A stretch of DNA of 64,000 nucleotides. Source: Bacilli bacterium. GTDB taxonomy: Bacteria > Bacillota_I > Bacilli_A > RFN20 > CAG-826. Each line of letters starts with the position of its first letter. Position 1 is the stretch's first letter. The notes under the pieces are model-generated. The model ran no database searches. It was not told where the DNA came from and saw nothing but the letters and a program-made list of their open reading frames with translations. Made by a program: the position numbers and the translations under genes. Positions 1 to 64,000 of this stretch are shown piece by piece. The DNA lies in assembly GCA_017447165.1 (NCBI GenBank), contig JAFSOD010000001.1, positions 1 through 64,000 of the forward strand, given 5' to 3'.

Positions 1-124
1 TTCCGTTTTCTTTCTTGAAGGCCTCAAAAGAAATAGTGGAGTCTATCTTTCCTCCAAATGAGTTAGATACTAAATCATCTAAAGAACAACAGAAGAAGTT
101 AGCAATCTTAATAAGTGTATTCAT
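1..124 (-). pseudogene. XRE-type regulator fragment, runs off the left edge
   Basis: The minus strand from an ATG at 122-124 is open to the window edge. It reads MNTLIKIANFFCCSLDDLV, which resembles the last helix region of Cro/C1-type HTH proteins (pattern TL-KIA-F---SLD-L). The recognition helix that should precede it is absent, because the sequence upstream is the end of the serine recombinase, with which it overlaps by 17 bases in another frame. It is either a truncated regulator or a chance restart inside one. The rest lies outside the window. Confidence 0.4.
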
Positions 125-1469
125 CGAATGTTTTTATTACGTTAGGGACGGCTTTAAGCTTCTTTAGTATATCTTTCGTTCTTTCTTCTGCGCTGCCAAC
201 AATCAATAATTCGTTTTCAATGCCTACTCTTTTCACGGTCAGTTCTGAAATCTTATTCATTATTTGCTGCGCCATGGCAGTGGAGTAATCATCGAATTTA
301 CCATTGTATTCTTCCAGTCTTTCTTTGAAAGAATCTATCTCTTTATTGATTTTATCAATTTCCTTTCGATTGTCTTTCTCATCATCCCTTCCAAATCCTG
401 AAAGAAGTAGTTCTTTTAGTAAAGGGACATTATCTTTCATCTTTTTGACTAAGAGCATCATCCCTTCTTTAACTTCATCAACTGGAAGGTTTTCACTAGG
501 ACATGATTTGAATTGTCTGTTTTTAGCGCATACTAAGAATTTCTTTTGCTTTTTGCCATTGACTCCATAGTAATGGTTTGTTTTTACTGTGAAATTGCTA
601 TGGCAATGCGCACATACGAAGAATCCAGTGAATTCGCTCGTATTAATATGGTTTTCCGTATCATCAACCTTAAATTGTATTTTTCTTGCGTCTAGTTCAG
701 CTTGAGCTGCATTCCATATTTCTCTATCAACTATGGCTTGATGCCCATTTCTTACAAGCATCATATCTTCTTGGCCTCGGTTCTTGGTTGATTTCCTAGA
801 GCATAGCTTTACTGTGACGGTCTTTTGGATTAGGCAATCGCCTACGTATTTTTCATTCCTTAATATAGAACAAATAGTGTTATGTCCCCAATGACCACCA
901 GCAGGACCCTTAATTCCTTTATTTTCCAAGTGCCTAATAATTAAGGAAGTGCCATAGCCTTTTACACATAAATCATAGATTTCCCTGACAACTTTAGCCT
1001 CGCTTTCGATGACGATAATCTTTTTATCAACGGTTCTATATCCATAAAGGTTAGGTGGTAGTGAATATTTTCCTTCCTTCATGTTCTTGGTATATCGCCA
1101 TTTGACATTCTCACTAACAGTCAAGGCTTCTTCTTCGGCGAATTTAGCGCAGATTGTTATCATCTGGTCTGCCTTTACATCTAGAGATGATACCTCTTGC
1201 TCTTCAAAGTAAATCTCGATTCCTTTATTTCTAAATTCCCTAACTATTTCCAATAGATCGATTAGGTTTCTTGCGAATCTTGAAATCGATTTGACTAAGA
1301 TAATATCGATTAATCCAAGTCTAGCGTTTTCTATCATTTTCATGAACTCGGTACGATGAGCTAAAGAAGTGCCGCTTTTTCCATCATCAGGATAAATCCC
1401 TGAAAGTTTATATCGATATGAACCAACCGAATAGTGGTGCTCACCGTTAAGCAAGAGGATAGACATCAC
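108..1469 (-). pseudogene. Large serine recombinase lacking its catalytic N-terminus
   Basis: The 453-residue frame matches large serine recombinases of gut Firmicutes. It has a resolvase-domain remainder (SGIYPDDGKSGTS, then ILVKSISRFARN), a recombinase domain (YGYR, GHWGHNTICSILRNEKYVGD), a zinc ribbon (CAHC ... C ... C) and a C-terminal coiled coil. The usual N-terminal strand carrying the catalytic serine (RVAAYARVS in the intact relatives here) is missing, and the first residues look unrelated. The gene is therefore probably inactive. It stands divergent from, and 15 bases away from, a tyrosine recombinase, suggesting one element inserted into or replaced the head of another. Confidence 0.8.
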
Positions 1470-1484
1470 TAATAGGAGAACACA

Positions 1485-2435
1485 ATGATATTAAACAGAA
1501 AACAAGCAATCGAAGAAGCCCCTCCCCATAGGGAAATATATGAGGAATTCATCGGTGCCACTGACTTTAGAAGCGAAAGAACAATGACCACTTATAAAGG
1601 CTGTTTAGGTAGATACATTAGGTTTTTGGAGGCTATGAATATCGATAAGCCAAAGGAATCTAGTGTTACCAAATTCAAGAAAAGCCTAAGAGACAAAGGT
1701 TGCCATGGTGCGACCATACAGCTTTATGTTGTTGTTCTGAAGAAGTTCTATAAGTGGACTGAAAGAATGGGTTATTACCCAAACATTTCTTTAGATCTCC
1801 AAAACGAGAAAATTGATCCTACTTTCAAAAGGCAGGCTTTGACATTAGAAGAAGCTAATAAGTTACTTGATTGCGCTGCCGCTGAATCCACTAAAGGAAT
1901 CCAACAATTAAGGGATTACACATTAATCTACGTGATTCTTAATTTAGGCCTTAGAACAGTGGAGGCCAGTAGGGCGGACTTTGAGGACATCAGGCAAGAA
2001 GGAGAGTTCTTTTATCTATACGTCCAAGGAAAAGGGCGTGTAGAAAAGGATGAATCCATAAGGCTTCCTGAATCAGTTCTTCAAGTCATCAATGACTATA
2101 AGTCAGCTAGGAAAGTGGAGAAAGGACCGATGTTCATTAATCACGGTCATAACAAACCTAAAGAAAGAATTGAACCTAAGTTTATCAGTAGGATTGTTAA
2201 AAATTACTTAAAAGAGATCCACATCAATAGAAGGGAAATCACCGCACATAGCCTTCGTCATACATGTGCAACTTTAGCGTTGGCTAGAGGGGCCACTATG
2301 GAAGAGGTGCGACAGCTTTTAAGGCATAAATCTATTGAGACAACTCAGATTTATCTACATATGACAAACAAGACCAATAACCGTAGCCAATCGCTGGTTA
2401 ATGAGGTTTTGCATACCAAAAAAATAAACGAATAA
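1485..2435 (+). CDS. Tyrosine recombinase / integrase (XerC/D type)
   Basis: A full-length 316-residue tyrosine site-specific recombinase. The N-terminal half (about 15-105) is a SAM-like core-binding domain. The catalytic half carries the expected set R157 (LGLRTVEA), H255 and R258 (HSLRHT), H281 (LLRHKS) and the nucleophile Y290 (TTQIYLH). The start is the ATG preceded by AGGAGA about 6 bases upstream. It is followed 15 bases later by an antirepressor gene, so it is probably an integrase of a phage-like or conjugative element rather than the chromosomal XerC/D. All catalytic residues are present, so it may still be active. Confidence 0.9.
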   Translation: MILNRKQAIEEAPPHREIYEEFIGATDFRSERTMTTYKGCLGRYIRFLEAMNIDKPKESSVTKFKKSLRDKGCHGATIQLYVVVLKKFYKWTERMGYYPNISLDLQNEKIDPTFKRQALTLEEANKLLDCAAAESTKGIQQLRDYTLIYVILNLGLRTVEASRADFEDIRQEGEFFYLYVQGKGRVEKDESIRLPESVLQVINDYKSARKVEKGPMFINHGHNKPKERIEPKFISRIVKNYLKEIHINRREITAHSLRHTCATLALARGATMEEVRQLLRHKSIETTQIYLHMTNKTNNRSQSLVNEVLHTKKINE

Positions 2436-2450
2436 AAGGAAATAAGAATT

Positions 2451-3248
2451 ATGGAAAAAGAAGAAAATAATGAGGTTTTAGCGGAGAATTTACCTGAAAA
2501 ACCTATAGAAATCACAACATTTACTTCTGAATCATTCGGAAGTTTAAGGACTACCTACGATGAATTTGGTAGGCCAGTAATCTGCTTAAAGGATGCATGC
2601 AATATTTTAGGGATCAAAAACCCTAGCGATGCCAAAAAGAGATTAAAACCTGATGGCGTTGTCCGCATCTCAAAAGTGGAGAATAGCAAATTCAATAATT
2701 ACCTTTACATCACAGAAGGAAACCTATATCGACTCATCTTCCAATCTAGAAAAGAAGAAGCCATCCAATTTACCGATTGGGTAACCGAGATAGTCATTCC
2801 TTCCATTAGGAAATACGGCCGCTATGACGTTAAGACCATCACTGGTTCTAAAGAAGCGGCGATTAATTTCCTAGAGTCATATCACGAACTCAAAGTCAGA
2901 AATAACATCCTAGAAGTTGTTAATGAAGTAACAGCTGAAGCGAGGAAGTATGTCAAAGAAGCCACCGATAGTGGTGTTCTTCGTCACTTATTCGATGTTC
3001 CAGCGATATTAAAAATCAAAGGGATTAATAAGCAGACATTGTTTTCATTCCTTCGCTCCCATGATGTTTTGAATGAAGAAAACCTTCCAACCCAAGAATA
3101 TATCGACAAGGGTTGGTTTAGAGTCGATACCCATACCTACATCAATAAGAAGGCAGTGAAGGTCACCCACATCACTCCGATGGTGTATCAAACTGGCATC
3201 AAAGGGATAAGAGAACTTTTGACAAAATGGGCTGGGAAGAAGTGCTAG
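2451..3248 (+). CDS. Phage antirepressor (BRO-N plus KilA-C type)
   Basis: The 265-residue protein has an N-terminal BRO/Ant domain (about 25-125: FGSLRTTYDEFGRPVICLKD, LGIKNPSDAKKRL, then LYRLIFQSRKEEAIQF and VTEIVIPSIRKYG) and a C-terminal KilAC/ANT-like winged-helix domain (about 165-262: LRHLFDVPAILKIKGINKQ, RVDTHTYINKKAV). Such proteins relieve phage repressors or bind DNA in prophages and ICEs. It lies 15 bases after the integrase, probably in one transcript. The frame is intact and carries no sign of decay, unlike most neighbours. Confidence 0.85.
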   Translation: MEKEENNEVLAENLPEKPIEITTFTSESFGSLRTTYDEFGRPVICLKDACNILGIKNPSDAKKRLKPDGVVRISKVENSKFNNYLYITEGNLYRLIFQSRKEEAIQFTDWVTEIVIPSIRKYGRYDVKTITGSKEAAINFLESYHELKVRNNILEVVNEVTAEARKYVKEATDSGVLRHLFDVPAILKIKGINKQTLFSFLRSHDVLNEENLPTQEYIDKGWFRVDTHTYINKKAVKVTHITPMVYQTGIKGIRELLTKWAGKKC

Positions 3249-3261
3249 TCTTCCCTCCCTG

Positions 3262-3297
3262 TTTGAGTGGAAATAATGTACGTTATGTGAACTCAAA
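3262..3297. repeat. Hairpin shared with 5165-5194, ahead of the DUF4373 gene
   Basis: A perfect 7-base inverted repeat (TTTGAGT 3262-3268, ACTCAAA 3291-3297) encloses GGAAATAATG...GTTATGTGA. It ends 9 bases before the AAAGGAGGTGG ribosome site of the next gene. A relative lies at 5165-5194, sharing the GAGT-GAAATAAT left half and the ATGAACTCAAA right half. It may be a leader element or part of a repeated mobile border; the function is unknown. Confidence 0.45.
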
Positions 3298-3317
3298 GGT
3301 AAAGGAGGTGGTTTTAT

Positions 3318-3770
3318 ATGGCTAATCCAAAGCAGAAGTTGGATTGGTTTCCTGTGGATACGAGAATACTTGAGGATCCTAAAGTCCGTAAGCTAGTCCA
3401 TAAGAAGAAAGTGGTGGGCTATGGCGTTTTTATCCATGTCCTTTCGCGCATCTATCTGAATGGTTACTTTATCAAAGATAACCTAGACTCTTTTAGCGAG
3501 GATATCGCTTATGATTTAGGCTATAACGATTCTGAAGAGCATATCCAAGAAATAAAGGACATTATCCAGCTGATGATGGATTTAGGACTCCTAGATTCTT
3601 TTAGCTACGAATATGAATCCGTCTTCACCTCTAAAGCGATCCAGGTGCAGTTTGTTAAATCCACGATTAGAAGAAAACCTCAAGAAAGGCCTCACTGGCT
3701 ATTATCCCCAGAAGAAGAAGCCGATATTAAGGCCTATTTAAAAGCGCAGAAGGAAGAGAACTGTGACTGA
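3318..3770 (+). CDS. DUF4373 / Lin1244-like phage replication protein, N-terminal part
   Basis: The 150-residue protein begins KQKLDWFPVDTRILEDPKVR and continues GYGVFIHVLSRIYLNGYF, the signature of the DUF4373 / Lin1244-Lin1753 N-terminal domain found in phage and ICE replisome-organiser-like proteins. The ribosome site AAAGGAGGTGG is very strong. Full members usually have a charged tail with repeated motifs and a C-terminal helical domain. Here the frame stops at TGA, but the next 110 bases hold two copies of an ACATTATGTTA-type repeat and a run of GTGAAA units that look like that tail in other frames, so the protein is probably shortened by an indel. Confidence 0.7.
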   Translation: MANPKQKLDWFPVDTRILEDPKVRKLVHKKKVVGYGVFIHVLSRIYLNGYFIKDNLDSFSEDIAYDLGYNDSEEHIQEIKDIIQLMMDLGLLDSFSYEYESVFTSKAIQVQFVKSTIRRKPQERPHWLLSPEEEADIKAYLKAQKEENCD

Positions 3771-3880
3771 TTTTGTAAACATTATGTTAGCAATATGTCA
3801 GCAGAATAAGAGATTTTGTCGACATTATGTTACATTCGGAAACATTCCTCTCTTTTGAGAAAGTGAAAGTGAAATAGAAA

Positions 3881-4234
3881 GTGAAAAAGAGAATAGATAA
3901 ACATGATAAATACGATAAAGGGAATTGTCCCTTCCATTTGAACTACTTTACTTCTTGCTTAATCGAGGATCATCTAATAACCGTTTACGATAAGGACATC
4001 TTCCTATTCAACCAGATGTTTGATGACGTCGTAGTGGATAACGATTTAGAGCTGGTAAAACGCTGCTTTAGATACACTAGGGATTACTGCAATAAGAACA
4101 AGAACAACATCCATAACATGTTTAAGTTCTTCAAATATTCTTTCTATGAGAATCTACGAAAAATGGATGGATACGATGAAAGAATGGAGAAATGGTTTAG
4201 GGAAGTGGATGAGTATTTGCATGGAAATTCCTAA
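3881..4234 (+). CDS. Hypothetical protein, possible C-terminal part of the phage replication gene
   Basis: The 117-residue frame starts at GTG with no convincing ribosome site, inside a GTGAAA-rich stretch. It is rich in aromatic and charged residues (FLFNQMFDDVV, FRYTRDYCNKNKNN, NIHNMFKFFKYSFYENL). The pattern of a helical segment, then IHNM-KFFKYS-Y-NL, is like the C-terminal domain that follows the DUF4373 N-terminus in phage proteins. I infer that it and the gene at 3318 were once one reading frame. An independent small gene cannot be excluded. Confidence 0.4.
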   Translation: MKKRIDKHDKYDKGNCPFHLNYFTSCLIEDHLITVYDKDIFLFNQMFDDVVVDNDLELVKRCFRYTRDYCNKNKNNIHNMFKFFKYSFYENLRKMDGYDERMEKWFREVDEYLHGNS

Positions 4235-4299
4235 AAGGAATAGAAAGAGAGATATAAAAGTGATATACTTTAGTTTGAAATTGAAAACGGAGGCGCAAG

Positions 4300-4790
4300 A
4301 TGACCTACGCTGAAGCAAAAGTGATTTATTAGCGAACGTTCTTGCTTTTACTGAGGACGATCCTTATGCATTTGAACAAATCGCTAATGACTTAATGCTT
4401 AAGATGGGTTATGGTTTTGATAATTTTGAATCTGGCCACGTTACAAAGAAATCTGGTGATGGCGGGGTTGATTCAATCATTTTCTCCGATAAACTCGGAT
4501 TAGAAAAAATTTATGTCCAAGCAAAAAGATACGATCCTAAAAACAGCGTAGGAAGTCCAGAAGTCCAACAATTCAAAGGAAGTATCGGAAATTCCAAAGG
4601 CGTGTTTATCACTACATCTTACTTTAGTAAGCCAGCTATAGCGTTTGTGAATGATAAGAGTAATAGCAATATTGTTTTGATTGATGGTGATAAATTAACC
4701 GAACTTATGTATGAATTCGGAATTGGACTCCAATCAAAGGTTACTACAATCGACATCAAAGAACTCGACACCGATTATTTTAATAAATAA
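4300..4790 (+). pseudogene. Mrr-type restriction endonuclease, frameshifted
   Basis: An ATG at 4300 with CGGAGG upstream begins MTYAEAK and then hits TAG at 4330. Reading on in the -1 frame from the AAAA run at 4317-4320 gives a continuous Mrr_cat domain to 4790: SDLLANVLAFTEDDPYAFEQ, then GDGGVD and IYVQAKRY, the D...QxK PD-(D/E)XK nuclease signature. One lost A would explain the break. The catalytic residues survive in the downstream frame (4395 onward would give 131 residues), but the natural start is cut off. Mrr enzymes cut modified DNA. Only the catalytic domain is present, with no Mrr_N winged helix. Confidence 0.75.
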
Positions 4791-4803
4791 ATATTGGCTA
4801 CAA

Positions 4804-5076
4804 ATGGAAAATAACAAAATAGTCATATACGACATTCCTTTATTCTCATATTTGGAGTTAACAATCAAAGATGATTGCTTTGAATTTTATTCTGAAATAA
4901 GAATGAACGATGATGGTGATACTTCTGAAGTGAATTACTTTTTAACCAAAGAAGAAACGGCTAAATTGTTAAGCGTGATATCTCTAGATGATTTTATTGA
5001 AATGGTTAGAAAAGAAAGACTTAAAGGAATGTTTGAGTTTTTTAAGAAAAACGGTATTAAATCAAAGGCGTATTAA
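4804..5076 (+). CDS. Hypothetical small protein after the Mrr relic
   Basis: From the ATG at 4804 the frame gives 90 residues (IVIYDIPLFSYLELTI, then FLTKEETAKLLSVI, ending KKNGIKSKAY). The same frame is open further upstream inside the Mrr relic, but the ATG just after the Mrr stop is the natural start. No strong ribosome site is visible, so translation may be coupled to Mrr. I do not recognise the family. The mix of strands and one helix is compatible with a small partner or immunity-type protein of the nuclease, which is a guess from position only. Confidence 0.4.
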   Translation: MENNKIVIYDIPLFSYLELTIKDDCFEFYSEIRMNDDGDTSEVNYFLTKEETAKLLSVISLDDFIEMVRKERLKGMFEFFKKNGIKSKAY

Positions 5077-5164
5077 AAAAGCTGACCTCGTGAATCGCGA
5101 TATCAGTTAGCAACCGTGAAAAATTTTCACTCTTGGTTAAACGCTTTAGATTAAGAAAAAAACT

Positions 5165-5194
5165 GAGTCGAAATAATTCTTGTTTAATGAACTC
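5165..5194. repeat. Second copy of the GAGT...ACTC hairpin
   Basis: GAGT at 5165-5168 pairs with ACTC at 5191-5194 (5 base pairs with the flanking T and A). The loop keeps CGAAATAATT...GTTTAATGA, closely similar to the copy at 3262-3297. In this copy no gene follows closely, and a terminator lies 33 bases downstream. Confidence 0.4.
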
Positions 5195-5226
5195 AAAATA
5201 GACTTAATACAAGTATTAAGAAATAG

Positions 5227-5250
5227 ACCTCCGTTTATTCAGAGGTTTTT
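5227..5250 (+). terminator. Rho-independent terminator
   Basis: ACCTC (5227-5231) pairs with GAGGT (5242-5246) and is followed by TTTTT. The stem is short (5 base pairs), and an 8-base palindrome at 5203-5220 sits just upstream. Confidence 0.5.
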
Positions 5251-5529
5251 AAATACAAAAATGGCTCTTGCGAAAAGCAAAAGCCTAGAGGAATTTAAAA
5301 AATATGGATTGAACTATTTTTCTGGAGCAGTATATGGGACGTAACTTACGGCAGTCGTACCTAAATCAATATATGTTTTCTTGTTTTCTTAAGGGTGTTA
5401 CCCGCCCTAGTAAAAATGATAAACCTAGAGCGGGATTTTCGTTAAGCAGGGAAAATTTAGAAAACCTGCCGTTTATGAATTATTTGTATTAGATGTTGTA
5501 GTGGTAGTGTTTGAAGACGTCCATAACTA

Positions 5530-5778
5530 ATGTATTTAAAAATAGGGGAAATAACGAATCAAGATATTGGACAAATGCAGATGTATGTCAATTACTATGA
5601 TCGTTTTGTGAAATCTGATGAAAAGAATAAAATTATTGGCATTTTACTATGTAAAGAAAAAGATGATGCGTTTGTAAGATTAACATTACCAGAAGATAAT
5701 AATCAGATATTTGCCGCTAAATATGAGACCATCCTTCCAACCAAAGAAGAGTTGATACAATTATTAATGGACAAATAA
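5530..5778 (+). pseudogene. YhcG/DUF1016 nuclease, C-terminal fragment
   Basis: The 82 residues read KIGEITNQDIGQMQMYVNYY, then IIGILLCKEKDDAFVRLTLP and NNQIFAAKYETILPTKEEL. This is the conserved C-terminal part of the DUF1016 (YhcG) PD-(D/E)XK nuclease domain, whose full proteins are about 340-380 residues. The N-terminal domain and the first nuclease residues are missing upstream, where only non-coding hairpins are found. The ATG is simply the first in frame. The fragment cannot be active. A separate remnant that looks like the N-terminal half of the same family lies at 12535-12810. Confidence 0.8.
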
Positions 5779-5850
5779 AAAGACAGCGACTCGAAACCTC
5801 ATTCGCCCCTAGCTGTCATTCTATTATTACTTTATTACAACTCGAGTTGA

Positions 5851-6570
5851 CTAGCAATAATGTTCAGCAGTCGCAATAGCGAGCTCAATCATTCTGCCAA
5901 GACCAAACGCTCTTTCTTCAGCGGTTAGCTTTTTATCATGATTGATAAAGCTATCGGTGACTGTTAATAAGCATAATGCTTTTTTGCCAAATCTTGCCGC
6001 ATTCGCGTATAAGGCATAAGATTCCATCTCCACACCCATCACGCCTAAAGCCGCCCATCTTTTCCAGACTTCTTGATCATAGTCATAGAAGACATCCGCA
6101 GAGAAGATATTACCGCCATGATAAGGAATCTTTGATTTCTTAGCTTCTTCATAAGCAGTTAACATTAAGTCAAAGTCAGCAACCGCGGAATAAACACCGT
6201 TTAATTTGAATTGGCTCATCCAATTACTATCAGTGCATGCGCCTGAGCAGATAAGGACATCTTTTAATTCAATATTAGGTTGATAGGTACCACAGGTACC
6301 AACTCTAATAATAATTTCCACTCCGTAGCTCATATATAATTCAGAGGAATAAATACCAATTGATGGCATTCCCATTCCTGAGGCCATAACGGAAATCTTT
6401 TTATTGTTCTTTGTTAGTCCGGTATACCCTAAGATACCTCTAACATTAGTGACTTCTTTATAATCGTGTAAATAGGTTTCGGCGATCCATTTCGCTCTAA
6501 TTGGATCTCCAGGCATTAAAACAACCTTAGCAAAATCGCCTTTTTCAGCATTGATATGAGGTGTTCCCAT
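5851..6570 (-). CDS. deoD: Purine nucleoside phosphorylase DeoD
   Basis: The 239-residue protein is a typical hexameric DeoD-type phosphorylase that splits purine (deoxy)ribonucleosides with phosphate to base and (deoxy)ribose-1-phosphate in salvage. Signature segments are GTPHIN, MPGDPIRAKWIAE, RVGTCGTYQ, GVEMESYALYANA and LTVTDSF. The start is the ATG at 6570 (MGTPHIN), 7 bases after AAGGAGAT; an ATG 8 codons upstream lacks a ribosome site. It stands alone, divergent from the gene at 6673. Its 3' end faces the mobile region. Confidence 0.95.
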   Translation of the reverse strand: MGTPHINAEKGDFAKVVLMPGDPIRAKWIAETYLHDYKEVTNVRGILGYTGLTKNNKKISVMASGMGMPSIGIYSSELYMSYGVEIIIRVGTCGTYQPNIELKDVLICSGACTDSNWMSQFKLNGVYSAVADFDLMLTAYEEAKKSKIPYHGGNIFSADVFYDYDQEVWKRWAALGVMGVEMESYALYANAARFGKKALCLLTVTDSFINHDKKLTAEERAFGLGRMIELAIATAEHYC

Positions 6571-6672
6571 TTTGTATCTCCTTATTAAGCACATCTATTT
6601 TACTACAATAACTAGTTATCACCAAATTATTTCGATATTGAAGTTTAAAGTGATAATCAGTAAACTGATTTT

Positions 6673-7080
6673 ATGAAAAAAGTTAGAAATGTCTATGTTT
6701 TAGAAACTTGCGATTTAAAAATCCTGGAAACAGTGTCTTTATTAAATAAAGATAGTTATTATCCTTTACCTGAAGGTGTTTATAAGATTCTTTCAGGGGT
6801 GGATGATGAAGAAACTGAGAAGTTTTCTGAACTTCCTACATATAAGACATTAATTTCTTATAACTCTAAAAAAGTGTCTCGATTAATCGTGATGCTTATT
6901 AGATATCACTATTTAGAAAGAGTCTATGATAAAGCTAGTGATAAACTCTATTTAAAAGTTGCTCCTAAAGGGGAGACTGAACTAGTAAAATATCACAAAA
7001 AACACAAGTATAAATTCACAAAAAAAGAGGTTAATTTGGAACCTACAATTGTGAAACTTGATTTAAGTAAAATTAAGTAA
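6673..7080 (+). CDS. Winged-helix protein of the RQC-minor type
   Basis: The 135-residue protein contains a segment (LPEGVYKILSGVDDEET, then TYKTLISYNSKKVSRLIVML, IRYHYLERVYD, KLYLKVAPKGE) that fits the small stand-alone RQC-like winged-helix proteins called RQC-minor-1, seen in Erysipelotrichia and related Bacilli. These are predicted to bind DNA or RNA; no exact function is known to me. The C-terminus is lysine-rich. It has its own promoter region between it and deoD and precedes cdaA by about 60 bases, with a separate ribosome site there. Confidence 0.55.
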   Translation: MKKVRNVYVLETCDLKILETVSLLNKDSYYPLPEGVYKILSGVDDEETEKFSELPTYKTLISYNSKKVSRLIVMLIRYHYLERVYDKASDKLYLKVAPKGETELVKYHKKHKYKFTKKEVNLEPTIVKLDLSKIK

Positions 7081-7141
7081 TAAATTGATAGTCACTTTAA
7101 ATAATTATAAAATTATTAAGTTGACTATAGGAGGATAGAAT

Positions 7142-7918
7142 ATGTTATTTGCTTGGGATACGATGCACATCGCACAATTTATAATTTCACTTTTGGTGAT
7201 TATCGGATTATATGGATTCCTATTTTTGATGTATAGCAAGATTGTTAAACGCCTTGCTGGATACTTATTCGTTTCTATCTCCTTTGCCGCAACTTTAGTT
7301 TGTTTCCTATTCAACCTCACCTATGTTTTTGTTGCTGTTGTTGGCTTAACCGCTGTGGGCGTTACCATCTCCTTATTCACCAACTTAGGTGATTTAAGAC
7401 AATTTCTTGCCAATCCATTTAAAGGTAGCAGAGTGAAGTCTGGTAAGATGGAAGTCGAAAAGATTTATAACCGTGAGTTATTATATAAAACCATTGAAAA
7501 AGCAGTTATTAACTTATCCAAAACTAGAACTGGTGCAATCATGACTTTTGAAAAGAATACTTCTTTACAAGACGTCATTAAAAATGGTGTTGCAGTGAGA
7601 GCACCTGTCTCTGCTGAATTATTAGTCACAATCTTCTATCCTGGAACTAGACTCCATGATGGTGCGGTTGTTATCCACGGCAATGAAATTGTCGCTGCTA
7701 GTGTTTTCTATACTCCAACTACTAAACCATTCGCTGGTAAATATGGCAGCCGTCATAGAGCCGCTTTAGGTATCTCTGAAATCTCTGATAGCGTTACTGT
7801 TGTTGTTTCTGAAGAAACCGGAAGAATTTCTTTTGCAGTCAACGGACAACTTGATCCAGTCGACCAAGAAAGCTTCTTAAGAGTGTTTGAAAACTATATG
7901 GACGGAGTAACCGAATAA
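7142..7918 (+). CDS. cdaA: Diadenylate cyclase CdaA
   Basis: A 258-residue membrane-bound c-di-AMP synthase (2 ATP to c-di-AMP). Three hydrophobic segments (about 10-30, 36-56, 60-80) are followed by the DisA_N/DAC domain with TGAIMTFEKNT, the DGA motif at 173-175 and the RHR motif at 204-206 (GSRHRAALG). AGGAGG lies 6 bases before the ATG. Usual CdaA is about 270 residues, so it is full length. The customary partner genes cdaR and glmM are not next to it. It is followed after 11 bases by a Nudix gene, probably co-transcribed. Confidence 0.93.
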   Translation: MLFAWDTMHIAQFIISLLVIIGLYGFLFLMYSKIVKRLAGYLFVSISFAATLVCFLFNLTYVFVAVVGLTAVGVTISLFTNLGDLRQFLANPFKGSRVKSGKMEVEKIYNRELLYKTIEKAVINLSKTRTGAIMTFEKNTSLQDVIKNGVAVRAPVSAELLVTIFYPGTRLHDGAVVIHGNEIVAASVFYTPTTKPFAGKYGSRHRAALGISEISDSVTVVVSEETGRISFAVNGQLDPVDQESFLRVFENYMDGVTE

Positions 7919-7929
7919 TAGGTTAACAA

Positions 7930-8538
7930 ATGGATTCCAAACAAGTTTACGATTTTATCTTAAAAGTTCAATCTATCAGCAAGATTGGACTTATTTATTC
8001 TAAAGACCCTTACGCTTTAACTAATTACCAAGAGTTAAATGATTTAAGTACCAAATTCTTAGAAGACTTTTTAGAAGTGAAATTTGATCGTCCTAACTAT
8101 TTCCAAAGAGATATCTATCCAACTCCAAATATCTCAGTTAGAACCATTATCTTTAATGAGGACAAGTCTAAAGTCTTAATGGTTAGAGAAGCTGCTTTAC
8201 AAGCTTATTCCCTTCCTGGAGGCTGGGCAGATTTATATGATTCTCCTTCTCAAACTGCGAAAAATGAATGTAAACAAGAAGCAGGCGCAGAAATAGAAAT
8301 CGTAAGACTTGTTGGCTTAACTAGTAGAACTCCATTTAAAGCCCCAACCTCTATTCCTGAATATGTCGCAATATTCGAGGCTAAATTAACAAAGTTAAAT
8401 AAAGAGCATGAATACGAAACTGATGATGTAGGATTCTTCAATATTGATAATCTTCCTGAGATATCTAGAAAAACATCAAAAGGTGAGCTACTTAGATTTA
8501 TAAACGCTGCGAAAAACGGAGAAACAATATTTGATTAA
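7930..8538 (+). CDS. Nudix hydrolase with N-terminal helical domain, degenerate Nudix box
   Basis: The 202-residue protein has a helical N-terminus (1-65, KVQSISKIGLIYSKDPYALT) of the kind found before some ADP-sugar Nudix domains, then a Nudix fold (SVRTIIFNEDKSKVLMVREA, SLPGGWADL). The Nudix box GGWADLYDSPSQTAKNECKQ, continuing EAGAE, departs from G-x5-E-x7-REUxEExGU at three sites: D for the first E, N for R and Q for the first E of the EE pair. Metal binding may be weakened or altered. The substrate is unknown. Position after cdaA and before a terminator suggests it ends that transcript. Confidence 0.8.
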   Translation: MDSKQVYDFILKVQSISKIGLIYSKDPYALTNYQELNDLSTKFLEDFLEVKFDRPNYFQRDIYPTPNISVRTIIFNEDKSKVLMVREAALQAYSLPGGWADLYDSPSQTAKNECKQEAGAEIEIVRLVGLTSRTPFKAPTSIPEYVAIFEAKLTKLNKEHEYETDDVGFFNIDNLPEISRKTSKGELLRFINAAKNGETIFD

Positions 8539-8566
8539 AATGACCTTTAAATAATGGTCATTTTTT
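8539..8566 (+). terminator. Terminator of the cdaA-nudix unit
   Basis: AATGACC (8539-8545) pairs with GGTCATT (8556-8562), followed by a T run. It lies at the stop of the Nudix gene. Confidence 0.8.
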
Positions 8567-8580
8567 GTTAATATACAGGC

Positions 8581-9192
8581 ATGATTTTATTAAATGTTGC
8601 CCAAACTTTATATATATCTCTAGGATCTATAGGTGTATTAGTGGTCCTATTTTTATTATGTTTTCTATATTATAGAAATGTATATGTTAGAAAACACGCT
8701 AGAGAATTAACTTATTTAAAGCTTAGTAGAATCTGTGAACATAATGACTATTTATTATTAAATGATTACCATATTGATTTTGATGATTCTAATAAGGGAT
8801 TAATTGATCACTTAGTGATTTCTAATAAATACATCATTATTATTTCGGTCTTCTCTATCTCTGGAGTTTTATCAGGTAAATTCCAAAGCGAAGAATTAGT
8901 GAATGTAAATAAAAAAGGGACTAGTATTGTTGCTAATCCAATTAACTACAACATTAACTTAACAAAGAGATTATCTTTATTTAATGATTTAAATCATTCC
9001 TTCTTAAAAGGATTAGTGGTCATTAATAATGACTCTGATATTAAAATCGAAGGACATAATGAACAATTCCAAATTATTAAAAGAAAAGATTTAGGAAAGA
9101 CTATTAAAGAGTTTGATCAAGAGAATATTAAGAATCTCAACGAAGAAAGTATTATTCGCTTTATTAATAAATTAAATGAGGAGAATAAATAA
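8581..9192 (+). CDS. Membrane-anchored NERD-domain protein
   Basis: The 203-residue protein starts with one membrane segment (about 8-32) and then has a NERD-like (nuclease-related) domain: ELTYLKLSRICEHNDYLLLN, GLIDHLVISNKYIIIISVFS, GVLSGKF, NPINYNINLTKRL. NERD domains belong to the wider restriction-nuclease fold, but the family's function in Bacilli is not settled and catalytic residues are uncertain here. It has no obvious ribosome site and lies just after a terminator, so it may have its own promoter. It is followed by the convergent tRNA-Gly gene. Confidence 0.6.
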   Translation: MILLNVAQTLYISLGSIGVLVVLFLLCFLYYRNVYVRKHARELTYLKLSRICEHNDYLLLNDYHIDFDDSNKGLIDHLVISNKYIIIISVFSISGVLSGKFQSEELVNVNKKGTSIVANPINYNINLTKRLSLFNDLNHSFLKGLVVINNDSDIKIEGHNEQFQIIKRKDLGKTIKEFDQENIKNLNEESIIRFINKLNEENK

Positions 9193-9224
9193 AAAAACAA
9201 CCCTTGCGAGTTGAGTTAAGCGTT

Positions 9225-9298
9225 TGGAGCAGGCGACGGGAATCGGACCCGCATAACTACCTTGGCAAGGTAGTGTTCTACCACTGAACTACGCCTGC
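9225..9298 (-). tRNA. tRNA-Gly (GCC)
   Basis: A complete cloverleaf on the minus strand: acceptor GCAGGCG/CGCCTGC, discriminator U and an encoded CCA. The anticodon stem is CTACC/GGTAG with loop TTGCCAA, giving anticodon GCC. The T-loop is TCCGATT. Confidence 0.95.
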
Positions 9299-9384
9299 AA
9301 TTCAAAATTGCTAAATTATTATAACAAAACTAGTTGATTATGCAATATAATTTGTAAGAATTATTTAAAAAGGAGAAAGCTAAG

Positions 9385-11046
9385 ATGGTGTCAAATAAAG
9401 AATTAGCAGAATTAATATTTCCTGAAGTAAAAGAAACTATCGCTGATTTAGAAGCGAGATATCCACTTCGTAATTTAGAAGCTGGAGCAGAAGTTACTAG
9501 ATTCGCTCCAAGCCCAACCGGATTTTTACATACTGGCAGCTTATTCACCTCTATGGTGTGTCATAAAGTCGCTAATGACTCTAAAGGAATCTTTTATGTA
9601 CGACTTGAAGACACTGACACTAAAAGAGAAATCGAAGGTAGTGGACTCCAACTTTTAGAACAATTAAAGCTGTTCAACATTGTGCCAAATGAAGGTTATT
9701 TAGGTGACCATCAAGTTGGTCAATACGGACCATACATCCAATCCGAAAGAGCGGACATCTATAAAGTAGTAATTAAACATTTATTAGAAGAAGGCAAAGC
9801 CTATCCTTGTTTCTGCTCTCAAGAAGAACTTGATGATATTAGAGCCAAACAAGAAAAAGCCAAAATTATTCCAGGATATTATGGACCATTTGCGAAATAT
9901 CGTTATTTAAATAACGATGAAAGAAAGCAAAGGATATTAAAAGGTGATCCATACGTCATCCGCTTTAAATCGTCCGGCAATCATATCCATAAGATTAAAG
10001 TCACTGATTTAGTACATGGCAATTTTGAAATCGCGGAAAACGATATGGATATTGTCATCTTTAAAAGTGATGGACTTCCTACTTATCACTTCGCTCATGT
10101 AGTTGATGACCACTTTATGAGAACCACAACTGTTATTAGAGGAGAAGAATGGATTGCCTCACTTCCAATTCACTTAGAATTATTTAAGGCTTTAAACTGG
10201 CAAGCTCCTAAATATGCGCATTTACCAGTAATTATGAAAATTGGAGAAAATGGCAATAAACGTAAATTATCAAAAAGATTAGATAATGAGGCAGCAGTGT
10301 CTTATTTCTTAAAAGACGGCTATCCTAGTGAAGCGCTTATTATGTATTTAATGACCATTGCTAATTCTAATTTTGAAGAATGGATCTTTGAACATAAATT
10401 TGAACATATGGAAGAATTTAAATTCTCCTTTGATAAGATGTCACTAGAAGGCGCCTTATTTGATATGGGTAAACTTAACTTTTTCTCTAGAGAAATCTTA
10501 TCTAAGAAAACTAAAGAAGAAATGTTAGAGATGACTTTAAAATATTCTATAGAATATGATGAAAAACTTTATAACTTAGTCTCTAGTGATCCTGAATATT
10601 TTAAAAAGATTATCAATATTGAAAGAGAAAAAGAGAATCCTAGAAAAGACTATGAGAAGTTAGGCGGACTATATGACCTTATCTCCTTCTTCTATAAAGA
10701 TTTATATGAAGAATATGTGAAAGAGAACGGATTAGTCTATAACGAGAAGTTCTCCTTAGAACAAGTTAAAGAAGTGTTATCCGCTTTAAAAGCATTAGAT
10801 ATCACCCAAGATGAACAAGCCTGGTTCTCTCAAATGAAATCTATTGGTGAATCCTTAGGATTTTCAAGTGATAGAAAAGCCTATAAGGCTAATCCAGAAG
10901 CCTATAAAGGAATGATTGGTGATGTTGCAGAAATCTTAAGAATCACCTTAACAACGAAAAAGAATTCCCCTAACTTATATTATGTGATGCAAGTCCTTGG
11001 ATTAGAGGAATGCCATAGAAGAATTAATCAAGTTCTTTCTAAATGA
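9385..11046 (+). CDS. gltX: Glutamyl-tRNA synthetase
   Basis: This 553-residue class I synthetase charges tRNA-Glu with glutamate. It has the HIGH-type motif in RFAPSPTGFLHTGS (HTGS at 49-52), RLEDTDTKRE, FHLAHVVDD-like YHFAHVVDDHFM and the KMSKS-equivalent KRKLSKRLD near 292-298. It is somewhat longer than the usual 480-500 residues. The start ATG is 11 bases after AAGGAGA. A cognate tRNA-Glu(CTC) gene lies only 30 bases downstream, so enzyme and substrate may be co-transcribed. It stops with TGA, which shows that UGA is not read as tryptophan. Confidence 0.94.
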   Translation: MVSNKELAELIFPEVKETIADLEARYPLRNLEAGAEVTRFAPSPTGFLHTGSLFTSMVCHKVANDSKGIFYVRLEDTDTKREIEGSGLQLLEQLKLFNIVPNEGYLGDHQVGQYGPYIQSERADIYKVVIKHLLEEGKAYPCFCSQEELDDIRAKQEKAKIIPGYYGPFAKYRYLNNDERKQRILKGDPYVIRFKSSGNHIHKIKVTDLVHGNFEIAENDMDIVIFKSDGLPTYHFAHVVDDHFMRTTTVIRGEEWIASLPIHLELFKALNWQAPKYAHLPVIMKIGENGNKRKLSKRLDNEAAVSYFLKDGYPSEALIMYLMTIANSNFEEWIFEHKFEHMEEFKFSFDKMSLEGALFDMGKLNFFSREILSKKTKEEMLEMTLKYSIEYDEKLYNLVSSDPEYFKKIINIEREKENPRKDYEKLGGLYDLISFFYKDLYEEYVKENGLVYNEKFSLEQVKEVLSALKALDITQDEQAWFSQMKSIGESLGFSSDRKAYKANPEAYKGMIGDVAEILRITLTTKKNSPNLYYVMQVLGLEECHRRINQVLSK

Positions 11047-11076
11047 ATATAAACGGTGGTATAATTACCACCAACT

Positions 11077-11153
11077 GGCCCAATGGAGAAGCGGCTTAAC
11101 TCATTGCCCTCTCAAGGCAACATTCACGGGTTCGAATCCCGTTTGGGTCACCA
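11077..11153 (+). tRNA. tRNA-Glu (CTC)
   Basis: Acceptor GGCCCAA/TTGGGTC, discriminator A and an encoded CCA. The anticodon stem TTGCC/GGCAA encloses CTCTCAA, giving anticodon CTC. The T-loop is TTCGAAT. It directly follows gltX. The second tRNA-Glu in the window (36872) has anticodon TTC. Confidence 0.93.
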
Positions 11154-11170
11154 TTTTATTTAAGAAGAAC

Positions 11171-11201
11171 AAGCATTGATACACAATATCAGTGCTTTTT
11201 T
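11171..11201 (+). terminator. Terminator after tRNA-Glu
   Basis: GCATTGATA (11173-11181) pairs with TATCAGTGC (11187-11195) over 9 base pairs including one G-T pair, followed by TTTTTT. It resembles the hairpins after other tRNA genes in this window. Confidence 0.8.
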
Positions 11202-11308
11202 GTGTTTTAGGCCCATTTTTTGCCCTTTTTAGGCTAAAATATCATCTAAATGATATATAGAGAATGTATCAAAGCCCTCAATTGCTATACCCTTGATGTA
11301 ATTTTTTA

Positions 11309-11330
11309 GATTGCCGACAGGACTTGAACT
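11309..11330 (-). other. tRNA 3'-end-like fragment, possible attachment-site scar
   Basis: Read on the minus strand this is AGTTCAAGTCCTGTCGGCAA, which looks like the T-loop (TTCAAGT) and 3' acceptor half of a tRNA. The matching 5' half and T-stem are missing. Integrases of tyrosine type often leave such tRNA ends at the far border of an insertion. It lies at the edge of the 11.2-12.9 kb remnant cluster. This is inference from a short match. Confidence 0.25.
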
Positions 11331-11401
11331 CTAAAAATAACCCAAAAATGGCGTTTTTTCATTAAAAATAGGCAGTTTATCAAAAGCCGAAAAGATCTCG
11401 C

Positions 11402-11806
11402 ATGCAAACGGGCGCGCCTAGTTTGAATAACTTTAATTTTGACGAAAATAAATTCAATAACATCACTGGTAAATTTTATGTTACCAATCCTTCTTGGATA
11501 ACAAAGAACAGAAACACATTTAAAGCGTTGAGCATCAATGTAGATCAATCTTTGTGTTTAATTGCTGAGGCAGCGACTTTTACCAAGCTAAATCTATTTC
11601 CAAACAAAAAAAAGTCCTTTTATTTTTTGCTAACATACTTATTATTTGATAATGTTGATTTTTAAAAGTTTACACCTGAAACTATTGATTTTTATTTAAA
11701 TATATTGGCATCTTTAACAGCTTTTTACTTTGATTCCTACGATTCAAAAGAAAAGCGTATACATGTAGAACGTGTTATTAGATTGTTGGAAAGGCTAATT
11801 CTTTAA
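11402..11806 (+). pseudogene. Unknown protein with an internal stop
   Basis: One frame runs from about 11402 to 11806 with a single TAA at 11663. Before the stop it reads FDENKFNNITGKFYVTNPSW, then NTFKALSINVDQSLCLIAEA and SFYFLLTYLLFDNVDF. After it, KFTPETIDFYLNILASLTAF, then EKRIHVERVIRLLERLIL. The composition is protein-like across the stop, so a point nonsense mutation is likely. I do not recognise the family. It may have been linked to the macrodomain gene that starts 50 bases later. Confidence 0.5.
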
Positions 11807-11855
11807 AAGAATATACTGCTAGCGATGCAGTAATTTATTAAAATAAGGTATAACA

Positions 11856-12404
11856 ATGAGTGATATTAAGTGGTGTATTGAATATTTAAAAAAGATAAAT
11901 GATATCAAAGATGATTTAGACGATTCATTTACTACTTTTAGAGCGCTTCTTAATATCACTATGCCTACTAATTTAAGTGATGAGTTTTATATCAAACAAG
12001 ATAAAGCTTTAAAACAAATAATATCCAATAAACAAATAGTGGACGCCGCTTCATTTAAAAATGGCATAACAATTTATAAGGGAGATATCACATTAATAAA
12101 AGCAGATGCGATAGTGAATGCTTGTAATTCTCAAATGTTAGGATGCTTTGTCCCTGGCCATTACTGTATCGATAACGCTATCCACACATTTGCGGGTCTA
12201 GAAGTAAGAAGAGACATGTTAGAAATAATGAATAAGCAAGGCCATGAAGAACCTAATGGACAAGTAAAAGTTTCTAGTGGCTATAATTTACCTGCAAAAT
12301 ATATATTCCACACAGTGGGGCCAATCTATTCAGGAATGCATAGGGATGAAACTGATTTAGCTAATTGCTATTATTCTTGTTTAAGAATAGGTCAATTGTT
12401 TTAG
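11856..12404 (+). CDS. Macrodomain ADP-ribosylhydrolase, C-terminally truncated
   Basis: The 182 residues have a helical N-terminus, then a macrodomain: ITIYKGDITLIKADAIVNAC, NSQMLGCFVPGHYCIDNAIH, FAGLEVRRDM, FHTVGPIYSG. The CFVP-H-CIDN-IHT segment is that of the zinc-dependent macrodomains of Firmicutes that remove ADP-ribose from proteins. The family is normally about 260 residues. Here the frame breaks after CYYSCLRIGQLF, before the expected second glycine-rich loop (STGVFG), so the fold is incomplete and the gene is probably inactive. The usual sirtuin partner is absent. Confidence 0.75.
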   Translation: MSDIKWCIEYLKKINDIKDDLDDSFTTFRALLNITMPTNLSDEFYIKQDKALKQIISNKQIVDAASFKNGITIYKGDITLIKADAIVNACNSQMLGCFVPGHYCIDNAIHTFAGLEVRRDMLEIMNKQGHEEPNGQVKVSSGYNLPAKYIFHTVGPIYSGMHRDETDLANCYYSCLRIGQLF

Positions 12405-12484
12405 ATGATGATATTAATTTGCTGGTGAAATAATATGCGCTGCGTAAATTTGGAAATGCTGCACTATATCAAAATACTGTAACC

Positions 12485-12534
12485 TTGCCAACTTAAAAAA
12501 TGAAGGTTAATACAGAAATGTGTTAGCCTTTTTT
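12485..12534 (+). terminator. Dispersed terminator-type repeat, divergent copy A
   Basis: GCCAACTT is followed by the hairpin AAGGTTAATA (12503-12512) / TGTTAGCCTT (12521-12530) and a T run. Layout and core words match copies at 37862-37910, 40415-40460 and 52190-52233 (CCAACTTAGTTAAATAGGAT, then GTCAGTCCTTTT). Confidence 0.55.
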
Positions 12535-12810
12535 GTTTGAGCAGTCCTATATCAATTGTTCCACAAAGTGTGGAAATATTTGAAAGCGTTACTTTTTTGG
12601 CTGCCGTTATTATATAATCTGTTATTTTTAAATCTCCCACAACTTGTGGGAAAATCTTTTTATACAAAGTATAAAACTTTTCAGCATACCATAGATTTTG
12701 ATGATTAAATCCTTAGGCGTTAGGAATAGCCTTTTCAAGTTCACTGTTCAATAAATCGTAGAAATTATCTCCGAAGGAATTTGAAGAACAGGTTGTTCCC
12801 CAATTTCATT
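12535..12810 (-). pseudogene. Remnant resembling the N-terminal part of YhcG/DUF1016
   Basis: Reading the minus strand gives NSFGDNFYDLLNSELEKAIP followed by a stop, and in a neighbouring frame NHQNLWYAEKFYTLYKKIFP. Together these fit the YG--F---LS-DL---FP / RNL-YM-KFY pattern of the DUF1016 N-terminal domain. At least one frameshift or stop interrupts it and no full frame remains. It is the second fragment of this family in the window. Nothing else is clear between 12405 and 12971 apart from AT-rich sequence and the terminator-type repeat. Confidence 0.4.
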
Positions 12811-12971
12811 TATTCATAAATTATTATATTAAATAACATTTGATTATAACTTACTCCATAGAATTTGGTGTACAGTCCTTGCACTAATTCCTTTTTACTT
12901 TAAAAATATTTTTTTCTTTAAGTTTCATTTAAGGTTCTTTATCTAAGATATTGTCACAAGGAGAGGAAAAA

Positions 12972-13736
12972 ATGGACAAAGAAGCGATTATCAGTGTCAT
13001 GAAAAGATATGAACTTAAGTATCTACTTAATAAAGCGCAACTTGACTACTTTTTAAAAGAAATTGCCCGCTTTATGAAAGTTGATAAATACGGATTAACT
13101 TCTATCGCCTCGATTTATTTTGACACTCCTGATTATCGGCTTATCAATAAATCAATTGAAAAGCCTAAATATAAAGAAAAATTAAGATTAAGAGGCTATG
13201 GGTTAGTCGCTCCTGGAAAATCAACATTCCTAGAAGTTAAAAGGAAATGTGACGGGATTGTTTATAAAAGAAGAATTGTTCTAAGCGAAAAAGAAGCGTT
13301 TGAATTAATCGCTACTAAAGAAGCGAAAAATAAATCGCAGATAAGTAGAGAACTAGAAGCATTCATGGAGAACTATCAAAAGTTAGAACCTAAATACATG
13401 ATTATCTATGATCGTCTCGCTTACTTTCAAGATAATAGCGATTTAAGAATCACTGTGGATATGAATCCTCGATATCGAGTAACTGACTTAAATCTACATA
13501 CTTCAATGGAAGGGACTTCTCTAATAGAAGAAGGAGGAGCGATATTAGAAGTAAAAGTGCAAAATTCTATCCCTCTTTGGCTGAGTGATATCCTCTCTAG
13601 AGGTAAGATCTATCAAACAAGCTTTTCTAAAGTTGGTACTGCTCACAAATTAGAAATGAAAAAGAAAATTGCAAAAAATATCAATATCTTAGAACTACAA
13701 AATAAAGGAGAAATAAAATATGGATTCGTTGTTTAA
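12972..13736 (+). CDS. VTC-domain protein
   Basis: The 254-residue protein matches the VTC (vacuolar transporter chaperone) polyphosphate-polymerase fold: MKRYELKYLLNKAQLDYFL, SIYFDTPDYRLI, KYKEKLRLRGYG, FLEVKRKCDGIVYKRR. In eukaryotes VTC4 makes polyphosphate; bacterial members beside DUF4956 and Cthe_2159-type genes are of unproven function. The start ATG at 12972 follows AGGAGAGG; an upstream start at 12951 has none. The end overlaps the next gene by 17 bases, so the two are translationally coupled. Confidence 0.88.
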   Translation: MDKEAIISVMKRYELKYLLNKAQLDYFLKEIARFMKVDKYGLTSIASIYFDTPDYRLINKSIEKPKYKEKLRLRGYGLVAPGKSTFLEVKRKCDGIVYKRRIVLSEKEAFELIATKEAKNKSQISRELEAFMENYQKLEPKYMIIYDRLAYFQDNSDLRITVDMNPRYRVTDLNLHTSMEGTSLIEEGGAILEVKVQNSIPLWLSDILSRGKIYQTSFSKVGTAHKLEMKKKIAKNINILELQNKGEIKYGFVV

Positions 13737-14418
13737 TTTATTAACTAGTCTAGATAAAGCAGTTATTTGCTTAATTGTTATTGGCTTAAGCTTCGCTATT
13801 GGATTAGTGTATACGCTTATTATCTCTATTAGATTAAAAGCTACAAGAAGCTTCTTTATCACTTCAATCATGATGCCAATGATTGTTACTAGCGTCATCT
13901 CGATGGTCTCGCTTTTCTTAGACGGGACCGCTACTGGAGCGGTAAGAATTGCAACTATCGCTGTTGCTTTAGGCTTAATTAGATTTAGAAGCGCTAATGG
14001 TAGAGCAGAAGAAATGCTAATTCTATTTGGAGGAGTAGCCTTTGGTCTAATCGCTGGACTAGGATATGTCTTAATCGCTGCTATTATTGCTATAGCAATT
14101 TCAGGATTATATGTCTTATTATCCTCATTGAAAGTCTTCAAATTCAAAACCGTGGGAGATGAAAAATTATTAAAAATCACTATCCCAGAAGATCTTAATT
14201 ATTCTGAAGCCTTTGATTCAATCTTAAAAACATATTTAAAAAGCTATGAACTAGTAGAAATTAAAACCACAGGAATGGGAAGCTTATTTAGACTCTCATA
14301 TAAAGTTGAACTATTAGTTAAAGATAGCGAAAAACAATTAATTGATGAAATTAGAGTAAAAAACTCTAATCTAGAAATCTCTTTACTCCCTTATGTCGAG
14401 AGTAATAAATCTCTATAG
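13720..14418 (+). CDS. DUF4956 membrane protein
   Basis: The 232-residue protein has about four hydrophobic segments in its first 140 residues and the conserved GAVRIATIAVALGLIRFRSA, then GLIAGLGYVLIA that define DUF4956. The rest is a soluble domain. The AAAGGAGAAATAAA ribosome site sits inside the VTC gene. DUF4956 is nearly always found next to VTC genes, and the pair probably works as one membrane-associated system. The role is not established. Confidence 0.88.
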   Translation: MDSLFNLLTSLDKAVICLIVIGLSFAIGLVYTLIISIRLKATRSFFITSIMMPMIVTSVISMVSLFLDGTATGAVRIATIAVALGLIRFRSANGRAEEMLILFGGVAFGLIAGLGYVLIAAIIAIAISGLYVLLSSLKVFKFKTVGDEKLLKITIPEDLNYSEAFDSILKTYLKSYELVEIKTTGMGSLFRLSYKVELLVKDSEKQLIDEIRVKNSNLEISLLPYVESNKSL

Positions 14419-14430
14419 GAGGAAATAATT

Positions 14431-16185
14431 ATGAAAAGGAATCATTTATTAGTATTATCAGTCTTATCAATTTTGGCTCTTGTTGGTTGTTCCACTAATC
14501 AATCCGGAGGATCAACATCTGTCGATGGCAGTGGATATAACACCGAAGTAGAAGTAGAAGATCCTGAAGTCATTGATGTAGATGAAAATACAGGTGAATT
14601 CTCGATTTCCACTAGTGATGGCACTTATTCTAAAAGCGGAAGTATCTATACTTTATCAACAGCTGGTACATATTCTTTAAGCGGTAAATTAGAAGGTCAA
14701 ATTTTAGTCTCTGCTGCTGAAACTGATGAAGTTGTTATTGAATTAAATGGAGTCTCAATTAGCTATGATCAAGATTCTCCTATTAAAGCAGTTAGTGCGG
14801 ATAAAGTCGAAATATCTGCGAAAGGTGATACAGAAAACACAATTAGTGATAATAGAAGTGCAAAAACAGTCGATACTGATACTTTAGGAGAAGGCGCAAT
14901 CTATGCTGATTGTGACTTAAAACTTAAAGGTAGTGGAACTTTAGTGGTTACTGGTAACTATAATAACGGCGTTCATACCACCAAAGATTTAACTATTAAA
15001 AATTTAACTACAAAGATTACTGGTTATAATAACGCGATTAAAGGTAATAATAGTGTCACAATCACTTCTGGCACCGTTCAAGCTTACGCTAAAACTGGTA
15101 ACGGCATTAAAAGTGAAGATAATGATATTTCTAGTAGTGGCAATCAAAAAGGAACAATCGCGATTAATGGTGGAGTAGTTTATGTAGATTCACTCCATGA
15201 TGCGATCGATTCAGCTTATGACGTAGTTGTTGATCAACTAGATGAAACTGTTTCAACTTCTGTCACCATCAAAACTGGTAAAAATAGTACTTATTATTCT
15301 TCTAGTTTCAAAGCTGATAGTGAAAAGGGTTTAAAAGCCTTAAATAGCATTACTATTAATAACGGGTTAGTGACTATCGCTGCTAGTGATGATGCGGTTC
15401 ACGCTAATTATGGAGAAGCTCTCGCTAATGGATCTAAAGGATTAGGTAACATTACAGTTAATGGAGGAACTGTTCAAGTTGCTAGTGGAGATGACGGATT
15501 ACATGCGGATAATACATTAAGTATTACTGGTGGAAAGATTGTTGTGACTAACGCCACTGAAGGTTTTGAAGGAAACTATATCAACATTAGTGGTGGATAT
15601 AGCTATATATACGGCACTGATGATGGAGTGAACTGCTCGAAAAAATCATTCTCAAGTTGTGCGTTCACTATGACAGATGGCTATTTAGATGTCGCAGTTA
15701 AAAGTGGCGATACAGATGGCATTGATAGTAACGGTAATTTCACTTTAAGTGGTGGGGTTATTGTCACTAGAGGTGGCCCAGGCACTACTGGTAGCGGGAT
15801 GTCTACTGGTTTAGATGTCGATGGAACATGCTCAATGACTGGAGGAACTCTAATTGCTTTTAACGGATTAGAAAGAACTCCATCAACTTCTAGTGGTGTT
15901 CTATATGCTGGCACTCAGAGTTCATCTTCTCAAGGTGGTCCTGGCGGTTGGGGCGGTGGACCTGGAGGTTGGGCATATTCTGGTTCAACTAGCGTCTCTT
16001 TACAAGCAGGTAACTACACTTTAAGTGGCACTAATGTGAATATTAGTTTCATTAATGATTATGCTTATGGTAGCTTCCTTATTTATTCTTCTAGTTTAAC
16101 TAGTGGATCTACCTATACATTAAGTAGAAATAATTCGTCAGTGTTATCTTGGAGCCAATCTTCAAGTTCAGTTACAATATCGTAA
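14431..16185 (+). CDS. Secreted beta-helix carbohydrate-binding lipoprotein (Cthe_2159 type)
   Basis: The 584-residue protein begins with a lipoprotein signal (LSVLSILALVGC, acylated Cys about residue 20). It continues as repeating short beta-strand units (DLKLKGSGTLVVTGNYNNGV, NNAIKGNNSVTITSGTVQA, GIKSEDNDISSSG, DDGLHADNTLSITGGKI), the pattern of Cthe_2159-like beta-helical carbohydrate-binding proteins. A Gly-rich loop (GGPGGWGGGPGGW) precedes the C-terminus. It should sit on the outer face of the membrane. It is third in the VTC-DUF4956 operon (12-base gap, AGGAGG), a recurring arrangement in Firmicutes. Confidence 0.85.
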   Translation: MKRNHLLVLSVLSILALVGCSTNQSGGSTSVDGSGYNTEVEVEDPEVIDVDENTGEFSISTSDGTYSKSGSIYTLSTAGTYSLSGKLEGQILVSAAETDEVVIELNGVSISYDQDSPIKAVSADKVEISAKGDTENTISDNRSAKTVDTDTLGEGAIYADCDLKLKGSGTLVVTGNYNNGVHTTKDLTIKNLTTKITGYNNAIKGNNSVTITSGTVQAYAKTGNGIKSEDNDISSSGNQKGTIAINGGVVYVDSLHDAIDSAYDVVVDQLDETVSTSVTIKTGKNSTYYSSSFKADSEKGLKALNSITINNGLVTIAASDDAVHANYGEALANGSKGLGNITVNGGTVQVASGDDGLHADNTLSITGGKIVVTNATEGFEGNYINISGGYSYIYGTDDGVNCSKKSFSSCAFTMTDGYLDVAVKSGDTDGIDSNGNFTLSGGVIVTRGGPGTTGSGMSTGLDVDGTCSMTGGTLIAFNGLERTPSTSSGVLYAGTQSSSSQGGPGGWGGGPGGWAYSGSTSVSLQAGNYTLSGTNVNISFINDYAYGSFLIYSSSLTSGSTYTLSRNNSSVLSWSQSSSSVTIS

Positions 16186-16217
16186 TAAATTAGAAAATAT
16201 ATTAAAATATTGACTAT

Positions 16218-16898
16218 ATGAAACTTTTATTAGTCGAAGATAATCCTCAATTAAATAAAGCTTTAACCACATTATTGAAGCGGAACTCCTATTTAGTGGA
16301 TTCCGCTTCTGATGGGGAAGAAGCATTGATGTATATTAAAGATTATCAATATGATGTCATTATTTTAGATATCATGCTTCCGAAAATTGACGGCTTAGAA
16401 GTGTTAAAAAGAACTAGAAGAGATAATATTCAAACTCCAATAATTCTATTAACCGCTAGAAGCACAATAGAAGACAAGATTACTGGTCTAGATTTAGGAG
16501 CAGATGATTATTTACCAAAACCATTTTCTACTGATGAATTATTAGCAAGAATTCGCGCATTAGGTAGAAGAAAAGCTACTCCTATTGAACAAAATAAAGA
16601 AATAGCCTATGGTGATTTAATAATTGATGAGTCTAACTATTTAGTTAAATGTAACGATAAATCAGTTTCATTATCAAATAAAGAAATGGCGATTCTCTTA
16701 TTATTAGCTAATAACAAAGGGAATATCGTTTCTTTAGATAAAATCACAAGTTCTGCTTGGGAGATTGATGCATATTCCACAAGTGAAAATGTTTGGGTTT
16801 TTATCTCATATTTAAGAAAGAAATTAGAATCAATTGGTTCAGTAACAAAAATTAAATCAATTAGATATCAAGGATATTATTTGGAGAAGTCAAAATGA
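16218..16898 (+). CDS. OmpR-family response regulator
   Basis: The 226-residue regulator has a receiver domain (phospho-acceptor D51 in VIILDIMLP, T79, K101 in LPKPFST) and a C-terminal winged-helix domain (LSNKEMAILLLLANNKGNIV, then VWVFISYLRKKLESIGS and IRYQGYYLE). It overlaps the histidine kinase gene by 4 bases (ATGA), so the two are coupled. Placed after the VTC/DUF4956/beta-helix genes, it probably controls that operon or responds to the envelope state it creates. No clear ribosome site lies before the ATG at 16218. Confidence 0.92.
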   Translation: MKLLLVEDNPQLNKALTTLLKRNSYLVDSASDGEEALMYIKDYQYDVIILDIMLPKIDGLEVLKRTRRDNIQTPIILLTARSTIEDKITGLDLGADDYLPKPFSTDELLARIRALGRRKATPIEQNKEIAYGDLIIDESNYLVKCNDKSVSLSNKEMAILLLLANNKGNIVSLDKITSSAWEIDAYSTSENVWVFISYLRKKLESIGSVTKIKSIRYQGYYLEKSK

Positions 16899-18103
16899 TT
16901 AAAAAATTGAAAAGAAAGTTCATTTTAATATCAATGCTTTCAGTATTACTTGTTTTAGTTGTGACTTTCTCTGCGATAAATATTTCTAACTATGTCTCTG
17001 TTGAAAATGACGCAAAAGCGGCAGTTAGTGAAGTTATTAGACAAGGAACAGATGACACTCCTCCAGGAGAAGGACCAGGAGGAGATCCTAGTGGCGTAGT
17101 TGAAATTAGAGATGTTCATTACTTTGTTGTTTCTTTTAATGAAGATGGCTCAATAAATGCTTATAACACTCGTCATATGTTTATGTTTAGCGAAGACGTA
17201 TGTAAAGATTTAGCCACTAAAGTTTATAATAATGAACTTACCGGCGGGAAATATGATACGCTGCGCTTTAATAAAGTTATTAAAGAGGACGGCTTAACTT
17301 ATGTTGGTTTTGTCGATATCAAAGAAAAACTTGAAAGTGCAAATAAATTCCTATTAATTTCTTCTTTAATTGCTTTAGGTGCTTTAGCGGCGTTTTCAGG
17401 ACTAGTAATTTTAGGCTCTAATATTGCCTTTAAATCTACAGAAGAAGCATATAAAAATCAAAAAAGATTTATCACTAATGCCTCTCATGAATTAAAGACT
17501 CCTTTAACTATTATTTCCGCTGATTTAGATTTAATTGAGATGGACCATGGCAAAAACGAGTGGAGTGAGTCAATTAGAGATCAATTAACTCGATTAAATG
17601 AAATGACTAATCAATTAGTGACATTATCTAAACTTGAAGAAGAAGACAAAAAGCGATTCCCATTTGAAGATTTCTCGATTAATGAAGTTTGTAATAATGC
17701 GATTGATTCTTTTGCCCCAAGTTTTAAAAAGGAAGGTATTAAGTTTTCTAGTAATATCACCGGCAATATTACAGTGTTTGGTAATAAACGTTTAATTGAA
17801 GAATTAATTTATATCTTCTTAGATAATTCTCTTAAATATACGGGCGGAGATATGAAAAGTAGCTATTTTGTTGTTTCTAAAAACTCAAAAGATAAAATTG
17901 AATTCCGTTTCTCTAATACGATCGATAAAAATGAAGAAGTGGATGAAAAGCAAATTATGGATCGATTCTATCGTTCTCCTTCTACTAAAAAACAAGGTTC
18001 AGGAGTGGGTTTATCTATCGCTAAAGAAATTATCCGTCTTCACAAAGGAACAATTAAGATTGATAAGAATATAACGTCTTTGACCTTTATCATCACATTC
18101 TAA
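16895..18103 (+). CDS. Membrane sensor histidine kinase
   Basis: The 402-residue kinase has membrane segments at about 10-32 and 152-176 flanking an extracytoplasmic domain with a Pro/Gly-rich stretch (DDTPPGEGPGGDPSG). The dimerisation domain carries H198 in TNASHELKTPLT. The ATPase domain has the N box (LDNSLKYTGG) and G2 box (GSGVGLSIAKEI). The usual DxGxG motif is replaced by RFSNTIDKNEE, a form also seen in kinases that accompany such operons, so ATP binding may still occur. It pairs with the response regulator it overlaps. Confidence 0.9.
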   Translation: MIKKLKRKFILISMLSVLLVLVVTFSAINISNYVSVENDAKAAVSEVIRQGTDDTPPGEGPGGDPSGVVEIRDVHYFVVSFNEDGSINAYNTRHMFMFSEDVCKDLATKVYNNELTGGKYDTLRFNKVIKEDGLTYVGFVDIKEKLESANKFLLISSLIALGALAAFSGLVILGSNIAFKSTEEAYKNQKRFITNASHELKTPLTIISADLDLIEMDHGKNEWSESIRDQLTRLNEMTNQLVTLSKLEEEDKKRFPFEDFSINEVCNNAIDSFAPSFKKEGIKFSSNITGNITVFGNKRLIEELIYIFLDNSLKYTGGDMKSSYFVVSKNSKDKIEFRFSNTIDKNEEVDEKQIMDRFYRSPSTKKQGSGVGLSIAKEIIRLHKGTIKIDKNITSLTFIITF

Positions 18104-18108
18104 TAGAT

Positions 18109-18137
18109 AGGCTGATGCATCTCATTAGCCTTTTTTA
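18109..18137 (+). terminator. Terminator after the two-component operon
   Basis: AGGCTGATG (18109-18117) pairs with CATTAGCCT (18123-18131), 9 base pairs with one G-T, followed by TTTTTT. Confidence 0.85.
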
Positions 18138-18176
18138 TTTCTTTATTCTTGATTTAGGACTAGAATAGTTGAGTCT

Positions 18177-18806
18177 ATGAAATATCTTGTTATTATCTCA
18201 ACTTTATTTGTAATTGGTTCTCTAGTTGGTTGGGTTATTGAATTATTCTTTAGAAGATTTGTTTCTCAACACAAATGGATGAATCCCGGTTTTTTATTGG
18301 GGCCATATTTACCGATATACGGCTTTGGAGTCATTGTTTTATATGCGGTTAGTAATATTCCTTTTGGAATTTCTAATCAAGCGGTTGATATTGTCGTTCG
18401 TATTTTAATTATTGGAGTAGGAATGACGGTAGTGGAATTTTTAGCAGGATTAATATTTATTAAAGGATTAAAAGTTAAGCTTTGGGATTATAGCAATCGT
18501 AAAGGAAATATTATGGGCATTATTTGCCCTTCATTCTCTTTAATTTGGTTAGCGGTTGGTTCTTTATATTATTTCCTCATTAATCCCTTTTTAGTTAGCG
18601 GTATCTCTTGGATTAGTGAAAATCTTATTTATACATATTTTGTCGGTGCTGTTATTGGAGCAATGGTAGTGGACTTTGCTTATTCAATCCACTTAGCCAC
18701 TAAAGCAAAATATTATAAAGAACTCGCTGGTTTAAGATTTGAAGATTTCAAAAAAGAGTTAAGAAATAAAATTAAACAACTTCGTAAAGACAAGGAAAGC
18801 GTTTAA
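18177..18806 (+). CDS. Putative ABC-transporter-like permease (CmpB / PF06541 type)
   Basis: The 209-residue membrane protein has about five hydrophobic segments and the family marks GSLVGWVIELFFRRFVSQ, then NPGFLLGPYLPIYGFG, FLAGLIFIKGLKVKLWDYS and GNIMGIICPSFSLIW. These match the putative ABC-type permease family PF06541. No ATPase gene is next to it, and its substrate is unknown. The C-terminus is a cytoplasmic charged helix. It stands alone between a terminator and glf. Confidence 0.75.
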   Translation: MKYLVIISTLFVIGSLVGWVIELFFRRFVSQHKWMNPGFLLGPYLPIYGFGVIVLYAVSNIPFGISNQAVDIVVRILIIGVGMTVVEFLAGLIFIKGLKVKLWDYSNRKGNIMGIICPSFSLIWLAVGSLYYFLINPFLVSGISWISENLIYTYFVGAVIGAMVVDFAYSIHLATKAKYYKELAGLRFEDFKKELRNKIKQLRKDKESV

Positions 18807-18856
18807 TTTAATTCTAAAATTAAATAATATCCTGTATTATTAATATAGGTTTTATA

Positions 18857-19969
18857 ATGGCTAAATATGATTATTTAATTGTTGGTAGTGGCCTATATGG
18901 CTCTATATGCGCTTATGAATTACATAAACGCGGTTATAAAGTTTTAGTGATTGATAAAAGAAATCATATTGGTGGAAATATTTACACTAAAGAAGTAGAA
19001 GGTATTAATGTTCATGTTTATGGAGCGCATATTTTCCATACTTCAAATAAAGAAGTGTGGGATTATATTAATCAATTCGCTGAATTTAATAATTTTATCA
19101 ATTCCCCATTAGCGAGATATAAAGATGAGATTTATAATCTCCCATTTAATATGAATACTTTCTGTGAACTCTGGAAAGATGTGAAAACTCCAGATGAGGC
19201 TAAAGCAAGAATTGAAGATGAAAAGAAAGCTTATCATATTGAAGAACCTAAAAACTTAGAAGAACAGGCCATCAACTTAGTGGGTCCAACAATCTACAAG
19301 AAGTTAATTAAAGGCTATACTGCAAAGCAGTGGGGAAGAGACTGTAAAGATTTACCAGCCTTTATTATTAAACGTTTACCAGTAAGATTTACTTTTGATA
19401 ACAACTATTTTAATGACCGTTATCAAGGGATTCCTATTGGAGGCTATACAAGAATTATCGAAAAGATGCTAGAAGGCGTTGAAGTTAGACTTAACGAAGA
19501 TTATCTAGCGAGTAGAGAAAAATATTCTCAAATCGCCTCTAAAGTGATTTATACCGGCACCATTGATTCTTATTTCGATTACTGTTTTGGTCAATTAGAA
19601 TATCGTGCAGTGAGATTAGATACTGAAGTCTTAGATATATCTAATTATCAAGGAGTCGCGGTTGTTAACTATACTGAACAAGAAATTCCATATACGAGAA
19701 TTATTGAACATAAGCATTTTGAATTTAATTTAGACACTCCTAAGACTGTTATTTCTAAAGAATATCCAATGAGTTGGAAACCCGGAGACGAACCATATTA
19801 TCCAGTTAACGATAATAGAAATAACGAACTTTTAGAAAAGTATCAATTAGAAGCAAAGAAATATCCAAATCTATATTTTGGAGGTCGCTTAGGTTTGTAT
19901 AAATATTTAGATATGGATAAAGTAGTTTTCGAAGCACTTAATTTTATTAAAGGACTTTTAAATGAATAA
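18857..19969 (+). CDS. glf: UDP-galactopyranose mutase
   Basis: The 370-residue flavoenzyme converts UDP-galactopyranose to UDP-galactofuranose. It has the FAD-binding start YDYLIVGSGLYGSICAYEL, then HIGGNIYTKEVEGINVHVYG, the GAHIFHTSNKEVW segment, RLPVRFTFDNNYFNDRYQGI, and a C-terminal LYFGGRLGLYKYLDMD that closes the FAD site. Length is typical. It overlaps the next gene, a glycosyltransferase, by 8 bases. The pair suggests that a galactofuranose-containing glycan or glycolipid is made. Confidence 0.95.
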   Translation: MAKYDYLIVGSGLYGSICAYELHKRGYKVLVIDKRNHIGGNIYTKEVEGINVHVYGAHIFHTSNKEVWDYINQFAEFNNFINSPLARYKDEIYNLPFNMNTFCELWKDVKTPDEAKARIEDEKKAYHIEEPKNLEEQAINLVGPTIYKKLIKGYTAKQWGRDCKDLPAFIIKRLPVRFTFDNNYFNDRYQGIPIGGYTRIIEKMLEGVEVRLNEDYLASREKYSQIASKVIYTGTIDSYFDYCFGQLEYRAVRLDTEVLDISNYQGVAVVNYTEQEIPYTRIIEHKHFEFNLDTPKTVISKEYPMSWKPGDEPYYPVNDNRNNELLEKYQLEAKKYPNLYFGGRLGLYKYLDMDKVVFEALNFIKGLLNE

Positions 19970-20888
19970 GAATGTTGTCGCAATCTGTGTAACTTTTAAT
20001 CGTTTAGATAAATTAAAAAATACGATTAACGCGTTTGATAGTCAGACTATGCCTATTAAAGAACTCGTCGTAGTGGATAATGCCTCTACAGATGGGACTA
20101 AAGAATTTTTAGAATCTTGGTCAAAAACAAAAGGTGTTTACCGTAAGAAAGTCATTACTCTAGATAAAAACTATGGAGGTTCTGGAGGCTTTTATGCTGG
20201 TATGGAATATGCAGGGACTGTCGAAGACTGTGACTGGGTATATTTAGGGGATGATGATGCTTATTTAGACTCTAAAGGAATTGAAATATTCTCTAATTTT
20301 GAAAAGTTAGAAGATCCGAAAACCGGCATGGTCGTGGGTAAAGTTTTAATGAGAGGAAATATTGCTTATGCTGCTAGAAGCAACTTTAAACGTAGCTTTA
20401 TTCATATGCAGAAAGTTCCTAATACCGAAGAAGATTATAAAAAAGATTATGTAGAAATAGATTCCTATACATTTGTTGGTGTCTTTATTAAAAGAGAATT
20501 AATGCTTAAGTGTGGCTTACCAGAGAAAGATTATTTTATTTGGTATGATGACACGGAATATTCTTTAAGAACTTATGAAAAGAAAAGTGGCTATAAGTCT
20601 TATTTAGTGCCGGCAATAGTGATTGACCATGATTATGAATACACTCCAAATTTAAAGTATATTTGGAAAGATTATTATGGATTTAGGAATCACTTATATT
20701 TATTAAAGAAACATCTTCCTTATCGATATTATCTGGCTAAAAAGATACAGCTTAAATTATCCGCAAGAAAAGATAAGAAAGCTGGTAATGGAGTTTATAA
20801 ACTTAAATTAGACGCAATCCGTGATGTCAAAAAAGGCAAGATGGGAATATCTGAAGAATATTACCCAGGCAGAAAATTTGATGACTAA
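19962..20888 (+). CDS. Family 2 glycosyltransferase, probable galactofuranosyltransferase
   Basis: The 308-residue GT-A enzyme starts VVAICVTFNRLDKLKNTINA and has NASTDGT, NYGGSGGFYAGM, the metal-binding DxD segment LGDDDAY and the catalytic-loop DYFIWYDDTEYSLR. GFYAGM and YDDTEYS are usual in GlfT2/rhamnosyl-type GT2 enzymes. It overlaps glf, so UDP-galactofuranose is the likely donor (inference). No transmembrane segment is seen; it should be cytoplasmic or peripheral. Confidence 0.85.
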   Translation: MNKNVVAICVTFNRLDKLKNTINAFDSQTMPIKELVVVDNASTDGTKEFLESWSKTKGVYRKKVITLDKNYGGSGGFYAGMEYAGTVEDCDWVYLGDDDAYLDSKGIEIFSNFEKLEDPKTGMVVGKVLMRGNIAYAARSNFKRSFIHMQKVPNTEEDYKKDYVEIDSYTFVGVFIKRELMLKCGLPEKDYFIWYDDTEYSLRTYEKKSGYKSYLVPAIVIDHDYEYTPNLKYIWKDYYGFRNHLYLLKKHLPYRYYLAKKIQLKLSARKDKKAGNGVYKLKLDAIRDVKKGKMGISEEYYPGRKFDD

Positions 20889-20891
20889 ATT

Positions 20892-20914
20892 ATCCGATAT
20901 GAATCGGATTTTTT
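20892..20914 (+). terminator. Terminator after glf-GT2
   Basis: ATCCGAT (20892-20898) / ATCGGAT (20903-20909) with loop ATGA, followed by a T run. Confidence 0.9.
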
Positions 20915-20951
20915 ATTGTCCTCTTCTATTTATTTCTATAAAATAAAGGCG

Positions 20952-22415
20952 ATGAAATCTAAAAGATTATTATATGTATTTTCTTTAGTGGCTTTACTAT
21001 CTTTTTCTAGTTGCTCTAATAGATCTACACCAATAGATCCAGTTGACCCACCAGGACCAGTTGATCCCCCTGGACCGATTGATCCGCCCGGACCAATAGA
21101 TCCACCTGAAGAAGAATATGAAGTGATTGAAGACATCACTAAAAGGATGCCTGCAGAATTTGAACCAGTATCAATGGTGAAGATGTGTTATCCAAATAAT
21201 ATGCCTTTAAGCGCTTATAAAGAAATCGCTAAAGATAATAAGATTTTACTTTTAGTAAATCCTGATAATCGTAACCGTTCTCGAATTAATGAAGCTAAAA
21301 GTGAATTCACTAGTGAAGGTGTTAATTTAGATAACGTTACTTTCATCGATATGAATATTGATGAAGACTATATGTATTGGGTGAGAGACTTCTCCCCGTT
21401 TTATGTCTTTGATAATAAAGATTTATCGATAGTTGATTTTACTTATAATAGACCATCTAGAACTGAACAAAATAGTGTACCTAATAAACTAGCAACTTAT
21501 TTTGATATGTCTTATTGCAAGATGAATCTTACCCATACAGGTGGAAACTTAATGCAAGATGGTAGATTTACCGCGTTTAGTGATGATTTAGTAGTTCAAG
21601 AGAATAATAACAACAAGACCAAAGTTAATAGCCAAATGAAGCAGTATTGTGGGATTGATAATTATGTTATCACTATCGACCCACAAGGAGATTATATCGC
21701 CCATATCGATTGTTGGGGAAAGATTGTCGCCCCCGATAAGATAATAGTGGCAAAGTTACCTGCTACTAATCCTAGATATGATTACTATGAACAAGTCGCT
21801 ACTGAACTAGGAAATACGAAATGTATTTATGGCTATAATTATAGGATTTATCGAGTAGAAGAGCCAGGTGGTGATGTTGTCGCTCCTTATACAAATTCCT
21901 TAATCGCCAATAAACATGTTTATATGCCTTTAGGAGAAAGAAGTACTTATAATCAAAAAGCACTTCAGGTTTATCAAGAGGCTTTACCTGGCTATGCCAT
22001 TCACGGAATAGAAGGGTTCTCAGAATATGAAGGGAACGCATTTTTAAATACTGACGCACTTCACTGTAGGACTCATGAGGTTCCTGATGAAGCTATACTC
22101 TTTATTGATACTAGAGAAGTAATTAACGGAACAGTAGCCTTATTAGATAAATATTTAGTGAAAACTAATATTGTTAGCTATGCTAAAGAAGATATTGATA
22201 GCGTTTATCTATATTACTCAATTAATAATGGAGAATATCAAAAAGTAGATATGTCTAAGTACCAAGAGACCACTAATTACACTTATACATTCTCTAACTT
22301 AAATAGTGGAGTCACGGTGAAGTATTATATTGAGGCAACTGATAAAGGAAATAATAAAAATGTGGATCCAACTTGCGGAAGTTTAGACCCACATACATTT
22401 ACTATTTCTTCTTAG
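20952..22415 (+). CDS. Agmatine/peptidylarginine deiminase-like lipoprotein
   Basis: The 487-residue protein has a lipoprotein signal (FSLVALLSFSSC), a collagen-like proline linker with repeated PPGPIDP units, and then a PAD_porph (agmatine deiminase/peptidylarginine deiminase) domain. Marks are DYMYWVRDFSPF, LTHTGGNLMQDGRF, DYIAHIDCWGK and LNTDALHCRTHEVPD, which supplies the catalytic Cys. A C-terminal beta domain follows. The start ATG at 20952 has AAAGG close by; an earlier in-frame start at 20916 would spoil the signal. A surface-anchored deiminase could release ammonia or citrullinate peptides. Its 3' end overlaps the convergent SDR gene by 14 bases. Confidence 0.85.
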   Translation: MKSKRLLYVFSLVALLSFSSCSNRSTPIDPVDPPGPVDPPGPIDPPGPIDPPEEEYEVIEDITKRMPAEFEPVSMVKMCYPNNMPLSAYKEIAKDNKILLLVNPDNRNRSRINEAKSEFTSEGVNLDNVTFIDMNIDEDYMYWVRDFSPFYVFDNKDLSIVDFTYNRPSRTEQNSVPNKLATYFDMSYCKMNLTHTGGNLMQDGRFTAFSDDLVVQENNNNKTKVNSQMKQYCGIDNYVITIDPQGDYIAHIDCWGKIVAPDKIIVAKLPATNPRYDYYEQVATELGNTKCIYGYNYRIYRVEEPGGDVVAPYTNSLIANKHVYMPLGERSTYNQKALQVYQEALPGYAIHGIEGFSEYEGNAFLNTDALHCRTHEVPDEAILFIDTREVINGTVALLDKYLVKTNIVSYAKEDIDSVYLYYSINNGEYQKVDMSKYQETTNYTYTFSNLNSGVTVKYYIEATDKGNNKNVDPTCGSLDPHTFTISS

Positions 22416-23208
22416 AGAGTAATATTTTCTTAATGACCCAGTTTTGAAATCTATCGGGCATCATATTAAGTAATAGAAGGAGCTTATTACGATTAATCTT
22501 ATAAACGTATTTAGGCTTCTTTTTCTTTAAGATTTTTAAGGTGAGTTTACCAATTCTTTCTGGAGGTATTTTTCTAGATTCTACTTTATTGGTGATGTCC
22601 ATGAATTTATTAGCGTTATATTTATATAATTCTGTGGAACTAGAAAATCTTTTGATACCACTGGTGGAATCATCTAATAAGGAAGTATTAACAGCACCTG
22701 GACGAATAACTACTACTTGTTTATTAAGTAACTGCAATTCCATTCTTAAAGAATAAGCATATTTTTCTATTGTGGATTTAGTGATGCCGTATAAGCCAGT
22801 AAAAGGAAGTGGATCTAGTGGCGCTAACTCACTAGAAACCATAATGACTTTACCTTTTTCCTTTAATAAAGGAAGATAGATTTTGTTTAATCTATAAATA
22901 GCAAAAACATTAATATCAAAGATTTTAATAAAAGCGTCTTCTGTCATCTCCACTAAAGAGTTAACATCATAGATGCCCGCCATAGAGATAATAGCGTCTA
23001 TTTCTTTCGCTTTATATGAGACTTCTATATAACTTGCTTCAACAGATTTTAAATCTCTTAAATCAGTTTTAATATAAGTGAGTTCTTTTATTTCTTCTTT
23101 TGGGGCTTTTATGTCTAAGCCAAAAACATGATAACCGTTTTCGATTAATTTTTTTGCAGTAGCTAGTCCCATTCCCCCTGAGACACCAGATAAGACAACA
23201 TATTTCAT
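22402..23208 (-). CDS. Short-chain dehydrogenase/reductase
   Basis: The 268-residue classical SDR has the NAD(P) site SGVSGGMGLATAKKL, the SMAGIYD strand, the catalytic Ser in KVIMVSSELA, YGITKSTIEKYAYSL with Tyr and Lys, and PGAVNTSLL. The C-terminus is basic (NRNKLLLLLNMMPDRFQNWV, then KKILLSKKK) and might touch the membrane. The start ATG at 23208 is supported by the length of the Rossmann strand; 12 extra upstream codons look non-coding. The substrate is unknown. It stands alone, convergent with the deiminase. Confidence 0.85.
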   Translation of the reverse strand: MKYVVLSGVSGGMGLATAKKLIENGYHVFGLDIKAPKEEIKELTYIKTDLRDLKSVEASYIEVSYKAKEIDAIISMAGIYDVNSLVEMTEDAFIKIFDINVFAIYRLNKIYLPLLKEKGKVIMVSSELAPLDPLPFTGLYGITKSTIEKYAYSLRMELQLLNKQVVVIRPGAVNTSLLDDSTSGIKRFSSSTELYKYNANKFMDITNKVESRKIPPERIGKLTLKILKKKKPKYVYKINRNKLLLLLNMMPDRFQNWVIKKILLSKKK

Positions 23209-23285
23209 AACTCTATTATACAGGAGAGTAAATATTTGGTGCATTATAGTAATTATTTGATAAAATAGATAATCGTTTACCGATT

Positions 23286-23912
23286 ATGAGTGCGCAAATT
23301 ATTCTCTTAGTTGTCTACTTAGGCCTTGCTCTAGCGATGGACGCTTTTGCGGTTTCTATTACAGATGGCTTAGTTTATAAAGACATCAATAAGAAGAAAG
23401 CGCTATTTATCGCGACCACTTTTGGTGTAATGCAAGCAGTCATGCCTTTAATTGGCTATTGGCTAGTAGAAGCTATTGAAACTGCAGTTGGTAATGACAA
23501 ATATGGCAATATCATGGCGCTTATTGTCACATGGCTTGCTTTTTCTTTATTACTATTTATTGGTTTTAAAATGCTATTTGAGGGAATTGTAGAACTAAGA
23601 AAACCAAAAGAAGAGAAAAAAGAGAAACTATTTTCTTATAAAGAAGTGCTCATTATGGGTGTTGCGACTGCGATTGACGCATTAGCGTCAGGAGTCGCGC
23701 TTCACTCTAATATGTCTACTAACGTCACCATTTGGTTACATGTATCTATTATTTTAGTAATCACCTTTATCTTATCTTTAGTAGGTGTGATATTAGGTAG
23801 ACAAATCGTGAAGTTATTTAAAGGGAAATATGAAATTACGCAAATCATCGGTGGATGTATCCTCTTAACTCTTGCTGTTTGGGTAGTTTTGTCCCATTAC
23901 TTAGGTATATAA
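23286..23912 (+). CDS. mntP: Manganese efflux pump MntP
   Basis: The 208-residue protein has six hydrophobic segments and the two inverted motifs of MntP: LALAMDAFAVSITDGL and MGVATAIDALASGVAL, each with the conserved Asp. It exports Mn2+. No yybP-ykoY riboswitch is apparent in the 75-base leader. It is followed after 14 bases by an epimerase-type gene, probably in one transcript. Confidence 0.92.
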   Translation: MSAQIILLVVYLGLALAMDAFAVSITDGLVYKDINKKKALFIATTFGVMQAVMPLIGYWLVEAIETAVGNDKYGNIMALIVTWLAFSLLLFIGFKMLFEGIVELRKPKEEKKEKLFSYKEVLIMGVATAIDALASGVALHSNMSTNVTIWLHVSIILVITFILSLVGVILGRQIVKLFKGKYEITQIIGGCILLTLAVWVVLSHYLGI

Positions 23913-23926
23913 AAGAAGGTTAAAAT

Positions 23927-25489
23927 ATGAAGAAAATTAAAATCGCTCTTACTGGTGCTAGCGGAAACATGGGAGAAAGGATTTTTGCCTATTTACTTCC
24001 AGAAGAATATGTTGATGAAATTAGAATTCTTGACCACGATAAAAAAGGCACAAAAGAGATTTTAAAGGCCAATAAGAAATATAAAGATAAAGTAAAAGTA
24101 TTTATTGGTTCACTCGCTAATAAAGAAATTGTAAAAGAATTAATTAAAGACACTGATTATGTTATTAATTTAGCCGCTGCTATTCCTCCGGAAAGCGATA
24201 AACACCCAGATCATGCTATTGAAGCTAATGAAACTGGTGTCAAAGTCTTAGTGGAGGCTATTGAAGAGATTAAAGAACATCAACCAAAGCTCTTACATAC
24301 TTCTACAGTTGGTTTATATGGAGATAGATGCGATAAACATTTATATGGTGAAGTTGGTGATCCTTTATTAATTTCTCCTTTCGATATCTACGCTTTAACT
24401 AAGATGCGCGGAGAATATATGGTTTTAGAATCTAATATTGAGAATTGGACCGTTATTAGACAAACCGCGATGTTATATGACAAATTAATGTCTAAAAATA
24501 TGGATGATGGATTGATGTTTCACACTTGTGTGAATTCTCCTTTAGAATGGTCTACCGCAAGAACTAGTGCGACACTTTATAGAAATATCATTAGGGCGGA
24601 TGTTAAAGGCGAATTAAACACCGATAACTTCTGGAAACATTGTTTTAATTTAACTGGTGGAGAGAAAAATAGAATCACTGGTTGTGAGACTATGGAAGCA
24701 GGATTAAGAATTATTAGTGGTTCTTTCTTCCAATTTTACGAACCAAATTATCCAGCAATTAGGAATTTCCACGGCTTATGGTATTCCGATGGAGCAAAGT
24801 TAGATGATATGTTCCATTACACTGGCGAGACAGTGGATGAATTCTGGGATAACGTTATTAAACATCATAAAATCTATTCTTTAGGTAAGCTAGTTCCTAA
24901 AAGCTGGCTTAAGGCATTTACTATTAAACCTTTATTAAATGATAATAACGCACCTATGTACTGGTATAAGCATAAAGATGAAGCGAGAATGCTTGCCTAT
25001 TTTGGCGGCAGTAAAAAATATGAACAACTACCAAAGAAGTGGGAAGACTTTAATATTTTATGCAAAGGCAAAGACCTAGACGGCAACCCAGTGGACTATG
25101 AATATTTAAGAACTCATCCTACTAGAATAAATCATTTCTTTGATATTGATAAACCAAGGAGCGAGCTATCAATCGATGACCTTAAAAAAGTTGCTGAAGC
25201 ACATGGTGGTAAACTTATCACTAAAGATTTTAAGCAAGGCGACATCTATAAAAAAGTGGAGTGGGAGACTCAAGACGGGGAAAGATTTGTTGCTTGCCCA
25301 CACACAGTTTTATATTGTGGACATTGGTATAATGTTTCCTATAAAGAACATGCCTGGGATTTTGATAGATTAAGCAAAAAAGATAAAATTTATGCGCAAA
25401 TCTGGTATGATAGACACGAGCAAAACGAAGATAATTATTACTATTTTGATGATAAATTTAACGCTTATTATAGAAAAATAGGGGATTAA
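23927..25489 (+). CDS. NAD-dependent epimerase/dehydratase with a long C-terminal domain
   Basis: The first ~300 residues are an extended SDR: KIKIALTGASGNMGERIFAY, VINLAAAIPPESDKHPDHAI, LLHTSTVGLYG and the catalytic Y-x3-K in YALTKMRGEY. The last ~200 residues (DFNILCKGKDLDGNPVDYEY, WETQDGERFVACPHTVLYCG, YAQIWYDRHEQNEDNYYYFD) form a conserved-looking unknown domain rich in aromatic and acidic residues, with Cys and His residues. The 520-residue protein is much longer than usual epimerases. A 1-base gap to an EFR1 ferredoxin gene implies a shared reaction, perhaps a redox step on the same substrate (inference). Confidence 0.75.
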   Translation: MKKIKIALTGASGNMGERIFAYLLPEEYVDEIRILDHDKKGTKEILKANKKYKDKVKVFIGSLANKEIVKELIKDTDYVINLAAAIPPESDKHPDHAIEANETGVKVLVEAIEEIKEHQPKLLHTSTVGLYGDRCDKHLYGEVGDPLLISPFDIYALTKMRGEYMVLESNIENWTVIRQTAMLYDKLMSKNMDDGLMFHTCVNSPLEWSTARTSATLYRNIIRADVKGELNTDNFWKHCFNLTGGEKNRITGCETMEAGLRIISGSFFQFYEPNYPAIRNFHGLWYSDGAKLDDMFHYTGETVDEFWDNVIKHHKIYSLGKLVPKSWLKAFTIKPLLNDNNAPMYWYKHKDEARMLAYFGGSKKYEQLPKKWEDFNILCKGKDLDGNPVDYEYLRTHPTRINHFFDIDKPRSELSIDDLKKVAEAHGGKLITKDFKQGDIYKKVEWETQDGERFVACPHTVLYCGHWYNVSYKEHAWDFDRLSKKDKIYAQIWYDRHEQNEDNYYYFDDKFNAYYRKIGD

Positions 25490-25490
25490 T

Positions 25491-26366
25491 ATGAAAGTAG
25501 CGATTTATTACTTCTCAGGAACAGGAAATACTGAGCTCACTGTAAAAAAGTGGGCCTCAGAAGCAGAAAAAAATAACATTCAATGTGATCTTTTTAGATT
25601 TGAAGAGATTACAGATATGAAAATTGATATTTCTGGTTATGACAAGGTTGGTATTGCTTATCCGATTCACGCTTTTAACGCCCCAAGAATTGTTCTTAAA
25701 TCTGCTAAAAAAATTGTTAAATCGAAAACAATTAAGCCTTTTTTCACTATTATGGTTTCTGGTGAATATATGAATTTAAATCATTCAAGTCACCTTAAAT
25801 TAATGTCAATTTTGAAAAAAAGAAATCTATTTTTAGAAAGTGAATACCATTATTTAATGCCTTATAACATGATTTTTAGACATACTGAAAAACGTGCTTT
25901 TGATATGTTTAAAACAATGAATTCTTTAGTTGAGTTAGATGTTGTTGATTATTTAGTTAACGGCAAGTTACATCGATTAAACAAACACAAATGGGCTAGG
26001 CCAATAATTTGGACATTTAGAATTGAACAAGTTTATGGTCCATTTTACGGTAAGATGCTAAGAATCAATAAAGACAAATGCATTAAATGTATGAAGTGTG
26101 TGAACTCTTGTCCACTACAAAACATCGAATTTAAAAATGATAAATTCAAGTTCCATTGGCAGTGTACCTTATGTGCTAGATGTTCATTTAATTGTCCTAC
26201 CAATGCTTTCTTTACGGGCTTCTTACAATTATGGAAAGTGAATGGAAAATATAAGTTTTCTGAACCAAAAGAAGTGGAAATTGATAAGCATCCAAAATAC
26301 TGCAAAAAGAGCTATATTAGATACTATAAAGAGGCCGCTGATAGGCTTGGTACAGAACAGAAATAA
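25491..26366 (+). CDS. EFR1-type flavodoxin-ferredoxin protein
   Basis: The 291-residue protein joins an N-terminal flavodoxin-like FMN domain (YYFSGTGNTELTVKKW) to a C-terminal two-[4Fe-4S] ferredoxin with CIKCMKCVNSCP and CTLCARCSFNCP. EFR1 proteins carry electrons to partner enzymes. It starts 1 base after the epimerase-type gene, so the partner is probably that protein. A long terminator hairpin follows. Confidence 0.9.
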   Translation: MKVAIYYFSGTGNTELTVKKWASEAEKNNIQCDLFRFEEITDMKIDISGYDKVGIAYPIHAFNAPRIVLKSAKKIVKSKTIKPFFTIMVSGEYMNLNHSSHLKLMSILKKRNLFLESEYHYLMPYNMIFRHTEKRAFDMFKTMNSLVELDVVDYLVNGKLHRLNKHKWARPIIWTFRIEQVYGPFYGKMLRINKDKCIKCMKCVNSCPLQNIEFKNDKFKFHWQCTLCARCSFNCPTNAFFTGFLQLWKVNGKYKFSEPKEVEIDKHPKYCKKSYIRYYKEAADRLGTEQK

Positions 26367-26383
26367 TTTTAAGGCAAATATCA

Positions 26384-26436
26384 AATAGTGGGCTTTTTCC
26401 GATAAATTTCGTGAAAAAACCCATTATTTTTTTAAT
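26384..26436 (+). terminator. Strong terminator after the EFR1 gene
   Basis: A 16-base stem (26384-26399 with 26413-26428, one G-T and one mismatch) is followed by TTTTTTT. Confidence 0.9.
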
Positions 26437-26494
26437 TTTTCTTTACACATGCGCCTATATGTATATAATTATGATTAGATAGGAGATTTTATCT

Positions 26495-28141
26495 ATGAAA
26501 AAGAGTCGTAAAATAGCGTTAATTGTGCTTGCTTCTGTTTCAGCACTTTTCCTCGCTGCATTTATGGTGCTATACTTTGTCACCCCACAAATCGTTGGTG
26601 ATGCTGCTTTCCCACTTGAACAAAATTTAAATGGCATCGCATCCTTATTCACTTATCCTTTTAATGGTGGTGGTCAAGATACAACAATGCTTGTTATGTC
26701 CATTGTTGGATTAGTTGTTGATGCGGTTGTGTTTGTTTCTTTAGTTCTTGGCATTGTCTATTCATGCATCAAGAAGAAATTTATTTACCTCGTTTTTATC
26801 CCAGTATTACTACTTGCAGAATTTGCCGCATTAGCATTACTTGCTCCATATGCCCCAGTTTCTGAAATTGATTACTACAAAGAATTATATGTAACTTACA
26901 TTAATATGGGTCTTGAAGGTGGCGCCACAGGATTGGTTGTGTTCTCAATCATCATGTTAATCGTTGCAAGTCTTGGATTCATTGTTGCTTATATTACCTA
27001 TATTTTAGGATTAGTATTTGCTAAGAAACCATCAGCAGATGAAGAAGTTGTGGTTGCTCCAGTTGCTGAAGAAGCTAGTGATCCTGAAATTGTTGAAGAA
27101 GGTGAAGAATTACTTCCTCCAACATTTGAAGAACCAGTCGTGGTTGCTGAACCTGTTGAAGAAGAAGCTAGTGTTGAACCAGAACCTGTTACTCCTGAAC
27201 CTGTTCCAGAAGAAGAACCAAAGGTGGAACCAGAGCCAGCTCAACAAGTAAATGTTAATGTTAACAACGCTCCTGCTGGTAATGGATTAGATCAAAATTC
27301 CCTCGCTTCATTATTAAGAGAAGTTGTTAGAGATATTGTTAGAGATGAAATTGCTCGTAATAATGCTAATCAACCAGAAAAACCACAACAAGCTCCAGCT
27401 GGTAATCAAACTATTACTGGTGCGACATTCGGTGGACCACTTGTTGTTCAATACTTTAATGGTGGTATTAATGGCGTTAATCCTCCAGTAGCTGCTCCAG
27501 CTCCTGAAGCACCAAAACCAGCTCCTGTTGAAGAAAAGAAACCTGAACCTGTTAAGGAAGAACCAAAACCAGAGCCAGTTAAGGAAGCACCAAAACCAGA
27601 GCCAGCTCCTGCTCCAGTCGTGGAAGTTAAAGTTGAACCTACTCCTTTATTTGTTAAAAAACCAGAAGAACCAGGTAAACCAGAAGCCCCTAAATATGAG
27701 AGAATTGGCTTTGCAGAAAGATTATTAAAATCTGATAAAGAATTACATGATTTATATAATGAACTTAAGAATGAAATTCTTAGTTACGGAGTTAAATCTC
27801 GTATTTCTGCCGTTGGTGATACATTCCGCTTACATAAGAAAATGTATGTCAGAATTACTGTTGCTGGTAAATCACTCAAGTTATACTTCGCTTTAGATCC
27901 AAAAGATTACGAAGGAAGTACAATCCCTGTGCAAGACGCATCAAGTAAAGAGATGTACGCGGAAATTCCATTAGTGTTTAAAGTTAAATCCGGATTATCT
28001 GTTAGAAGATGTAAAGAACTTATTCAAGCCGTTATGGAAAAAGATAACCTTGAACAAGGTGAAATCGGAAAAGTTAACTGGATTAAAGAACTTAAAGCAG
28101 AAATGGCTGCCGGAAAGAAAAAAGAAAAAGAAGAAGAATAA
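26495..28141 (+). CDS. Membrane protein with Pro/Glu-rich linker and a conserved C-terminal domain
   Basis: The 548-residue protein has four hydrophobic segments in the first ~175 residues. A ~230-residue linker follows, rich in Pro, Glu, Val and Lys (repeats such as PEPVKEEPKPEPVKEAPKPE). Near residues 280-295 is a conserved helix (LASLLREVVRDIVRDEIARN). The C-terminal ~130 residues form a folded domain (GFAERLLKSDKELHDLYNEL, KMYVRITVAGKSLKLYFALD). I know similar C-terminal domains only from Erysipelotrichia-like proteins and cannot name a function. AGGAGA precedes the ATG and a TATAAT-type promoter lies just upstream. Confidence 0.6.
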   Translation: MKKSRKIALIVLASVSALFLAAFMVLYFVTPQIVGDAAFPLEQNLNGIASLFTYPFNGGGQDTTMLVMSIVGLVVDAVVFVSLVLGIVYSCIKKKFIYLVFIPVLLLAEFAALALLAPYAPVSEIDYYKELYVTYINMGLEGGATGLVVFSIIMLIVASLGFIVAYITYILGLVFAKKPSADEEVVVAPVAEEASDPEIVEEGEELLPPTFEEPVVVAEPVEEEASVEPEPVTPEPVPEEEPKVEPEPAQQVNVNVNNAPAGNGLDQNSLASLLREVVRDIVRDEIARNNANQPEKPQQAPAGNQTITGATFGGPLVVQYFNGGINGVNPPVAAPAPEAPKPAPVEEKKPEPVKEEPKPEPVKEAPKPEPAPAPVVEVKVEPTPLFVKKPEEPGKPEAPKYERIGFAERLLKSDKELHDLYNELKNEILSYGVKSRISAVGDTFRLHKKMYVRITVAGKSLKLYFALDPKDYEGSTIPVQDASSKEMYAEIPLVFKVKSGLSVRRCKELIQAVMEKDNLEQGEIGKVNWIKELKAEMAAGKKKEKEEE

Positions 28142-28160
28142 TCGACTTCAAAATAAATTA

Positions 28161-28184
28161 GACCAACTTTGTTGGTCTTTTTTA
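28161..28184 (+). terminator. Terminator
   Basis: GACCAAC (28161-28167) / GTTGGTC (28171-28177) with loop TTT, followed by a T run. Confidence 0.9.
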
Positions 28185-28263
28185 TATATCATAAATACTT
28201 ACAAATTATATGATATAATATGTAACCGAACTTGTGTCAGTTCAGATAGGAAGTGGTTTATTA

Positions 28264-29286
28264 ATGCCTGACCCCGCTATATCGTGGATTATCATTGTTC
28301 TATTAATAATTTTAAGCTTTTTCTTTTCCGGGGCCGAAACCTCTATCGCTTGCTGCAATAAGTTTAAAATGCAAGTTGATGCAGATGATGGAAAAACCAT
28401 TCCTAAAATATTATTAAAAATTATAGATAAATATGATCGTGCTTTAACGATTATCCTTATCGGAAATAACATAGTTGCAATTGCCATATCATCAATCTCG
28501 ACATTGTTATTTTTATCTTACTTTGATAAAGTCGGAATTCCAGAGGCAACCATCTCTTTAATCTCCTCTATTATCATGACTTTTATCGTTTATATTGTTG
28601 GAGATACGTTACCAAAAACCATTGCTAGAAGTATTCCAGATACATTTTCTAAAATTGTGGCAGTGCCGATTTATCTACTGATGTTTTTATTGTATCCAAT
28701 CACTATTATATTTGAATCTGGGGTGAAATTGACTTCTAAAATTTTTAAATTAAAGGACGTAGAGGAATTCACTGAAGAAGACTTAATTGATGAAATTGAA
28801 AAAGCTTCTGAAGGCGATATGATTGATGAAGAACAAGCAGAAATTGTTCAATCAACAATGGACTTTTTAGACACAAATGTTGAGAAAGTTTTAACACCAA
28901 AAAATGCGATTTTGGCAATAAATATGCGCGATTTGACGAACGAATACCTACAAAACCTCATTATTAATACTAACTATTCACGTATTCCTGTATACGATAA
29001 AGTTTTTGATAATATGATTGGTATATTAAATGTAAAAATCTACTTTGAAGAATATTCTAAAGATTCACATGTTTCTATTAGAAGTATCTTACAAAAACCA
29101 TATTTTGTATCAAACAAAATCATGATCGATGATTTGTTCCACGGCTTTAGAAAGCATCACACTCACATCGCTTTAGTTAGAAACACACAAAATAGAATTA
29201 TTGGCATGGTGACAATGGAAGATATATTAGAAGAAATAGTTTCTGATATCTCTGAACCAGCTAGCCAAAAAAGGAGAAAAGCATAA
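28264..29286 (+). CDS. CNNM/CBS-domain transporter (HlyC/CorC family), first copy
   Basis: The 340-residue protein has a CNNM/DUF21 membrane domain (ILSFFFSGAETSIACCNKFK, ALTIILIGNNIVAIAISS, FIVYIVGDTLPKTIARS) followed by a pair of CBS domains (NVEKVLTPKNAIL, YSRIPVYDKVFDNMIGILNV, GMVTMEDILEEIV). It ends just after the CBS pair, lacking the CorC_HlyC domain. The ATG at 28264 has AGGAAG before it and is preferred over the GTG at 28234. The family exports or controls Mg2+ and related cations. It is coupled to the next paralogue (TAATG). Confidence 0.88.
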   Translation: MPDPAISWIIIVLLIILSFFFSGAETSIACCNKFKMQVDADDGKTIPKILLKIIDKYDRALTIILIGNNIVAIAISSISTLLFLSYFDKVGIPEATISLISSIIMTFIVYIVGDTLPKTIARSIPDTFSKIVAVPIYLLMFLLYPITIIFESGVKLTSKIFKLKDVEEFTEEDLIDEIEKASEGDMIDEEQAEIVQSTMDFLDTNVEKVLTPKNAILAINMRDLTNEYLQNLIINTNYSRIPVYDKVFDNMIGILNVKIYFEEYSKDSHVSIRSILQKPYFVSNKIMIDDLFHGFRKHHTHIALVRNTQNRIIGMVTMEDILEEIVSDISEPASQKRRKA

Positions 29287-30569
29287 TGCGTTGGTGGTAT
29301 TGGCTCACTATTGCTATTTTAACCTTCCTTAGTATATTCTTTTCTAGTGCAGACATGGTCTATAGTGTGGTCAATCAATCTAAACTTAAAGACGCAAGCG
29401 AAAAAGGAAATAAAAAAGCCAAAGTTGCTTTAAGTATTGCAAAAGACTATGAGTTTTCTATTGCCTCTATTTTATTTGGTAATAACTTAGTTAATATTTT
29501 AGCTTCATCTATCATTACTCTTATTGGTGTGTGGTGGAACACTGTTCAAGGAATTAGTTGGGGAACAACCGTATCCTCAGTTATCTTTACAGTTGTAATT
29601 ATTATCTTTGCTGAATTTGCTCCTAAAAGCTTCTCTAAGAAATATTCTTATTCTTTAGCATTAATTTATGCTTATCCGGTCATTTTCTTTAAATATATAA
29701 CATCTCCCTTCGTGTGGCCTATTTCTAAATTATTTACTTTGATTGGTCGATTATTTAAAAAGAAATCCAAAGAAGAAGATCAAATTGATGAAGATGTTCT
29801 TATGAACATGGTCGACGAACTAGAAGAAACTGAAGAATATGACGAACAAGATGCAGAATTAGTAAGAAGTGCGATTGATATTAACGACGTTGAGGCTCAT
29901 GAAATCATGACTCCGCGTGTCGACGTGTACGCGATTAATGTTGAATCTGATTTAGAAGAAATTATTAAAGAAGGGGAAATTTTTAAACATTCTCGTATTC
30001 CTGTTTATGAAGATACAATTGATAATGTTATTGGTATTTTACCAATTAAAGAATTAGCGAAGGCCATTTTTAGAAAAGATGAACATATCGATATTATTTC
30101 TTTATGTTATAAACCATTAGTGGTTCCAAGAAATAGACAATTATTAGATTTATTAGAAGAATTTAAATCTTCTAAGATCCATATTGCTTTAATTATTGAT
30201 GAATATGGCGGACTAGAAGGTATTGTCACTATGGAAGATATCTTAGAAGAAATTGTTGGTGATATCTTTGATGAGACCGATGAAATTGAAGAAGAATATA
30301 TTGATAATGGTAATGGAACCTATATTGTTGATGGCTCTATGAATATCGAAGACTTCTTTGAACTCATTGAATATAAAGGTGAATTTGAAACTGACTATGA
30401 GACTGTGGGAGGGTTCTGTCAAGAAATCTTAGATAGATTCGCAGTTACTGGTGATAAATTCAACTTCGCTGAAAGATATGAATGTGAAGTCCTTAACGCG
30501 GATGAATATACGGTTCATAAGTTAAGAGTAATTGACACTGAGTTCGTCAGCGAAGAGGAAGAAAAATAA
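29286..30569 (+). CDS. CNNM/CBS-domain transporter (HlyC/CorC family), second copy
   Basis: The 427-residue paralogue of the preceding gene has the DUF21 membrane domain (IFFSSADMVYSVVNQSKLKD, SILFGNNLVNILASS, EFAPKSFSKKYS), a CBS pair (AHEIMTPRVDVYAINVES, SRIPVYEDTIDNVIGIL, LEGIVTMEDILEEIVGDIFD) and a C-terminal CorC_HlyC domain (YIVDGSMNIEDFFELI). The start overlaps the upstream stop by one base. The two subunits, one long and one short, probably form a hetero-oligomer in the membrane (inference). Export of Mg2+ or Co2+ is the family expectation. Confidence 0.9.
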   Translation: MRWWYWLTIAILTFLSIFFSSADMVYSVVNQSKLKDASEKGNKKAKVALSIAKDYEFSIASILFGNNLVNILASSIITLIGVWWNTVQGISWGTTVSSVIFTVVIIIFAEFAPKSFSKKYSYSLALIYAYPVIFFKYITSPFVWPISKLFTLIGRLFKKKSKEEDQIDEDVLMNMVDELEETEEYDEQDAELVRSAIDINDVEAHEIMTPRVDVYAINVESDLEEIIKEGEIFKHSRIPVYEDTIDNVIGILPIKELAKAIFRKDEHIDIISLCYKPLVVPRNRQLLDLLEEFKSSKIHIALIIDEYGGLEGIVTMEDILEEIVGDIFDETDEIEEEYIDNGNGTYIVDGSMNIEDFFELIEYKGEFETDYETVGGFCQEILDRFAVTGDKFNFAERYECEVLNADEYTVHKLRVIDTEFVSEEEEK

Positions 30570-30573
30570 AAGA

Positions 30574-30600
30574 CGTTAGAATTATCTAACGCCTTTTTTT
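30574..30600. terminator. Bidirectional terminator between CNNM genes and eno
   Basis: CGTTAGA (30574-30580) / TCTAACG (30585-30591), then a T run on the plus strand. It separates the convergent CNNM and eno genes. Confidence 0.85.
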
Positions 30601-30617
30601 GTTTAAGGTTTTATCAA

Positions 30618-32556
<1,939 letters not shown>

Positions 32557-32713
32557 GCCTCTATTATATACACTTACTAGGATATATCAACTTTATCTAT
32601 AAATATTTAAAATTTTTATTAACTATTTATAGTTAATACTTTTTTTCTGAAAAATTTTTTTCACAAGGTTGGCGTTTTTGATCGTCTTTATATATATGAG
32701 AGGGGCGAAAAGT

Positions 32714-33010
32714 ATGAACCGAAAAAAGAAAGAAAATAAAATCCAAAATATCGCAAAAATCTATCTTCACACTCTATCATTCTCTAGTGGCGAGATTTAT
32801 TCCCTTCAATCTCAGACTCTTTACTCATTCCTTTCTGCAGTAGAACTTGCCTATTCGTCCTTAAGCGCCCCTCTACAAAAGATAATCAATAATGACTTCT
32901 TCTATCAGGATTATCCAGGGTGGTGGAAGCTTCTATATAAAAAGAGTAGTTATCAAAGATTAAAGAATCAGGCTATTGATCAGTTCCTGGAGGTGTTTTA
33001 TGAAATTTAA
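32714..33010 (+). CDS. Small sigma-like protein heading the pilus operon (MG284/MPN403-like)
   Basis: The 98-residue basic protein has NRKKKENKIQNIAKIYLHTL at its N-terminus and NDFFYQDYPGWWKLLYKKSS, then YQRLKNQAIDQFLEVF at its end. That end pattern (ND---...WW---Y-K--Y-RLK--A---FL) is like the small MG284/MPN403-type proteins of Mollicutes and relatives, which resemble sigma region 4 (my recollection, not checked). The start ATG at 32714 follows GAGGGGCG; an earlier frame start has no ribosome site. It overlaps the next gene by 11 bases. I infer that it may regulate the pilus operon it opens. Confidence 0.5.
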   Translation: MNRKKKENKIQNIAKIYLHTLSFSSGEIYSLQSQTLYSFLSAVELAYSSLSAPLQKIINNDFFYQDYPGWWKLLYKKSSYQRLKNQAIDQFLEVFYEI

Positions 33011-33956
33011 AAGAAAACTATTATTCATTTCTTCGCTTCCATTATGTTTAGGAGCAGGTCCAAGCTTTGGAATACCATATACTTTTACTAGTTCAACTGT
33101 GATAACTAAATTAACTGGTAACGAAAACACTTCTATTACTTTAATGTTCGATCCTCTTGTTCCAACTAATTATACAGTTGTTTCTCGATTATATAATCAT
33201 ACGACTAATGCTTTACTTTTTAGTAGCACGATGGAAGAGACAATAGGAAAACCATATACCGTAAATTATCCAACTAGATATAAATTAAATAGTTCGGGAT
33301 TAAGATTCGAATATGAAATCTCTTATATGAGGATTATATCTAAGCTTAGTGGAGTGCTTTATCCATTTGTAGCTAAAACTATTAATGCTCTACAGTATAA
33401 AGATGAAGATTATGTTACAGAAAACGCTTTTATCAAAGTTGAATCCACTAAAGTGGTAACTGGAGAAAAATTTAATTTCGATAACTACAATGAGTATCTA
33501 TCTAAAAACGAAGACAATTCTTTAGATTTTTCTACTGCAAAAATATATTACCTCCACAGTTACGATTTTAACTATTTAAAAGCTGAATATCACATTAAAG
33601 ATTATAAAGATGTTTATCCTAATCTGAAGCACGAAAATGATGAGGTGGTTTTAAACGTGGATTGTGTAAAAAATGGTACGGAAATCTCTTTTGTGATAAA
33701 TGAAGATTTGTATGTTAAACCAGATTCGTTAGAAATGTCATCAAGTAAACTGTCAGGATATATTAAAACGGATAAGCTATTCGTGCCTATAAATAAGCAG
33801 AAATTATTAGAGGAAAATGACTCTTATATTTTGATTAAAGAAGCTGGTTATTCCTGCATCGATATTAAGCTTCCTTTTACTTATTTTTTCAACAAGAAAA
33901 TTGTTGGGCTTTGTTATAACTCTGACTACTGTATTTCAGGAGGAATTAGAGAATGA
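33000..33956 (+). CDS. Secreted protein of the pilus locus
   Basis: The 318-residue protein begins with a signal peptide (KFKRKLLFISSLPLCLGAGP) and is otherwise a beta-rich, extracytoplasmic-looking protein (FTSSTVITKLTGNENTSITL, then LYPFVAKTINALQ, YLHSYDFNYLKAEYHIKDYK). The start ATG at 33000 lies 6 bases after GGAGGT. No family is recognised. It overlaps the upstream gene by 11 bases and the next by 4, so it is firmly inside the pilus operon and could be a surface component, a minor tip protein or a wall-spanning adaptor. Confidence 0.6.
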   Translation: MKFKRKLLFISSLPLCLGAGPSFGIPYTFTSSTVITKLTGNENTSITLMFDPLVPTNYTVVSRLYNHTTNALLFSSTMEETIGKPYTVNYPTRYKLNSSGLRFEYEISYMRIISKLSGVLYPFVAKTINALQYKDEDYVTENAFIKVESTKVVTGEKFNFDNYNEYLSKNEDNSLDFSTAKIYYLHSYDFNYLKAEYHIKDYKDVYPNLKHENDEVVLNVDCVKNGTEISFVINEDLYVKPDSLEMSSSKLSGYIKTDKLFVPINKQKLLEENDSYILIKEAGYSCIDIKLPFTYFFNKKIVGLCYNSDYCISGGIRE

Positions 33957-34336
33957 TTATTATGTTAATTTCTCCGTTAATTGGGCTAGTTTCGCTGCAA
34001 TATTTCGCTTTAAATTACTCAATTCAGGGTTTGAATAGAGCTATATTATATACCCCGATTGAGATTATGTATAAAGGGGTAGTGTCTCTAGGAGATAAAC
34101 CTAGAATTTCTAGAGATGATTTTGAGTATATTGTCATGTCTTATTATGACCATATAATTCCAAGGTATTCTAAGAATTATTCTATAGACTTTTATTATTA
34201 CAATCTAGAAGATCAATCAATGTGTTTAACAGATAACTGTGAAGGAGTGGAGATTACTATTAATTGTAAGTTAAATATAACATATGATTATCATCGCGTT
34301 ATGTACTATGAATTAAAGGAGAGTAACAATGGATAA
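33953..34336 (+). CDS. Pseudopilin-like membrane protein, TadE/F type
   Basis: The 127-residue protein has a single hydrophobic N-terminal helix (LISPLIGLVSLQYFALNYSI) then a soluble domain with two Cys residues near the end (MCLTDNCEG). This layout, short N-terminal helix plus small beta domain, fits TadE/TadF-type minor pilins. It overlaps the secreted gene by 4 bases and the ATPase gene by 8. The assignment rests on layout and neighbours, not on a clear motif. Confidence 0.5.
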   Translation: MIIMLISPLIGLVSLQYFALNYSIQGLNRAILYTPIEIMYKGVVSLGDKPRISRDDFEYIVMSYYDHIIPRYSKNYSIDFYYYNLEDQSMCLTDNCEGVEITINCKLNITYDYHRVMYYELKESNNG

Positions 34337-35261
34337 AGCTAAGGCAATTTATTATATTGAAAACTCTTTTCTAGCATCTTTATTTAAAGATAGTGAAGTC
34401 ACTGATATCTCATATAACGGAGAAAGCATCTTTTATGTATCAAACACTTTAGGAAGAAAGAAAAGCAACATCGTTGTTGAACAGCAAGCGGTCAGGGATT
34501 TTTTAAGACAAATATCTAATCTTAGCGAACAACAATTTTCATATACCACTCCTAATTTAGATATTTCGATTGGTAAATATCGTATCAACGCCACTCATCA
34601 GTCTGTGGGAAAAATTGATAATGAAGATGTTGTTACATTTTCTATTAGAATTGCTTCTACTAAGCCGCGTATAACTAAGGACAGCGATTTCTTTACTCCT
34701 TTATTAGTTGAGCTCATTGATGTGATATCTAAAAGCGAGAAATCAATTATTATTGGAGGAGTGACTAGTTCAGGAAAAACTGAATTCCAAAAATATATCA
34801 TCCGTAATTTTGATGAAAATGTTCGAGTGATAGTTATTGATAATGTTTTAGAGTTAGACGCTGTCAGAAATGAATCTAATATCGATTTAACTTGTTGGAA
34901 GGTTGATGAAAGAAATCCATATACTAGTAGCAGCCTATTAATTAAAAATGCTTTAAGAAACAATCCAGACTGGCTAATTTTAGCAGAGGCCAGAGATAAA
35001 GAAATGGTGGATGTTCTTAATTCTGCCATGACTGGGATGCCAATTATCACGACAATCCATGCTTTTGATGTGTATTCCCTCCCCTACCGTATGGGAAGAA
35101 TGGTTTTAAGAGGTGATCAAAAACTAGATTATGATGAAACGCTTAAAGATATTTATTACCATTTCCATTTTTATTTCTATTTAAATAAGAAATCAGTTAA
35201 AGGGAAGATTGTTAGATATTTGGATTATCTTATCAAAAGGAAATACTGTTCCTTATTTTGA
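34329..35261 (+). CDS. TadA/CpaF-like secretion ATPase
   Basis: The 310-residue protein is a VirB11/CpaF-type secretion NTPase: Walker A GGVTSSGKT (143-151), an Asp/Glu-rich DNVLELDA box, Walker B region DWLILAEARD (214-223) and the His box TTIHAF (241-246). The N-terminal domain (1-110) is short. It would drive assembly of the Flp/Tad-like pilus. It overlaps both neighbours, so expression is coupled. TadA proteins are often 400-470 residues; this one is compact but has all nucleotide motifs. Confidence 0.88.
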   Translation: MDKAKAIYYIENSFLASLFKDSEVTDISYNGESIFYVSNTLGRKKSNIVVEQQAVRDFLRQISNLSEQQFSYTTPNLDISIGKYRINATHQSVGKIDNEDVVTFSIRIASTKPRITKDSDFFTPLLVELIDVISKSEKSIIIGGVTSSGKTEFQKYIIRNFDENVRVIVIDNVLELDAVRNESNIDLTCWKVDERNPYTSSSLLIKNALRNNPDWLILAEARDKEMVDVLNSAMTGMPIITTIHAFDVYSLPYRMGRMVLRGDQKLDYDETLKDIYYHFHFYFYLNKKSVKGKIVRYLDYLIKRKYCSLF

Positions 35262-35857
35262 TTATTGTTTTAGTTATCGCTTTAGCGCTAGGGTCATATA
35301 TTTTCTTAAAACAAATTTATATTCCGATTTTTGTTGGGATAGGTGGTTTATTACTTATTTATTTCTACTTATCTAGATATTCCTCTATGGAAAAGAAAAA
35401 CGAAAAAGACCATGTTGATCAACTTATTTCATTACTATCTTATTTTGAAATTTTTATCTCTAATGGAAATAACGTTTATACATCTTTTAAGATGTTACTT
35501 CCTTATGCAGAACTATTTGTTCAAGATGCGATCAACTCTATGCTGATGCAAATTGATGTTGATAAGACTATTGGCCCATATATTAATTTTGCTAGTAAAT
35601 TCAATAATCGCACCATTGAGTCGCTAATGTTGTCTATTTACCAAATGGTGGATAACGGAGAAAACGCGATTGAATTAAGTGAATTTAATTTACTTTTTAA
35701 CAATATCAAGGAAAAGCATTTTGATGAGTTGATTGATTCTCATAAGAAGGGTTTAGACATTTTTAATTCTTTCCCTTTGATTGGAGCAGGAGCAATTACT
35801 ATCGTTTTATCCATCAGTATTGTTTCGATTATAGGAGATTACATCAATGTCATATAA
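35258..35857 (+). CDS. TadB/TadC-like membrane platform protein
   Basis: The 199-residue protein has two hydrophobic segments at the N-terminus (about 1-38), a cytoplasmic helical part (HVDQLISLLSYFEIFISNGN, then TIGPYINFASKFNNRTIESL) and a C-terminal membrane segment (about 172-196). This matches a short T2SSF/TadB-TadC platform. Usual Tad loci encode two such proteins of ~300 residues; here there is one small one. The start is probably the TTG at 35258 that overlaps the ATPase stop. Confidence 0.65.
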   Translation: MIIVLVIALALGSYIFLKQIYIPIFVGIGGLLLIYFYLSRYSSMEKKNEKDHVDQLISLLSYFEIFISNGNNVYTSFKMLLPYAELFVQDAINSMLMQIDVDKTIGPYINFASKFNNRTIESLMLSIYQMVDNGENAIELSEFNLLFNNIKEKHFDELIDSHKKGLDIFNSFPLIGAGAITIVLSISIVSIIGDYINVI

Positions 35858-36188
35858 GTTAGGTCTAATATTATCTATGGTCTTTGTCGTGTTATTCCTT
35901 CTTTTAGGAGGAGATATGATGTGTTTATCTGCTGCGTATAGTTATTTAGATTCTCACTCTATTTCTATTGGCTATTTAATCGCTAAATCAGGAAGAGTGG
36001 ATTCAGAATACATCTCATATTTAGAAGATGTTTACAAGGTAAATTTCGAAACGATTTCTCCAACTGAACCAGTTATTGGTGATGTTGTGGAATATACCAT
36101 TTATCGCTATTATCATCCGCTTATAATGGCGAGTCACGACGTTAAGATTACCGCATCAAGAACCACCGTGATTGGATATTACGGATAG
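35847..36188 (+). CDS. Second pseudopilin-like protein, TadE type
   Basis: The 113-residue protein has one N-terminal hydrophobic helix (LGLILSMVFVVLFLLLGGDM) followed by a small soluble domain (SISIGYLIAKSGRVDSEYIS, then VIGDVVEYTIYRYYHPLIMA). Size and layout match TadE-like minor pilins. It overlaps the platform gene by 11 bases and precedes the pilin gene by 15. Confidence 0.55.
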   Translation: MSYKLGLILSMVFVVLFLLLGGDMMCLSAAYSYLDSHSISIGYLIAKSGRVDSEYISYLEDVYKVNFETISPTEPVIGDVVEYTIYRYYHPLIMASHDVKITASRTTVIGYYG

Positions 36189-36203
36189 AAAGGAGAATTA
36201 GCT

Positions 36204-36425
36204 ATGTCTGAAATTAAAGGACAATTACTTGGTATCATTCTTACCTTAATGGTGTTCGCTGCTGTTTCTGTAACTATTGCTACTGTTTATAACCAAACTG
36301 CTAGTAAAGTTACTGAACATGCTCAAAACGTTGAACAAGGCGCATCTCAAGAACTTGAATCAGGTAACACAGGTGGGGCCATTGCCGCTCCAGGAAGTGT
36401 CGCTTATCCAGCGATTCACTATTAA
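36204..36425 (+). CDS. Flp-like major pilin candidate
   Basis: The 73-residue protein has a charged start, EIKGQLLGIILTLMVFAAVS, then a polar tail (TEHAQNVEQGASQELESGNT). A short basic leader ending in Gly before a hydrophobic helix is the layout of Flp pilins processed by a prepilin peptidase. The usual Glu at mature position 5 is not evident. AAAGGAGAA lies 7 bases before the ATG. Being last, smallest and strongly preceded by a ribosome site suggests the major subunit. No prepilin peptidase is in the window. Confidence 0.6.
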   Translation: MSEIKGQLLGIILTLMVFAAVSVTIATVYNQTASKVTEHAQNVEQGASQELESGNTGGAIAAPGSVAYPAIHY

Positions 36426-36498
36426 TTTAGAAAGAAGAGAGGATTACCTCTTTTCTTTTAGATTATATTGTATAAAATATTGATACGGAGGCTTATTT

Positions 36499-36723
36499 AT
36501 GGACACCAGAAAAGTAGTATCAGATATATTAGCGAAAAGAATTGATATCTCTAATTTAAAAGAAGAAGATTCTTTAAAGAATATTGGTTTAGATTCTCTT
36601 GATTTAGTGGAAGTGATGCTTGAGATTGAAGACACCCTCGGTATCGAATTCGATTCTGAAGAAATTGCAGAATTAACCACTCTTAAAAGTGTTTTGGATT
36701 TAATTAATTCAAAAATTAAATAA
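36499..36723 (+). CDS. acpP: Acyl carrier protein
   Basis: The 74-residue acidic protein has the phosphopantetheine site IGLDSLDLVEVML with its Ser, followed by IEDTLGIEFDSEEIAELTTL. It carries acyl chains in fatty acid or lipid synthesis. CGGAGG precedes the ATG. It is a standalone copy between the pilus operon and tRNA genes; fatty acid synthase genes are not near, so it could be a second, specialised carrier. Confidence 0.9.
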   Translation: MDTRKVVSDILAKRIDISNLKEEDSLKNIGLDSLDLVEVMLEIEDTLGIEFDSEEIAELTTLKSVLDLINSKIK

Positions 36724-36790
36724 AGCTCCTTGATTTTATAATAATCAATAATATATAATCATTCTTGCGTTTTTTAAACGTAAGTGAGCT

Positions 36791-36866
36791 GCCTACCTAG
36801 CTCAGTCGGTAGAGCTATCGGCTGTTAACCGATCGGTCGTGGGTTCGAGTCCCTCGGTAGGCGCCA
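36791..36866 (+). tRNA. tRNA-Asn (GTT)
   Basis: Acceptor GCCTACC/GGTAGGC, discriminator G, encoded CCA. The anticodon stem ATCGG/CCGAT encloses CTGTTAA, giving anticodon GTT. The T-loop is TTCGAGT. Confidence 0.95.
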
Positions 36867-36871
36867 CACTT

Positions 36872-36948
36872 GGCCTGTTGGAGAAGCGGCTTAACTCACC
36901 ACCCTTTCACGGTGGCATTCATGGGTTCGAATCCCATACAGGTCACCA
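36872..36948 (+). tRNA. tRNA-Glu (TTC)
   Basis: Acceptor GGCCTGT/ACAGGTC, discriminator A, encoded CCA. The anticodon stem CCACC/GGTGG encloses CTTTCAC, giving anticodon TTC. The T-loop is TTCGAAT. It lies 5 bases after tRNA-Asn. Confidence 0.95.
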
Positions 36949-36961
36949 CAAGTTGATAATT

Positions 36962-36989
36962 GGATTGATACAAAGTCAATCCTTTTTTT
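36962..36989 (+). terminator. Terminator after the tRNA pair
   Basis: GGATTGA (36962-36968) / TCAATCC (36976-36982), followed by TTTTTTT. The core resembles the dispersed AGGATTGATAC hairpin. Confidence 0.85.
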
Positions 36990-37020
36990 CTTGTCTTTTT
37001 CTGCGAAAACCAATGACAAG

Positions 37021-37041
37021 TTATTACATATTATGTAATAA
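37021..37041. promoter_or_regulatory. Palindromic operator before the MuF-C/PBECR-like gene
   Basis: A perfect 10-base inverted repeat, TTATTACATA and TATGTAATAA with one base between, ends 7 bases before the ATG at 37049. Its place over the start region suggests binding of a dimeric regulator. Confidence 0.55.
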
Positions 37042-37048
37042 TATAGAC

Positions 37049-37596
37049 ATGATACGTAAAATCAATCTTGGGAATAAAAAAGAGGCAATTAAAGCATTTG
37101 AAACCTTCAAAGCAAATGATTATGTTCCTTTTGATATTGAGTTACATAATTCTCATTTAAAAAATATTAATGACAACTTAGATATTAATGTTTTTAGAAA
37201 GGGATCGCTTTATATTACCAGCAAAACATTATGGGAATGTATGCAGCCACTAGGATCTAAGGGAAACATAATTTTCATGGCCTTTTACCAGAGGAAATAT
37301 ATGACTCTTTACATGACTTGCAAAACACTAGATGCATCGCTCGCTTTAGCGAAACAAGAACATTTATTGTGACGAGTATAGTTGCAAGCTCTGGAGATCC
37401 AATTGTAGTAATCGTAGAAACAGGGTCTTCTTTAACTTTAAATCGTAATGCAAATATCAACAAAATAGTTACTTTGTACCCAAAGAAAAAATTGGACACT
37501 TATCTAAGCAAGATTTCTAAAAATAAAATTAATAAAAAAAATGAACCGAGGAAGGCTCCGTTTGCCAACTTGGGTTCACACTTATATTATATATAA
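37049..37596 (+). pseudogene. MuF-C / PBECR-like nuclease gene with one frameshift
   Basis: The first frame (MIRKINLGNKKEAIKAFETF ... MQPLGSKG) shifts to -1 near 37260. After the shift it reads KHNFHGLLPEEIYDSLHDLQ, then RCIARFSETRTFIVTSIVAS, GDPIVVIVETGSSLTLNRNA and NINKIVTLYPKKKLDTYLSK. That part fits the MuF C-terminal / phage-Barnase-EndoU-ColicinE5/D-RelE-like (PBECR) nuclease family, found in phage heads and as toxin-like genes. One lost base explains the break. A palindromic operator precedes it, and a structured RNA with its own promoter begins about 70 bases downstream. A remnant of the same C-terminus lies at 43133. Confidence 0.6.
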
Positions 37597-37633
37597 TTTG
37601 TGTTTATTGTCAAAACGATTTTTCAATCTTTGA

Positions 37634-37661
37634 TTGATAAGTTCTAATACGTTGTTATAAT
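37634..37661 (+). promoter_or_regulatory. Promoter of the structured RNA, copy 1
   Basis: TTGATA (37634-37639), 16-base spacer, TATAAT (37656-37661). The same boxes and spacing occur at the second copy (43296-43323). Confidence 0.75.
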
Positions 37662-37666
37662 AAAAA

Positions 37667-37780
37667 CGTCAAAGGTGGAAAGTCGGTGTTCGACCACGGC
37701 GCATTCCTCACGAATGGAGTCAGCGATTCAGGATTCACCGCCCTGTTTGATACAAACGTCTCTTATGAGATGTTTTTTTA
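37667..37780 (+). ncRNA. Structured small RNA, copy 1
   Basis: A ~110-base transcript is predicted from the promoter to a terminator. Features are a closing stem TCAAA/TTTGA (37669-37673, 37746-37750), an inner stem GGCG/CGCC (37698-37701, 37739-37742), a hairpin CATTC/GAATG (37702-37706, 37712-37716), and a terminator ACGTCTC/GAGATGT (37756-37762, 37767-37773) with a T run. The copy at 43328 keeps each stem with different bases in several of them, including the whole terminator. Conserved single-stranded words are AAAGGTGGAAAG and GCGATTCAGGATTCA. No matching family is known to me. Confidence 0.7.
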
Positions 37781-37861
37781 TAGTATTTAACTATCAAGTT
37801 ATTCAAGAAACAATGGTGCATAATTTTGCAAGTGGTGCGTTGTATCAAAACACTGAAACCA

Positions 37862-37910
37862 TGCCAACTTAGTTAAATAGGATTGATACTAGTGCGTCAG
37901 TCCTTTTTAT
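37862..37910 (+). terminator. Dispersed terminator-type repeat, copy B
   Basis: GCCAACTTAGTTAAATAGGA is followed by the hairpin from 37879 (AGGATTGATAC) to GTCAGTCCT (37896-37904) and a T run. It closes the RNA/toxin-like module before the MerR gene. Nearly the same sequence lies at 40415-40460 and 52204-52233. Confidence 0.7.
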
Positions 37911-37970
37911 TTTTTGTGCTTGACCTAGAGTTAACTCTAACTTTTACAATATAAATGCGAGGTGAAAAAT

Positions 37971-38408
37971 ATGAGTTATTCCATATCTGAAATTGCTAAG
38001 ATGCTTAAAATTAGATATTACGATAAAGAAGGATTATTCCCTTTGGTTAAAAGAATTAACGGCATACGCGTGTTCGAAGACAAAGATTTCCCCTGGCTAA
38101 GAATGCTTAACTGTTTAAAAAATTTGAATATGCCCATCAAGAAGATAAAAGAATATGTCGATTTAGCCTTGAAGGGTGATGAAACCTTAAAAGCAAGATA
38201 TCAACTTATCTTAGAACAAGAAGAAAACATTCAAAAACAAATCAAAGAACTCAAATATTACAAGAAACAAATAGATTTTAAAAAAGCTTATTATGAAAAA
38301 GCTATAGAAGCTGGGACAGAAGAAGTGGTGAAAGATTGGCCGAATCCAGAAGCAACTTTAGATGTTGATGAATTGCCAAACAAAGGCAATATAGGAAATA
38401 GAAGATAG
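37971..38408 (+). CDS. MerR-family regulator with a shortened HTH
   Basis: The 145-residue protein is MerR-like: SISEIAKML, RYYDKEGLFPLVKRINGIRV, then FPWLRMLNCLKNLNMPIKKI and a coiled coil. Between KML and RYYDKEG about five to seven residues of the usual turn and recognition helix (of the type -I-PSTL-) are missing, so DNA binding may be impaired. The start ATG at 37971 follows GAGGTG. It heads a run of redox/stress genes (cyclophilin-like, flavoprotein, hydrolase), which it would normally control. Confidence 0.8.
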   Translation: MSYSISEIAKMLKIRYYDKEGLFPLVKRINGIRVFEDKDFPWLRMLNCLKNLNMPIKKIKEYVDLALKGDETLKARYQLILEQEENIQKQIKELKYYKKQIDFKKAYYEKAIEAGTEEVVKDWPNPEATLDVDELPNKGNIGNRR

Positions 38409-38410
38409 AA

Positions 38411-38527
38411 ATGAAGAGATTATTAAACTTTGTTTTACCATTACTTATTTTAACCAGTTGCACTCCTAACACAAATTCATCGAGCACATCCACAAAAAAA
38501 GGAAGAGAATATGAAACTGTCAATTGA
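38411..38527 (+). pseudogene. Lipoprotein signal fragment of the cyclophilin-like gene
   Basis: A 38-codon frame reads MKRLLNFVLPLLILTSCTPN followed by Ser/Thr-rich residues. It is a lipoprotein signal with a linker and stops just inside the next frame. Related cyclophilin-like lipoproteins have such a signal joined directly to the domain that starts at 38511, so a frameshift near 38500-38510 is likely. It starts 2 bases after the MerR stop. Confidence 0.5.
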
Positions 38528-38846
38528 TAATCGAGAATTAGATGTCGCTTGGGAAAACAATGACTCAGTTAAAGCCTTAAAAGGAATATTGCCTTTAACC
38601 ATTAATATGCATAAATATGGTGGTTTTGAACAAACTGGCTCTATTGGTCAATCAATTGTTAGAAATGATTCACAAATAGATGTCGTGCCAGGAGATATCG
38701 TCTTATATAGCGGCAATGCCATTTCAGTTTTCTACAGTACCAGTTCCTGGTCATATACAAGACTTGGGCATATTAATCTAAACAAAAACGAATTAAACGC
38801 TCTATTAAATAAAGAATCTGTGATATTTGTTTTAAAAGGAGAATAG
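38511..38846 (+). CDS. Cyclophilin-like fold protein
   Basis: The 111-residue domain (NRELDVAWENNDSVKALKGI, PLTINMHKYGGFEQTGSIGQ, DVVPGDIVLYSGNAISVFYS, SWSYTRLGHINL) matches the bacterial cyclophilin-like family (PF18050 type), often next to flavodoxins and hydrolases in gut bacteria. An AGGAAG site lies 7 bases before the ATG, so it can be made as a cytosolic protein even though its lipoprotein signal is in another frame. It abuts the flavoprotein gene by 2 bases. Confidence 0.75.
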   Translation: MKLSIDNRELDVAWENNDSVKALKGILPLTINMHKYGGFEQTGSIGQSIVRNDSQIDVVPGDIVLYSGNAISVFYSTSSWSYTRLGHINLNKNELNALLNKESVIFVLKGE

Positions 38847-38848
38847 AT

Positions 38849-39385
38849 ATGAAAAAAGTATTAATTATTTCGACAAGTATTAGAAGCGGAAGCAATTCCG
38901 AAACTTTGGCAAAAGAATTTGAAAAAGGAGCGAAAGAAGCAGGACATAATGTTTCTTTTATCTCTTTAGAAGATAAAAATATTGCTTTCTGTCGTGGCTG
39001 TTTAGCGTGTCAAAAAACTCATAAATGCGTTATAAATGATGACGCGATTGATATTGCGGACAAGATATGCGAAAGCGAAGTAATAGTATGGGTTTCACCG
39101 ATTTACTATTATGAAATGTCCGGTCAAATGAAAACCTTAATTGATAGATGCAATTCTTTATATTCAAGAGACTATAGATTTAAAGAAGTCTATTTCTTAA
39201 CTGTCGCGGCAGAAGATGAACAATATGTTCCTGAGAAAGCCATCAATGGCTTACAAGGCTGGATTGATTGCTTTGATGGTGTCGAATTTAAAAACGCCTT
39301 ATTCGTTGGTGGAGTAAACGGCCCTAATGAAATTAACAATAATGAAAAATTAAAACAAGCGTATGAGCTTGGGAGGAATATCTAA
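38849..39385 (+). CDS. NADPH-dependent FMN reductase / flavodoxin-like oxidoreductase
   Basis: The 178-residue protein has an FMN-reductase fold: KVLIISTSIRSGSNSETLAK, FCRGCLACQKTHKCVINDDA (Cys-rich) and VIVWVSPIYYYEMSGQMKTL, then IDRCNSLYS. It belongs to the NAD(P)H oxidoreductase / iron-sulfur flavoprotein group. It overlaps the hydrolase gene by one base and probably acts with the MerR operon in quinone or electrophile reduction. Confidence 0.88.
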   Translation: MKKVLIISTSIRSGSNSETLAKEFEKGAKEAGHNVSFISLEDKNIAFCRGCLACQKTHKCVINDDAIDIADKICESEVIVWVSPIYYYEMSGQMKTLIDRCNSLYSRDYRFKEVYFLTVAAEDEQYVPEKAINGLQGWIDCFDGVEFKNALFVGGVNGPNEINNNEKLKQAYELGRNI

Positions 39386-40350
39386 TGCTTAAATTAGTCA
39401 ATGAATGGGATAAAGTTTTCCCAAAAGATGAAACTATCAATCATCAAAAAGTTACTTTTAAAAACCATTTTGGCATTGAACTTGCCGCGGATATGTATTG
39501 GCCAAAAACAGGAAAAATTTTTCCTGCAATTGCGGTAAGTGGTCCTTTCGGGGCGGTTAAAGAACAATCAAGTGGTTTATACGCTCAAGAGATGGCTAAA
39601 AGAGGATTCTTAACCATTGCCTTTGATCCATCTTTTACTGGTGAAAGCGGTGGGGAACCACGATATATGAATTCACCAGATATCAACGTTGAAGATTTCC
39701 AAGCCGCAGTTGATTATTTATCTAATTTAAATAATGTTGACCACGATAAAATCTCTATCATCGGTATTTGTGGTTGGGGCGGCATGGCTATTCAAACAGC
39801 TTGTATCGATACGAGAATCAAAGCCACAGTTGCTATCACTATGTATGATATGTCTAGAGTGACTGGCAATGGCTATTTTGATAGCGGAAATAATGAAGAA
39901 AGTAGATATCAAGCAAGAGTGGCTATAAATAATCAAAGAACATTAGATTTTAAAAATGGTAATTATAAATTAGGTGGAGGAGTAGTGGACGATCCAAGCG
40001 ATGCTCCTTGGTTTGTAAAACAATATTACGACTACTATAAAACACCGCGTGGATATCATTCGCGCAGTTTAAATAGTAATGGTGGATGGAATGTCACCGC
40101 GGGAACATCTTTATTGAATACAAGATTATTTACATATGCTTCCGAAATAAGAAATGCTGTTTTAATTGTTCATGGTGAAAAAGCGCATTCTTTATATTTT
40201 GGACAAGATGCATATAAATTATTAAAAGGCGACAATAAAGAATTTTTATTAGTCAAAGACGCTACACACTGCGACTTGTATGATGGCGGCATAAATCACG
40301 ACAAAATTCCTTTTGACAAGATTGAAGGATTCATTAAAAAGAATATTTAA
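39385..40350 (+). CDS. Alpha/beta hydrolase with a Cys nucleophile-elbow motif
   Basis: The 321-residue hydrolase has the fold marks KIFPAIAVSGPFGAVKEQSS, MAKRGFLTIAFDPSFTGESG, the elbow GICGWGGMA near 127-135, and a final strand-His segment (VLIVHGEKAHSL, KDATHCDLYD). The elbow has Cys where most hydrolases have Ser, as in the dienelactone hydrolase-like and YcjY-type group. The substrate is unknown. It closes the MerR redox cluster. Confidence 0.85.
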   Translation: MLKLVNEWDKVFPKDETINHQKVTFKNHFGIELAADMYWPKTGKIFPAIAVSGPFGAVKEQSSGLYAQEMAKRGFLTIAFDPSFTGESGGEPRYMNSPDINVEDFQAAVDYLSNLNNVDHDKISIIGICGWGGMAIQTACIDTRIKATVAITMYDMSRVTGNGYFDSGNNEESRYQARVAINNQRTLDFKNGNYKLGGGVVDDPSDAPWFVKQYYDYYKTPRGYHSRSLNSNGGWNVTAGTSLLNTRLFTYASEIRNAVLIVHGEKAHSLYFGQDAYKLLKGDNKEFLLVKDATHCDLYDGGINHDKIPFDKIEGFIKKNI

Positions 40351-40374
40351 ACTAATATTTATCTATTCCACAGG

Positions 40375-40465
40375 TTTTTAGTTTGTTCCATTTGTATCAT
40401 TTCTGTACATTTGGGCCAACTTAGTTAAATAGGATTGATACAATGTGTCAGTCCTTTTATTTTTT
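40375..40465 (+). repeat. Dispersed IS-end-like repeat and terminator, copy C
   Basis: Here GTTCCATTTGTATCATTTC, then TGTACATTTGGGCCAACTTA, precedes the hairpin AGGATTGATAC (40431-40441) / GTGTCAGTCCT (40445-40455). The first part resembles 52656-52692 and the second resembles 37862-37910 and 52204-52233. It serves as terminator of the hydrolase operon and may be the end of a lost insertion. Confidence 0.6.
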
Positions 40466-40517
40466 TGCTATAATATTGCTACATCAGAGGACAGTCCACC
40501 AAAGTGGAGGGGATACT

Positions 40518-41705
40518 ATGATTAAGAAATTAAACCATCAACATTTCACTTACTTTTATCAAAGAATGAAGGAAGAATTTCCTCCTAAAGAATTGAAATC
40601 TTATGATGACTTCATGGACCTTTTAATCGAAGGGAAATATCAATGTTTTGCCTATTATAGCGATGATGACCATGATGTCATGAAAGGTTTTGCTTTAGGC
40701 ATGCTCACTAGCCAAAAGTTTTTCTGGTTAGATTATTTACAAATCTTTTCGGAAAACCAAAATGGCGGCTACGGATCTAAATTCTTGAAGGAATTATTAG
40801 AACAAATCGCAACAAACGGAATCCTTTTAGAAACCGAAGTAGTGGAAACAGATGATTATAACGATAAGAGAAATAAAAGAATGAGATTCTATGACAAATT
40901 CAATATTCATAAAATTGATTGTCGCTACCTCTTCCCCTGCACTGATGGAACATATATTGATACACTGAATTTAGAGTACATTCCACCAAAAGGGAAAGAC
41001 ATCATTTGCGCAGCAGATTTTCAAACCGCTATCAGAGAAGCTGTAGGTTGTATTCATAAAGCCTTACCACACGCGCAATCGGTGATGAATCAATATATCA
41101 ACACCGTCAGAGATTTACAAATCAATTACTTCACATTAGAAGAAGTCAATCTCAATGATGATGAAGAAATCGCAGCGATTGGTAAACTCATTTATGAAAC
41201 CGATCCATATGTCTATCCAGCCTTTTTCGATAACAACGATACACTATCTATGAAATGCGCAAAAGCGATGTTAACTCGCCAAACACTTTTCAATTATAAA
41301 AACATAAAATTAGGAAAAATTAATGGCAAAACAGCAGGATTTATGGTGATTTTAGAGAAATTCCCAGAAAACAATTATGAGGAAATGAAACAAGCAATGC
41401 TTGAGTCAATTGGCTATTTAACCCCTAAATTTGAACATGCGATGGAAGGGTATTTTCAAACCCTCAATTATGAATGGGAAGGCATACAAATTATGTCTTT
41501 AGCAGTTCTACAAGAATTCCGTAAGATGAGAGTTGCTACCCGTATGCTTAACTCATTACCTAGTAAGAATACCTACTCTTTAGCGTGTGTTAAAGACAAT
41601 CAAAAAGCTCGCGATTTATACCGCAAATGTGGGTACACTTTTAAATTTGAATATCCTGGATACACAGATATTATGTGTGTTGAGTTAGTGAGGAAAGGAA
41701 AATAG
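40518..41705 (+). CDS. Protein with two GNAT acetyltransferase-like domains
   Basis: The 395-residue protein has an N-terminal GNAT-like half (GFALGMLTSQKFFWLDYLQI, QNGGYGSKFLKELLEQI) and a C-terminal GNAT half (GKINGKTAGFMVILEKF, IMSLAVLQEFRKMRVATRML, NQKARDLYRKCGYTFKFEYP). The acetyl-CoA loop is clearer in the first half (NGGYGSKFL). The start ATG at 40518 has GGAGGGG nearby. It lies 2 bases before the TIR gene, so the two are one transcript; the substrate is unknown. Confidence 0.75.
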   Translation: MIKKLNHQHFTYFYQRMKEEFPPKELKSYDDFMDLLIEGKYQCFAYYSDDDHDVMKGFALGMLTSQKFFWLDYLQIFSENQNGGYGSKFLKELLEQIATNGILLETEVVETDDYNDKRNKRMRFYDKFNIHKIDCRYLFPCTDGTYIDTLNLEYIPPKGKDIICAADFQTAIREAVGCIHKALPHAQSVMNQYINTVRDLQINYFTLEEVNLNDDEEIAAIGKLIYETDPYVYPAFFDNNDTLSMKCAKAMLTRQTLFNYKNIKLGKINGKTAGFMVILEKFPENNYEEMKQAMLESIGYLTPKFEHAMEGYFQTLNYEWEGIQIMSLAVLQEFRKMRVATRMLNSLPSKNTYSLACVKDNQKARDLYRKCGYTFKFEYPGYTDIMCVELVRKGK

Positions 41706-41707
41706 TT

Positions 41708-43036
41708 ATGGAAATATTCGTTTCTTATAACCGAAATGACGTCGATCACGCGATGGCGATAGTCAACTTTTTGGAGGAAAGAGGATATAGATGTTGGATT
41801 GCTCCAAGAAATGTTGCTCTCTCTTATGCCTCTGATATTGTCGATGCGATTTCTAAATGCAAAATCTTTTTGGTATTAGTTTCCAAAAACACTTTAGCGA
41901 GTGTTCATGTGTTAAATGAAATTGAACAAGCTTATAAATATTACACAAAAGGACAACTAGCCATCATTCCATTTATTATGGGAAACGTCGAGCTCACTGC
42001 TGCGTTTGATTATTATCTAGCGAGAATTCAACACATCAATGCGACTGGTAATCAAGAACAAGCCACAAGCGAACTTTTAGAAAAAATCGAGCAAGGTTTA
42101 AAAAGCCTCGGTAGTGCAGTGGCTGGAACCGCTGAAACATTCACTATTTCTCAACAATTAAATGATTCAGAAGAAATTAGATTAGCCAATCGCTATTACG
42201 ATGTTGATGATAAATATGAAAAGAGAAGATTAAAAACTGAAGGTGAATTACTCTATCGTTTTGAAAAAGAAGTTGTTGATGACTTATTAAAAGGACAAGA
42301 ACATTTAAATGGTTTAATTACCACTTGTATGTTTGCCCCATCTACAATGAGAAAAATCAATCTCGAAAAATTCGATAAAATGATTGGCTTGTGTTATAAC
42401 GAAAAAGCGGTCTTTGAAGCAAACTACGATTATCGTAGTGAAAAATGTAAATTCTACGAACAAGATGTGGAAAAACCCGACTTCGAGGAAAACTTAGTGA
42501 AATATATGAACGAAATGGGAATCGATAAATTTGATTTCATTGACATATCGATGGGTTTCATTGATTGGAAGAATCCATTTAAAGTCATTAAAACTTTAAA
42601 GAAATACATGAAACCTGGTTGTCGAGTTTATGTTAAAGACATCGATGATGGAGTGGTAATGTATTATCCAGATGAGGGCAAACTCTTCTCCAAATTCAAA
42701 TCGTTTTATGCTTTAGATCCTATTTCTGGATTCAGAAAGAGTGGTAGAAGAATATTCTCATATTTTAAAAAGTTTCACGCACAAAGCATTGAATTGGTCC
42801 ATTCTGGCATAGATGTCACCGATATGACTATCGAAGAAAAAGAACAAATGTTCTTCTCATGGTTTGGCTTTATTCCAAACGACTTCAAGATTTGTTATAA
42901 CGAAGATCCATCTAGAGAAGATTTTAAAGGCGTCATTGAGTGGTGTGATGAAAACTACGACACATTAGAAGAAACATTTATGGGCGATTCTTTCTTCTTC
43001 AACAGTGGTTACTTTATTTACAAAATCATCATGTAA
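41708..43036 (+). CDS. TIR domain fused to a Rossmann/methyltransferase-like domain
   Basis: The 442-residue protein has an N-terminal TIR domain (MEIFVSYNRNDVDHAMAIVN, GYRCWIAPRNVALSYASDIV, then FLVLVSKNTLASVHVLNEIE). The position of the catalytic Glu in NAD-cleaving TIRs is E71. Residues ~180-400 look like a class I SAM-methyltransferase fold (KFDKMIGLCYNEKAVFEANY, KFDFIDISMGFIDWKNPFKV, MKPGCRVYVKDIDDGVVMYY), but the motif I glycine loop is replaced by TTCMFAPSTMRK. It may sense a nucleotide or modified substrate and drive NAD loss (inference). The GNAT gene lies 2 bases upstream. Confidence 0.75.
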   Translation: MEIFVSYNRNDVDHAMAIVNFLEERGYRCWIAPRNVALSYASDIVDAISKCKIFLVLVSKNTLASVHVLNEIEQAYKYYTKGQLAIIPFIMGNVELTAAFDYYLARIQHINATGNQEQATSELLEKIEQGLKSLGSAVAGTAETFTISQQLNDSEEIRLANRYYDVDDKYEKRRLKTEGELLYRFEKEVVDDLLKGQEHLNGLITTCMFAPSTMRKINLEKFDKMIGLCYNEKAVFEANYDYRSEKCKFYEQDVEKPDFEENLVKYMNEMGIDKFDFIDISMGFIDWKNPFKVIKTLKKYMKPGCRVYVKDIDDGVVMYYPDEGKLFSKFKSFYALDPISGFRKSGRRIFSYFKKFHAQSIELVHSGIDVTDMTIEEKEQMFFSWFGFIPNDFKICYNEDPSREDFKGVIEWCDENYDTLEETFMGDSFFFNSGYFIYKIIM

Positions 43037-43132
43037 TATCTAAATTAAGTAGTTCAACAGATGATATAAATAGTAGAGAACTATTTCTTAAAGGAATTGA
43101 TTGTTCATATTATTACGAGGAGGAAGACTAAA

Positions 43133-43207
43133 ATGGAGAAAAAGATTAATCCTATTTATCCAAAAAGAAACCTTGAACTGTATCTTAAGAGAATAAAAGA
43201 AAAATGA
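43133..43207 (+). pseudogene. Remnant of the MuF-C/PBECR-like C-terminus
   Basis: A 24-codon frame behind a strong GAGGAGG site reads INPIYPKRNLELYLKRIKEK. This matches the end of the gene at 37049 (INKIVTLYPKKKLDTYLSK). Just upstream, 43038-43130 is coding-like (STDDINSRELFLKGIDCSYY) up to a TAA, possibly the end of another lost gene. The downstream hairpin TGAACC/GGTTCA and RNA are also shared with the first locus, so the whole module is a second, eroded copy. Confidence 0.6.
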
Positions 43208-43295
43208 ACCGATTATGGCTCCAATTACCATCTTGGGTTCACACTTTATTATATATAATTTATAATTGTTGTCAAAACGTATTTTGAATCTCTGA

Positions 43296-43323
43296 TTGAT
43301 ATGTATCGATATGTTGTTATAAT
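43296..43323 (+). promoter_or_regulatory. Promoter of the structured RNA, copy 2
   Basis: TTGATA (43296-43301), 16-base spacer, TATAAT (43318-43323), as in copy 1. Confidence 0.75.
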
Positions 43324-43327
43324 ATCA

Positions 43328-43447
43328 TTGTCAAAGGTGGAAAGCCGTTGTGCGACCATGGCGCATTTCTTTGGAAATGGATGTCGGCGATTCAGGATTC
43401 AGCGCCCTGATTGACAAATATAAACACTTCGCTTGAGGTGTTTTTTT
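43328..43447 (+). ncRNA. Structured small RNA, copy 2
   Basis: The second copy of the RNA at 37667 has closing stem TTGTCAA/TTGACAA (43328-43334, 43411-43417), inner stem GGCGC/GCGCC (43360-43364, 43402-43406), hairpin CATTTC/GAAATG (43364-43369, 43374-43379) and terminator AACACTTC/GAGGTGTT (43423-43430, 43435-43442) with a T run. Each stem is longer or differently paired than in copy 1. Such compensatory change argues for selection on RNA structure. No open frame of note is inside. Confidence 0.7.
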
Positions 43448-43506
43448 AATTCAATGTTCTTGATTTATTCAAGAATTTGTTTTTTAATATCACAGGCAGG
43501 CAAAAG

Positions 43507-44370
43507 ATGACTTGGGATATTGCTAAAGATGTATTACTAGACGCCTTAAAAGACAGCGCATTAGTGCTAGCCTTTGTTTTTGCCTTTCATCTTTTGCTCT
43601 CTTTTATTGAAGACAAGTTATCTAGGTTTTTAACAAAGAACCAAAAGTTATCACCGTTATTAGGATCTTTATTTGGAATTATTCCACAATGTGGAACATC
43701 GGTTCTTGCTGGTGATTTGTATATTAAACGTTATATTACTTTTGGCACTTTAGTGGCGGTCTTCTTATCTTGTAGTGATGAGGCTATTTTAGTTTTATTA
43801 ACTAAACCAAGCGCCCAGACTATTTGGGTATTACCATTAATTGGTAGTAAGTTTGTTATTGGCTTTGCGATTGGTTATTTAATTGATTTAATTTACCGTA
43901 AGCAAGAAATAAGTAAGCCAGAAGAAGAACTCACTGACGTGATTTGTCATGAACATCATCATGAACACACTAAACTTCATAAGCATTTTATTCATCCACT
44001 TATCCATTCATTAGAAATATTTGCGTATGTCTTAGTAATCAATATTGCTTTAGGACTAATTATCGCTAGTGTTGGGGAAGATAATTTTAAAAACTTCTTA
44101 GTGTCTAATCGCTACTTAGCCCCGTTATATGCATCTTTAATAGGACTCATTCCTAACTGTGCTTCTAGTGTTTTATTATCTGAGTTATATCTTAGTGGTG
44201 GATTATCTTTTGGAGCCCTATTAGCGGGCTTATTAGTGAATTCAGGCTTAGGCATGATGGTGCTCTTAAAGAGCAAATCCACATTAAAAAAAGCAGGCCT
44301 AGTTGTAGCAATTTGTTTAGTTACCGCGATTGCTTTTGGTTATATTTTCTGCGGGATTATCGGATTTTAA
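43507..44370 (+). CDS. Putative heavy-metal exporter (ArsP_2 type)
   Basis: The 287-residue protein has eight to ten hydrophobic segments and the repeated marks GSLFGIIPQCGTSVLAGDLY and ASLIGLIPNCASSVLLSELY, each with P-x-C. A His-rich loop (EHHHEHTKLHKHFIHPLIH) lies between the halves. This is the putative 10TM heavy-metal exporter group (ArsP_2). The His loop suggests Zn or Mn binding. The start ATG at 43507 follows AGGCAGG; the earlier frame start is within the non-coding leader after the RNA terminator. Confidence 0.8.
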   Translation: MTWDIAKDVLLDALKDSALVLAFVFAFHLLLSFIEDKLSRFLTKNQKLSPLLGSLFGIIPQCGTSVLAGDLYIKRYITFGTLVAVFLSCSDEAILVLLTKPSAQTIWVLPLIGSKFVIGFAIGYLIDLIYRKQEISKPEEELTDVICHEHHHEHTKLHKHFIHPLIHSLEIFAYVLVINIALGLIIASVGEDNFKNFLVSNRYLAPLYASLIGLIPNCASSVLLSELYLSGGLSFGALLAGLLVNSGLGMMVLLKSKSTLKKAGLVVAICLVTAIAFGYIFCGIIGF

Positions 44371-44419
44371 AAATATAAATATTTATTTTTTTAATAGGTA
44401 AGAGTATATTATTTGCGTT

Positions 44420-45367
44420 ATGTCAAAAGTTAAAGAACAAAAAGAATTACAAAAGAAATTGCAAAAGGCACGTAAAATAAACGATCCAATGGACGTCTAT
44501 GTGATGGAGAAAATTTCCTTACCAATTGCAAAATTATTTCATAAATTAGGATTAAGCCCAAACGTCGCGACTGTGTGTTCGATGGTTATCGGTATCACTG
44601 GGGCAACTTTTCTAGCCTTCCCATATGGCTGGATTTGGCCCTTATGTATTGGCTGTTTCTTAGTCTTATTTTCATACGTATTCGATTGTGCGGATGGACA
44701 AATCGCTCGTATGGGTGGAAACGGCTCATTATACGGAAGATGTTTTGATGGTTTCTCTGATGGAGTGGTCTATTTTGCGATTTATGTCGCTGTATCGATT
44801 CATATTATGCTTTGGGATAATATCCCATTCACTAACATTCCTTGGAATGGATGGATCTTCTTTATTTCTGTTCCAGTAGGTGTATATTTCCACGCGACTC
44901 AGGCTAGAGTTGCCGACTACCTTAAAAATGAATATATGTATATTACTGGTAGTAGTCATTGTGAATTAAGCACAACCGAAAGCTTAAAGAAACAAGTTGA
45001 AGAATTAGCACCAAATAAATTCTTCCCTCGTTTAGTGTATAACTCATACATTACCTACACTAAAAACCAAGAGAAGATGACTCCTAACTTCCAAAAGTTA
45101 CATCAAAGAATTATTGAAAATGGTGGAGTGATTCCTGAAAAAGTTTCTGAAATGTGGAAGAAAGGTGTTAATAAGACTGTTTGGTTAAGTAACCTCTTAG
45201 TCTTCAATTTCAGAACTGTTACCTTACTCACATTGATGTGCTTTGATCAAGCGTTCTGGATTTTCCCAGTTAATGTCGTGGTTTTAGAAGCACTTAAATA
45301 TTTCTTACTTATTAAACACGAAAGACTCGCCAAGAGATGCTTAGAGGAAGGCTTCGATGAAATTTAG
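44420..45367 (+). CDS. CDP-alcohol phosphatidyltransferase family protein
   Basis: The 315-residue membrane enzyme has the full motif DCADGQIARMGGNGSLYG, then RCFDGFSDG (D-G-x2-A-R-x8-G-x3-D-x3-D) and about six hydrophobic segments. It joins an alcohol to a CDP-activated lipid or substrate. The basic N-terminus (VKEQKELQKKLQKARKIND) faces the cytoplasm. It overlaps the next gene, a flippase-like protein, by 11 bases, which hints at a combined lipid synthesis/transport role. Confidence 0.88.
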   Translation: MSKVKEQKELQKKLQKARKINDPMDVYVMEKISLPIAKLFHKLGLSPNVATVCSMVIGITGATFLAFPYGWIWPLCIGCFLVLFSYVFDCADGQIARMGGNGSLYGRCFDGFSDGVVYFAIYVAVSIHIMLWDNIPFTNIPWNGWIFFISVPVGVYFHATQARVADYLKNEYMYITGSSHCELSTTESLKKQVEELAPNKFFPRLVYNSYITYTKNQEKMTPNFQKLHQRIIENGGVIPEKVSEMWKKGVNKTVWLSNLLVFNFRTVTLLTLMCFDQAFWIFPVNVVVLEALKYFLLIKHERLAKRCLEEGFDEI

Positions 45368-46460
45368 GTGGAGATTAGTATTCTTTGCTCTTGGTATTGG
45401 CGGCATTGTTTTACTTGCTTGGCAAAACAATTGGTTTAGAGATACCGACTGGAATATGCTTTTTAGCCCAAGAATCTTAGGATTACTTGCAGCGATTATT
45501 TCCGTTTGGATTGTTATTTATTTCTTACACGCTCTTAGCTATAAGTTAATTCTTTGTGAAGATTCAAAAAACGTAAAGATGCATTCCATGATGCGTATAT
45601 GCGCAGCGGGATTTGCACTTAATAACGTCACTCCTGCGGGATTAGTAGGAGGAGAGCCATATCGTATTATGGCCTTGAAGCGTTATGTTCCTGTAGAAAG
45701 AGCGGCCTCATCAACTTTAACATTCTCAATTGTTTACGCTGTAGGCCACTTCTTACTTTGGATTACTGGCATTATCATGTTTGGTATTTATCATGCCTTT
45801 GGGCATACCGCACCTGTATGGGTGAGCATATTATTAGGCATTTCAGGAGGAGTTTTGTTCCTTCTCACGTTAGGCTTCTTTATCTTTAAAAAGATAGGTT
45901 TTGCCTATCCTGCGATGCGCTTATTAGCGAAAATCCCTTTAGTTAAGAGAAAACTCGCTCCATATGTTGAAAAGCATAAGGACTCTTATATTGAAATCGA
46001 CGATAATATTAGAGCCTTTAGGAATAAGACTTGGAGATTTATCGCCGTAATGTTAATTCAATACTCAACTAGACTATTGGAGGCTTTAGAGTACTTCTTA
46101 ATTCTTTATTACTTCGTTCCTGCTGGAATCTCTGTCAATTATTTTGATGGCTTGTTAATTATGTCTACCGCATCTTTGATGGGTAATTTATTATTCATCA
46201 TTCCAATGCAAGCCGGATCTAGAGAATTAGGTACCCAGATGGCTCTTGAATTTGTCTTAGGTTCTACCGCAGCTTCTGCAGTTTTTGCGCCTTTAGGAAT
46301 TGTTTATCGTTTTAGAGAAATCATCTTTATTATTATCGGAATCATTCTTGTCTTGCTTGGCCGAAAGTATAAGAAAGACGCAATTACAGAATTTGTTAAT
46401 AGGTCACTTAAAGATCAAATTGATCTTGCTAACGAATTAGAAAAAGAAAAAAATAATTAG
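45357..46460 (+). CDS. Flippase-like membrane protein (YbhN/UPF0104, LPG synthase TM type)
   Basis: The 367-residue protein has eight or so hydrophobic segments and the family marks AAGFALNNVTPAGLVGGEPY, RIMALKRYVPVERAASSTL, FIIPMQAGSRELGTQMAL. This is the lysylphosphatidylglycerol synthetase transmembrane/YbhN family. Members move or help move glycolipids and phospholipids. The pair with the CDP-alcohol phosphatidyltransferase is coupled by an 11-base overlap. Confidence 0.85.
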   Translation: MKFRWRLVFFALGIGGIVLLAWQNNWFRDTDWNMLFSPRILGLLAAIISVWIVIYFLHALSYKLILCEDSKNVKMHSMMRICAAGFALNNVTPAGLVGGEPYRIMALKRYVPVERAASSTLTFSIVYAVGHFLLWITGIIMFGIYHAFGHTAPVWVSILLGISGGVLFLLTLGFFIFKKIGFAYPAMRLLAKIPLVKRKLAPYVEKHKDSYIEIDDNIRAFRNKTWRFIAVMLIQYSTRLLEALEYFLILYYFVPAGISVNYFDGLLIMSTASLMGNLLFIIPMQAGSRELGTQMALEFVLGSTAASAVFAPLGIVYRFREIIFIIIGIILVLLGRKYKKDAITEFVNRSLKDQIDLANELEKEKNN

Positions 46461-46500
46461 TTTATTTTTAAAAGCGTTTTGTTATAATACATAACGCTAT

Positions 46501-46575
46501 GGACCCATAGCTCAAAGGAAGAGCCCTCCGCTCATAACGGAGTTGTTGTAGTGTCGGGATCTACTGGGTCCACCA
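46501..46575 (+). tRNA. tRNA with CAT anticodon (Met or Ile2), unusual T-arm
   Basis: Acceptor GGACCCA/TGGGTCC, discriminator A, encoded CCA. The D-arm is GCTC/GAGC. The anticodon stem CTCCG/CGGAG encloses CTCATAA, so the anticodon is CAT (elongator Met, or Ile if lysidine-modified). The T-arm reads GTAGTGTCGGGATCTAC: GTAG/CTAC can pair, but the usual TTCRANY loop and the G53-C61 pair are absent. Confidence 0.75.
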
Positions 46576-46579
46576 AAAT

Positions 46580-46670
46580 GGAGATTTACCCAAGTGGTTG
46601 AAGGGGTCGGTCTTGAAAACCGATAGGAGGTGCAAGCCTCGCTAGGGTTCAAATCCCTAAATCTCCGCCA
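46580..46670 (+). tRNA. tRNA-Ser (TGA)
   Basis: Acceptor GGAGATT/AATCTCC, discriminator G, encoded CCA. The anticodon stem TCGGT/ACCGA encloses CTTGAAA, giving anticodon TGA. A long variable arm (AGGAGGTGCAAGCCTC region) is typical of tRNA-Ser. The T-loop is TTCAAAT. Confidence 0.95.
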
Positions 46671-46682
46671 AAAAATTAAATC

Positions 46683-46710
46683 ACTCACTAAAAAATTTAG
46701 TGAGTTTTTT
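46683..46710 (+). terminator. Terminator after the tRNA pair
   Basis: ACTCACTAAA (46683-46692) / TTTAGTGAGT (46696-46705), followed by a T run. Confidence 0.9.
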
Positions 46711-46748
46711 ATTCTTTTTTGTCATAATATTTCAAGAGGTAAATTGAT

Positions 46749-47876
46749 ATGAAAAGAAACATTTTATTTGCTATATTTCCTGCAATTGTTTGTTTAGCAG
46801 GTTGCTCTCAAGAATCACAAAAACAATATTTTCAATCATGGAAAAGAACAGATAAGTCAACTGGCTCTTTAGATGTTTTAATTAATTATGTTAATGATGT
46901 TACTAATCCTAATTCAAAAAACTTTATTCCAGTAGAAGATAGAATTGCAACATTTGATATGGATGGAACTTTTATTGGAGAATTATATCCAACTTATTTT
47001 GAATATAATTTGTTAGAATATCGCGCTTTAGAAGATCCTAACTATAAAGATATTTGTCCAGTAGAAGTTAAAGAAGTTGCTCAAGAAATTAGAGATTTTG
47101 TTAGAAAAGGCACTAAACTTCCTGATCACTTTGATATGAGACATGCTTATGCTGCTGCTAAAGCTTATGCAGGAATGAGCGTTGCGGAATTTGACCGCTA
47201 TGTTAAAGAATACGCAACAAATACTCCTTATGGATTTACTGGTATGACCTTCGCTACAAGTTTTTATAAACCAATGTTAGAAGTATTTGATTATTTAAAA
47301 GATAATAATTTTGATTATTATGTTGTTTCTGGCTCTGATAGATATATCTGCCGTTCTATAACTGAATCAATTGGTATTCCATCTAATAAAATTATTGGTA
47401 TGGATGTTGTTACTAAATCTAGTGGACAAGGTGATCAAGACGGTGTTGATTACACAATGAAATCAGATGAATATCTTATTCGTACTGATGAATTAATTAT
47501 TAAAAATTTAAAGACCAACAAAGTTAAACAAATCTCTCAAGAAATTGGTAAAGTCCCTGTACTTTCTTTTGGAAATAGTAGTGGAGATGAAGCGATGCAT
47601 AATTACTGTAAGAGTAACGAAAAATATAAAACTGAAGTCTTTATGTTAATCGCAGATAATGATGAACAAGATCATATCAACCTAGCAGAAACCGAAACAA
47701 GAAAAGCAAAATGGGAAGCGAATCACTATAACATCATTTCGATGAAGGATGACTTTAAAACAATTTATGGAGAAAATGTTAAAAAAGTCCCATTCCCTTG
47801 GGAATTAGAAAATTATGACGCTTTTATTTCGGAAGCCAGCAAAGCTGAAAGCAAAAACTATAGCAAAGCTTTTTAA
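46749..47876 (+). CDS. HAD-family phosphatase lipoprotein
   Basis: The 375-residue protein has a lipoprotein signal (IFPAIVCLAGC) and a phosphoserine-phosphatase-like HAD domain: RIATFDMDGTFIGE (DxDGT nucleophile), FDYYVVSGSDRYICRSI, VPVLSFGNSSGDEAMHNYC. It should act outside the membrane on small phosphoesters. The cap is helical (VKEVAQEIRDFVRKGTKLP). AAGAGGT is the ribosome site. Its end runs into a degraded region. Confidence 0.88.
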   Translation: MKRNILFAIFPAIVCLAGCSQESQKQYFQSWKRTDKSTGSLDVLINYVNDVTNPNSKNFIPVEDRIATFDMDGTFIGELYPTYFEYNLLEYRALEDPNYKDICPVEVKEVAQEIRDFVRKGTKLPDHFDMRHAYAAAKAYAGMSVAEFDRYVKEYATNTPYGFTGMTFATSFYKPMLEVFDYLKDNNFDYYVVSGSDRYICRSITESIGIPSNKIIGMDVVTKSSGQGDQDGVDYTMKSDEYLIRTDELIIKNLKTNKVKQISQEIGKVPVLSFGNSSGDEAMHNYCKSNEKYKTEVFMLIADNDEQDHINLAETETRKAKWEANHYNIISMKDDFKTIYGENVKKVPFPWELENYDAFISEASKAESKNYSKAF

Positions 47877-48290
47877 ACATCTATAAAAATAGAGAAGAAC
47901 ATTTCACCACTAAGCCAACTGAAATTATTAACGAACATCATCAATATGAGGCGACTTGTAACACTGAGACAAGCCAATGCCATATTAGTGATTATCCTGA
48001 TGTTAATTCCTATACTGTTTATCGAAACAATAAGGCCAAAGGCTTATCTGAAGAACATGCGATTTATAATGAGGAAATATTCTAAAGTAGAGATCCATTA
48101 TTATACACCCGCCCATGGATATCGTTTCCGTTATAAGGCTAGTGGAACTTCTGTTTCTATTCCTGAAAGTGAAGTGAATAATAACGCCATGGGAGTTGAA
48201 TTATTTAACGAATATGGATATTACATCTATCATGAATATGATTTAACTATGACTTTTAAAAATGATAATACTGTCGCTATTAATAACTAA
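47877..48290 (+). pseudogene. Decayed coding remnants after the HAD gene
   Basis: Two frames look protein-like. One, around 47895-48080, reads YEATCNTETSQCHISDYPDV and RNNKAKGLSEEHAIYNEEIF before a stop. The other, around 48085-48290, reads IHYYTPAHGYRFRYKASGTS and NAMGVELFNEYGYYIYHEYD. The formal 114-codon frame from 47946 mixes them. I cannot name either family; the region looks like one or two genes broken by indels. Confidence 0.4.
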
Positions 48291-48342
48291 ATTATCTTCG
48301 TCTCATATCTTAGCGAATAGCCATTATTTGTTTACAAATAAA

Positions 48343-48380
48343 GGGGCTGTTAAGAAATTAAAATCTTAACGCCCTTTTTT
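48343..48380 (+). terminator. Terminator before the IS relic
   Basis: GTTAAGA (48349-48355) / TCTTAAC (48364-48370) with further G/C pairing outside, followed by TTTTTT. Confidence 0.75.
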
Positions 48381-48447
48381 CTTACACTAAAAAATCCCGA
48401 AATATCGAGCTTAATGTACAATATTATTGTCTAAGGAGGTATTGTAC

Positions 48448-49170
48448 ATGTCTTATTTTATCACAGAAAAAGTTTTTCTGATGCCTTCCTTCGATATAAG
48501 TGAGAAGGAAAAACTAAAACTTGATACTTTTCTCGAAATATTAGAGAGATCAAACGCTTCTAAGATAATAGAAAAAGAGATTACAAGAGACATAAATGTT
48601 GGAAGAAAATCTTATAATCCATATCGATTATTTGCTTCTATAATCTATGGCTTTTCTAAACATTCAGGAAGTGTGAGAAGCTTAGAATAAAACTTAGAAT
48701 TTGATCTTCGTTTTATATATCTGATGGAACAATAAAGACCATCATATGTAACAATATCTAAATTTCATAGCAACATAGTTGTTCCGCATCAAAAAGAACT
48801 TTTTTCTAGTATAGTTTCCTCTATCATCAAATATTTTGATATTTGTATTGATGAAGTGTTTTTAGATGGAGCAAAGTTTGAAGCAAACGCTAACAAGTAT
48901 AAATTTGTTTGGAAGCCAACAACGTTTCATGAAAAGCTTAATGCAAATATTAAAAATTTATTAGTTAAATATTTCGATATTCCCTCTTCAAAGAAAACAT
49001 TTGTTTCTAAAGAGATAGGCTAATATATAACTCTTCTTTTAAGAAAAGCAAAAGAACAAGGTGTTGATGTCGATAATTTAAGAACTGGAAAAGGTCACAA
49101 AAAGGTTGAGATTGTTTCAGATATTAGAACATTAAATAACTACCATGACACGATAGCTTTTCTTTGAAGA
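48448..49170 (+). pseudogene. IS1182-family transposase, degraded
   Basis: From the ATG after AAGGAGG the frame reads FITEKVFLMPSFDISEKEKL, NPYRLFASIIYGFSKHSGSV, RSLE, then stop at 48688. In-frame or shifted continuations give NLEFDLRFIYLMEQ, HQKELFSSIVSSIIKYFDIC, DEVFLDGAKFEANANKYKFV, VSDIRTLNNYHDTIAFL. These are IS1182-type transposase segments. Several stops (48688, 48733, 49021) and the loss of the C-terminal half show that it is dead. 49171-49372 holds no further gene, only AT-rich IS debris. Confidence 0.8.
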
Positions 49171-49372
49171 AAATTTATGTGTTCCCATTTCATAAAAAAC
49201 ATCTGCCTTTCAATTTATATCTCTAAGGGAACAGGTATTATTTTACTATTATTAGACTAATTTCAGTTTTTTCTTAAGAAACGGAATTTACTTTAAGAAT
49301 TCTCAAAGATTTAATAAACACACTATTTGTGTGTAAAAAGAATATTTTCTTTGATAGAATATTCTATATCGT

Positions 49373-50296
49373 ATGAATAAGACTAAACGTGCTGCACTAA
49401 TTGGGCTTGGAACAATTGTGACCAAGTATAAAGAAGGGTTGCTTAAGTCCAACGCTTTTGAATTGGCTGCACTTATGGATATTTCTGAGGGGGCCAGTGG
49501 TCGTTTGGTTTTCCCAAATCTTCCCTTCTATACATCTTTAGATGAGCTTATCAAAAATGAGGAGGTTAATCTTGCAATTATTTCAACTCCGCCTGCTACA
49601 CATTATTCGCTTATTAAGAAATGTTTAAAGCAAGGTTTAGATGTCATTGTTGAAAAACCGATGGTTTTAAAAATTGAGCAAGTCGAGGAATTATATAGTT
49701 TTGCTAAGAACAAAGGTTTATGTCTAAATACCTCATATCACTGGCAAAATGGTGAAGAGGTTAAACATTTTAGTGAAATATTTTGTATTTCAAAAATAAC
49801 TAAAATCGATATTTTTGTTAATGACCCATATTCAAATGGGCAAGAAATAAATGATGCAAAAATTCCACTCGAGGGAACGTGGATTGATAGCGGAGTCAAC
49901 TCTTTATCCCTTGCAAAAAAGTGGCTCCCATTTAAGGAATTCACTATTTTAGGGTACGAAATCAAGTTAGCTGATAACGTTAAATTACCAATCTATTCAA
50001 AAGTTAATTTGTTAATTGATGGTGTAGAAGTTAATATTGAAGTTGACTGGAGAGAAAACCTCGACTTTAAACGTTCTTATGTTTATTTTGGGGATCACAA
50101 AGTTTTTATTAACCATTCTGAACAAAAAATCTATGATGGAGACAAAGTATACAACTTTGATTCAATTCCAAGACTAAACCGTCACTATTATAATTTCTAC
50201 ACAAGCTTTGCTTACACATCCAATTATGAGGAGACAGAGGCAATACATAAAATACTTTTAAAAGTTAGAGACGAATATGAAAAGAAAAATAATTAA
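49373..50296 (+). CDS. Gfo/Idh/MocA-family oxidoreductase
   Basis: The 307-residue protein has the NAD(P) Rossmann start KRAALIGLGTIVTKYKEGLL, the AIISTPPATHYSLIKKCLKQ segment and the family EKP motif (DVIVEKPMVL). The C-terminal half (WIDSGVNSLSLAKKWLPFKE, then RENLDFKRSYVYFGDHKVFI) is shorter than usual. The substrate is probably a sugar or polyol derivative. It overlaps the following 2TM/NUDIX-like/HAD gene by 20 bases, so the pair is one functional unit. It has no strong ribosome site and follows IS debris. Confidence 0.85.
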   Translation: MNKTKRAALIGLGTIVTKYKEGLLKSNAFELAALMDISEGASGRLVFPNLPFYTSLDELIKNEEVNLAIISTPPATHYSLIKKCLKQGLDVIVEKPMVLKIEQVEELYSFAKNKGLCLNTSYHWQNGEEVKHFSEIFCISKITKIDIFVNDPYSNGQEINDAKIPLEGTWIDSGVNSLSLAKKWLPFKEFTILGYEIKLADNVKLPIYSKVNLLIDGVEVNIEVDWRENLDFKRSYVYFGDHKVFINHSEQKIYDGDKVYNFDSIPRLNRHYYNFYTSFAYTSNYEETEAIHKILLKVRDEYEKKNN

Positions 50297-52058
50297 GTTG
50301 TTTTACTTTTTAAGAAGCCGTTCGTATTTTAGATACATTATTTTATTCTTGATTGTAGCGGCATTCTTTGTCGGCCTTGGGTTTTTACTTGTTTATTTCT
50401 TTAATGAAGACGTAATTGCAACGACAATCGCTACCGCCTTTGGTTTTGCTGCATCAAATATCTTGATATTCTTCGCAGGTGTATTCTCTCGTATTTTCGA
50501 GGATAACCTTAAGGTTAATACATCAACCGAAGAGATGATGAAGATATACAAAAAACCTGAATATCAGAAGATTATTACCTTTGGTAAAAAGAGCATGCCT
50601 GTTTGCTACAAATGTGTTCATGTTCATCAAAATAACTATTCATATGAAATTGATGATCATCCAGACAAATTCTTTGAATTAGAAGGTTTCGTTGAACAAA
50701 ACTATAACACATTATTTGGACTGCATTCATCTAGTTCTAAAGAGAACACACTAACCATAAGACTTGATGACTTTTACAAAAAGAAAGATGACCACTTTAT
50801 ATTCAGCTTATCTCGTTCTAATTTCTATAACCATTTAGTCACTAATAGAGCGGTGGACTTTGAAATTATTAAAGATTTATCTTTAAGATCTTTGTACGAA
50901 CCAGGTCCAGATATTGGACCTTTATCAGAATCAAAATTCTCAAATCATATTGGTGTAAATGCTCTTGTTTTTACAAAAGATAACCACGTCATTTTTCCTC
51001 AACGTAAGAAAAACTCAACAATTTCAAAGAATTGTATTACTTCCTCAATAGCGACCAGGCTTCTTTTCCCAAATAATTCAAAACCCATTGATGTTCAATA
51101 CGTACTTCATGATCAGGTTTTAGAGGCTCTTGAAAAGAGACTGTTTCTAGATTTATCACTTTTTAAAGAAGAGGACATCGAGATTGAATTCTTAGGCTTT
51201 GGTCAAAATGTCTATGAGGGTGGTAAACCTCAAATGTATTTTGTTGTTCACCTTAAAACAATTGATTTATCAAACTACAAAAAGTTCTTAAGACGTTTAA
51301 AAATAAATGAGTCTCGGATTGATAATGATAAATGTTTATACCTTGCTAAATACGATTCAATTTCGGTTGCTCGTGATGATTCAAAACTCAGTTTTCAGTA
51401 TTACGATAACGACAAAAAGAAATATCATAACCACAAGGCAAAATGTGAGAAATCCTTAATATGTAACATTTGGCATTATCAACAAACCCAAAAGAAGAAC
51501 CTTGTTATGTTTGATTGTTTTGGAGTTGTGTCATCAAGTGTGCTTCCTCCATGGTTTAAAAAGCAATTTGGAGAAGAAGAAGGCAAAAATCTCAGTGATT
51601 ACTACTGCAAGGAAGGCGATGATGGTAAATTCTCCTTAGACGAGATTGCTAATCTTGTTTCAGAGCAATGCAAGATTAGGCCAAGAAAGATTATTAGAAC
51701 CTGGATTAAGTCTGCTGTTGTAAATAAAGACCTTATCGAGTATATTCATGAACTTAAAAAGGATAACGAAGTTATCCTTGCATCAAACGCATGTAAAGGC
51801 TTAGTTGAAAGAGTACTAAAGAAATTCAAATTCCGTTATCTCTTTGACCGCATCTTCATCTCACACTTTATGAAATGCAAGAAACCTCAAAAGGAATATT
51901 ACGAAAGAATACTGGCATCCTATTCTCGTCCATTTGATAAGGTCATAATGGTCGATGACAGACCTAAAAATTTGGAACATCTTAAAGAGTTAAACATCAC
52001 CGGTGTTTTTTATGAAAGCGTTCCGAAACTTAAAGAAAATCTTAAGAAAATACTTTGA
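50277..52058 (+). CDS. Fusion of 2TM segment, NUDIX-like domain and HAD phosphatase
   Basis: The 593-residue protein has two membrane segments (about 18-40 and 45-68). The middle domain (~220-370: SNHIGVNALVFTKDNHVIFP, QRKKNSTISKNCITSSIATR, QMYFVVHLKTIDL) resembles the NUDIX-like domain of SMODS-associated membrane effectors, without a canonical Nudix box. The C-terminal HAD domain (~405-593) has NLVMFDCFGVV, DNEVILASNACKG, KKPQKEYYERIL and VIMVDDRPKNLEHLKEL. The oxidoreductase overlaps by 20 bases. Function is unknown; a defence or nucleotide-repair role is an inference from domain layout. No CD-NTase gene is nearby. Confidence 0.65.
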   Translation: MKRKIIKLFYFLRSRSYFRYIILFLIVAAFFVGLGFLLVYFFNEDVIATTIATAFGFAASNILIFFAGVFSRIFEDNLKVNTSTEEMMKIYKKPEYQKIITFGKKSMPVCYKCVHVHQNNYSYEIDDHPDKFFELEGFVEQNYNTLFGLHSSSSKENTLTIRLDDFYKKKDDHFIFSLSRSNFYNHLVTNRAVDFEIIKDLSLRSLYEPGPDIGPLSESKFSNHIGVNALVFTKDNHVIFPQRKKNSTISKNCITSSIATRLLFPNNSKPIDVQYVLHDQVLEALEKRLFLDLSLFKEEDIEIEFLGFGQNVYEGGKPQMYFVVHLKTIDLSNYKKFLRRLKINESRIDNDKCLYLAKYDSISVARDDSKLSFQYYDNDKKKYHNHKAKCEKSLICNIWHYQQTQKKNLVMFDCFGVVSSSVLPPWFKKQFGEEEGKNLSDYYCKEGDDGKFSLDEIANLVSEQCKIRPRKIIRTWIKSAVVNKDLIEYIHELKKDNEVILASNACKGLVERVLKKFKFRYLFDRIFISHFMKCKKPQKEYYERILASYSRPFDKVIMVDDRPKNLEHLKELNITGVFYESVPKLKENLKKIL

Positions 52059-52067
52059 AAATAAAAA

Positions 52068-52097
52068 CCCCTTGGATTTACTCCTTGGGGATTTTTT
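52068..52097 (+). terminator. Terminator after the fusion gene
   Basis: CCCC...GG pairs with CC...GGGG (52068-52090), followed by ATTTTTTT. The stem has a two-base internal mismatch. Confidence 0.65.
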
Positions 52098-52108
52098 TAG
52101 CAAATGTC

Positions 52109-52161
52109 TCCAATTGTCGATGAATGAATACATTTCAAAGTCCAATTGTCGATGAATGAAT
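52109..52161. repeat. Pair of 21-base direct repeats, IS-end-like
   Basis: Two identical 21-base words (52109-52129 and 52141-52161, core CAATTGTCGATGAATGAA) are spaced 32 bases start to start. Such doubled sites 30-odd bases apart are typical transposase-binding sites at IS21-type ends (inference). No istA/istB gene remains nearby. Confidence 0.6.
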
Positions 52162-52189
52162 TTATTGTTATAAAAAAAGAAGTTGTTGT

Positions 52190-52233
52190 CAACTTGATTA
52201 AATAGGATTGATATAATGTGTCAGTCCTTTTTT
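52190..52233 (+). terminator. Dispersed terminator-type repeat, copy D
   Basis: CAACTTGATTAAATAGGATT starts the hairpin, with AGGATTGATAT (52204-52214) facing GTGTCAGTCCT (about 52218-52228), then a T run. It lies right after the IS-end-like repeats. Confidence 0.65.
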
Positions 52234-52289
52234 ATTAAAAATGATATAATTCAAAGGTGAATAAACAAAAATATGATGGAGATGAGCTA

Positions 52290-52616
52290 ATGGCAATTAC
52301 AATAAATATCTATTACCACGGCACGAAAGATAATATAAGATTTTTTCTTAAAGAAATGGTTGATGGTGGACTTCTTTCTGAGATTAGAGAAGAAGAAGGA
52401 AATTTAAGATATGAATATTTCCTTCCTTTAGATGATCAAGAAACAGTCTTATTGATTGATTCATGGGAATCTCAAGAAGCGTTAGATAAACATCACGCCT
52501 CTCCACTAATGAGCAAAATCGCCGAATTAAGGAATAAATATAATCTCCACATGGAAGTGGAACGATTCACTAAAATTGAAAACAATCAAAATGATTTAAA
52601 ATTTATAAGAAAATAA
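52290..52616 (+). CDS. Antibiotic biosynthesis monooxygenase (ABM) domain protein
   Basis: The 108-residue protein has the ABM ferredoxin-like fold: ITINIYYHGTKDNIRFFLKE, then EEGNLRYEYFLPLDDQETVL, LIDSWESQEALDKHHASPLM. Such small dimers oxidise quinols or act in electron and heme chemistry. The start ATG at 52290 follows GGAG; the frame is open upstream but without a site. It sits between IS-end-like repeats, so it may be a passenger. Confidence 0.85.
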   Translation: MAITINIYYHGTKDNIRFFLKEMVDGGLLSEIREEEGNLRYEYFLPLDDQETVLLIDSWESQEALDKHHASPLMSKIAELRNKYNLHMEVERFTKIENNQNDLKFIRK

Positions 52617-52628
52617 GCAAACCGCGCA

Positions 52629-52702
52629 ATAAAAGCATTTGTGTTCCAGTGGTACTCAATTTTGTTCCACTGTATCATTTCTGTCCATTTAGGCCAGCTC
52701 CC
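52629..52702. repeat. IS-end-like repeat, copy E
   Basis: GTTCCACTGTATCATTTCTG, then TCCATTTAGGCCAGC, closely matches 40385-40420 (GTTCCATTTGTATCATTTCT, then GTACATTTGGGCCAAC). A GTTCCA word also occurs 25 bases before. It borders the serine recombinase block and may be the end of a lost element. Confidence 0.5.
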
Positions 52703-54355
52703 TTAGTTAATATAGATTCCATATTTAAGAAGGTGTTTTGTCTTCCTGATTAGGTATGGTTCCGTTTGAATCAGGATGTCATCATCCATAGAAGAAATAG
52801 TGGAAATATCACCAGCTTCTCCAAGAACAAAGGTGATGTGATCTCTATCATGAATGATTACCCTACTAAAGACTTTGTTAAGTGGAAAGTCAATTAAAGA
52901 AGAAATGGTTCTGTCGTACGGTGATAGGACCTTTTTAAATTGATATAGATAATCGTTAATGGTAGTAGCGGTGCTTATTGAATTCTCAAGAGCTACTTTC
53001 TTTTGATATAGCGGTTTTAGCTTTTCCTTATAAGCCTTGTTGACCTCGCGATAAAACTCATCATCAATATCTTTGTACTTTTTGAATTTTGCTTGTAAAA
53101 CATCTATTTTTTCTTGCAATTCCTGTATTTCTTTCTTCTTTTTCTCTACGTCATTTTTAGAATTGAAGGATTCCTCTAGCAAATCAAAGAAGTTCTTTTT
53201 ATTAGTGATAATCTTGTTTACAACCTTAAGAGTAATGATATCGATAACATCTAAAGGAAGATCATCATTTTCACAAGTCTTTCTTTCTCGATTTGATGCA
53301 CAGTGGAAAATTCTAGACTCTGATGCCTTACCTCTATTGTTTATTTTGAAATTATAGTTTTTACCACACTTTCCACACATGAAGAGACCAGAATAAATGC
53401 TCTTATTAAAACAGATTTTACCTTCTCGTTTTTCATCGTACTGAACCTGACTTTGATATTGAATGGCTTTCTGTTTTAACTTTTCATTAGCGGCCAGCCA
53501 TACTTCTTTAGTTACAATAGCGGGATGATTGTTCTCGATTAGAATAGTGGGTAGCGTTCCATCGTTTTTAAGTCGCTTTCCTCTTACGCCTTTAACGAAT
53601 GTTTTCTGTAAATAAGCAGCACCCATGTATTTCTCGTTATGGAGAATTTTTCTAAATGCCTGGAATGTCCATTTCTTAGTAAATCTAGGTTTTAGACCTC
53701 TCCTATCGAGCTCATCTACAATTGCCTGTCTAGTGTAATCCTTTAAATAAAGGTCATAGATTAATCTAACTGCCTCAGCTTCTTTTTCATCGATAACAAT
53801 ACTTCCATCTTTACCGCGATGATAACCATATAGCTGTTCGGGGTTGAAATAAGCTTTTTTATCTTTGAAGTTTTTAGCGTAGCTCATCCTAACATTGTCA
53901 CTGATGACTTTCGATTCATTAGCGGCATGAGCACTTAATACGTTAATGACTAATTCGCTATCCATATTAAAAGAAGAAATATTCTCCGTTTCAAAATAGA
54001 CTTCTACGTTGTTGTTCCTAAGAACCCTTAAGATGTTTATTGCATCTTCAGTGTTTCTAGAAAATCTAGATAAGGACTTAGTGATGATTAAATCGATTTG
54101 ACCACTTAAGGCTTTATCTATCATCTTTTGGAATTTTTTTCTTTTATAAATAGAAGTACCAGTTACTCCATCATCAACGAAAACCCCACAAAATTCATAA
54201 GCGGGATTTGTCATGATCATCTTGGTATAGGTTTCAATTTGATAAGTTAGAGAATTCTCCTGGTCTTCACTTTTAGAAGAAACGCGGGTATAAGCGCATA
54301 CTCTTCTTTTACCAACAGGGGTAACTTTATTAATTTGAATTATTTCTTGAGCCAT
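52703..54355 (-). CDS. Large serine recombinase B, intact copy
   Basis: The 550-residue recombinase has a resolvase domain with the catalytic Ser in RVCAYTRVSSKSEDQ, the GVFVDDGVTGTSIYKRKKFQ and LIITKSLSRFSRN segments, a recombinase domain (LYGYHRGKDGSI, WTFQAFRKILHNEKYMGAAY), a zinc ribbon (CGKCGKNYNF ... C) and a coiled coil. It is full length. It overlaps the stop of recombinase A (54340) by 16 bases. A near-identical layout recurs at 56897-60231, so this is one half of a duplicated pair. Confidence 0.92.
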   Translation of the reverse strand: MAQEIIQINKVTPVGKRRVCAYTRVSSKSEDQENSLTYQIETYTKMIMTNPAYEFCGVFVDDGVTGTSIYKRKKFQKMIDKALSGQIDLIITKSLSRFSRNTEDAINILRVLRNNNVEVYFETENISSFNMDSELVINVLSAHAANESKVISDNVRMSYAKNFKDKKAYFNPEQLYGYHRGKDGSIVIDEKEAEAVRLIYDLYLKDYTRQAIVDELDRRGLKPRFTKKWTFQAFRKILHNEKYMGAAYLQKTFVKGVRGKRLKNDGTLPTILIENNHPAIVTKEVWLAANEKLKQKAIQYQSQVQYDEKREGKICFNKSIYSGLFMCGKCGKNYNFKINNRGKASESRIFHCASNRERKTCENDDLPLDVIDIITLKVVNKIITNKKNFFDLLEESFNSKNDVEKKKKEIQELQEKIDVLQAKFKKYKDIDDEFYREVNKAYKEKLKPLYQKKVALENSISTATTINDYLYQFKKVLSPYDRTISSLIDFPLNKVFSRVIIHDRDHITFVLGEAGDISTISSMDDDILIQTEPYLIRKTKHLLKYGIYIN

Positions 54356-55659
54356 GGGTAATCCTCCAATCTTACAATTTTGTATTTATAAACTTTAGCG
54401 GTAATAGGAGAAGTGTAATAACCATGTACAACTTCTTCTAAATCATTTATCTTTTTGATATTTTTGCTGATGCTTTCTTTAGAAACGTGGTGACCAGCAT
54501 TATCAATAATGGTGATAGAGTTATCTTCATTAACGATTACTTCATCGATAAGTTTTAAATAACATTCATCGTTATCCATATTTGTTATTAAAGAGGCGAT
54601 TTCCTTGCTTCTAGCTTCAGAGATAAAGGATTGATATGTTTCACCAGATAAAGTGTCTAATTTAGCCTTTAATTCATTTAGATGCTTCTTGGCTTCTTTA
54701 TAATCGTTAGATAATCTTTCATCATCTTCTTCTGAGTCGGTTTCCATCTTTTCTTCAATGATGGCTTTGAGTCTATTTTCAGTAGTGATGATTTCTTCCT
54801 TAACTTTGTTAAGTTCCTCTTGCTTATGAGAAGCTTGGCCTATAGAAGTTAAGCAATCTAAAAGATTAGCGGTAAGAGAACTATCAAAATAATACGATTT
54901 CATCGCTTTGATACAAATAGCATTTATCTCTTCTTCTTGAATAGGGGGAAGGCTACATTTTTCTTTCTCTATATTTCTTCTATTAACGTTGCAGCTATAC
55001 ATTTGTTTGCCATCACTTCTTGATTGATAAACAAGCTTTTTACCGCAAATGCCACAATAGAGTTTTGCAGAAAGAGGATTGCTGCTGTCAGGTCTAAGGA
55101 ATCTGTCATTCTTTTTATACTCAATGATAGTTTGTACTAAATCAAAAGCCTCTCTAGAAATAATGGCAGGGTGGTGGTTCTTTACTAACCACATGTCCGC
55201 GTATTTTCCGTCTTTATTGCTTCTAGATTCGTGAGATAAATAATCAATGACTACAGTCTTTTGAAGAATTAAATCACCTTTATATTTCTCGTTTTGGAGA
55301 ATCTGCATGATGTTTTGACGGTTCCATTTCTCTTTGCCTGAACCAGTTAAGTAGTGGTTACCTTCTAAATAAGCGATGATTTCTTTTATTGATTTATTAG
55401 CGAGATAAAGATTAAAGATGGCTCTAACGATATCGGCTTGAGTTTCATCAATTATCATGTTCCCGTTTTCATCTTTGGTATAACCAAGGAACTTCTCAGT
55501 TGGTACTTTCCAGTTACCATCTCTCATCCTTTTTCTAATTCCCCATTTAACGTTATCAGAGATGTTTTTCGCTTCTTCTTGAGCAATAGAGGAGTGGAAC
55601 GTCAAAACCATATCGGTTCTGGTATCTAAAGATGAAAGGTTTTCTTTTGACTTCAAAGG
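54340..55659 (-). pseudogene. Large serine recombinase A, N-terminally truncated copy
   Basis: From about 55659 the minus frame reads SKENLSSLDTRTDMVLTFHS, SIAQEEAKNISDNVKWG, FLGYTKDENGNM, NRQNIMQILQNEKYKGDLIL, a zinc ribbon (CGICGKKLVYQ) and a coiled coil. It matches the complete recombinase at 58534-60231. The first ~150 residues with the catalytic Ser are absent; the open frame beyond 55659 (to 55731) is antisense to the XRE gene and looks unrelated. The break coincides with the start of the XRE/BRO gene pair, which probably arrived with the element that cut it. Confidence 0.85.
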
Positions 55660-55678
55660 TATACGCGAAAAAAACGGT

Positions 55679-56041
55679 ATGAGCATAGAAGATATTGCTG
55701 AGCTTTTAGGTATTACTCCTGGCCATGTCAAAAAAATAGAAAGAAAAGTGGTTCCTTTAACTGATGAAATAGCTAAGAAATTTAGCGAACTATATCAAAT
55801 GGATATTAGACCATACAGATTGCCTAAAATAGATACACCAGAAGTCAATTCTTTTGAACCTAAAACGATAATTCCTTCAAAAAAATTAGATTTGTTTAGC
55901 GATTCATCTGGGAAAGCGTTAAATTTGGCTCTTAAGAGAAAACACGCAAAAGCAGCTAATAAACTCATGTCACTATACCAAAAGATAGGTGATATTAGAG
56001 CCATCGTTGACTCAGTGTTTTTGGAAGGTGGTGATGATTAA
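55679..56041 (+). CDS. XRE-type HTH protein
   Basis: The 120-residue protein has an N-terminal HTH (SIEDIAELLGITPGHVKKIE, then RKVVPLTDEIAKKFSELYQM) and a tail of helices. The frame is open upstream (FKGIREKNG precedes the Met), which belongs to the HTH motif, so the original start may have been cut off at the junction near 55659. It abuts the BRO-like gene (TAATG, coupled). The pair resembles a phage or ICE regulatory cassette. Confidence 0.6.
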   Translation: MSIEDIAELLGITPGHVKKIERKVVPLTDEIAKKFSELYQMDIRPYRLPKIDTPEVNSFEPKTIIPSKKLDLFSDSSGKALNLALKRKHAKAANKLMSLYQKIGDIRAIVDSVFLEGGDD

Positions 56042-56601
56042 TGGGAAATACCAGTTTTAAACCATTCGTTATCGCTAAAGAACCTAAGGTTAAATTAAGA
56101 ACTATGGTTGTTAATGGAGAGGTTTACTATTCCCTCCTAGATATTGGACACGCTATAGGAATTGGCAATCCTCATGAAACAAAAAGATATTTGGATGATA
56201 AAGAAATATATCGAGGAAATTTAAAAACAAGCCCATCCTTTATTAGTGTTAAAAATGTCCTTAGAATGTTGTTTTATGCAAAAAACAAAGTTTTGAGTGA
56301 TTTTGTACCATGGCTTATCAATGTGTTGCTTCCTTATGAAGTTAGAAATGGAACAATAATAATTAATGAAGATGAGGCGATTGTATCAAAACAAGCCACC
56401 CCAGAATATATTAATGAAGATGATGATCTAGATGATGATTCGTATCCTATATTGAATAAAGAACTAAGAAAACAAATATTCATATTTGAGAGAGAGCTTC
56501 TTAAAGTTGAACAATTGTTTATGGATATCGGGGATTTGTTAGATTCAGCTAATGAAATAATTAATCCCGAAAGCATAAAAAAGACTTCAGTTAATCAATG
56601 A
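56041..56601 (+). CDS. BRO-N-domain phage-type protein
   Basis: The 186-residue protein has a BRO/Ant-type N-terminal domain (VNGEVYYSLLDIGHAIGIGN, then PHETKRYLDDKEIYRGNL, FISVKNVLRMLFYAKNKVLS) and an acidic linker (INEDDDLDDDSYPILN) before a C-terminal helix. It is coupled to the XRE gene upstream. Another BRO gene lies at 2451. A terminator with TTTTTT follows. Confidence 0.75.
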   Translation: MGNTSFKPFVIAKEPKVKLRTMVVNGEVYYSLLDIGHAIGIGNPHETKRYLDDKEIYRGNLKTSPSFISVKNVLRMLFYAKNKVLSDFVPWLINVLLPYEVRNGTIIINEDEAIVSKQATPEYINEDDDLDDDSYPILNKELRKQIFIFERELLKVEQLFMDIGDLLDSANEIINPESIKKTSVNQ

Positions 56602-56603
56602 AA

Positions 56604-56633
56604 AGGGTGATGCAAAATGCATCATCTTTTTTG
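56604..56633 (+). terminator. Terminator after the BRO gene
   Basis: A GATGCA/TGCATC stem with loop AAA is extended by flanking pairs and followed by TTTTTT. Confidence 0.8.
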
Positions 56634-56635
56634 TT

Positions 56636-56862
56636 TTAAACTGGTTAAGAGGGTTTAACCCTCGTGTCCGTCCAGTTTTTATAAGGGGTTTTTATGTGTC
56701 CAGTTACAAATTGATAAAAGCTGTATTCACAAGACCGAATATAGCGAAAAATGTTAAAAATAAGAAAAAACACGCACTTTTTCGTACGTGTCTCGACAAT
56801 CGATGATGCCTTCAAATGTCGGCACCCTAATAAATTTTGGTAGCAAATGTCGGCACCCTAAT
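56636..56862. repeat. Inverted and direct repeats between element ends
   Basis: AACTGG...CCAGTT flanks a nested GAGGGTT/AACCCTC hairpin (56640-56680). A second GTCCAGTT follows near 56698. Two identical 19-base words (CAAATGTCGGCACCCTAAT at 56813-56831 and 56844-56862) are spaced 31 bases, much like the pair at 52109. This looks like stacked ends of lost IS elements; no gene is seen here. Confidence 0.55.
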
Positions 56863-56896
56863 TTTATATCATAAAAAAAGAGGAAACTCAATTCCT

Positions 56897-58549
56897 CTAG
56901 TTGATATAAATACCATATTTCAATCGATGTCGCGACTTTCTGATGTAGTAGGTTTCTTCTTGAATTAGGATATCATTTTCCATTGATGTGATGGTGGAGA
57001 TGTCGCCAGCGTTTCCAAGAATGAATGTGATGTGATCTCTATCGTGGATAATTACCCTACTGAATATTTTATTAAGTGGGAATCCTTCAAGTGTGGTGAT
57101 GACGCTACTATATGGAGCGAGAGTTTTCTTAAATTGATATAAGTAATCAGAGATGTTTGTCGCGGTATTAACTGTATTCTCAAGTTCAAGTTTCTTCATA
57201 TAAAGTGGCTTGAGCTTTTCATTATAGGCTTTATTGATATCGCGGTAGAACTCATCATCGATGTCTTTATATTTATCGAATTTTTGCTGTAATTCATCAA
57301 TTTTTCCTCGCAAAACTTAAATTTCTTTCTTCTTTTTATCAATGCTATTCTTCTCATTAAAAGAATCTTCAAGTAGTTTATAGAAGCTATTTTTATTGGT
57401 GATAATCTTGTTAATAACATTGATGGTAATAATATCAATAACATCTAGTGGCAAGTCATCATTGTCGCAGAGTTTTCTATTAGCGTTACTGGCACATATA
57501 AAGACCCTTTGTTCTGTTGGCTTTCTTTTATTGTTGACTTTAAAGCGATAGTTTTTACCACACTTTCCACACATAAATAAAGCAGAGTAAATGCTCTTAT
57601 TGATGCCGAGTTTACCTTCACGACTACTGTCGCTTGAATCTTTTTGCTGATATTTAAGAGTGTTATTTTTAAGCTTCTCATTTGCCTTCATCCATATTTC
57701 TTTTGTTACTATCGCAGGATGGTTATTTTCAATTAGAACAGTTGGCATTGTTCCATCGTTTTTGATTCTCTTACCTCTAATTCCTTTGACAAATGTCTTT
57801 TGTAGATAAGCCGCACCCATGTACTTTTCGTTTTGCATTATTATTCTAAATTTATCGAAATTCCATTCTTTAGAGAATCTGGGCTTATATCCTTTCGCGA
57901 TAAGCTCATCTTTAATTTCTTGTCTTGTCTTGTCCTGTAAGAATAAATCATAGATAAGTCTAACTGCCTCAGCTTCTTTTTCATCGATAACAATACTTCC
58001 ATCTTTCCCTTTATGAAATCCATATAGAAGTTCTGGATTAAAGTATGCTTTTCTATCTTTAAAGTTTTTAGCGTAGCTCATTCTGACGTTGTCGCTGATG
58101 GTTTTGGATTCTTCAGCTGCGTGAGCACTAAGGACATTAATAACTAATTCGCTATCCATATCAAAGGATGAGATGTTTTCCGTTTCAAAATAGACCTCAA
58201 CATTATTCGCTCTTAGTACTCTAATAACATTTATCGCGTCAATAGCGTTCCTTGAGAACCTGGATAAGGATTTAGTAATGATTAAGTCGATTTGGCCGCT
58301 CAAAGCCTTATTTACCATCTTTTGGAACTCTTTTCTTTTATAGATAGAGGTACCGGTGACACCATCATCAATAAAGACTCCAGCAAATTCATAGTCTGGG
58401 TTCATCATTATCATCTTGGTATAAAACTCAATTTGATAGCCTAATGAGTTCTCCTGGTCTTCACTTTTAGAAGAAACACGAGCATAGGCACATACTCTTT
58501 TCTTATTAGGATTAACTATTTTATTAATTTGGATTACTTGTTTTTCCAT
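56897..58549 (-). pseudogene. Large serine recombinase B, copy with one nonsense codon
   Basis: This copy runs in one frame from 58549 to 56897 except for a TAA at 57317-57319, where its intact relative (52703) has a Gln codon in KKKEIQELQEK. Before it are the catalytic Ser in RVCAYARVSSKSEDQ, recombinase domain and zinc ribbon (CGKCGKNYRF). After it are the coiled coil and the C-terminal FPLNKIFSRVIIHDRDHITF. Translation would stop in the coiled coil. A 410-residue product could still be made but would lack the part thought to control integration direction. It overlaps recombinase A by 16 bases. Confidence 0.85.
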
Positions 58550-60231
58550 GATTTGTCCTCCAATCTGATGATTTTATATCTATATACTTTTCCGGTAAGT
58601 AAAGAGGAGTAGTAGCCATGAATCACTTCTTTGAGTGATGTTAAGGCCTTGATGTTATCGCTAATTTCTTCTTTAGAAAGATTAATACCAGCGTTATCGA
58701 TAATGGTGATGTTGTTATCGCTATCAATGATTACTTCATCGACCAACCTCAGATAACATTCATCGTTAGTCCCGCTACTAATTAATTCTTTGATTTCTTT
58801 ACATCTATTTTCAGAAATGAATGAATCGTATGTCGCGACAGATAATGATCCAAGTTTTACTCTTAGCTCATTCAGGTGCTTTTTAACTTCCTTATATTCT
58901 TTAGAAAGCCTTTCATCATCAGTTTCTGAATCGGATTCAAGTTTCTCAGTGACTATTTCTTTTAGTCTATTTTCAGCGTTATTAATGTCATCCTTGACTT
59001 TGTTAAATTCTTCTTGTTTGGTAGATGCAGAACCTAGATTAGATAAAGTGCATATTAATGTCGCAGTTAAATCTTCATTTGAGTAATATTCTTTCAATGC
59101 TTTTATAACAACCGCGTTAATATCATCTTCAAGAATAGGCTTAAGCTTACATTGATTTCTTTTAAGCTCTCTTCTTTTAACATTGCAACTAAAGACATGT
59201 TTATTGTCGCTTCTATTTTGGAAGAAGAGCGGCCTACCACATAGCTCACAATAAATCTTTGTTGATAGTGGACTTCCAATACCAGGACGTAAATATCTAT
59301 CTTCTTTCTTTTGAGAGATGATAGTTTGAACAAGTTCAAATACTTCTCTAGAAATAATCGCTGGATGATGATTCTTTACCAACCATAAATCAGCGTATTT
59401 ACCGTTACGATTATCTTTAGATTCATGAGACAAGTAATCTGTTACTACAGTCTTTTGAAGTAATAAATCGCCACAATATTTTTCATTTTGAAGAATGACC
59501 ATGATGTTCTGACGATGCCATTTACTTTTACCAGCGCCAGTGAGGTAGTGGTTACCTTCTAAATATTCAATGATTTCATTTATTGATTTATTAGAAAGAT
59601 ATAGATTAAAGATAGCCCTAACGATATCAGCTTGAGCTTCATCAATTATCATGTTTCCGTCTTCATCCTTGGTATAACCAAGAAACTTATCAGTTGCGAC
59701 AGTCCAATTACCTTCTCTCATCTTTTTATGAATTGACCACTTGACGTTATCGCTGATATTTTTAGATTCTTCTTGAGCGATGGAGGAGTGGAAGGTCAGA
59801 ATCATATCGGTCTTTGTATCTAAAGAGGATAAATTCTCCTTTTCAAATTTAATCTCCACATCAATCGCGCGAAGTTCTCTAATAATGGTGAGGATATCTA
59901 ACGTATTTCTTCCTAATCTAGATACAGACTTAATTAAAATAAGGTCGACATTTCCTTTTCGACATTCATTTAGCAAAGCATTAAGTCCATCTCTTTTCTT
60001 CAAAGAAGTACCTGAGATACCTTCATCAGAATACATTCCGACAAACTCCCAATTAGGATTAGAAGTAATCTTCTTTGTATATTCATCTACCTGTGCTTTA
60101 AAAGAGTGAATCTGATCTTCCGTATCAGTAGACACTCTTGCGTATGCCGCTACACGTTTCTTTTTGATATCAAGACCGGTAGAGGCCATATACTGCGCTG
60201 GACTAGCTATTCTAATTACTTCCTTTTCCAT
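58534..60231 (-). CDS. Large serine recombinase A, intact copy
   Basis: The 565-residue recombinase has the catalytic Ser in RVAAYARVSTDTEDQIHSFK, the GMYSDEGISGTSLKKRDGLN and LILIKSVSRLGRN segments, a recombinase domain (FLGYTKDEDGNM, WHRQNIMVILQNEKYCGDLL), a zinc ribbon (CELCGRPLFFQ ... C ... C) and a coiled coil. The start is one of two adjacent ATGs (60231 or 60234); the frame reaches 60306 but that part looks non-coding. It is followed by recombinase B with 16 bases of overlap. Confidence 0.9.
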   Translation of the reverse strand: MEKEVIRIASPAQYMASTGLDIKKKRVAAYARVSTDTEDQIHSFKAQVDEYTKKITSNPNWEFVGMYSDEGISGTSLKKRDGLNALLNECRKGNVDLILIKSVSRLGRNTLDILTIIRELRAIDVEIKFEKENLSSLDTKTDMILTFHSSIAQEESKNISDNVKWSIHKKMREGNWTVATDKFLGYTKDEDGNMIIDEAQADIVRAIFNLYLSNKSINEIIEYLEGNHYLTGAGKSKWHRQNIMVILQNEKYCGDLLLQKTVVTDYLSHESKDNRNGKYADLWLVKNHHPAIISREVFELVQTIISQKKEDRYLRPGIGSPLSTKIYCELCGRPLFFQNRSDNKHVFSCNVKRRELKRNQCKLKPILEDDINAVVIKALKEYYSNEDLTATLICTLSNLGSASTKQEEFNKVKDDINNAENRLKEIVTEKLESDSETDDERLSKEYKEVKKHLNELRVKLGSLSVATYDSFISENRCKEIKELISSGTNDECYLRLVDEVIIDSDNNITIIDNAGINLSKEEISDNIKALTSLKEVIHGYYSSLLTGKVYRYKIIRLEDKSWKNK

Positions 60232-60253
60232 CATGTGTATATTGCCGTAAAAC

Positions 60254-60417
60254 TCACTTAATATCAATATAATTGATATTATTAATTGTAGAAAGCTTAT
60301 ACTCATGACGAAGTGCGATTAAAAGACCATACCACTCTTGGTACGAGATTTTCTTTTCTTTTAATAACTTATCTAATATCGCTACTTGGAATTCGTAACA
60401 GACATCCTTCGTCACAA
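60254..60417 (-). pseudogene. Small SHOCT-like gene with a frameshift
   Basis: From a GTG at 60417, 9 bases after GGAGG, the minus strand reads VTKDVCYEFQVAILDKLLK. Then, one frame over, EKKISYQEWYGLLIALRHEY to a TGA at 60254. Together this is a SHOCT-like small helical protein (DKLL-EKKIS--E), often encoded just before serine recombinases in gut Firmicutes. The break is in a run of six A bases; one extra A restores the frame. It ends about 20 bases before the recombinase start. Confidence 0.5.
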
Positions 60418-60524
60418 ATGAAAGCCTCCGTATTTCTACGAAGGCATATCCATTGTTATTTATTTCCGCGACAATAATGTATCAATACGAATATGATTTG
60501 TAAACATTCATATTGTGGGGATTA

Positions 60525-60788
60525 TTAATAATCCAAAATTATTTTTCTTACGATTCCTCTACACATTTTCTTTAAATTTTTAGAATCAACAAGCCATTCC
60601 TGACCATTTGGCATAGAATATCTAAACCATTTCTCATCAGCATTTTTATTTTTGATTAGGTCTGAGGCGTTATCTACCGGAGTTACTTTAGTAACGAATT
60701 CCAATCTCACTGGGTGTTTCTCTAACCAAAGATCATATTCACCTTGTCCATTTTTAGATGATAATGTCACCTTACGTTCTAGAACCAT
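60525..60788 (-). CDS. Hypothetical small basic protein
   Basis: The 87-residue protein (ERKVTLSSKNGQGEYDLWLE, DEKWFRYSMPNGQEWLVDSK, CRGIVRKIILDY) is intact and lies between the recombinase unit and the UvrD fragment. No family is recognised. Many recombinase-bearing elements carry such small proteins. The ATG at 60788 is near the breakpoint where UvrD begins, so the gene may itself be cut upstream; no clear ribosome site is visible. Confidence 0.45.
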   Translation of the reverse strand: MVLERKVTLSSKNGQGEYDLWLEKHPVRLEFVTKVTPVDNASDLIKNKNADEKWFRYSMPNGQEWLVDSKNLKKMCRGIVRKIILDY

Positions 60789-60795
60789 GTAGTAA

Positions 60796-62106
60796 GCTTC
60801 ATATCGTAGCGATAGTGGATTTGAAGAATTAAAGAACTATTCCTTTAGGAACAATTACGAAAAGAACCGCGCTAGCCTCTTTTTAGATATCGTTAAAGAT
60901 TTATATCATTACTACATGGATTATCTCGCTAAAGAAGGAAAAATTGACTTTGATGATATGATTCTACAATCGATAGAAGGTCTCGACCAGACAAATAACT
61001 TCAAATTCAAATATATTATTGTTGATGAGTTTCAAGATATCTCAATCAGTAGGATGAAATTCCTCAAGAGACTTATTAAGCAAGGAGATTCTAAACTCTT
61101 TGCTGTTGGTGATGACTGGCAAGCGATTTATAGATTCTCTGGCTGTGATTTAAATATCTTCTTAGAATTCTCTAAATACTTTGGTGATTCAGCAATTACC
61201 AAAATAACAACCACACATAGAAACTCTCAAGAACTACAAGATATCGCCGGTCCTTTCATTAGAAAGAATCCTGAACAATTTAATAAGAGCATTAATTCGG
61301 CAAGGCATTTAGAAAATCCTGTACAAATCATGTATTACACAGAGAAAAAATACTATGCCTTCTTGGACACGCTACGAGAAATTTCTAAAAAGGACAAAGC
61401 TGCGAGTGTATTAATTCTTGGAAGAAATAATAAAGATTTCGAGGATATCGCTTTAGATAATAGAATCTTTATTGATTTCAGGGCTTCCGATGAAACAAAA
61501 ACAGTAGTGAGATGTACAAACTTCCCACAAATGAAATTGACTTATAGCACAGTCCATGGATCCAAAGGTCTAGAAGATGATTATGTCATTCTTATTAATG
61601 CAGACGATAATAGAATAGGTTTCCCTAACAAAATGGAAGATGATGAGCTTCTTGACTTGGTTTTAAGTCACAAGAGCGAATACGAATATGCAGAAGAAAG
61701 ACGTCTTTGGTATGTTGCTCTAACAAGAACAAGAAACTATACATACATAATTGCTAATTCAGAAAACCCATCAATTTTCCTTAAGGAAATAGAAAACCAA
61801 TGCGTTGTTATTAATAGTGATTATGCTCCGGAAGAAAGGAGAACTGAAATCAGCTGCCCTCACTGTAAAACTGGCAGACTAGTTTTAAGAACAAATGAAT
61901 CTGATGGTAGCAAGTTTTATGGTTGCTCCAATTATCCTTATTGCGATTATTCCATCAATGATATGAGAGCGGTGGCGAGAAACAAACGCTGCAGGAGATG
62001 TGGCGATTTTATGATTTTTAGAAAAGGAAAATGGGGCGCTTTCTATGGCTGCCACAATTATCCACGCTGCGACTATACCGAAGAATACGAACCTGAATCA
62101 AAATAA
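60796..62106 (+). pseudogene. UvrD-type helicase, N-terminally truncated
   Basis: The frame is open from 60796, with an ATG only at 60916. It has Walker B VDEFQD, motif III GDDWQAIYRFSG, THRNS, TVHGSKGLEDDYVI and the motif VI EERRLWYVALTRTRN of superfamily 1 helicases. Two zinc ribbons of the topoisomerase type follow (CPHCKTG...C...C and CRRCGDF...C...C). The Walker A (GxGKT) half is missing, so it cannot be an active helicase. It was probably cut by the recombinase-bearing element to its left. Confidence 0.85.
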
Positions 62107-62127
62107 ATTAATCATTAAAGATGAAAA

Positions 62128-62146
62128 AAGAGTGCTATGCACTCTT
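62128..62146. terminator. Bidirectional terminator between UvrD and XRE
   Basis: AAGAGTGC (62128-62135) / GCACTCTT (62139-62146) with loop TAT. The T run is weak on the plus strand, but AAAAAA precedes it and would serve the minus strand. Confidence 0.65.
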
Positions 62147-62154
62147 CAACTGAA

Positions 62155-62448
62155 TTAATTGATCAATTCGATTATTTTTATCAGTATCTGTTTCTTTTTT
62201 TCATCTAGACACTGATAAGCAGTAACTATCACATCTAATTCTTTAAATTTTGTATTTTCTTTAAAGAAATCACTGAGTGAAATACCAAATGCTTTACAGA
62301 CTTGTTCTAGAGTGTCAATTCTAGGACTATTTTTTGTTCTAAGCATATTTCTTATGGTTGATTTATGCATTCCTGCTCTTTTAGCTAATTCGTACTGCGA
62401 CCATTTCTTTGCTTTTAATAGTTCAGTTATACGCTTCTTGAAATCCAA
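62155..62448 (-). CDS. XRE-family HTH repressor
   Basis: The 97-residue regulator has a clear HTH: LLKAKKWSQYELAKRAGMHK, STIRNMLRTKNSPRIDTLEQ, VCKAFGISLSDFF. A C-terminal helical tail follows. The start is a TTG at 62448, 9 bases after AAAGGAGG. That ribosome site lies inside a perfect 8-base inverted repeat, suggesting autoregulation. It is divergent from the recombinase at 62669 and is its likely repressor. Confidence 0.85.
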   Translation of the reverse strand: MDFKKRITELLKAKKWSQYELAKRAGMHKSTIRNMLRTKNSPRIDTLEQVCKAFGISLSDFFKENTKFKELDVIVTAYQCLDEKKKQILIKIIELIN

Positions 62449-62450
62449 AT

Positions 62451-62473
62451 ATACACACCTCCTTTGTGTGTAT
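62451..62473. promoter_or_regulatory. Palindromic operator over the XRE ribosome site
   Basis: ATACACAC (62451-62458) / GTGTGTAT (62466-62473) with a 7-base spacer that contains the minus-strand AGGAGG. Located between divergent XRE and recombinase genes. Confidence 0.6.
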
Positions 62474-62487
62474 GTATCCGTAAAATG

Positions 62488-62685
62488 TCAACTCTATCAA
62501 GTCATTTAGTACATAAAAGGGTGCTAATAGCAAAGAATAATCAACTAATGGAGTATTGCAAAAAAGCAATAGAATCGAATTATGTACCAAAAAAGGAGGA
62601 GGAAATGTTAGCATCAGCCATTAAACGTTATGCAACTCTGTTGTTAGTCTTTGTTTGGAGAGGAAATAATGAAAAACGAGACTAA
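62488..62685 (+). CDS. Possible small protein before the recombinase
   Basis: From an ATG at 62488 a 65-residue frame reads HLVHKRVLIAKNNQLMEYCK and VPKKEEEMLASAIKRYATLL. It overlaps the recombinase start by 17 bases. It is basic and helical, with no family recognised. No ribosome site is visible, so it may be only the leader of the recombinase transcript. Confidence 0.3.
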   Translation, partial: STLSSHLVHKRVLIAKNNQLMEYCKKAIESNYVPKKEEEMLASAIKRYATLLLVFVWRGNNEKRD

Positions 62686-64000
62686 TAGAGAATGTATACG
62701 ACAATCAATAAGAACAATTGATAGCGAAGTTGAAATCGTAAGGGGAAAACCGCGAATAGACCTACATGCTCCAGATAAAATGTTAAGAGTCTGTGCTTAT
62801 TGCCGCGTTTCAACTGGAAATGATAATCAGCTTACTTCTTATGAATTACAAAAATCATATTATGACAATTTAATCGCCAGAACATCGAACTGGATAAATG
62901 TTGGCATATATGCTGATGAAGGCATCACTGGAACCTCTTTAAAAAAGAGAGATGAGTTCAATCGCATGATTAGAGATTGTAAGGATGGAAAGATAGATGT
63001 AATTCTGGTAAAGCAGGCCCAAAGATTCGCAAGAAATATTGTTGATACTTTGACAGTTGTAAGAATGCTACGCTCTCTTCCAAATCCTGTAAGAGTTTAT
63101 TTTGAAACGGAAGCAATTGATACTTCTGATCCAAGCAATGATCTAAAGCTTGAAATGCATGCTATGTTCGCTGAGGCAGAGTCCAGACTTAAATCTGAAT
63201 CTATGAAGTGGTCTTATAAAAGGCGTTATGAAAGAGGCAGATTCTTAATTCCTGATTTATTCGGATATCGCGTAATAAATAGAGAGTTTATTATTCAAAA
63301 CGATGAGGCTGAAGTTGTAAAGGCCGTTTTTGCTTTGTTTGTTACAGGCAAAGAGCCTTCTGAAATAGCATACATGATGGCTAAATTAGGCATGAAGTCT
63401 AATATGAATGGTGATTGCAATTGGAACTCTGCAACTGTCATGAATATTTTGAATAACGAAAGAAGATGCGGAATGTTAATTGCTCAAAAGACTTTTACAC
63501 CTGATTTTTTGACACATCAATCAAAGAAGAATCGCGGCGAAGAAGATATTTACATTAGAAAGAACCATCATGAGGGAATAGTACCTAAAGATTTATATGA
63601 TTATGCAATTAGAATAAAAGGTTTACACAGAACAGCTAGGTTTTTTGGTGAAATTCCTGATTTAACTGTTATAAAAAGAGGACTGCTTAAGGGCTTTGTG
63701 TCTGTTTGTAGAAACTATCCAGGTTTTAATTATGAGAATTATCTTTTTGCTTCAAATTATGTCTTTAATGTCGATTCTAACGGAAGTAGGAAAGATGACG
63801 ATGATTATTTGCTAACAAAGGAACAGTTGGGTGCATTCGACTTTGAGGGATATGAAAAAGTTGATAGCCAATTAGTACTGAATAGAAGCTATCCAATATT
63901 GTGGATAAAAAGAGACTGTATGTATTTTAATTCGTCTTGTTTTAACAAGATGAATCGTGTTCATTATGTTGAGTTTTTATACGAACCATATGACCATCTT
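62669..64000 (+). CDS. Large serine recombinase C, partial (runs off the right edge)
   Basis: At least 444 residues of a third type of serine recombinase: catalytic Ser in RVCAYCRVSTGNDNQ, GIYADEGITGTSLKKRDEFN, VILVKQAQRFARN, a recombinase domain (FGYRVINREFIIQNDEAEVV, WNSATVMNILNNERRCGM). The usual CxxC zinc ribbon is not seen; in its place is LLKGFVSVCRNYPGFNYENY. The start ATG at 62669 follows GGAGAGGAA. It is opposite in direction to recombinases A and B and may form a three-recombinase set with them. The C-terminus is beyond the window. Confidence 0.9.
   Translation, partial: MKNETNRECIRQSIRTIDSEVEIVRGKPRIDLHAPDKMLRVCAYCRVSTGNDNQLTSYELQKSYYDNLIARTSNWINVGIYADEGITGTSLKKRDEFNRMIRDCKDGKIDVILVKQAQRFARNIVDTLTVVRMLRSLPNPVRVYFETEAIDTSDPSNDLKLEMHAMFAEAESRLKSESMKWSYKRRYERGRFLIPDLFGYRVINREFIIQNDEAEVVKAVFALFVTGKEPSEIAYMMAKLGMKSNMNGDCNWNSATVMNILNNERRCGMLIAQKTFTPDFLTHQSKKNRGEEDIYIRKNHHEGIVPKDLYDYAIRIKGLHRTARFFGEIPDLTVIKRGLLKGFVSVCRNYPGFNYENYLFASNYVFNVDSNGSRKDDDDYLLTKEQLGAFDFEGYEKVDSQLVLNRSYPILWIKRDCMYFNSSCFNKMNRVHYVEFLYEPYDHL

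Follow-up and report, generated by a model that had tools for sequence, protein, structure and literature searches.

A probable Tad-like type IV filament operon of RFN20 Bacilli, carrying a 0.9-kb deletion in one genome assembly

Gene content of the locus and a deletion within it

The window, by which we mean the whole 64,000-nucleotide stretch of DNA that was analysed, forms the first part of a 219-kb contig from a 1.30-Mb genome (9 contigs, 96% complete). It contains seven packed open reading frames, P1 to P7, whose coordinates, first given in an initial annotation, were confirmed (Table 1); the overlaps are of 4–11 bp and there is one gap of 15 bp. These frames are not due to chance, since all seven are under purifying selection (dN/dS of 0.05–0.14, measured against one close relative) and their order is kept in about 80 genomes. 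Upstream of the operon lie gmk and eno, both divergent, and the gmk neighbour is common to nearly all relatives of family f1.

Table 1. Features of the locus in the window and the evidence for each.
Feature	Coordinates	Strand	Evidence or remark
gmk (guanylate kinase)	32020..32556	-	ORF; divergent flank, a marker for the conserved site of the operon
P1, putative DNA-binding regulator of the MG284/MPN403 family	32714..33010	+	NF045770, phrog_248
P2, secreted all-beta protein, candidate tip adhesin	33000..33956	+	Alignment, AF2, fold search
P3, TadE/F-like minor pilin candidate	33953..34336	+	AF2; profile weakly similar to that of P6
P4, CpaF/TadA-like extension ATPase, truncated	34329..35261	+	PF00437 E=2.7e-16, CpaF PDB 8rkd
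Deletion junction, ~906 bp lost compared with L080	35219..35220		Alignment to relatives
P5, platform B (TadC-like), 5'-truncated	35220..35857	+	DNA homology from 35220; ORF readable only from TTG 35258
P6, TadF-like minor pilin, N-terminus MSYKLG/LILSM	35847..36188	+	PF16964 in some family members
P7, small major-pilin candidate, MSEIKG/QLLGIILTL	36204..36425	+	N-terminal composition; weak TadE/Pilin_N scores
Terminator-like hairpin 3' of the pilin gene	36430..36459	+	13 pairs, 4 G-C
acpP-like acyl carrier protein	36499..36723	+	PF00550 E=6.2e-12; adjoins the operon in most relatives

The best PDB relatives of the ATPase profile were a FlaI/GspE-type ATPase, CpaF (8rkd; E=4e-28 over positions 15–310) and VirB11, and these matches bear out the CpaF-type ATPase of a Tad/Flp-like machine that had been proposed. 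P4 also matched TIGR03819, the TadA family, at 1.2e-19, which is under the curated cut-off. In the ATPase tree, which was rooted for drawing only, the classical long CpaF proteins formed a group of their own, apart from the short ATPases; the branch leading to L226 is very long. The assignment of P5 to the T2SSF-type platform proteins holds through its family, 6/32 members of which matched PF00482 (T2SSF; best value 2.3e-5).

The initial annotation had also presented a single platform of ~200 residues as a property of the system, and this turned out to be the product of a deletion. P4 and P5 of the relatives are separated by about 690 bp that code for another membrane protein, platform A (226–260 aa). 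This eighth gene was found between the ATPase and platform B in 79/79 relatives whose contigs reach that far (34 loci, of which two are truncated at the end of a contig, plus 5, 1 and 40, with one genome counted twice). None of the platform A members matched T2SSF; platforms A and B are homologous to each other (hhalign 97%). The intact order is thus regulator, secreted Ig-like protein, TadE/F-like pilin, short CpaF/TadA ATPase, platforms A and B, TadF-like pilin and small pilin, followed by acpP.

Compared with locus L080 of a relative, the window has lost the C-terminus of the ATPase, platform A in its entirety and ~11 codons from the start of platform B. Homology to the ATPase runs up to 35219 and homology to platform B begins at 35220, with at most ~2 nt shared at the junction, where codon ~297 of the ATPase is followed immediately by codon ~12 of platform B. 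The intact relatives have an ATPase of ~355 aa and a platform B of ~223 aa that begins at a normal ATG; in the window, the ATPase has lost its last ~57 residues and carries a tail of 13 out-of-frame codons. For P5, BLASTP homology of the relatives starts at residue 25, and the TTG codon, which overlaps the ATPase stop, is an in-frame leftover once the true P5 start was gone.

The missing DNA was not found elsewhere in the window genome, and no long direct repeat was found flanking the corresponding site in L080. Because of the latter result, a real deletion appears more likely than an assembly error, and the intact state of the other genes together with their low dN/dS fits a recent event. We consider it unlikely, though worth keeping in mind, that the deletion is an artefact and that the organism carries an ordinary eight-gene locus: the assembly is in several contigs and incomplete, and platform A is present in every relative, but the site offers no long repeat that could make an assembler skip, the shared sequence at the junction is minimal, and the contig is long, with the missing DNA on no other contig. 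The single platform is therefore a trait of this assembly and not of the system, as far as the compared loci indicate.

It is improbable, in our opinion, that the deletion is tolerated and that the window genome uses a functional single-platform minimal pilus, as the initial annotation had it. The remaining genes are indeed free of further frameshifts and have a low dN/dS, P5 could be translated from its TTG by coupling to the overlapping TGA stop, and ATPases of 315–325 aa exist in some family members; against this, platform A is retained in all the relatives, P5 has lost its start and ribosome-binding region, and the ATPase ends out of frame. The machine of the window genome is probably broken or inactive, the loss of platform A and the damage to the ATPase and platform B probably abolishing assembly.

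Regulator, secreted protein and pilin candidates

P1 belongs to the MG284/MPN403 family (NF045770, E=1.9e-17, 63 bits for a cut-off of 37.3), and 18/22 members of its own family matched phrog_248, a "transcriptional activator" (best value 3.5e-7). Its resemblance to phage transcriptional activators makes it a likely DNA-binding regulator, and these two matches support the idea of a regulator built in at the head of the operon. The proposed sigma-like nature of P1 was not upheld: no Pfam sigma domain was found in the 22 family members, and the one PDB sigma factor that P1 matched had an E value of 0.3.

The secreted protein P2 was modelled by AF2 as an all-beta protein (pLDDT 82.7) whose residues 25–124 form an Ig/FnIII-like domain matching Ig-like sandwiches with Z scores of about 9, and the motif GxCxxSDYCIxGG is conserved at its C-terminus. 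P2 also gave fold matches to transglutaminase and factor XIII; these reflect the common Ig fold, only the N-terminal sandwich being recognised, and an enzymatic role was rejected.

Three proteins are candidate pilins, on the strength of weak family scores. The AF2 model of P3 (pLDDT 85.3) consists of a 31-residue N-terminal helix and an alpha-beta-beta-beta domain, in a protein with two conserved cysteines; its best fold match was T4 gp25 (Z 7.2), followed by pantothenate synthetase domains, and the pseudopilin EpsI/EpsJ complex (2ret) reached Z 5.1. The P3 and P6 profiles showed a weak similarity to each other (hhalign 63%). In the P6 family, 3/33 members matched TadF (PF16964, best value 2.5e-4), and the P7 family had weak TadE and archaeal Pilin_N scores, which favours TadF-like and TadE-like candidates for the pilin-like proteins of the initial annotation. 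P7 has the short length of a Flp pilin but no Glu at position +5. Both P6 and P7 start with a fixed six-residue segment, mostly ended by Gly or Ala, which precedes the membrane helix: in P7, E3, K5 and L9 were present in 33/33 members and so was G/A at residue 6, and residue 6 of P6 was G, A or S in 31/33. In view of this conserved residue, a reading of these pilins as leaderless was dropped; a minimal leader on P6 and P7 is possible.

Between the window and loci L079 and L080, the DNA is 95–100% identical inside P7 (95–98% for L080) and ~80–93% identical outside; between L080 and L081 the situation is reversed, with 82–100% identity around P7 and 47–67% inside most of it. These contrasts show a pilin gene swapped between species as a cassette, which fits a surface-exposed component. 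They also bear on whether the machine might be a short pseudopilus secretion device, similar to the piston of a T2SS, instead of a surface pilus. P2 is secreted and encoded directly after the regulator, and the small pilin and minimal gene set are compatible with such a device; however, an exchange confined to P7 fits an exposed filament under selection, and related loci encode a thioester-domain adhesin. We thus regard the secretion device as a minority possibility and a surface filament as the preferred reading.

Distribution, prepilin peptidase and cell wall

The ATPase was detected (E<=1e-12) in 201/279 genomes of the order, in 38 of its 56 genera. Wherever it was read within the order, its context was unchanging; the unrelated contexts that had been considered as a possible objection to the assignment were not encountered. 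The members of the order are gut bacteria, mostly apparently wall-less. The sister families f3 and f4 have a related locus, P1-P2-P3-platform-P6, without ATPase or P7, the profiles of which matched those of the order at 99% for P1, 94% for P2, 96% for P3 and 95% for P6, and more weakly (43%) for the platform. Outside the order, the closest ATPases were those of short-ATPase loci in other Bacilli families, one of these Tad-like loci encoding a thioester adhesin domain.

The initial annotation had noted the absence of a peptidase and of TadZ. No operon ORF matched the TadZ/ParA-like family, which confirms the latter for the locus. The former was confirmed as well and extends to the whole genome: no A24 prepilin peptidase (PF01478) was found in the window genome even at E<=10, nor in any of 38 sampled relatives with the mini-system ATPase (40 relatives had ATPase matches, but G042 and G055 were left out because theirs were weak matches to full-size PilB-type ATPases). 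These two genomes, which are without the mini-system, do encode an A24 peptidase, meaning that the search works at this distance, and the related locus L219 of family f9 has a recognisable A24 peptidase of 122 aa. As no such enzyme is encoded, the six-residue segment with G/A at position 6 would either be retained on the pilin or be removed by an unrelated peptidase. Reviews regard a dedicated prepilin peptidase as a requirement of the type IV filaments described so far (PMC10191384, PMC4471445), the Nanoarchaeota being the group where none could be detected (PMC4471445). An order-wide machine whose sampled genomes have no A24 peptidase would offer a way to test directly whether pilins can do without cleavage. 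If the most striking minimal feature of the initial annotation was a deletion, the true oddity is a machine kept without a detectable prepilin peptidase.

Since monoderm Bacilli take up DNA with type IV filaments (PMC10191384), we also considered a competence pilus. This seems very improbable: ComEC (PF03772) is absent from the window genome while 10/14 control genomes were positive, and the two separate single-domain platforms and CpaF-type ATPase of the lineage are unlike ComGA/ComGB.

No PBP transpeptidase was found in the window genome or in the 19 members of its genus (0/19), and only 2/35 family members had one; the host lineage is for this reason probably wall-less. The machine would then be a probable pilus placed on bacteria seemingly without a peptidoglycan wall. 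It is not specific to such cells, because the system and transpeptidases occur together in families f6 and f8.

Proposed mechanism and comparison with known systems

Taken together, these data make it likely that the locus is a Tad-like type IV filament operon, with eight genes in its intact order-wide form and a 0.9-kb deletion here. By analogy with the Tad family, we infer that in the intact relatives P7, as well as P6 and P3, would enter the membrane through an N-terminal helix, and that the CpaF-like P4, working beneath the paired platforms A and B, would use ATP to lift the pilins into the filament. P3 and P6 may start or cap this filament, the Ig-like P2 may serve as a tip or surface adhesin, and P1 would switch on the operon.

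A wider proposal can be put forward tentatively. The system may represent a widespread class of type IV filaments whose hosts are mostly Bacilli that seem to have no wall. Its pilins would be assembled with no prepilin peptidase involved, the six N-terminal residues staying on the mature pilin, and a mycoplasma operon would be all that is left of this class where the ATPase and platforms have been lost. We take the gene order of that operon to be MG284-MG285-MG286-acpP. The loci of families f3 and f4 would have the place of an ATPase-less intermediate in such a descent. The Mycoplasma MG284/MPN403 operon has a regulator homologous to P1 (hhalign 98%), and an acyl carrier protein usually lies downstream; it differs in being without ATPase or platform and in having two other genes between the regulator and acpP. 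MG285/MG286-like proteins were tried as homologues of P2 and P3: hhalign aligned them in a sensible register and above column-shuffled controls, but the scores were not distinct from those of 97 decoy families, and the candidates were rejected. The mycoplasma relic idea is at present a lead from gene order, and the system may bear on the origin of this conserved operon. We found no earlier account of MG284-286/MPN403-406, of an RFN20 Tad locus or of leaderless pilins in the open literature.

Among the Tad loci, that of Bulleidia extructa belongs to an erysipelotrichial bacterium with a reduced genome; it differs from the present one in having 13 genes, the tadV peptidase gene first and two pilA genes (PMC12786226). 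The short-ATPase Tad-like loci of Bacilli families f17, f20, f25, f9 and f13 (L211–L222) share the same core of an ATPase, two platforms and small pilins. Several of them also encode a large secreted protein and one that resembles RcpC/CpaB, and the f9 locus L219 differs by its own A24 peptidase.

The Tad/Flp pilus itself (T4cP; TadA/CpaF, TadB, TadC, Flp, TadE, TadF, TadZ, TadV) shares with the operon the CpaF-type ATPase and the organisation as a single operon; P7 would correspond to its small pilin, and P3 and P6 are candidates for TadE/F-like minor pilins. Two single-domain platform proteins, putative counterparts of TadB and TadC, are present in the relatives; the window keeps one, truncated. 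In contrast to Tad/Flp, the window genome has no TadV or any A24 peptidase and the locus no TadZ; the intact ATPase is short, at ~355 aa, where classical Tad loci from the same class have ~450 aa; the pilin lacks Glu5, with only six residues ahead of its membrane helix; and a regulator is built into the operon. Because TadV is absent and the locus encodes no TadZ, we did not file the system as a canonical Tad. Judging from its homologies it would work like a Tad pilus, and its ATPase and platforms point to the type IV filament superfamily.

Exchange of the P7 pilin gene and the 3' end of the operon

The gene of the small major-pilin candidate, P7, is a cassette swapped among species of the genus. 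When the P7 region of the window (36196-36435) was compared with two loci of relatives, L079 and L080, we observed near-identity within the gene and about 85% beyond it; L080 and L081 showed the opposite pattern, with low similarity in the gene and higher similarity around it.

Features at the 3' end of the operon
Feature	Location	Positions
Terminator-like hairpin	between the P7 gene and acpP	36430-36459
tRNA gene, first of two	past the hairpin and acpP	36791-36863
tRNA gene, second of two	past the hairpin and acpP	36872-36945

Operon versions and host cell wall

Sister families f3 and f4 retain a five-gene form, P1-P2-P3-platform-P6 (L139, L140, L141, L142, L146), from which both the ATPase and P7 are missing. 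In the divergent family member G207 (L226, 5255-11020), P7 was not detectable in the operon, and two additional proteins of 320 and 195 aa are encoded 3' of P6. The host lineage itself looks wall-less; no PBP transpeptidase (PF00905) was found in the whole genome or in 18 further genus members.

Related loci and the regulator-acpP linkage

Related short-ATPase Tad-like loci occur in other Bacilli (L217, 5466-7832; L211-L215). They encode a thioester-domain (TED_2) protein or secreted proteins of about 1000 aa, together with RcpC/CpaB-like proteins, and a classical Tad locus can be present in the same genome.

Because acpP immediately adjoins the MG284-type gene, with no gene between, in some genomes of family f20 (L126, 8345-8985; L148, 8372-9151), the P1-acpP linkage is suggested to be ancestral. 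In mycoplasma-like TGA=Trp genomes (L133-L138, L159, L161-L177), an MG284-type regulator is followed by two proteins of about 380 and 140-200 aa and then, in most of these genomes, by an acyl carrier protein, an order that matches MG284-MG287. This locus is possibly a relic of the P1-P7 pilus operon.
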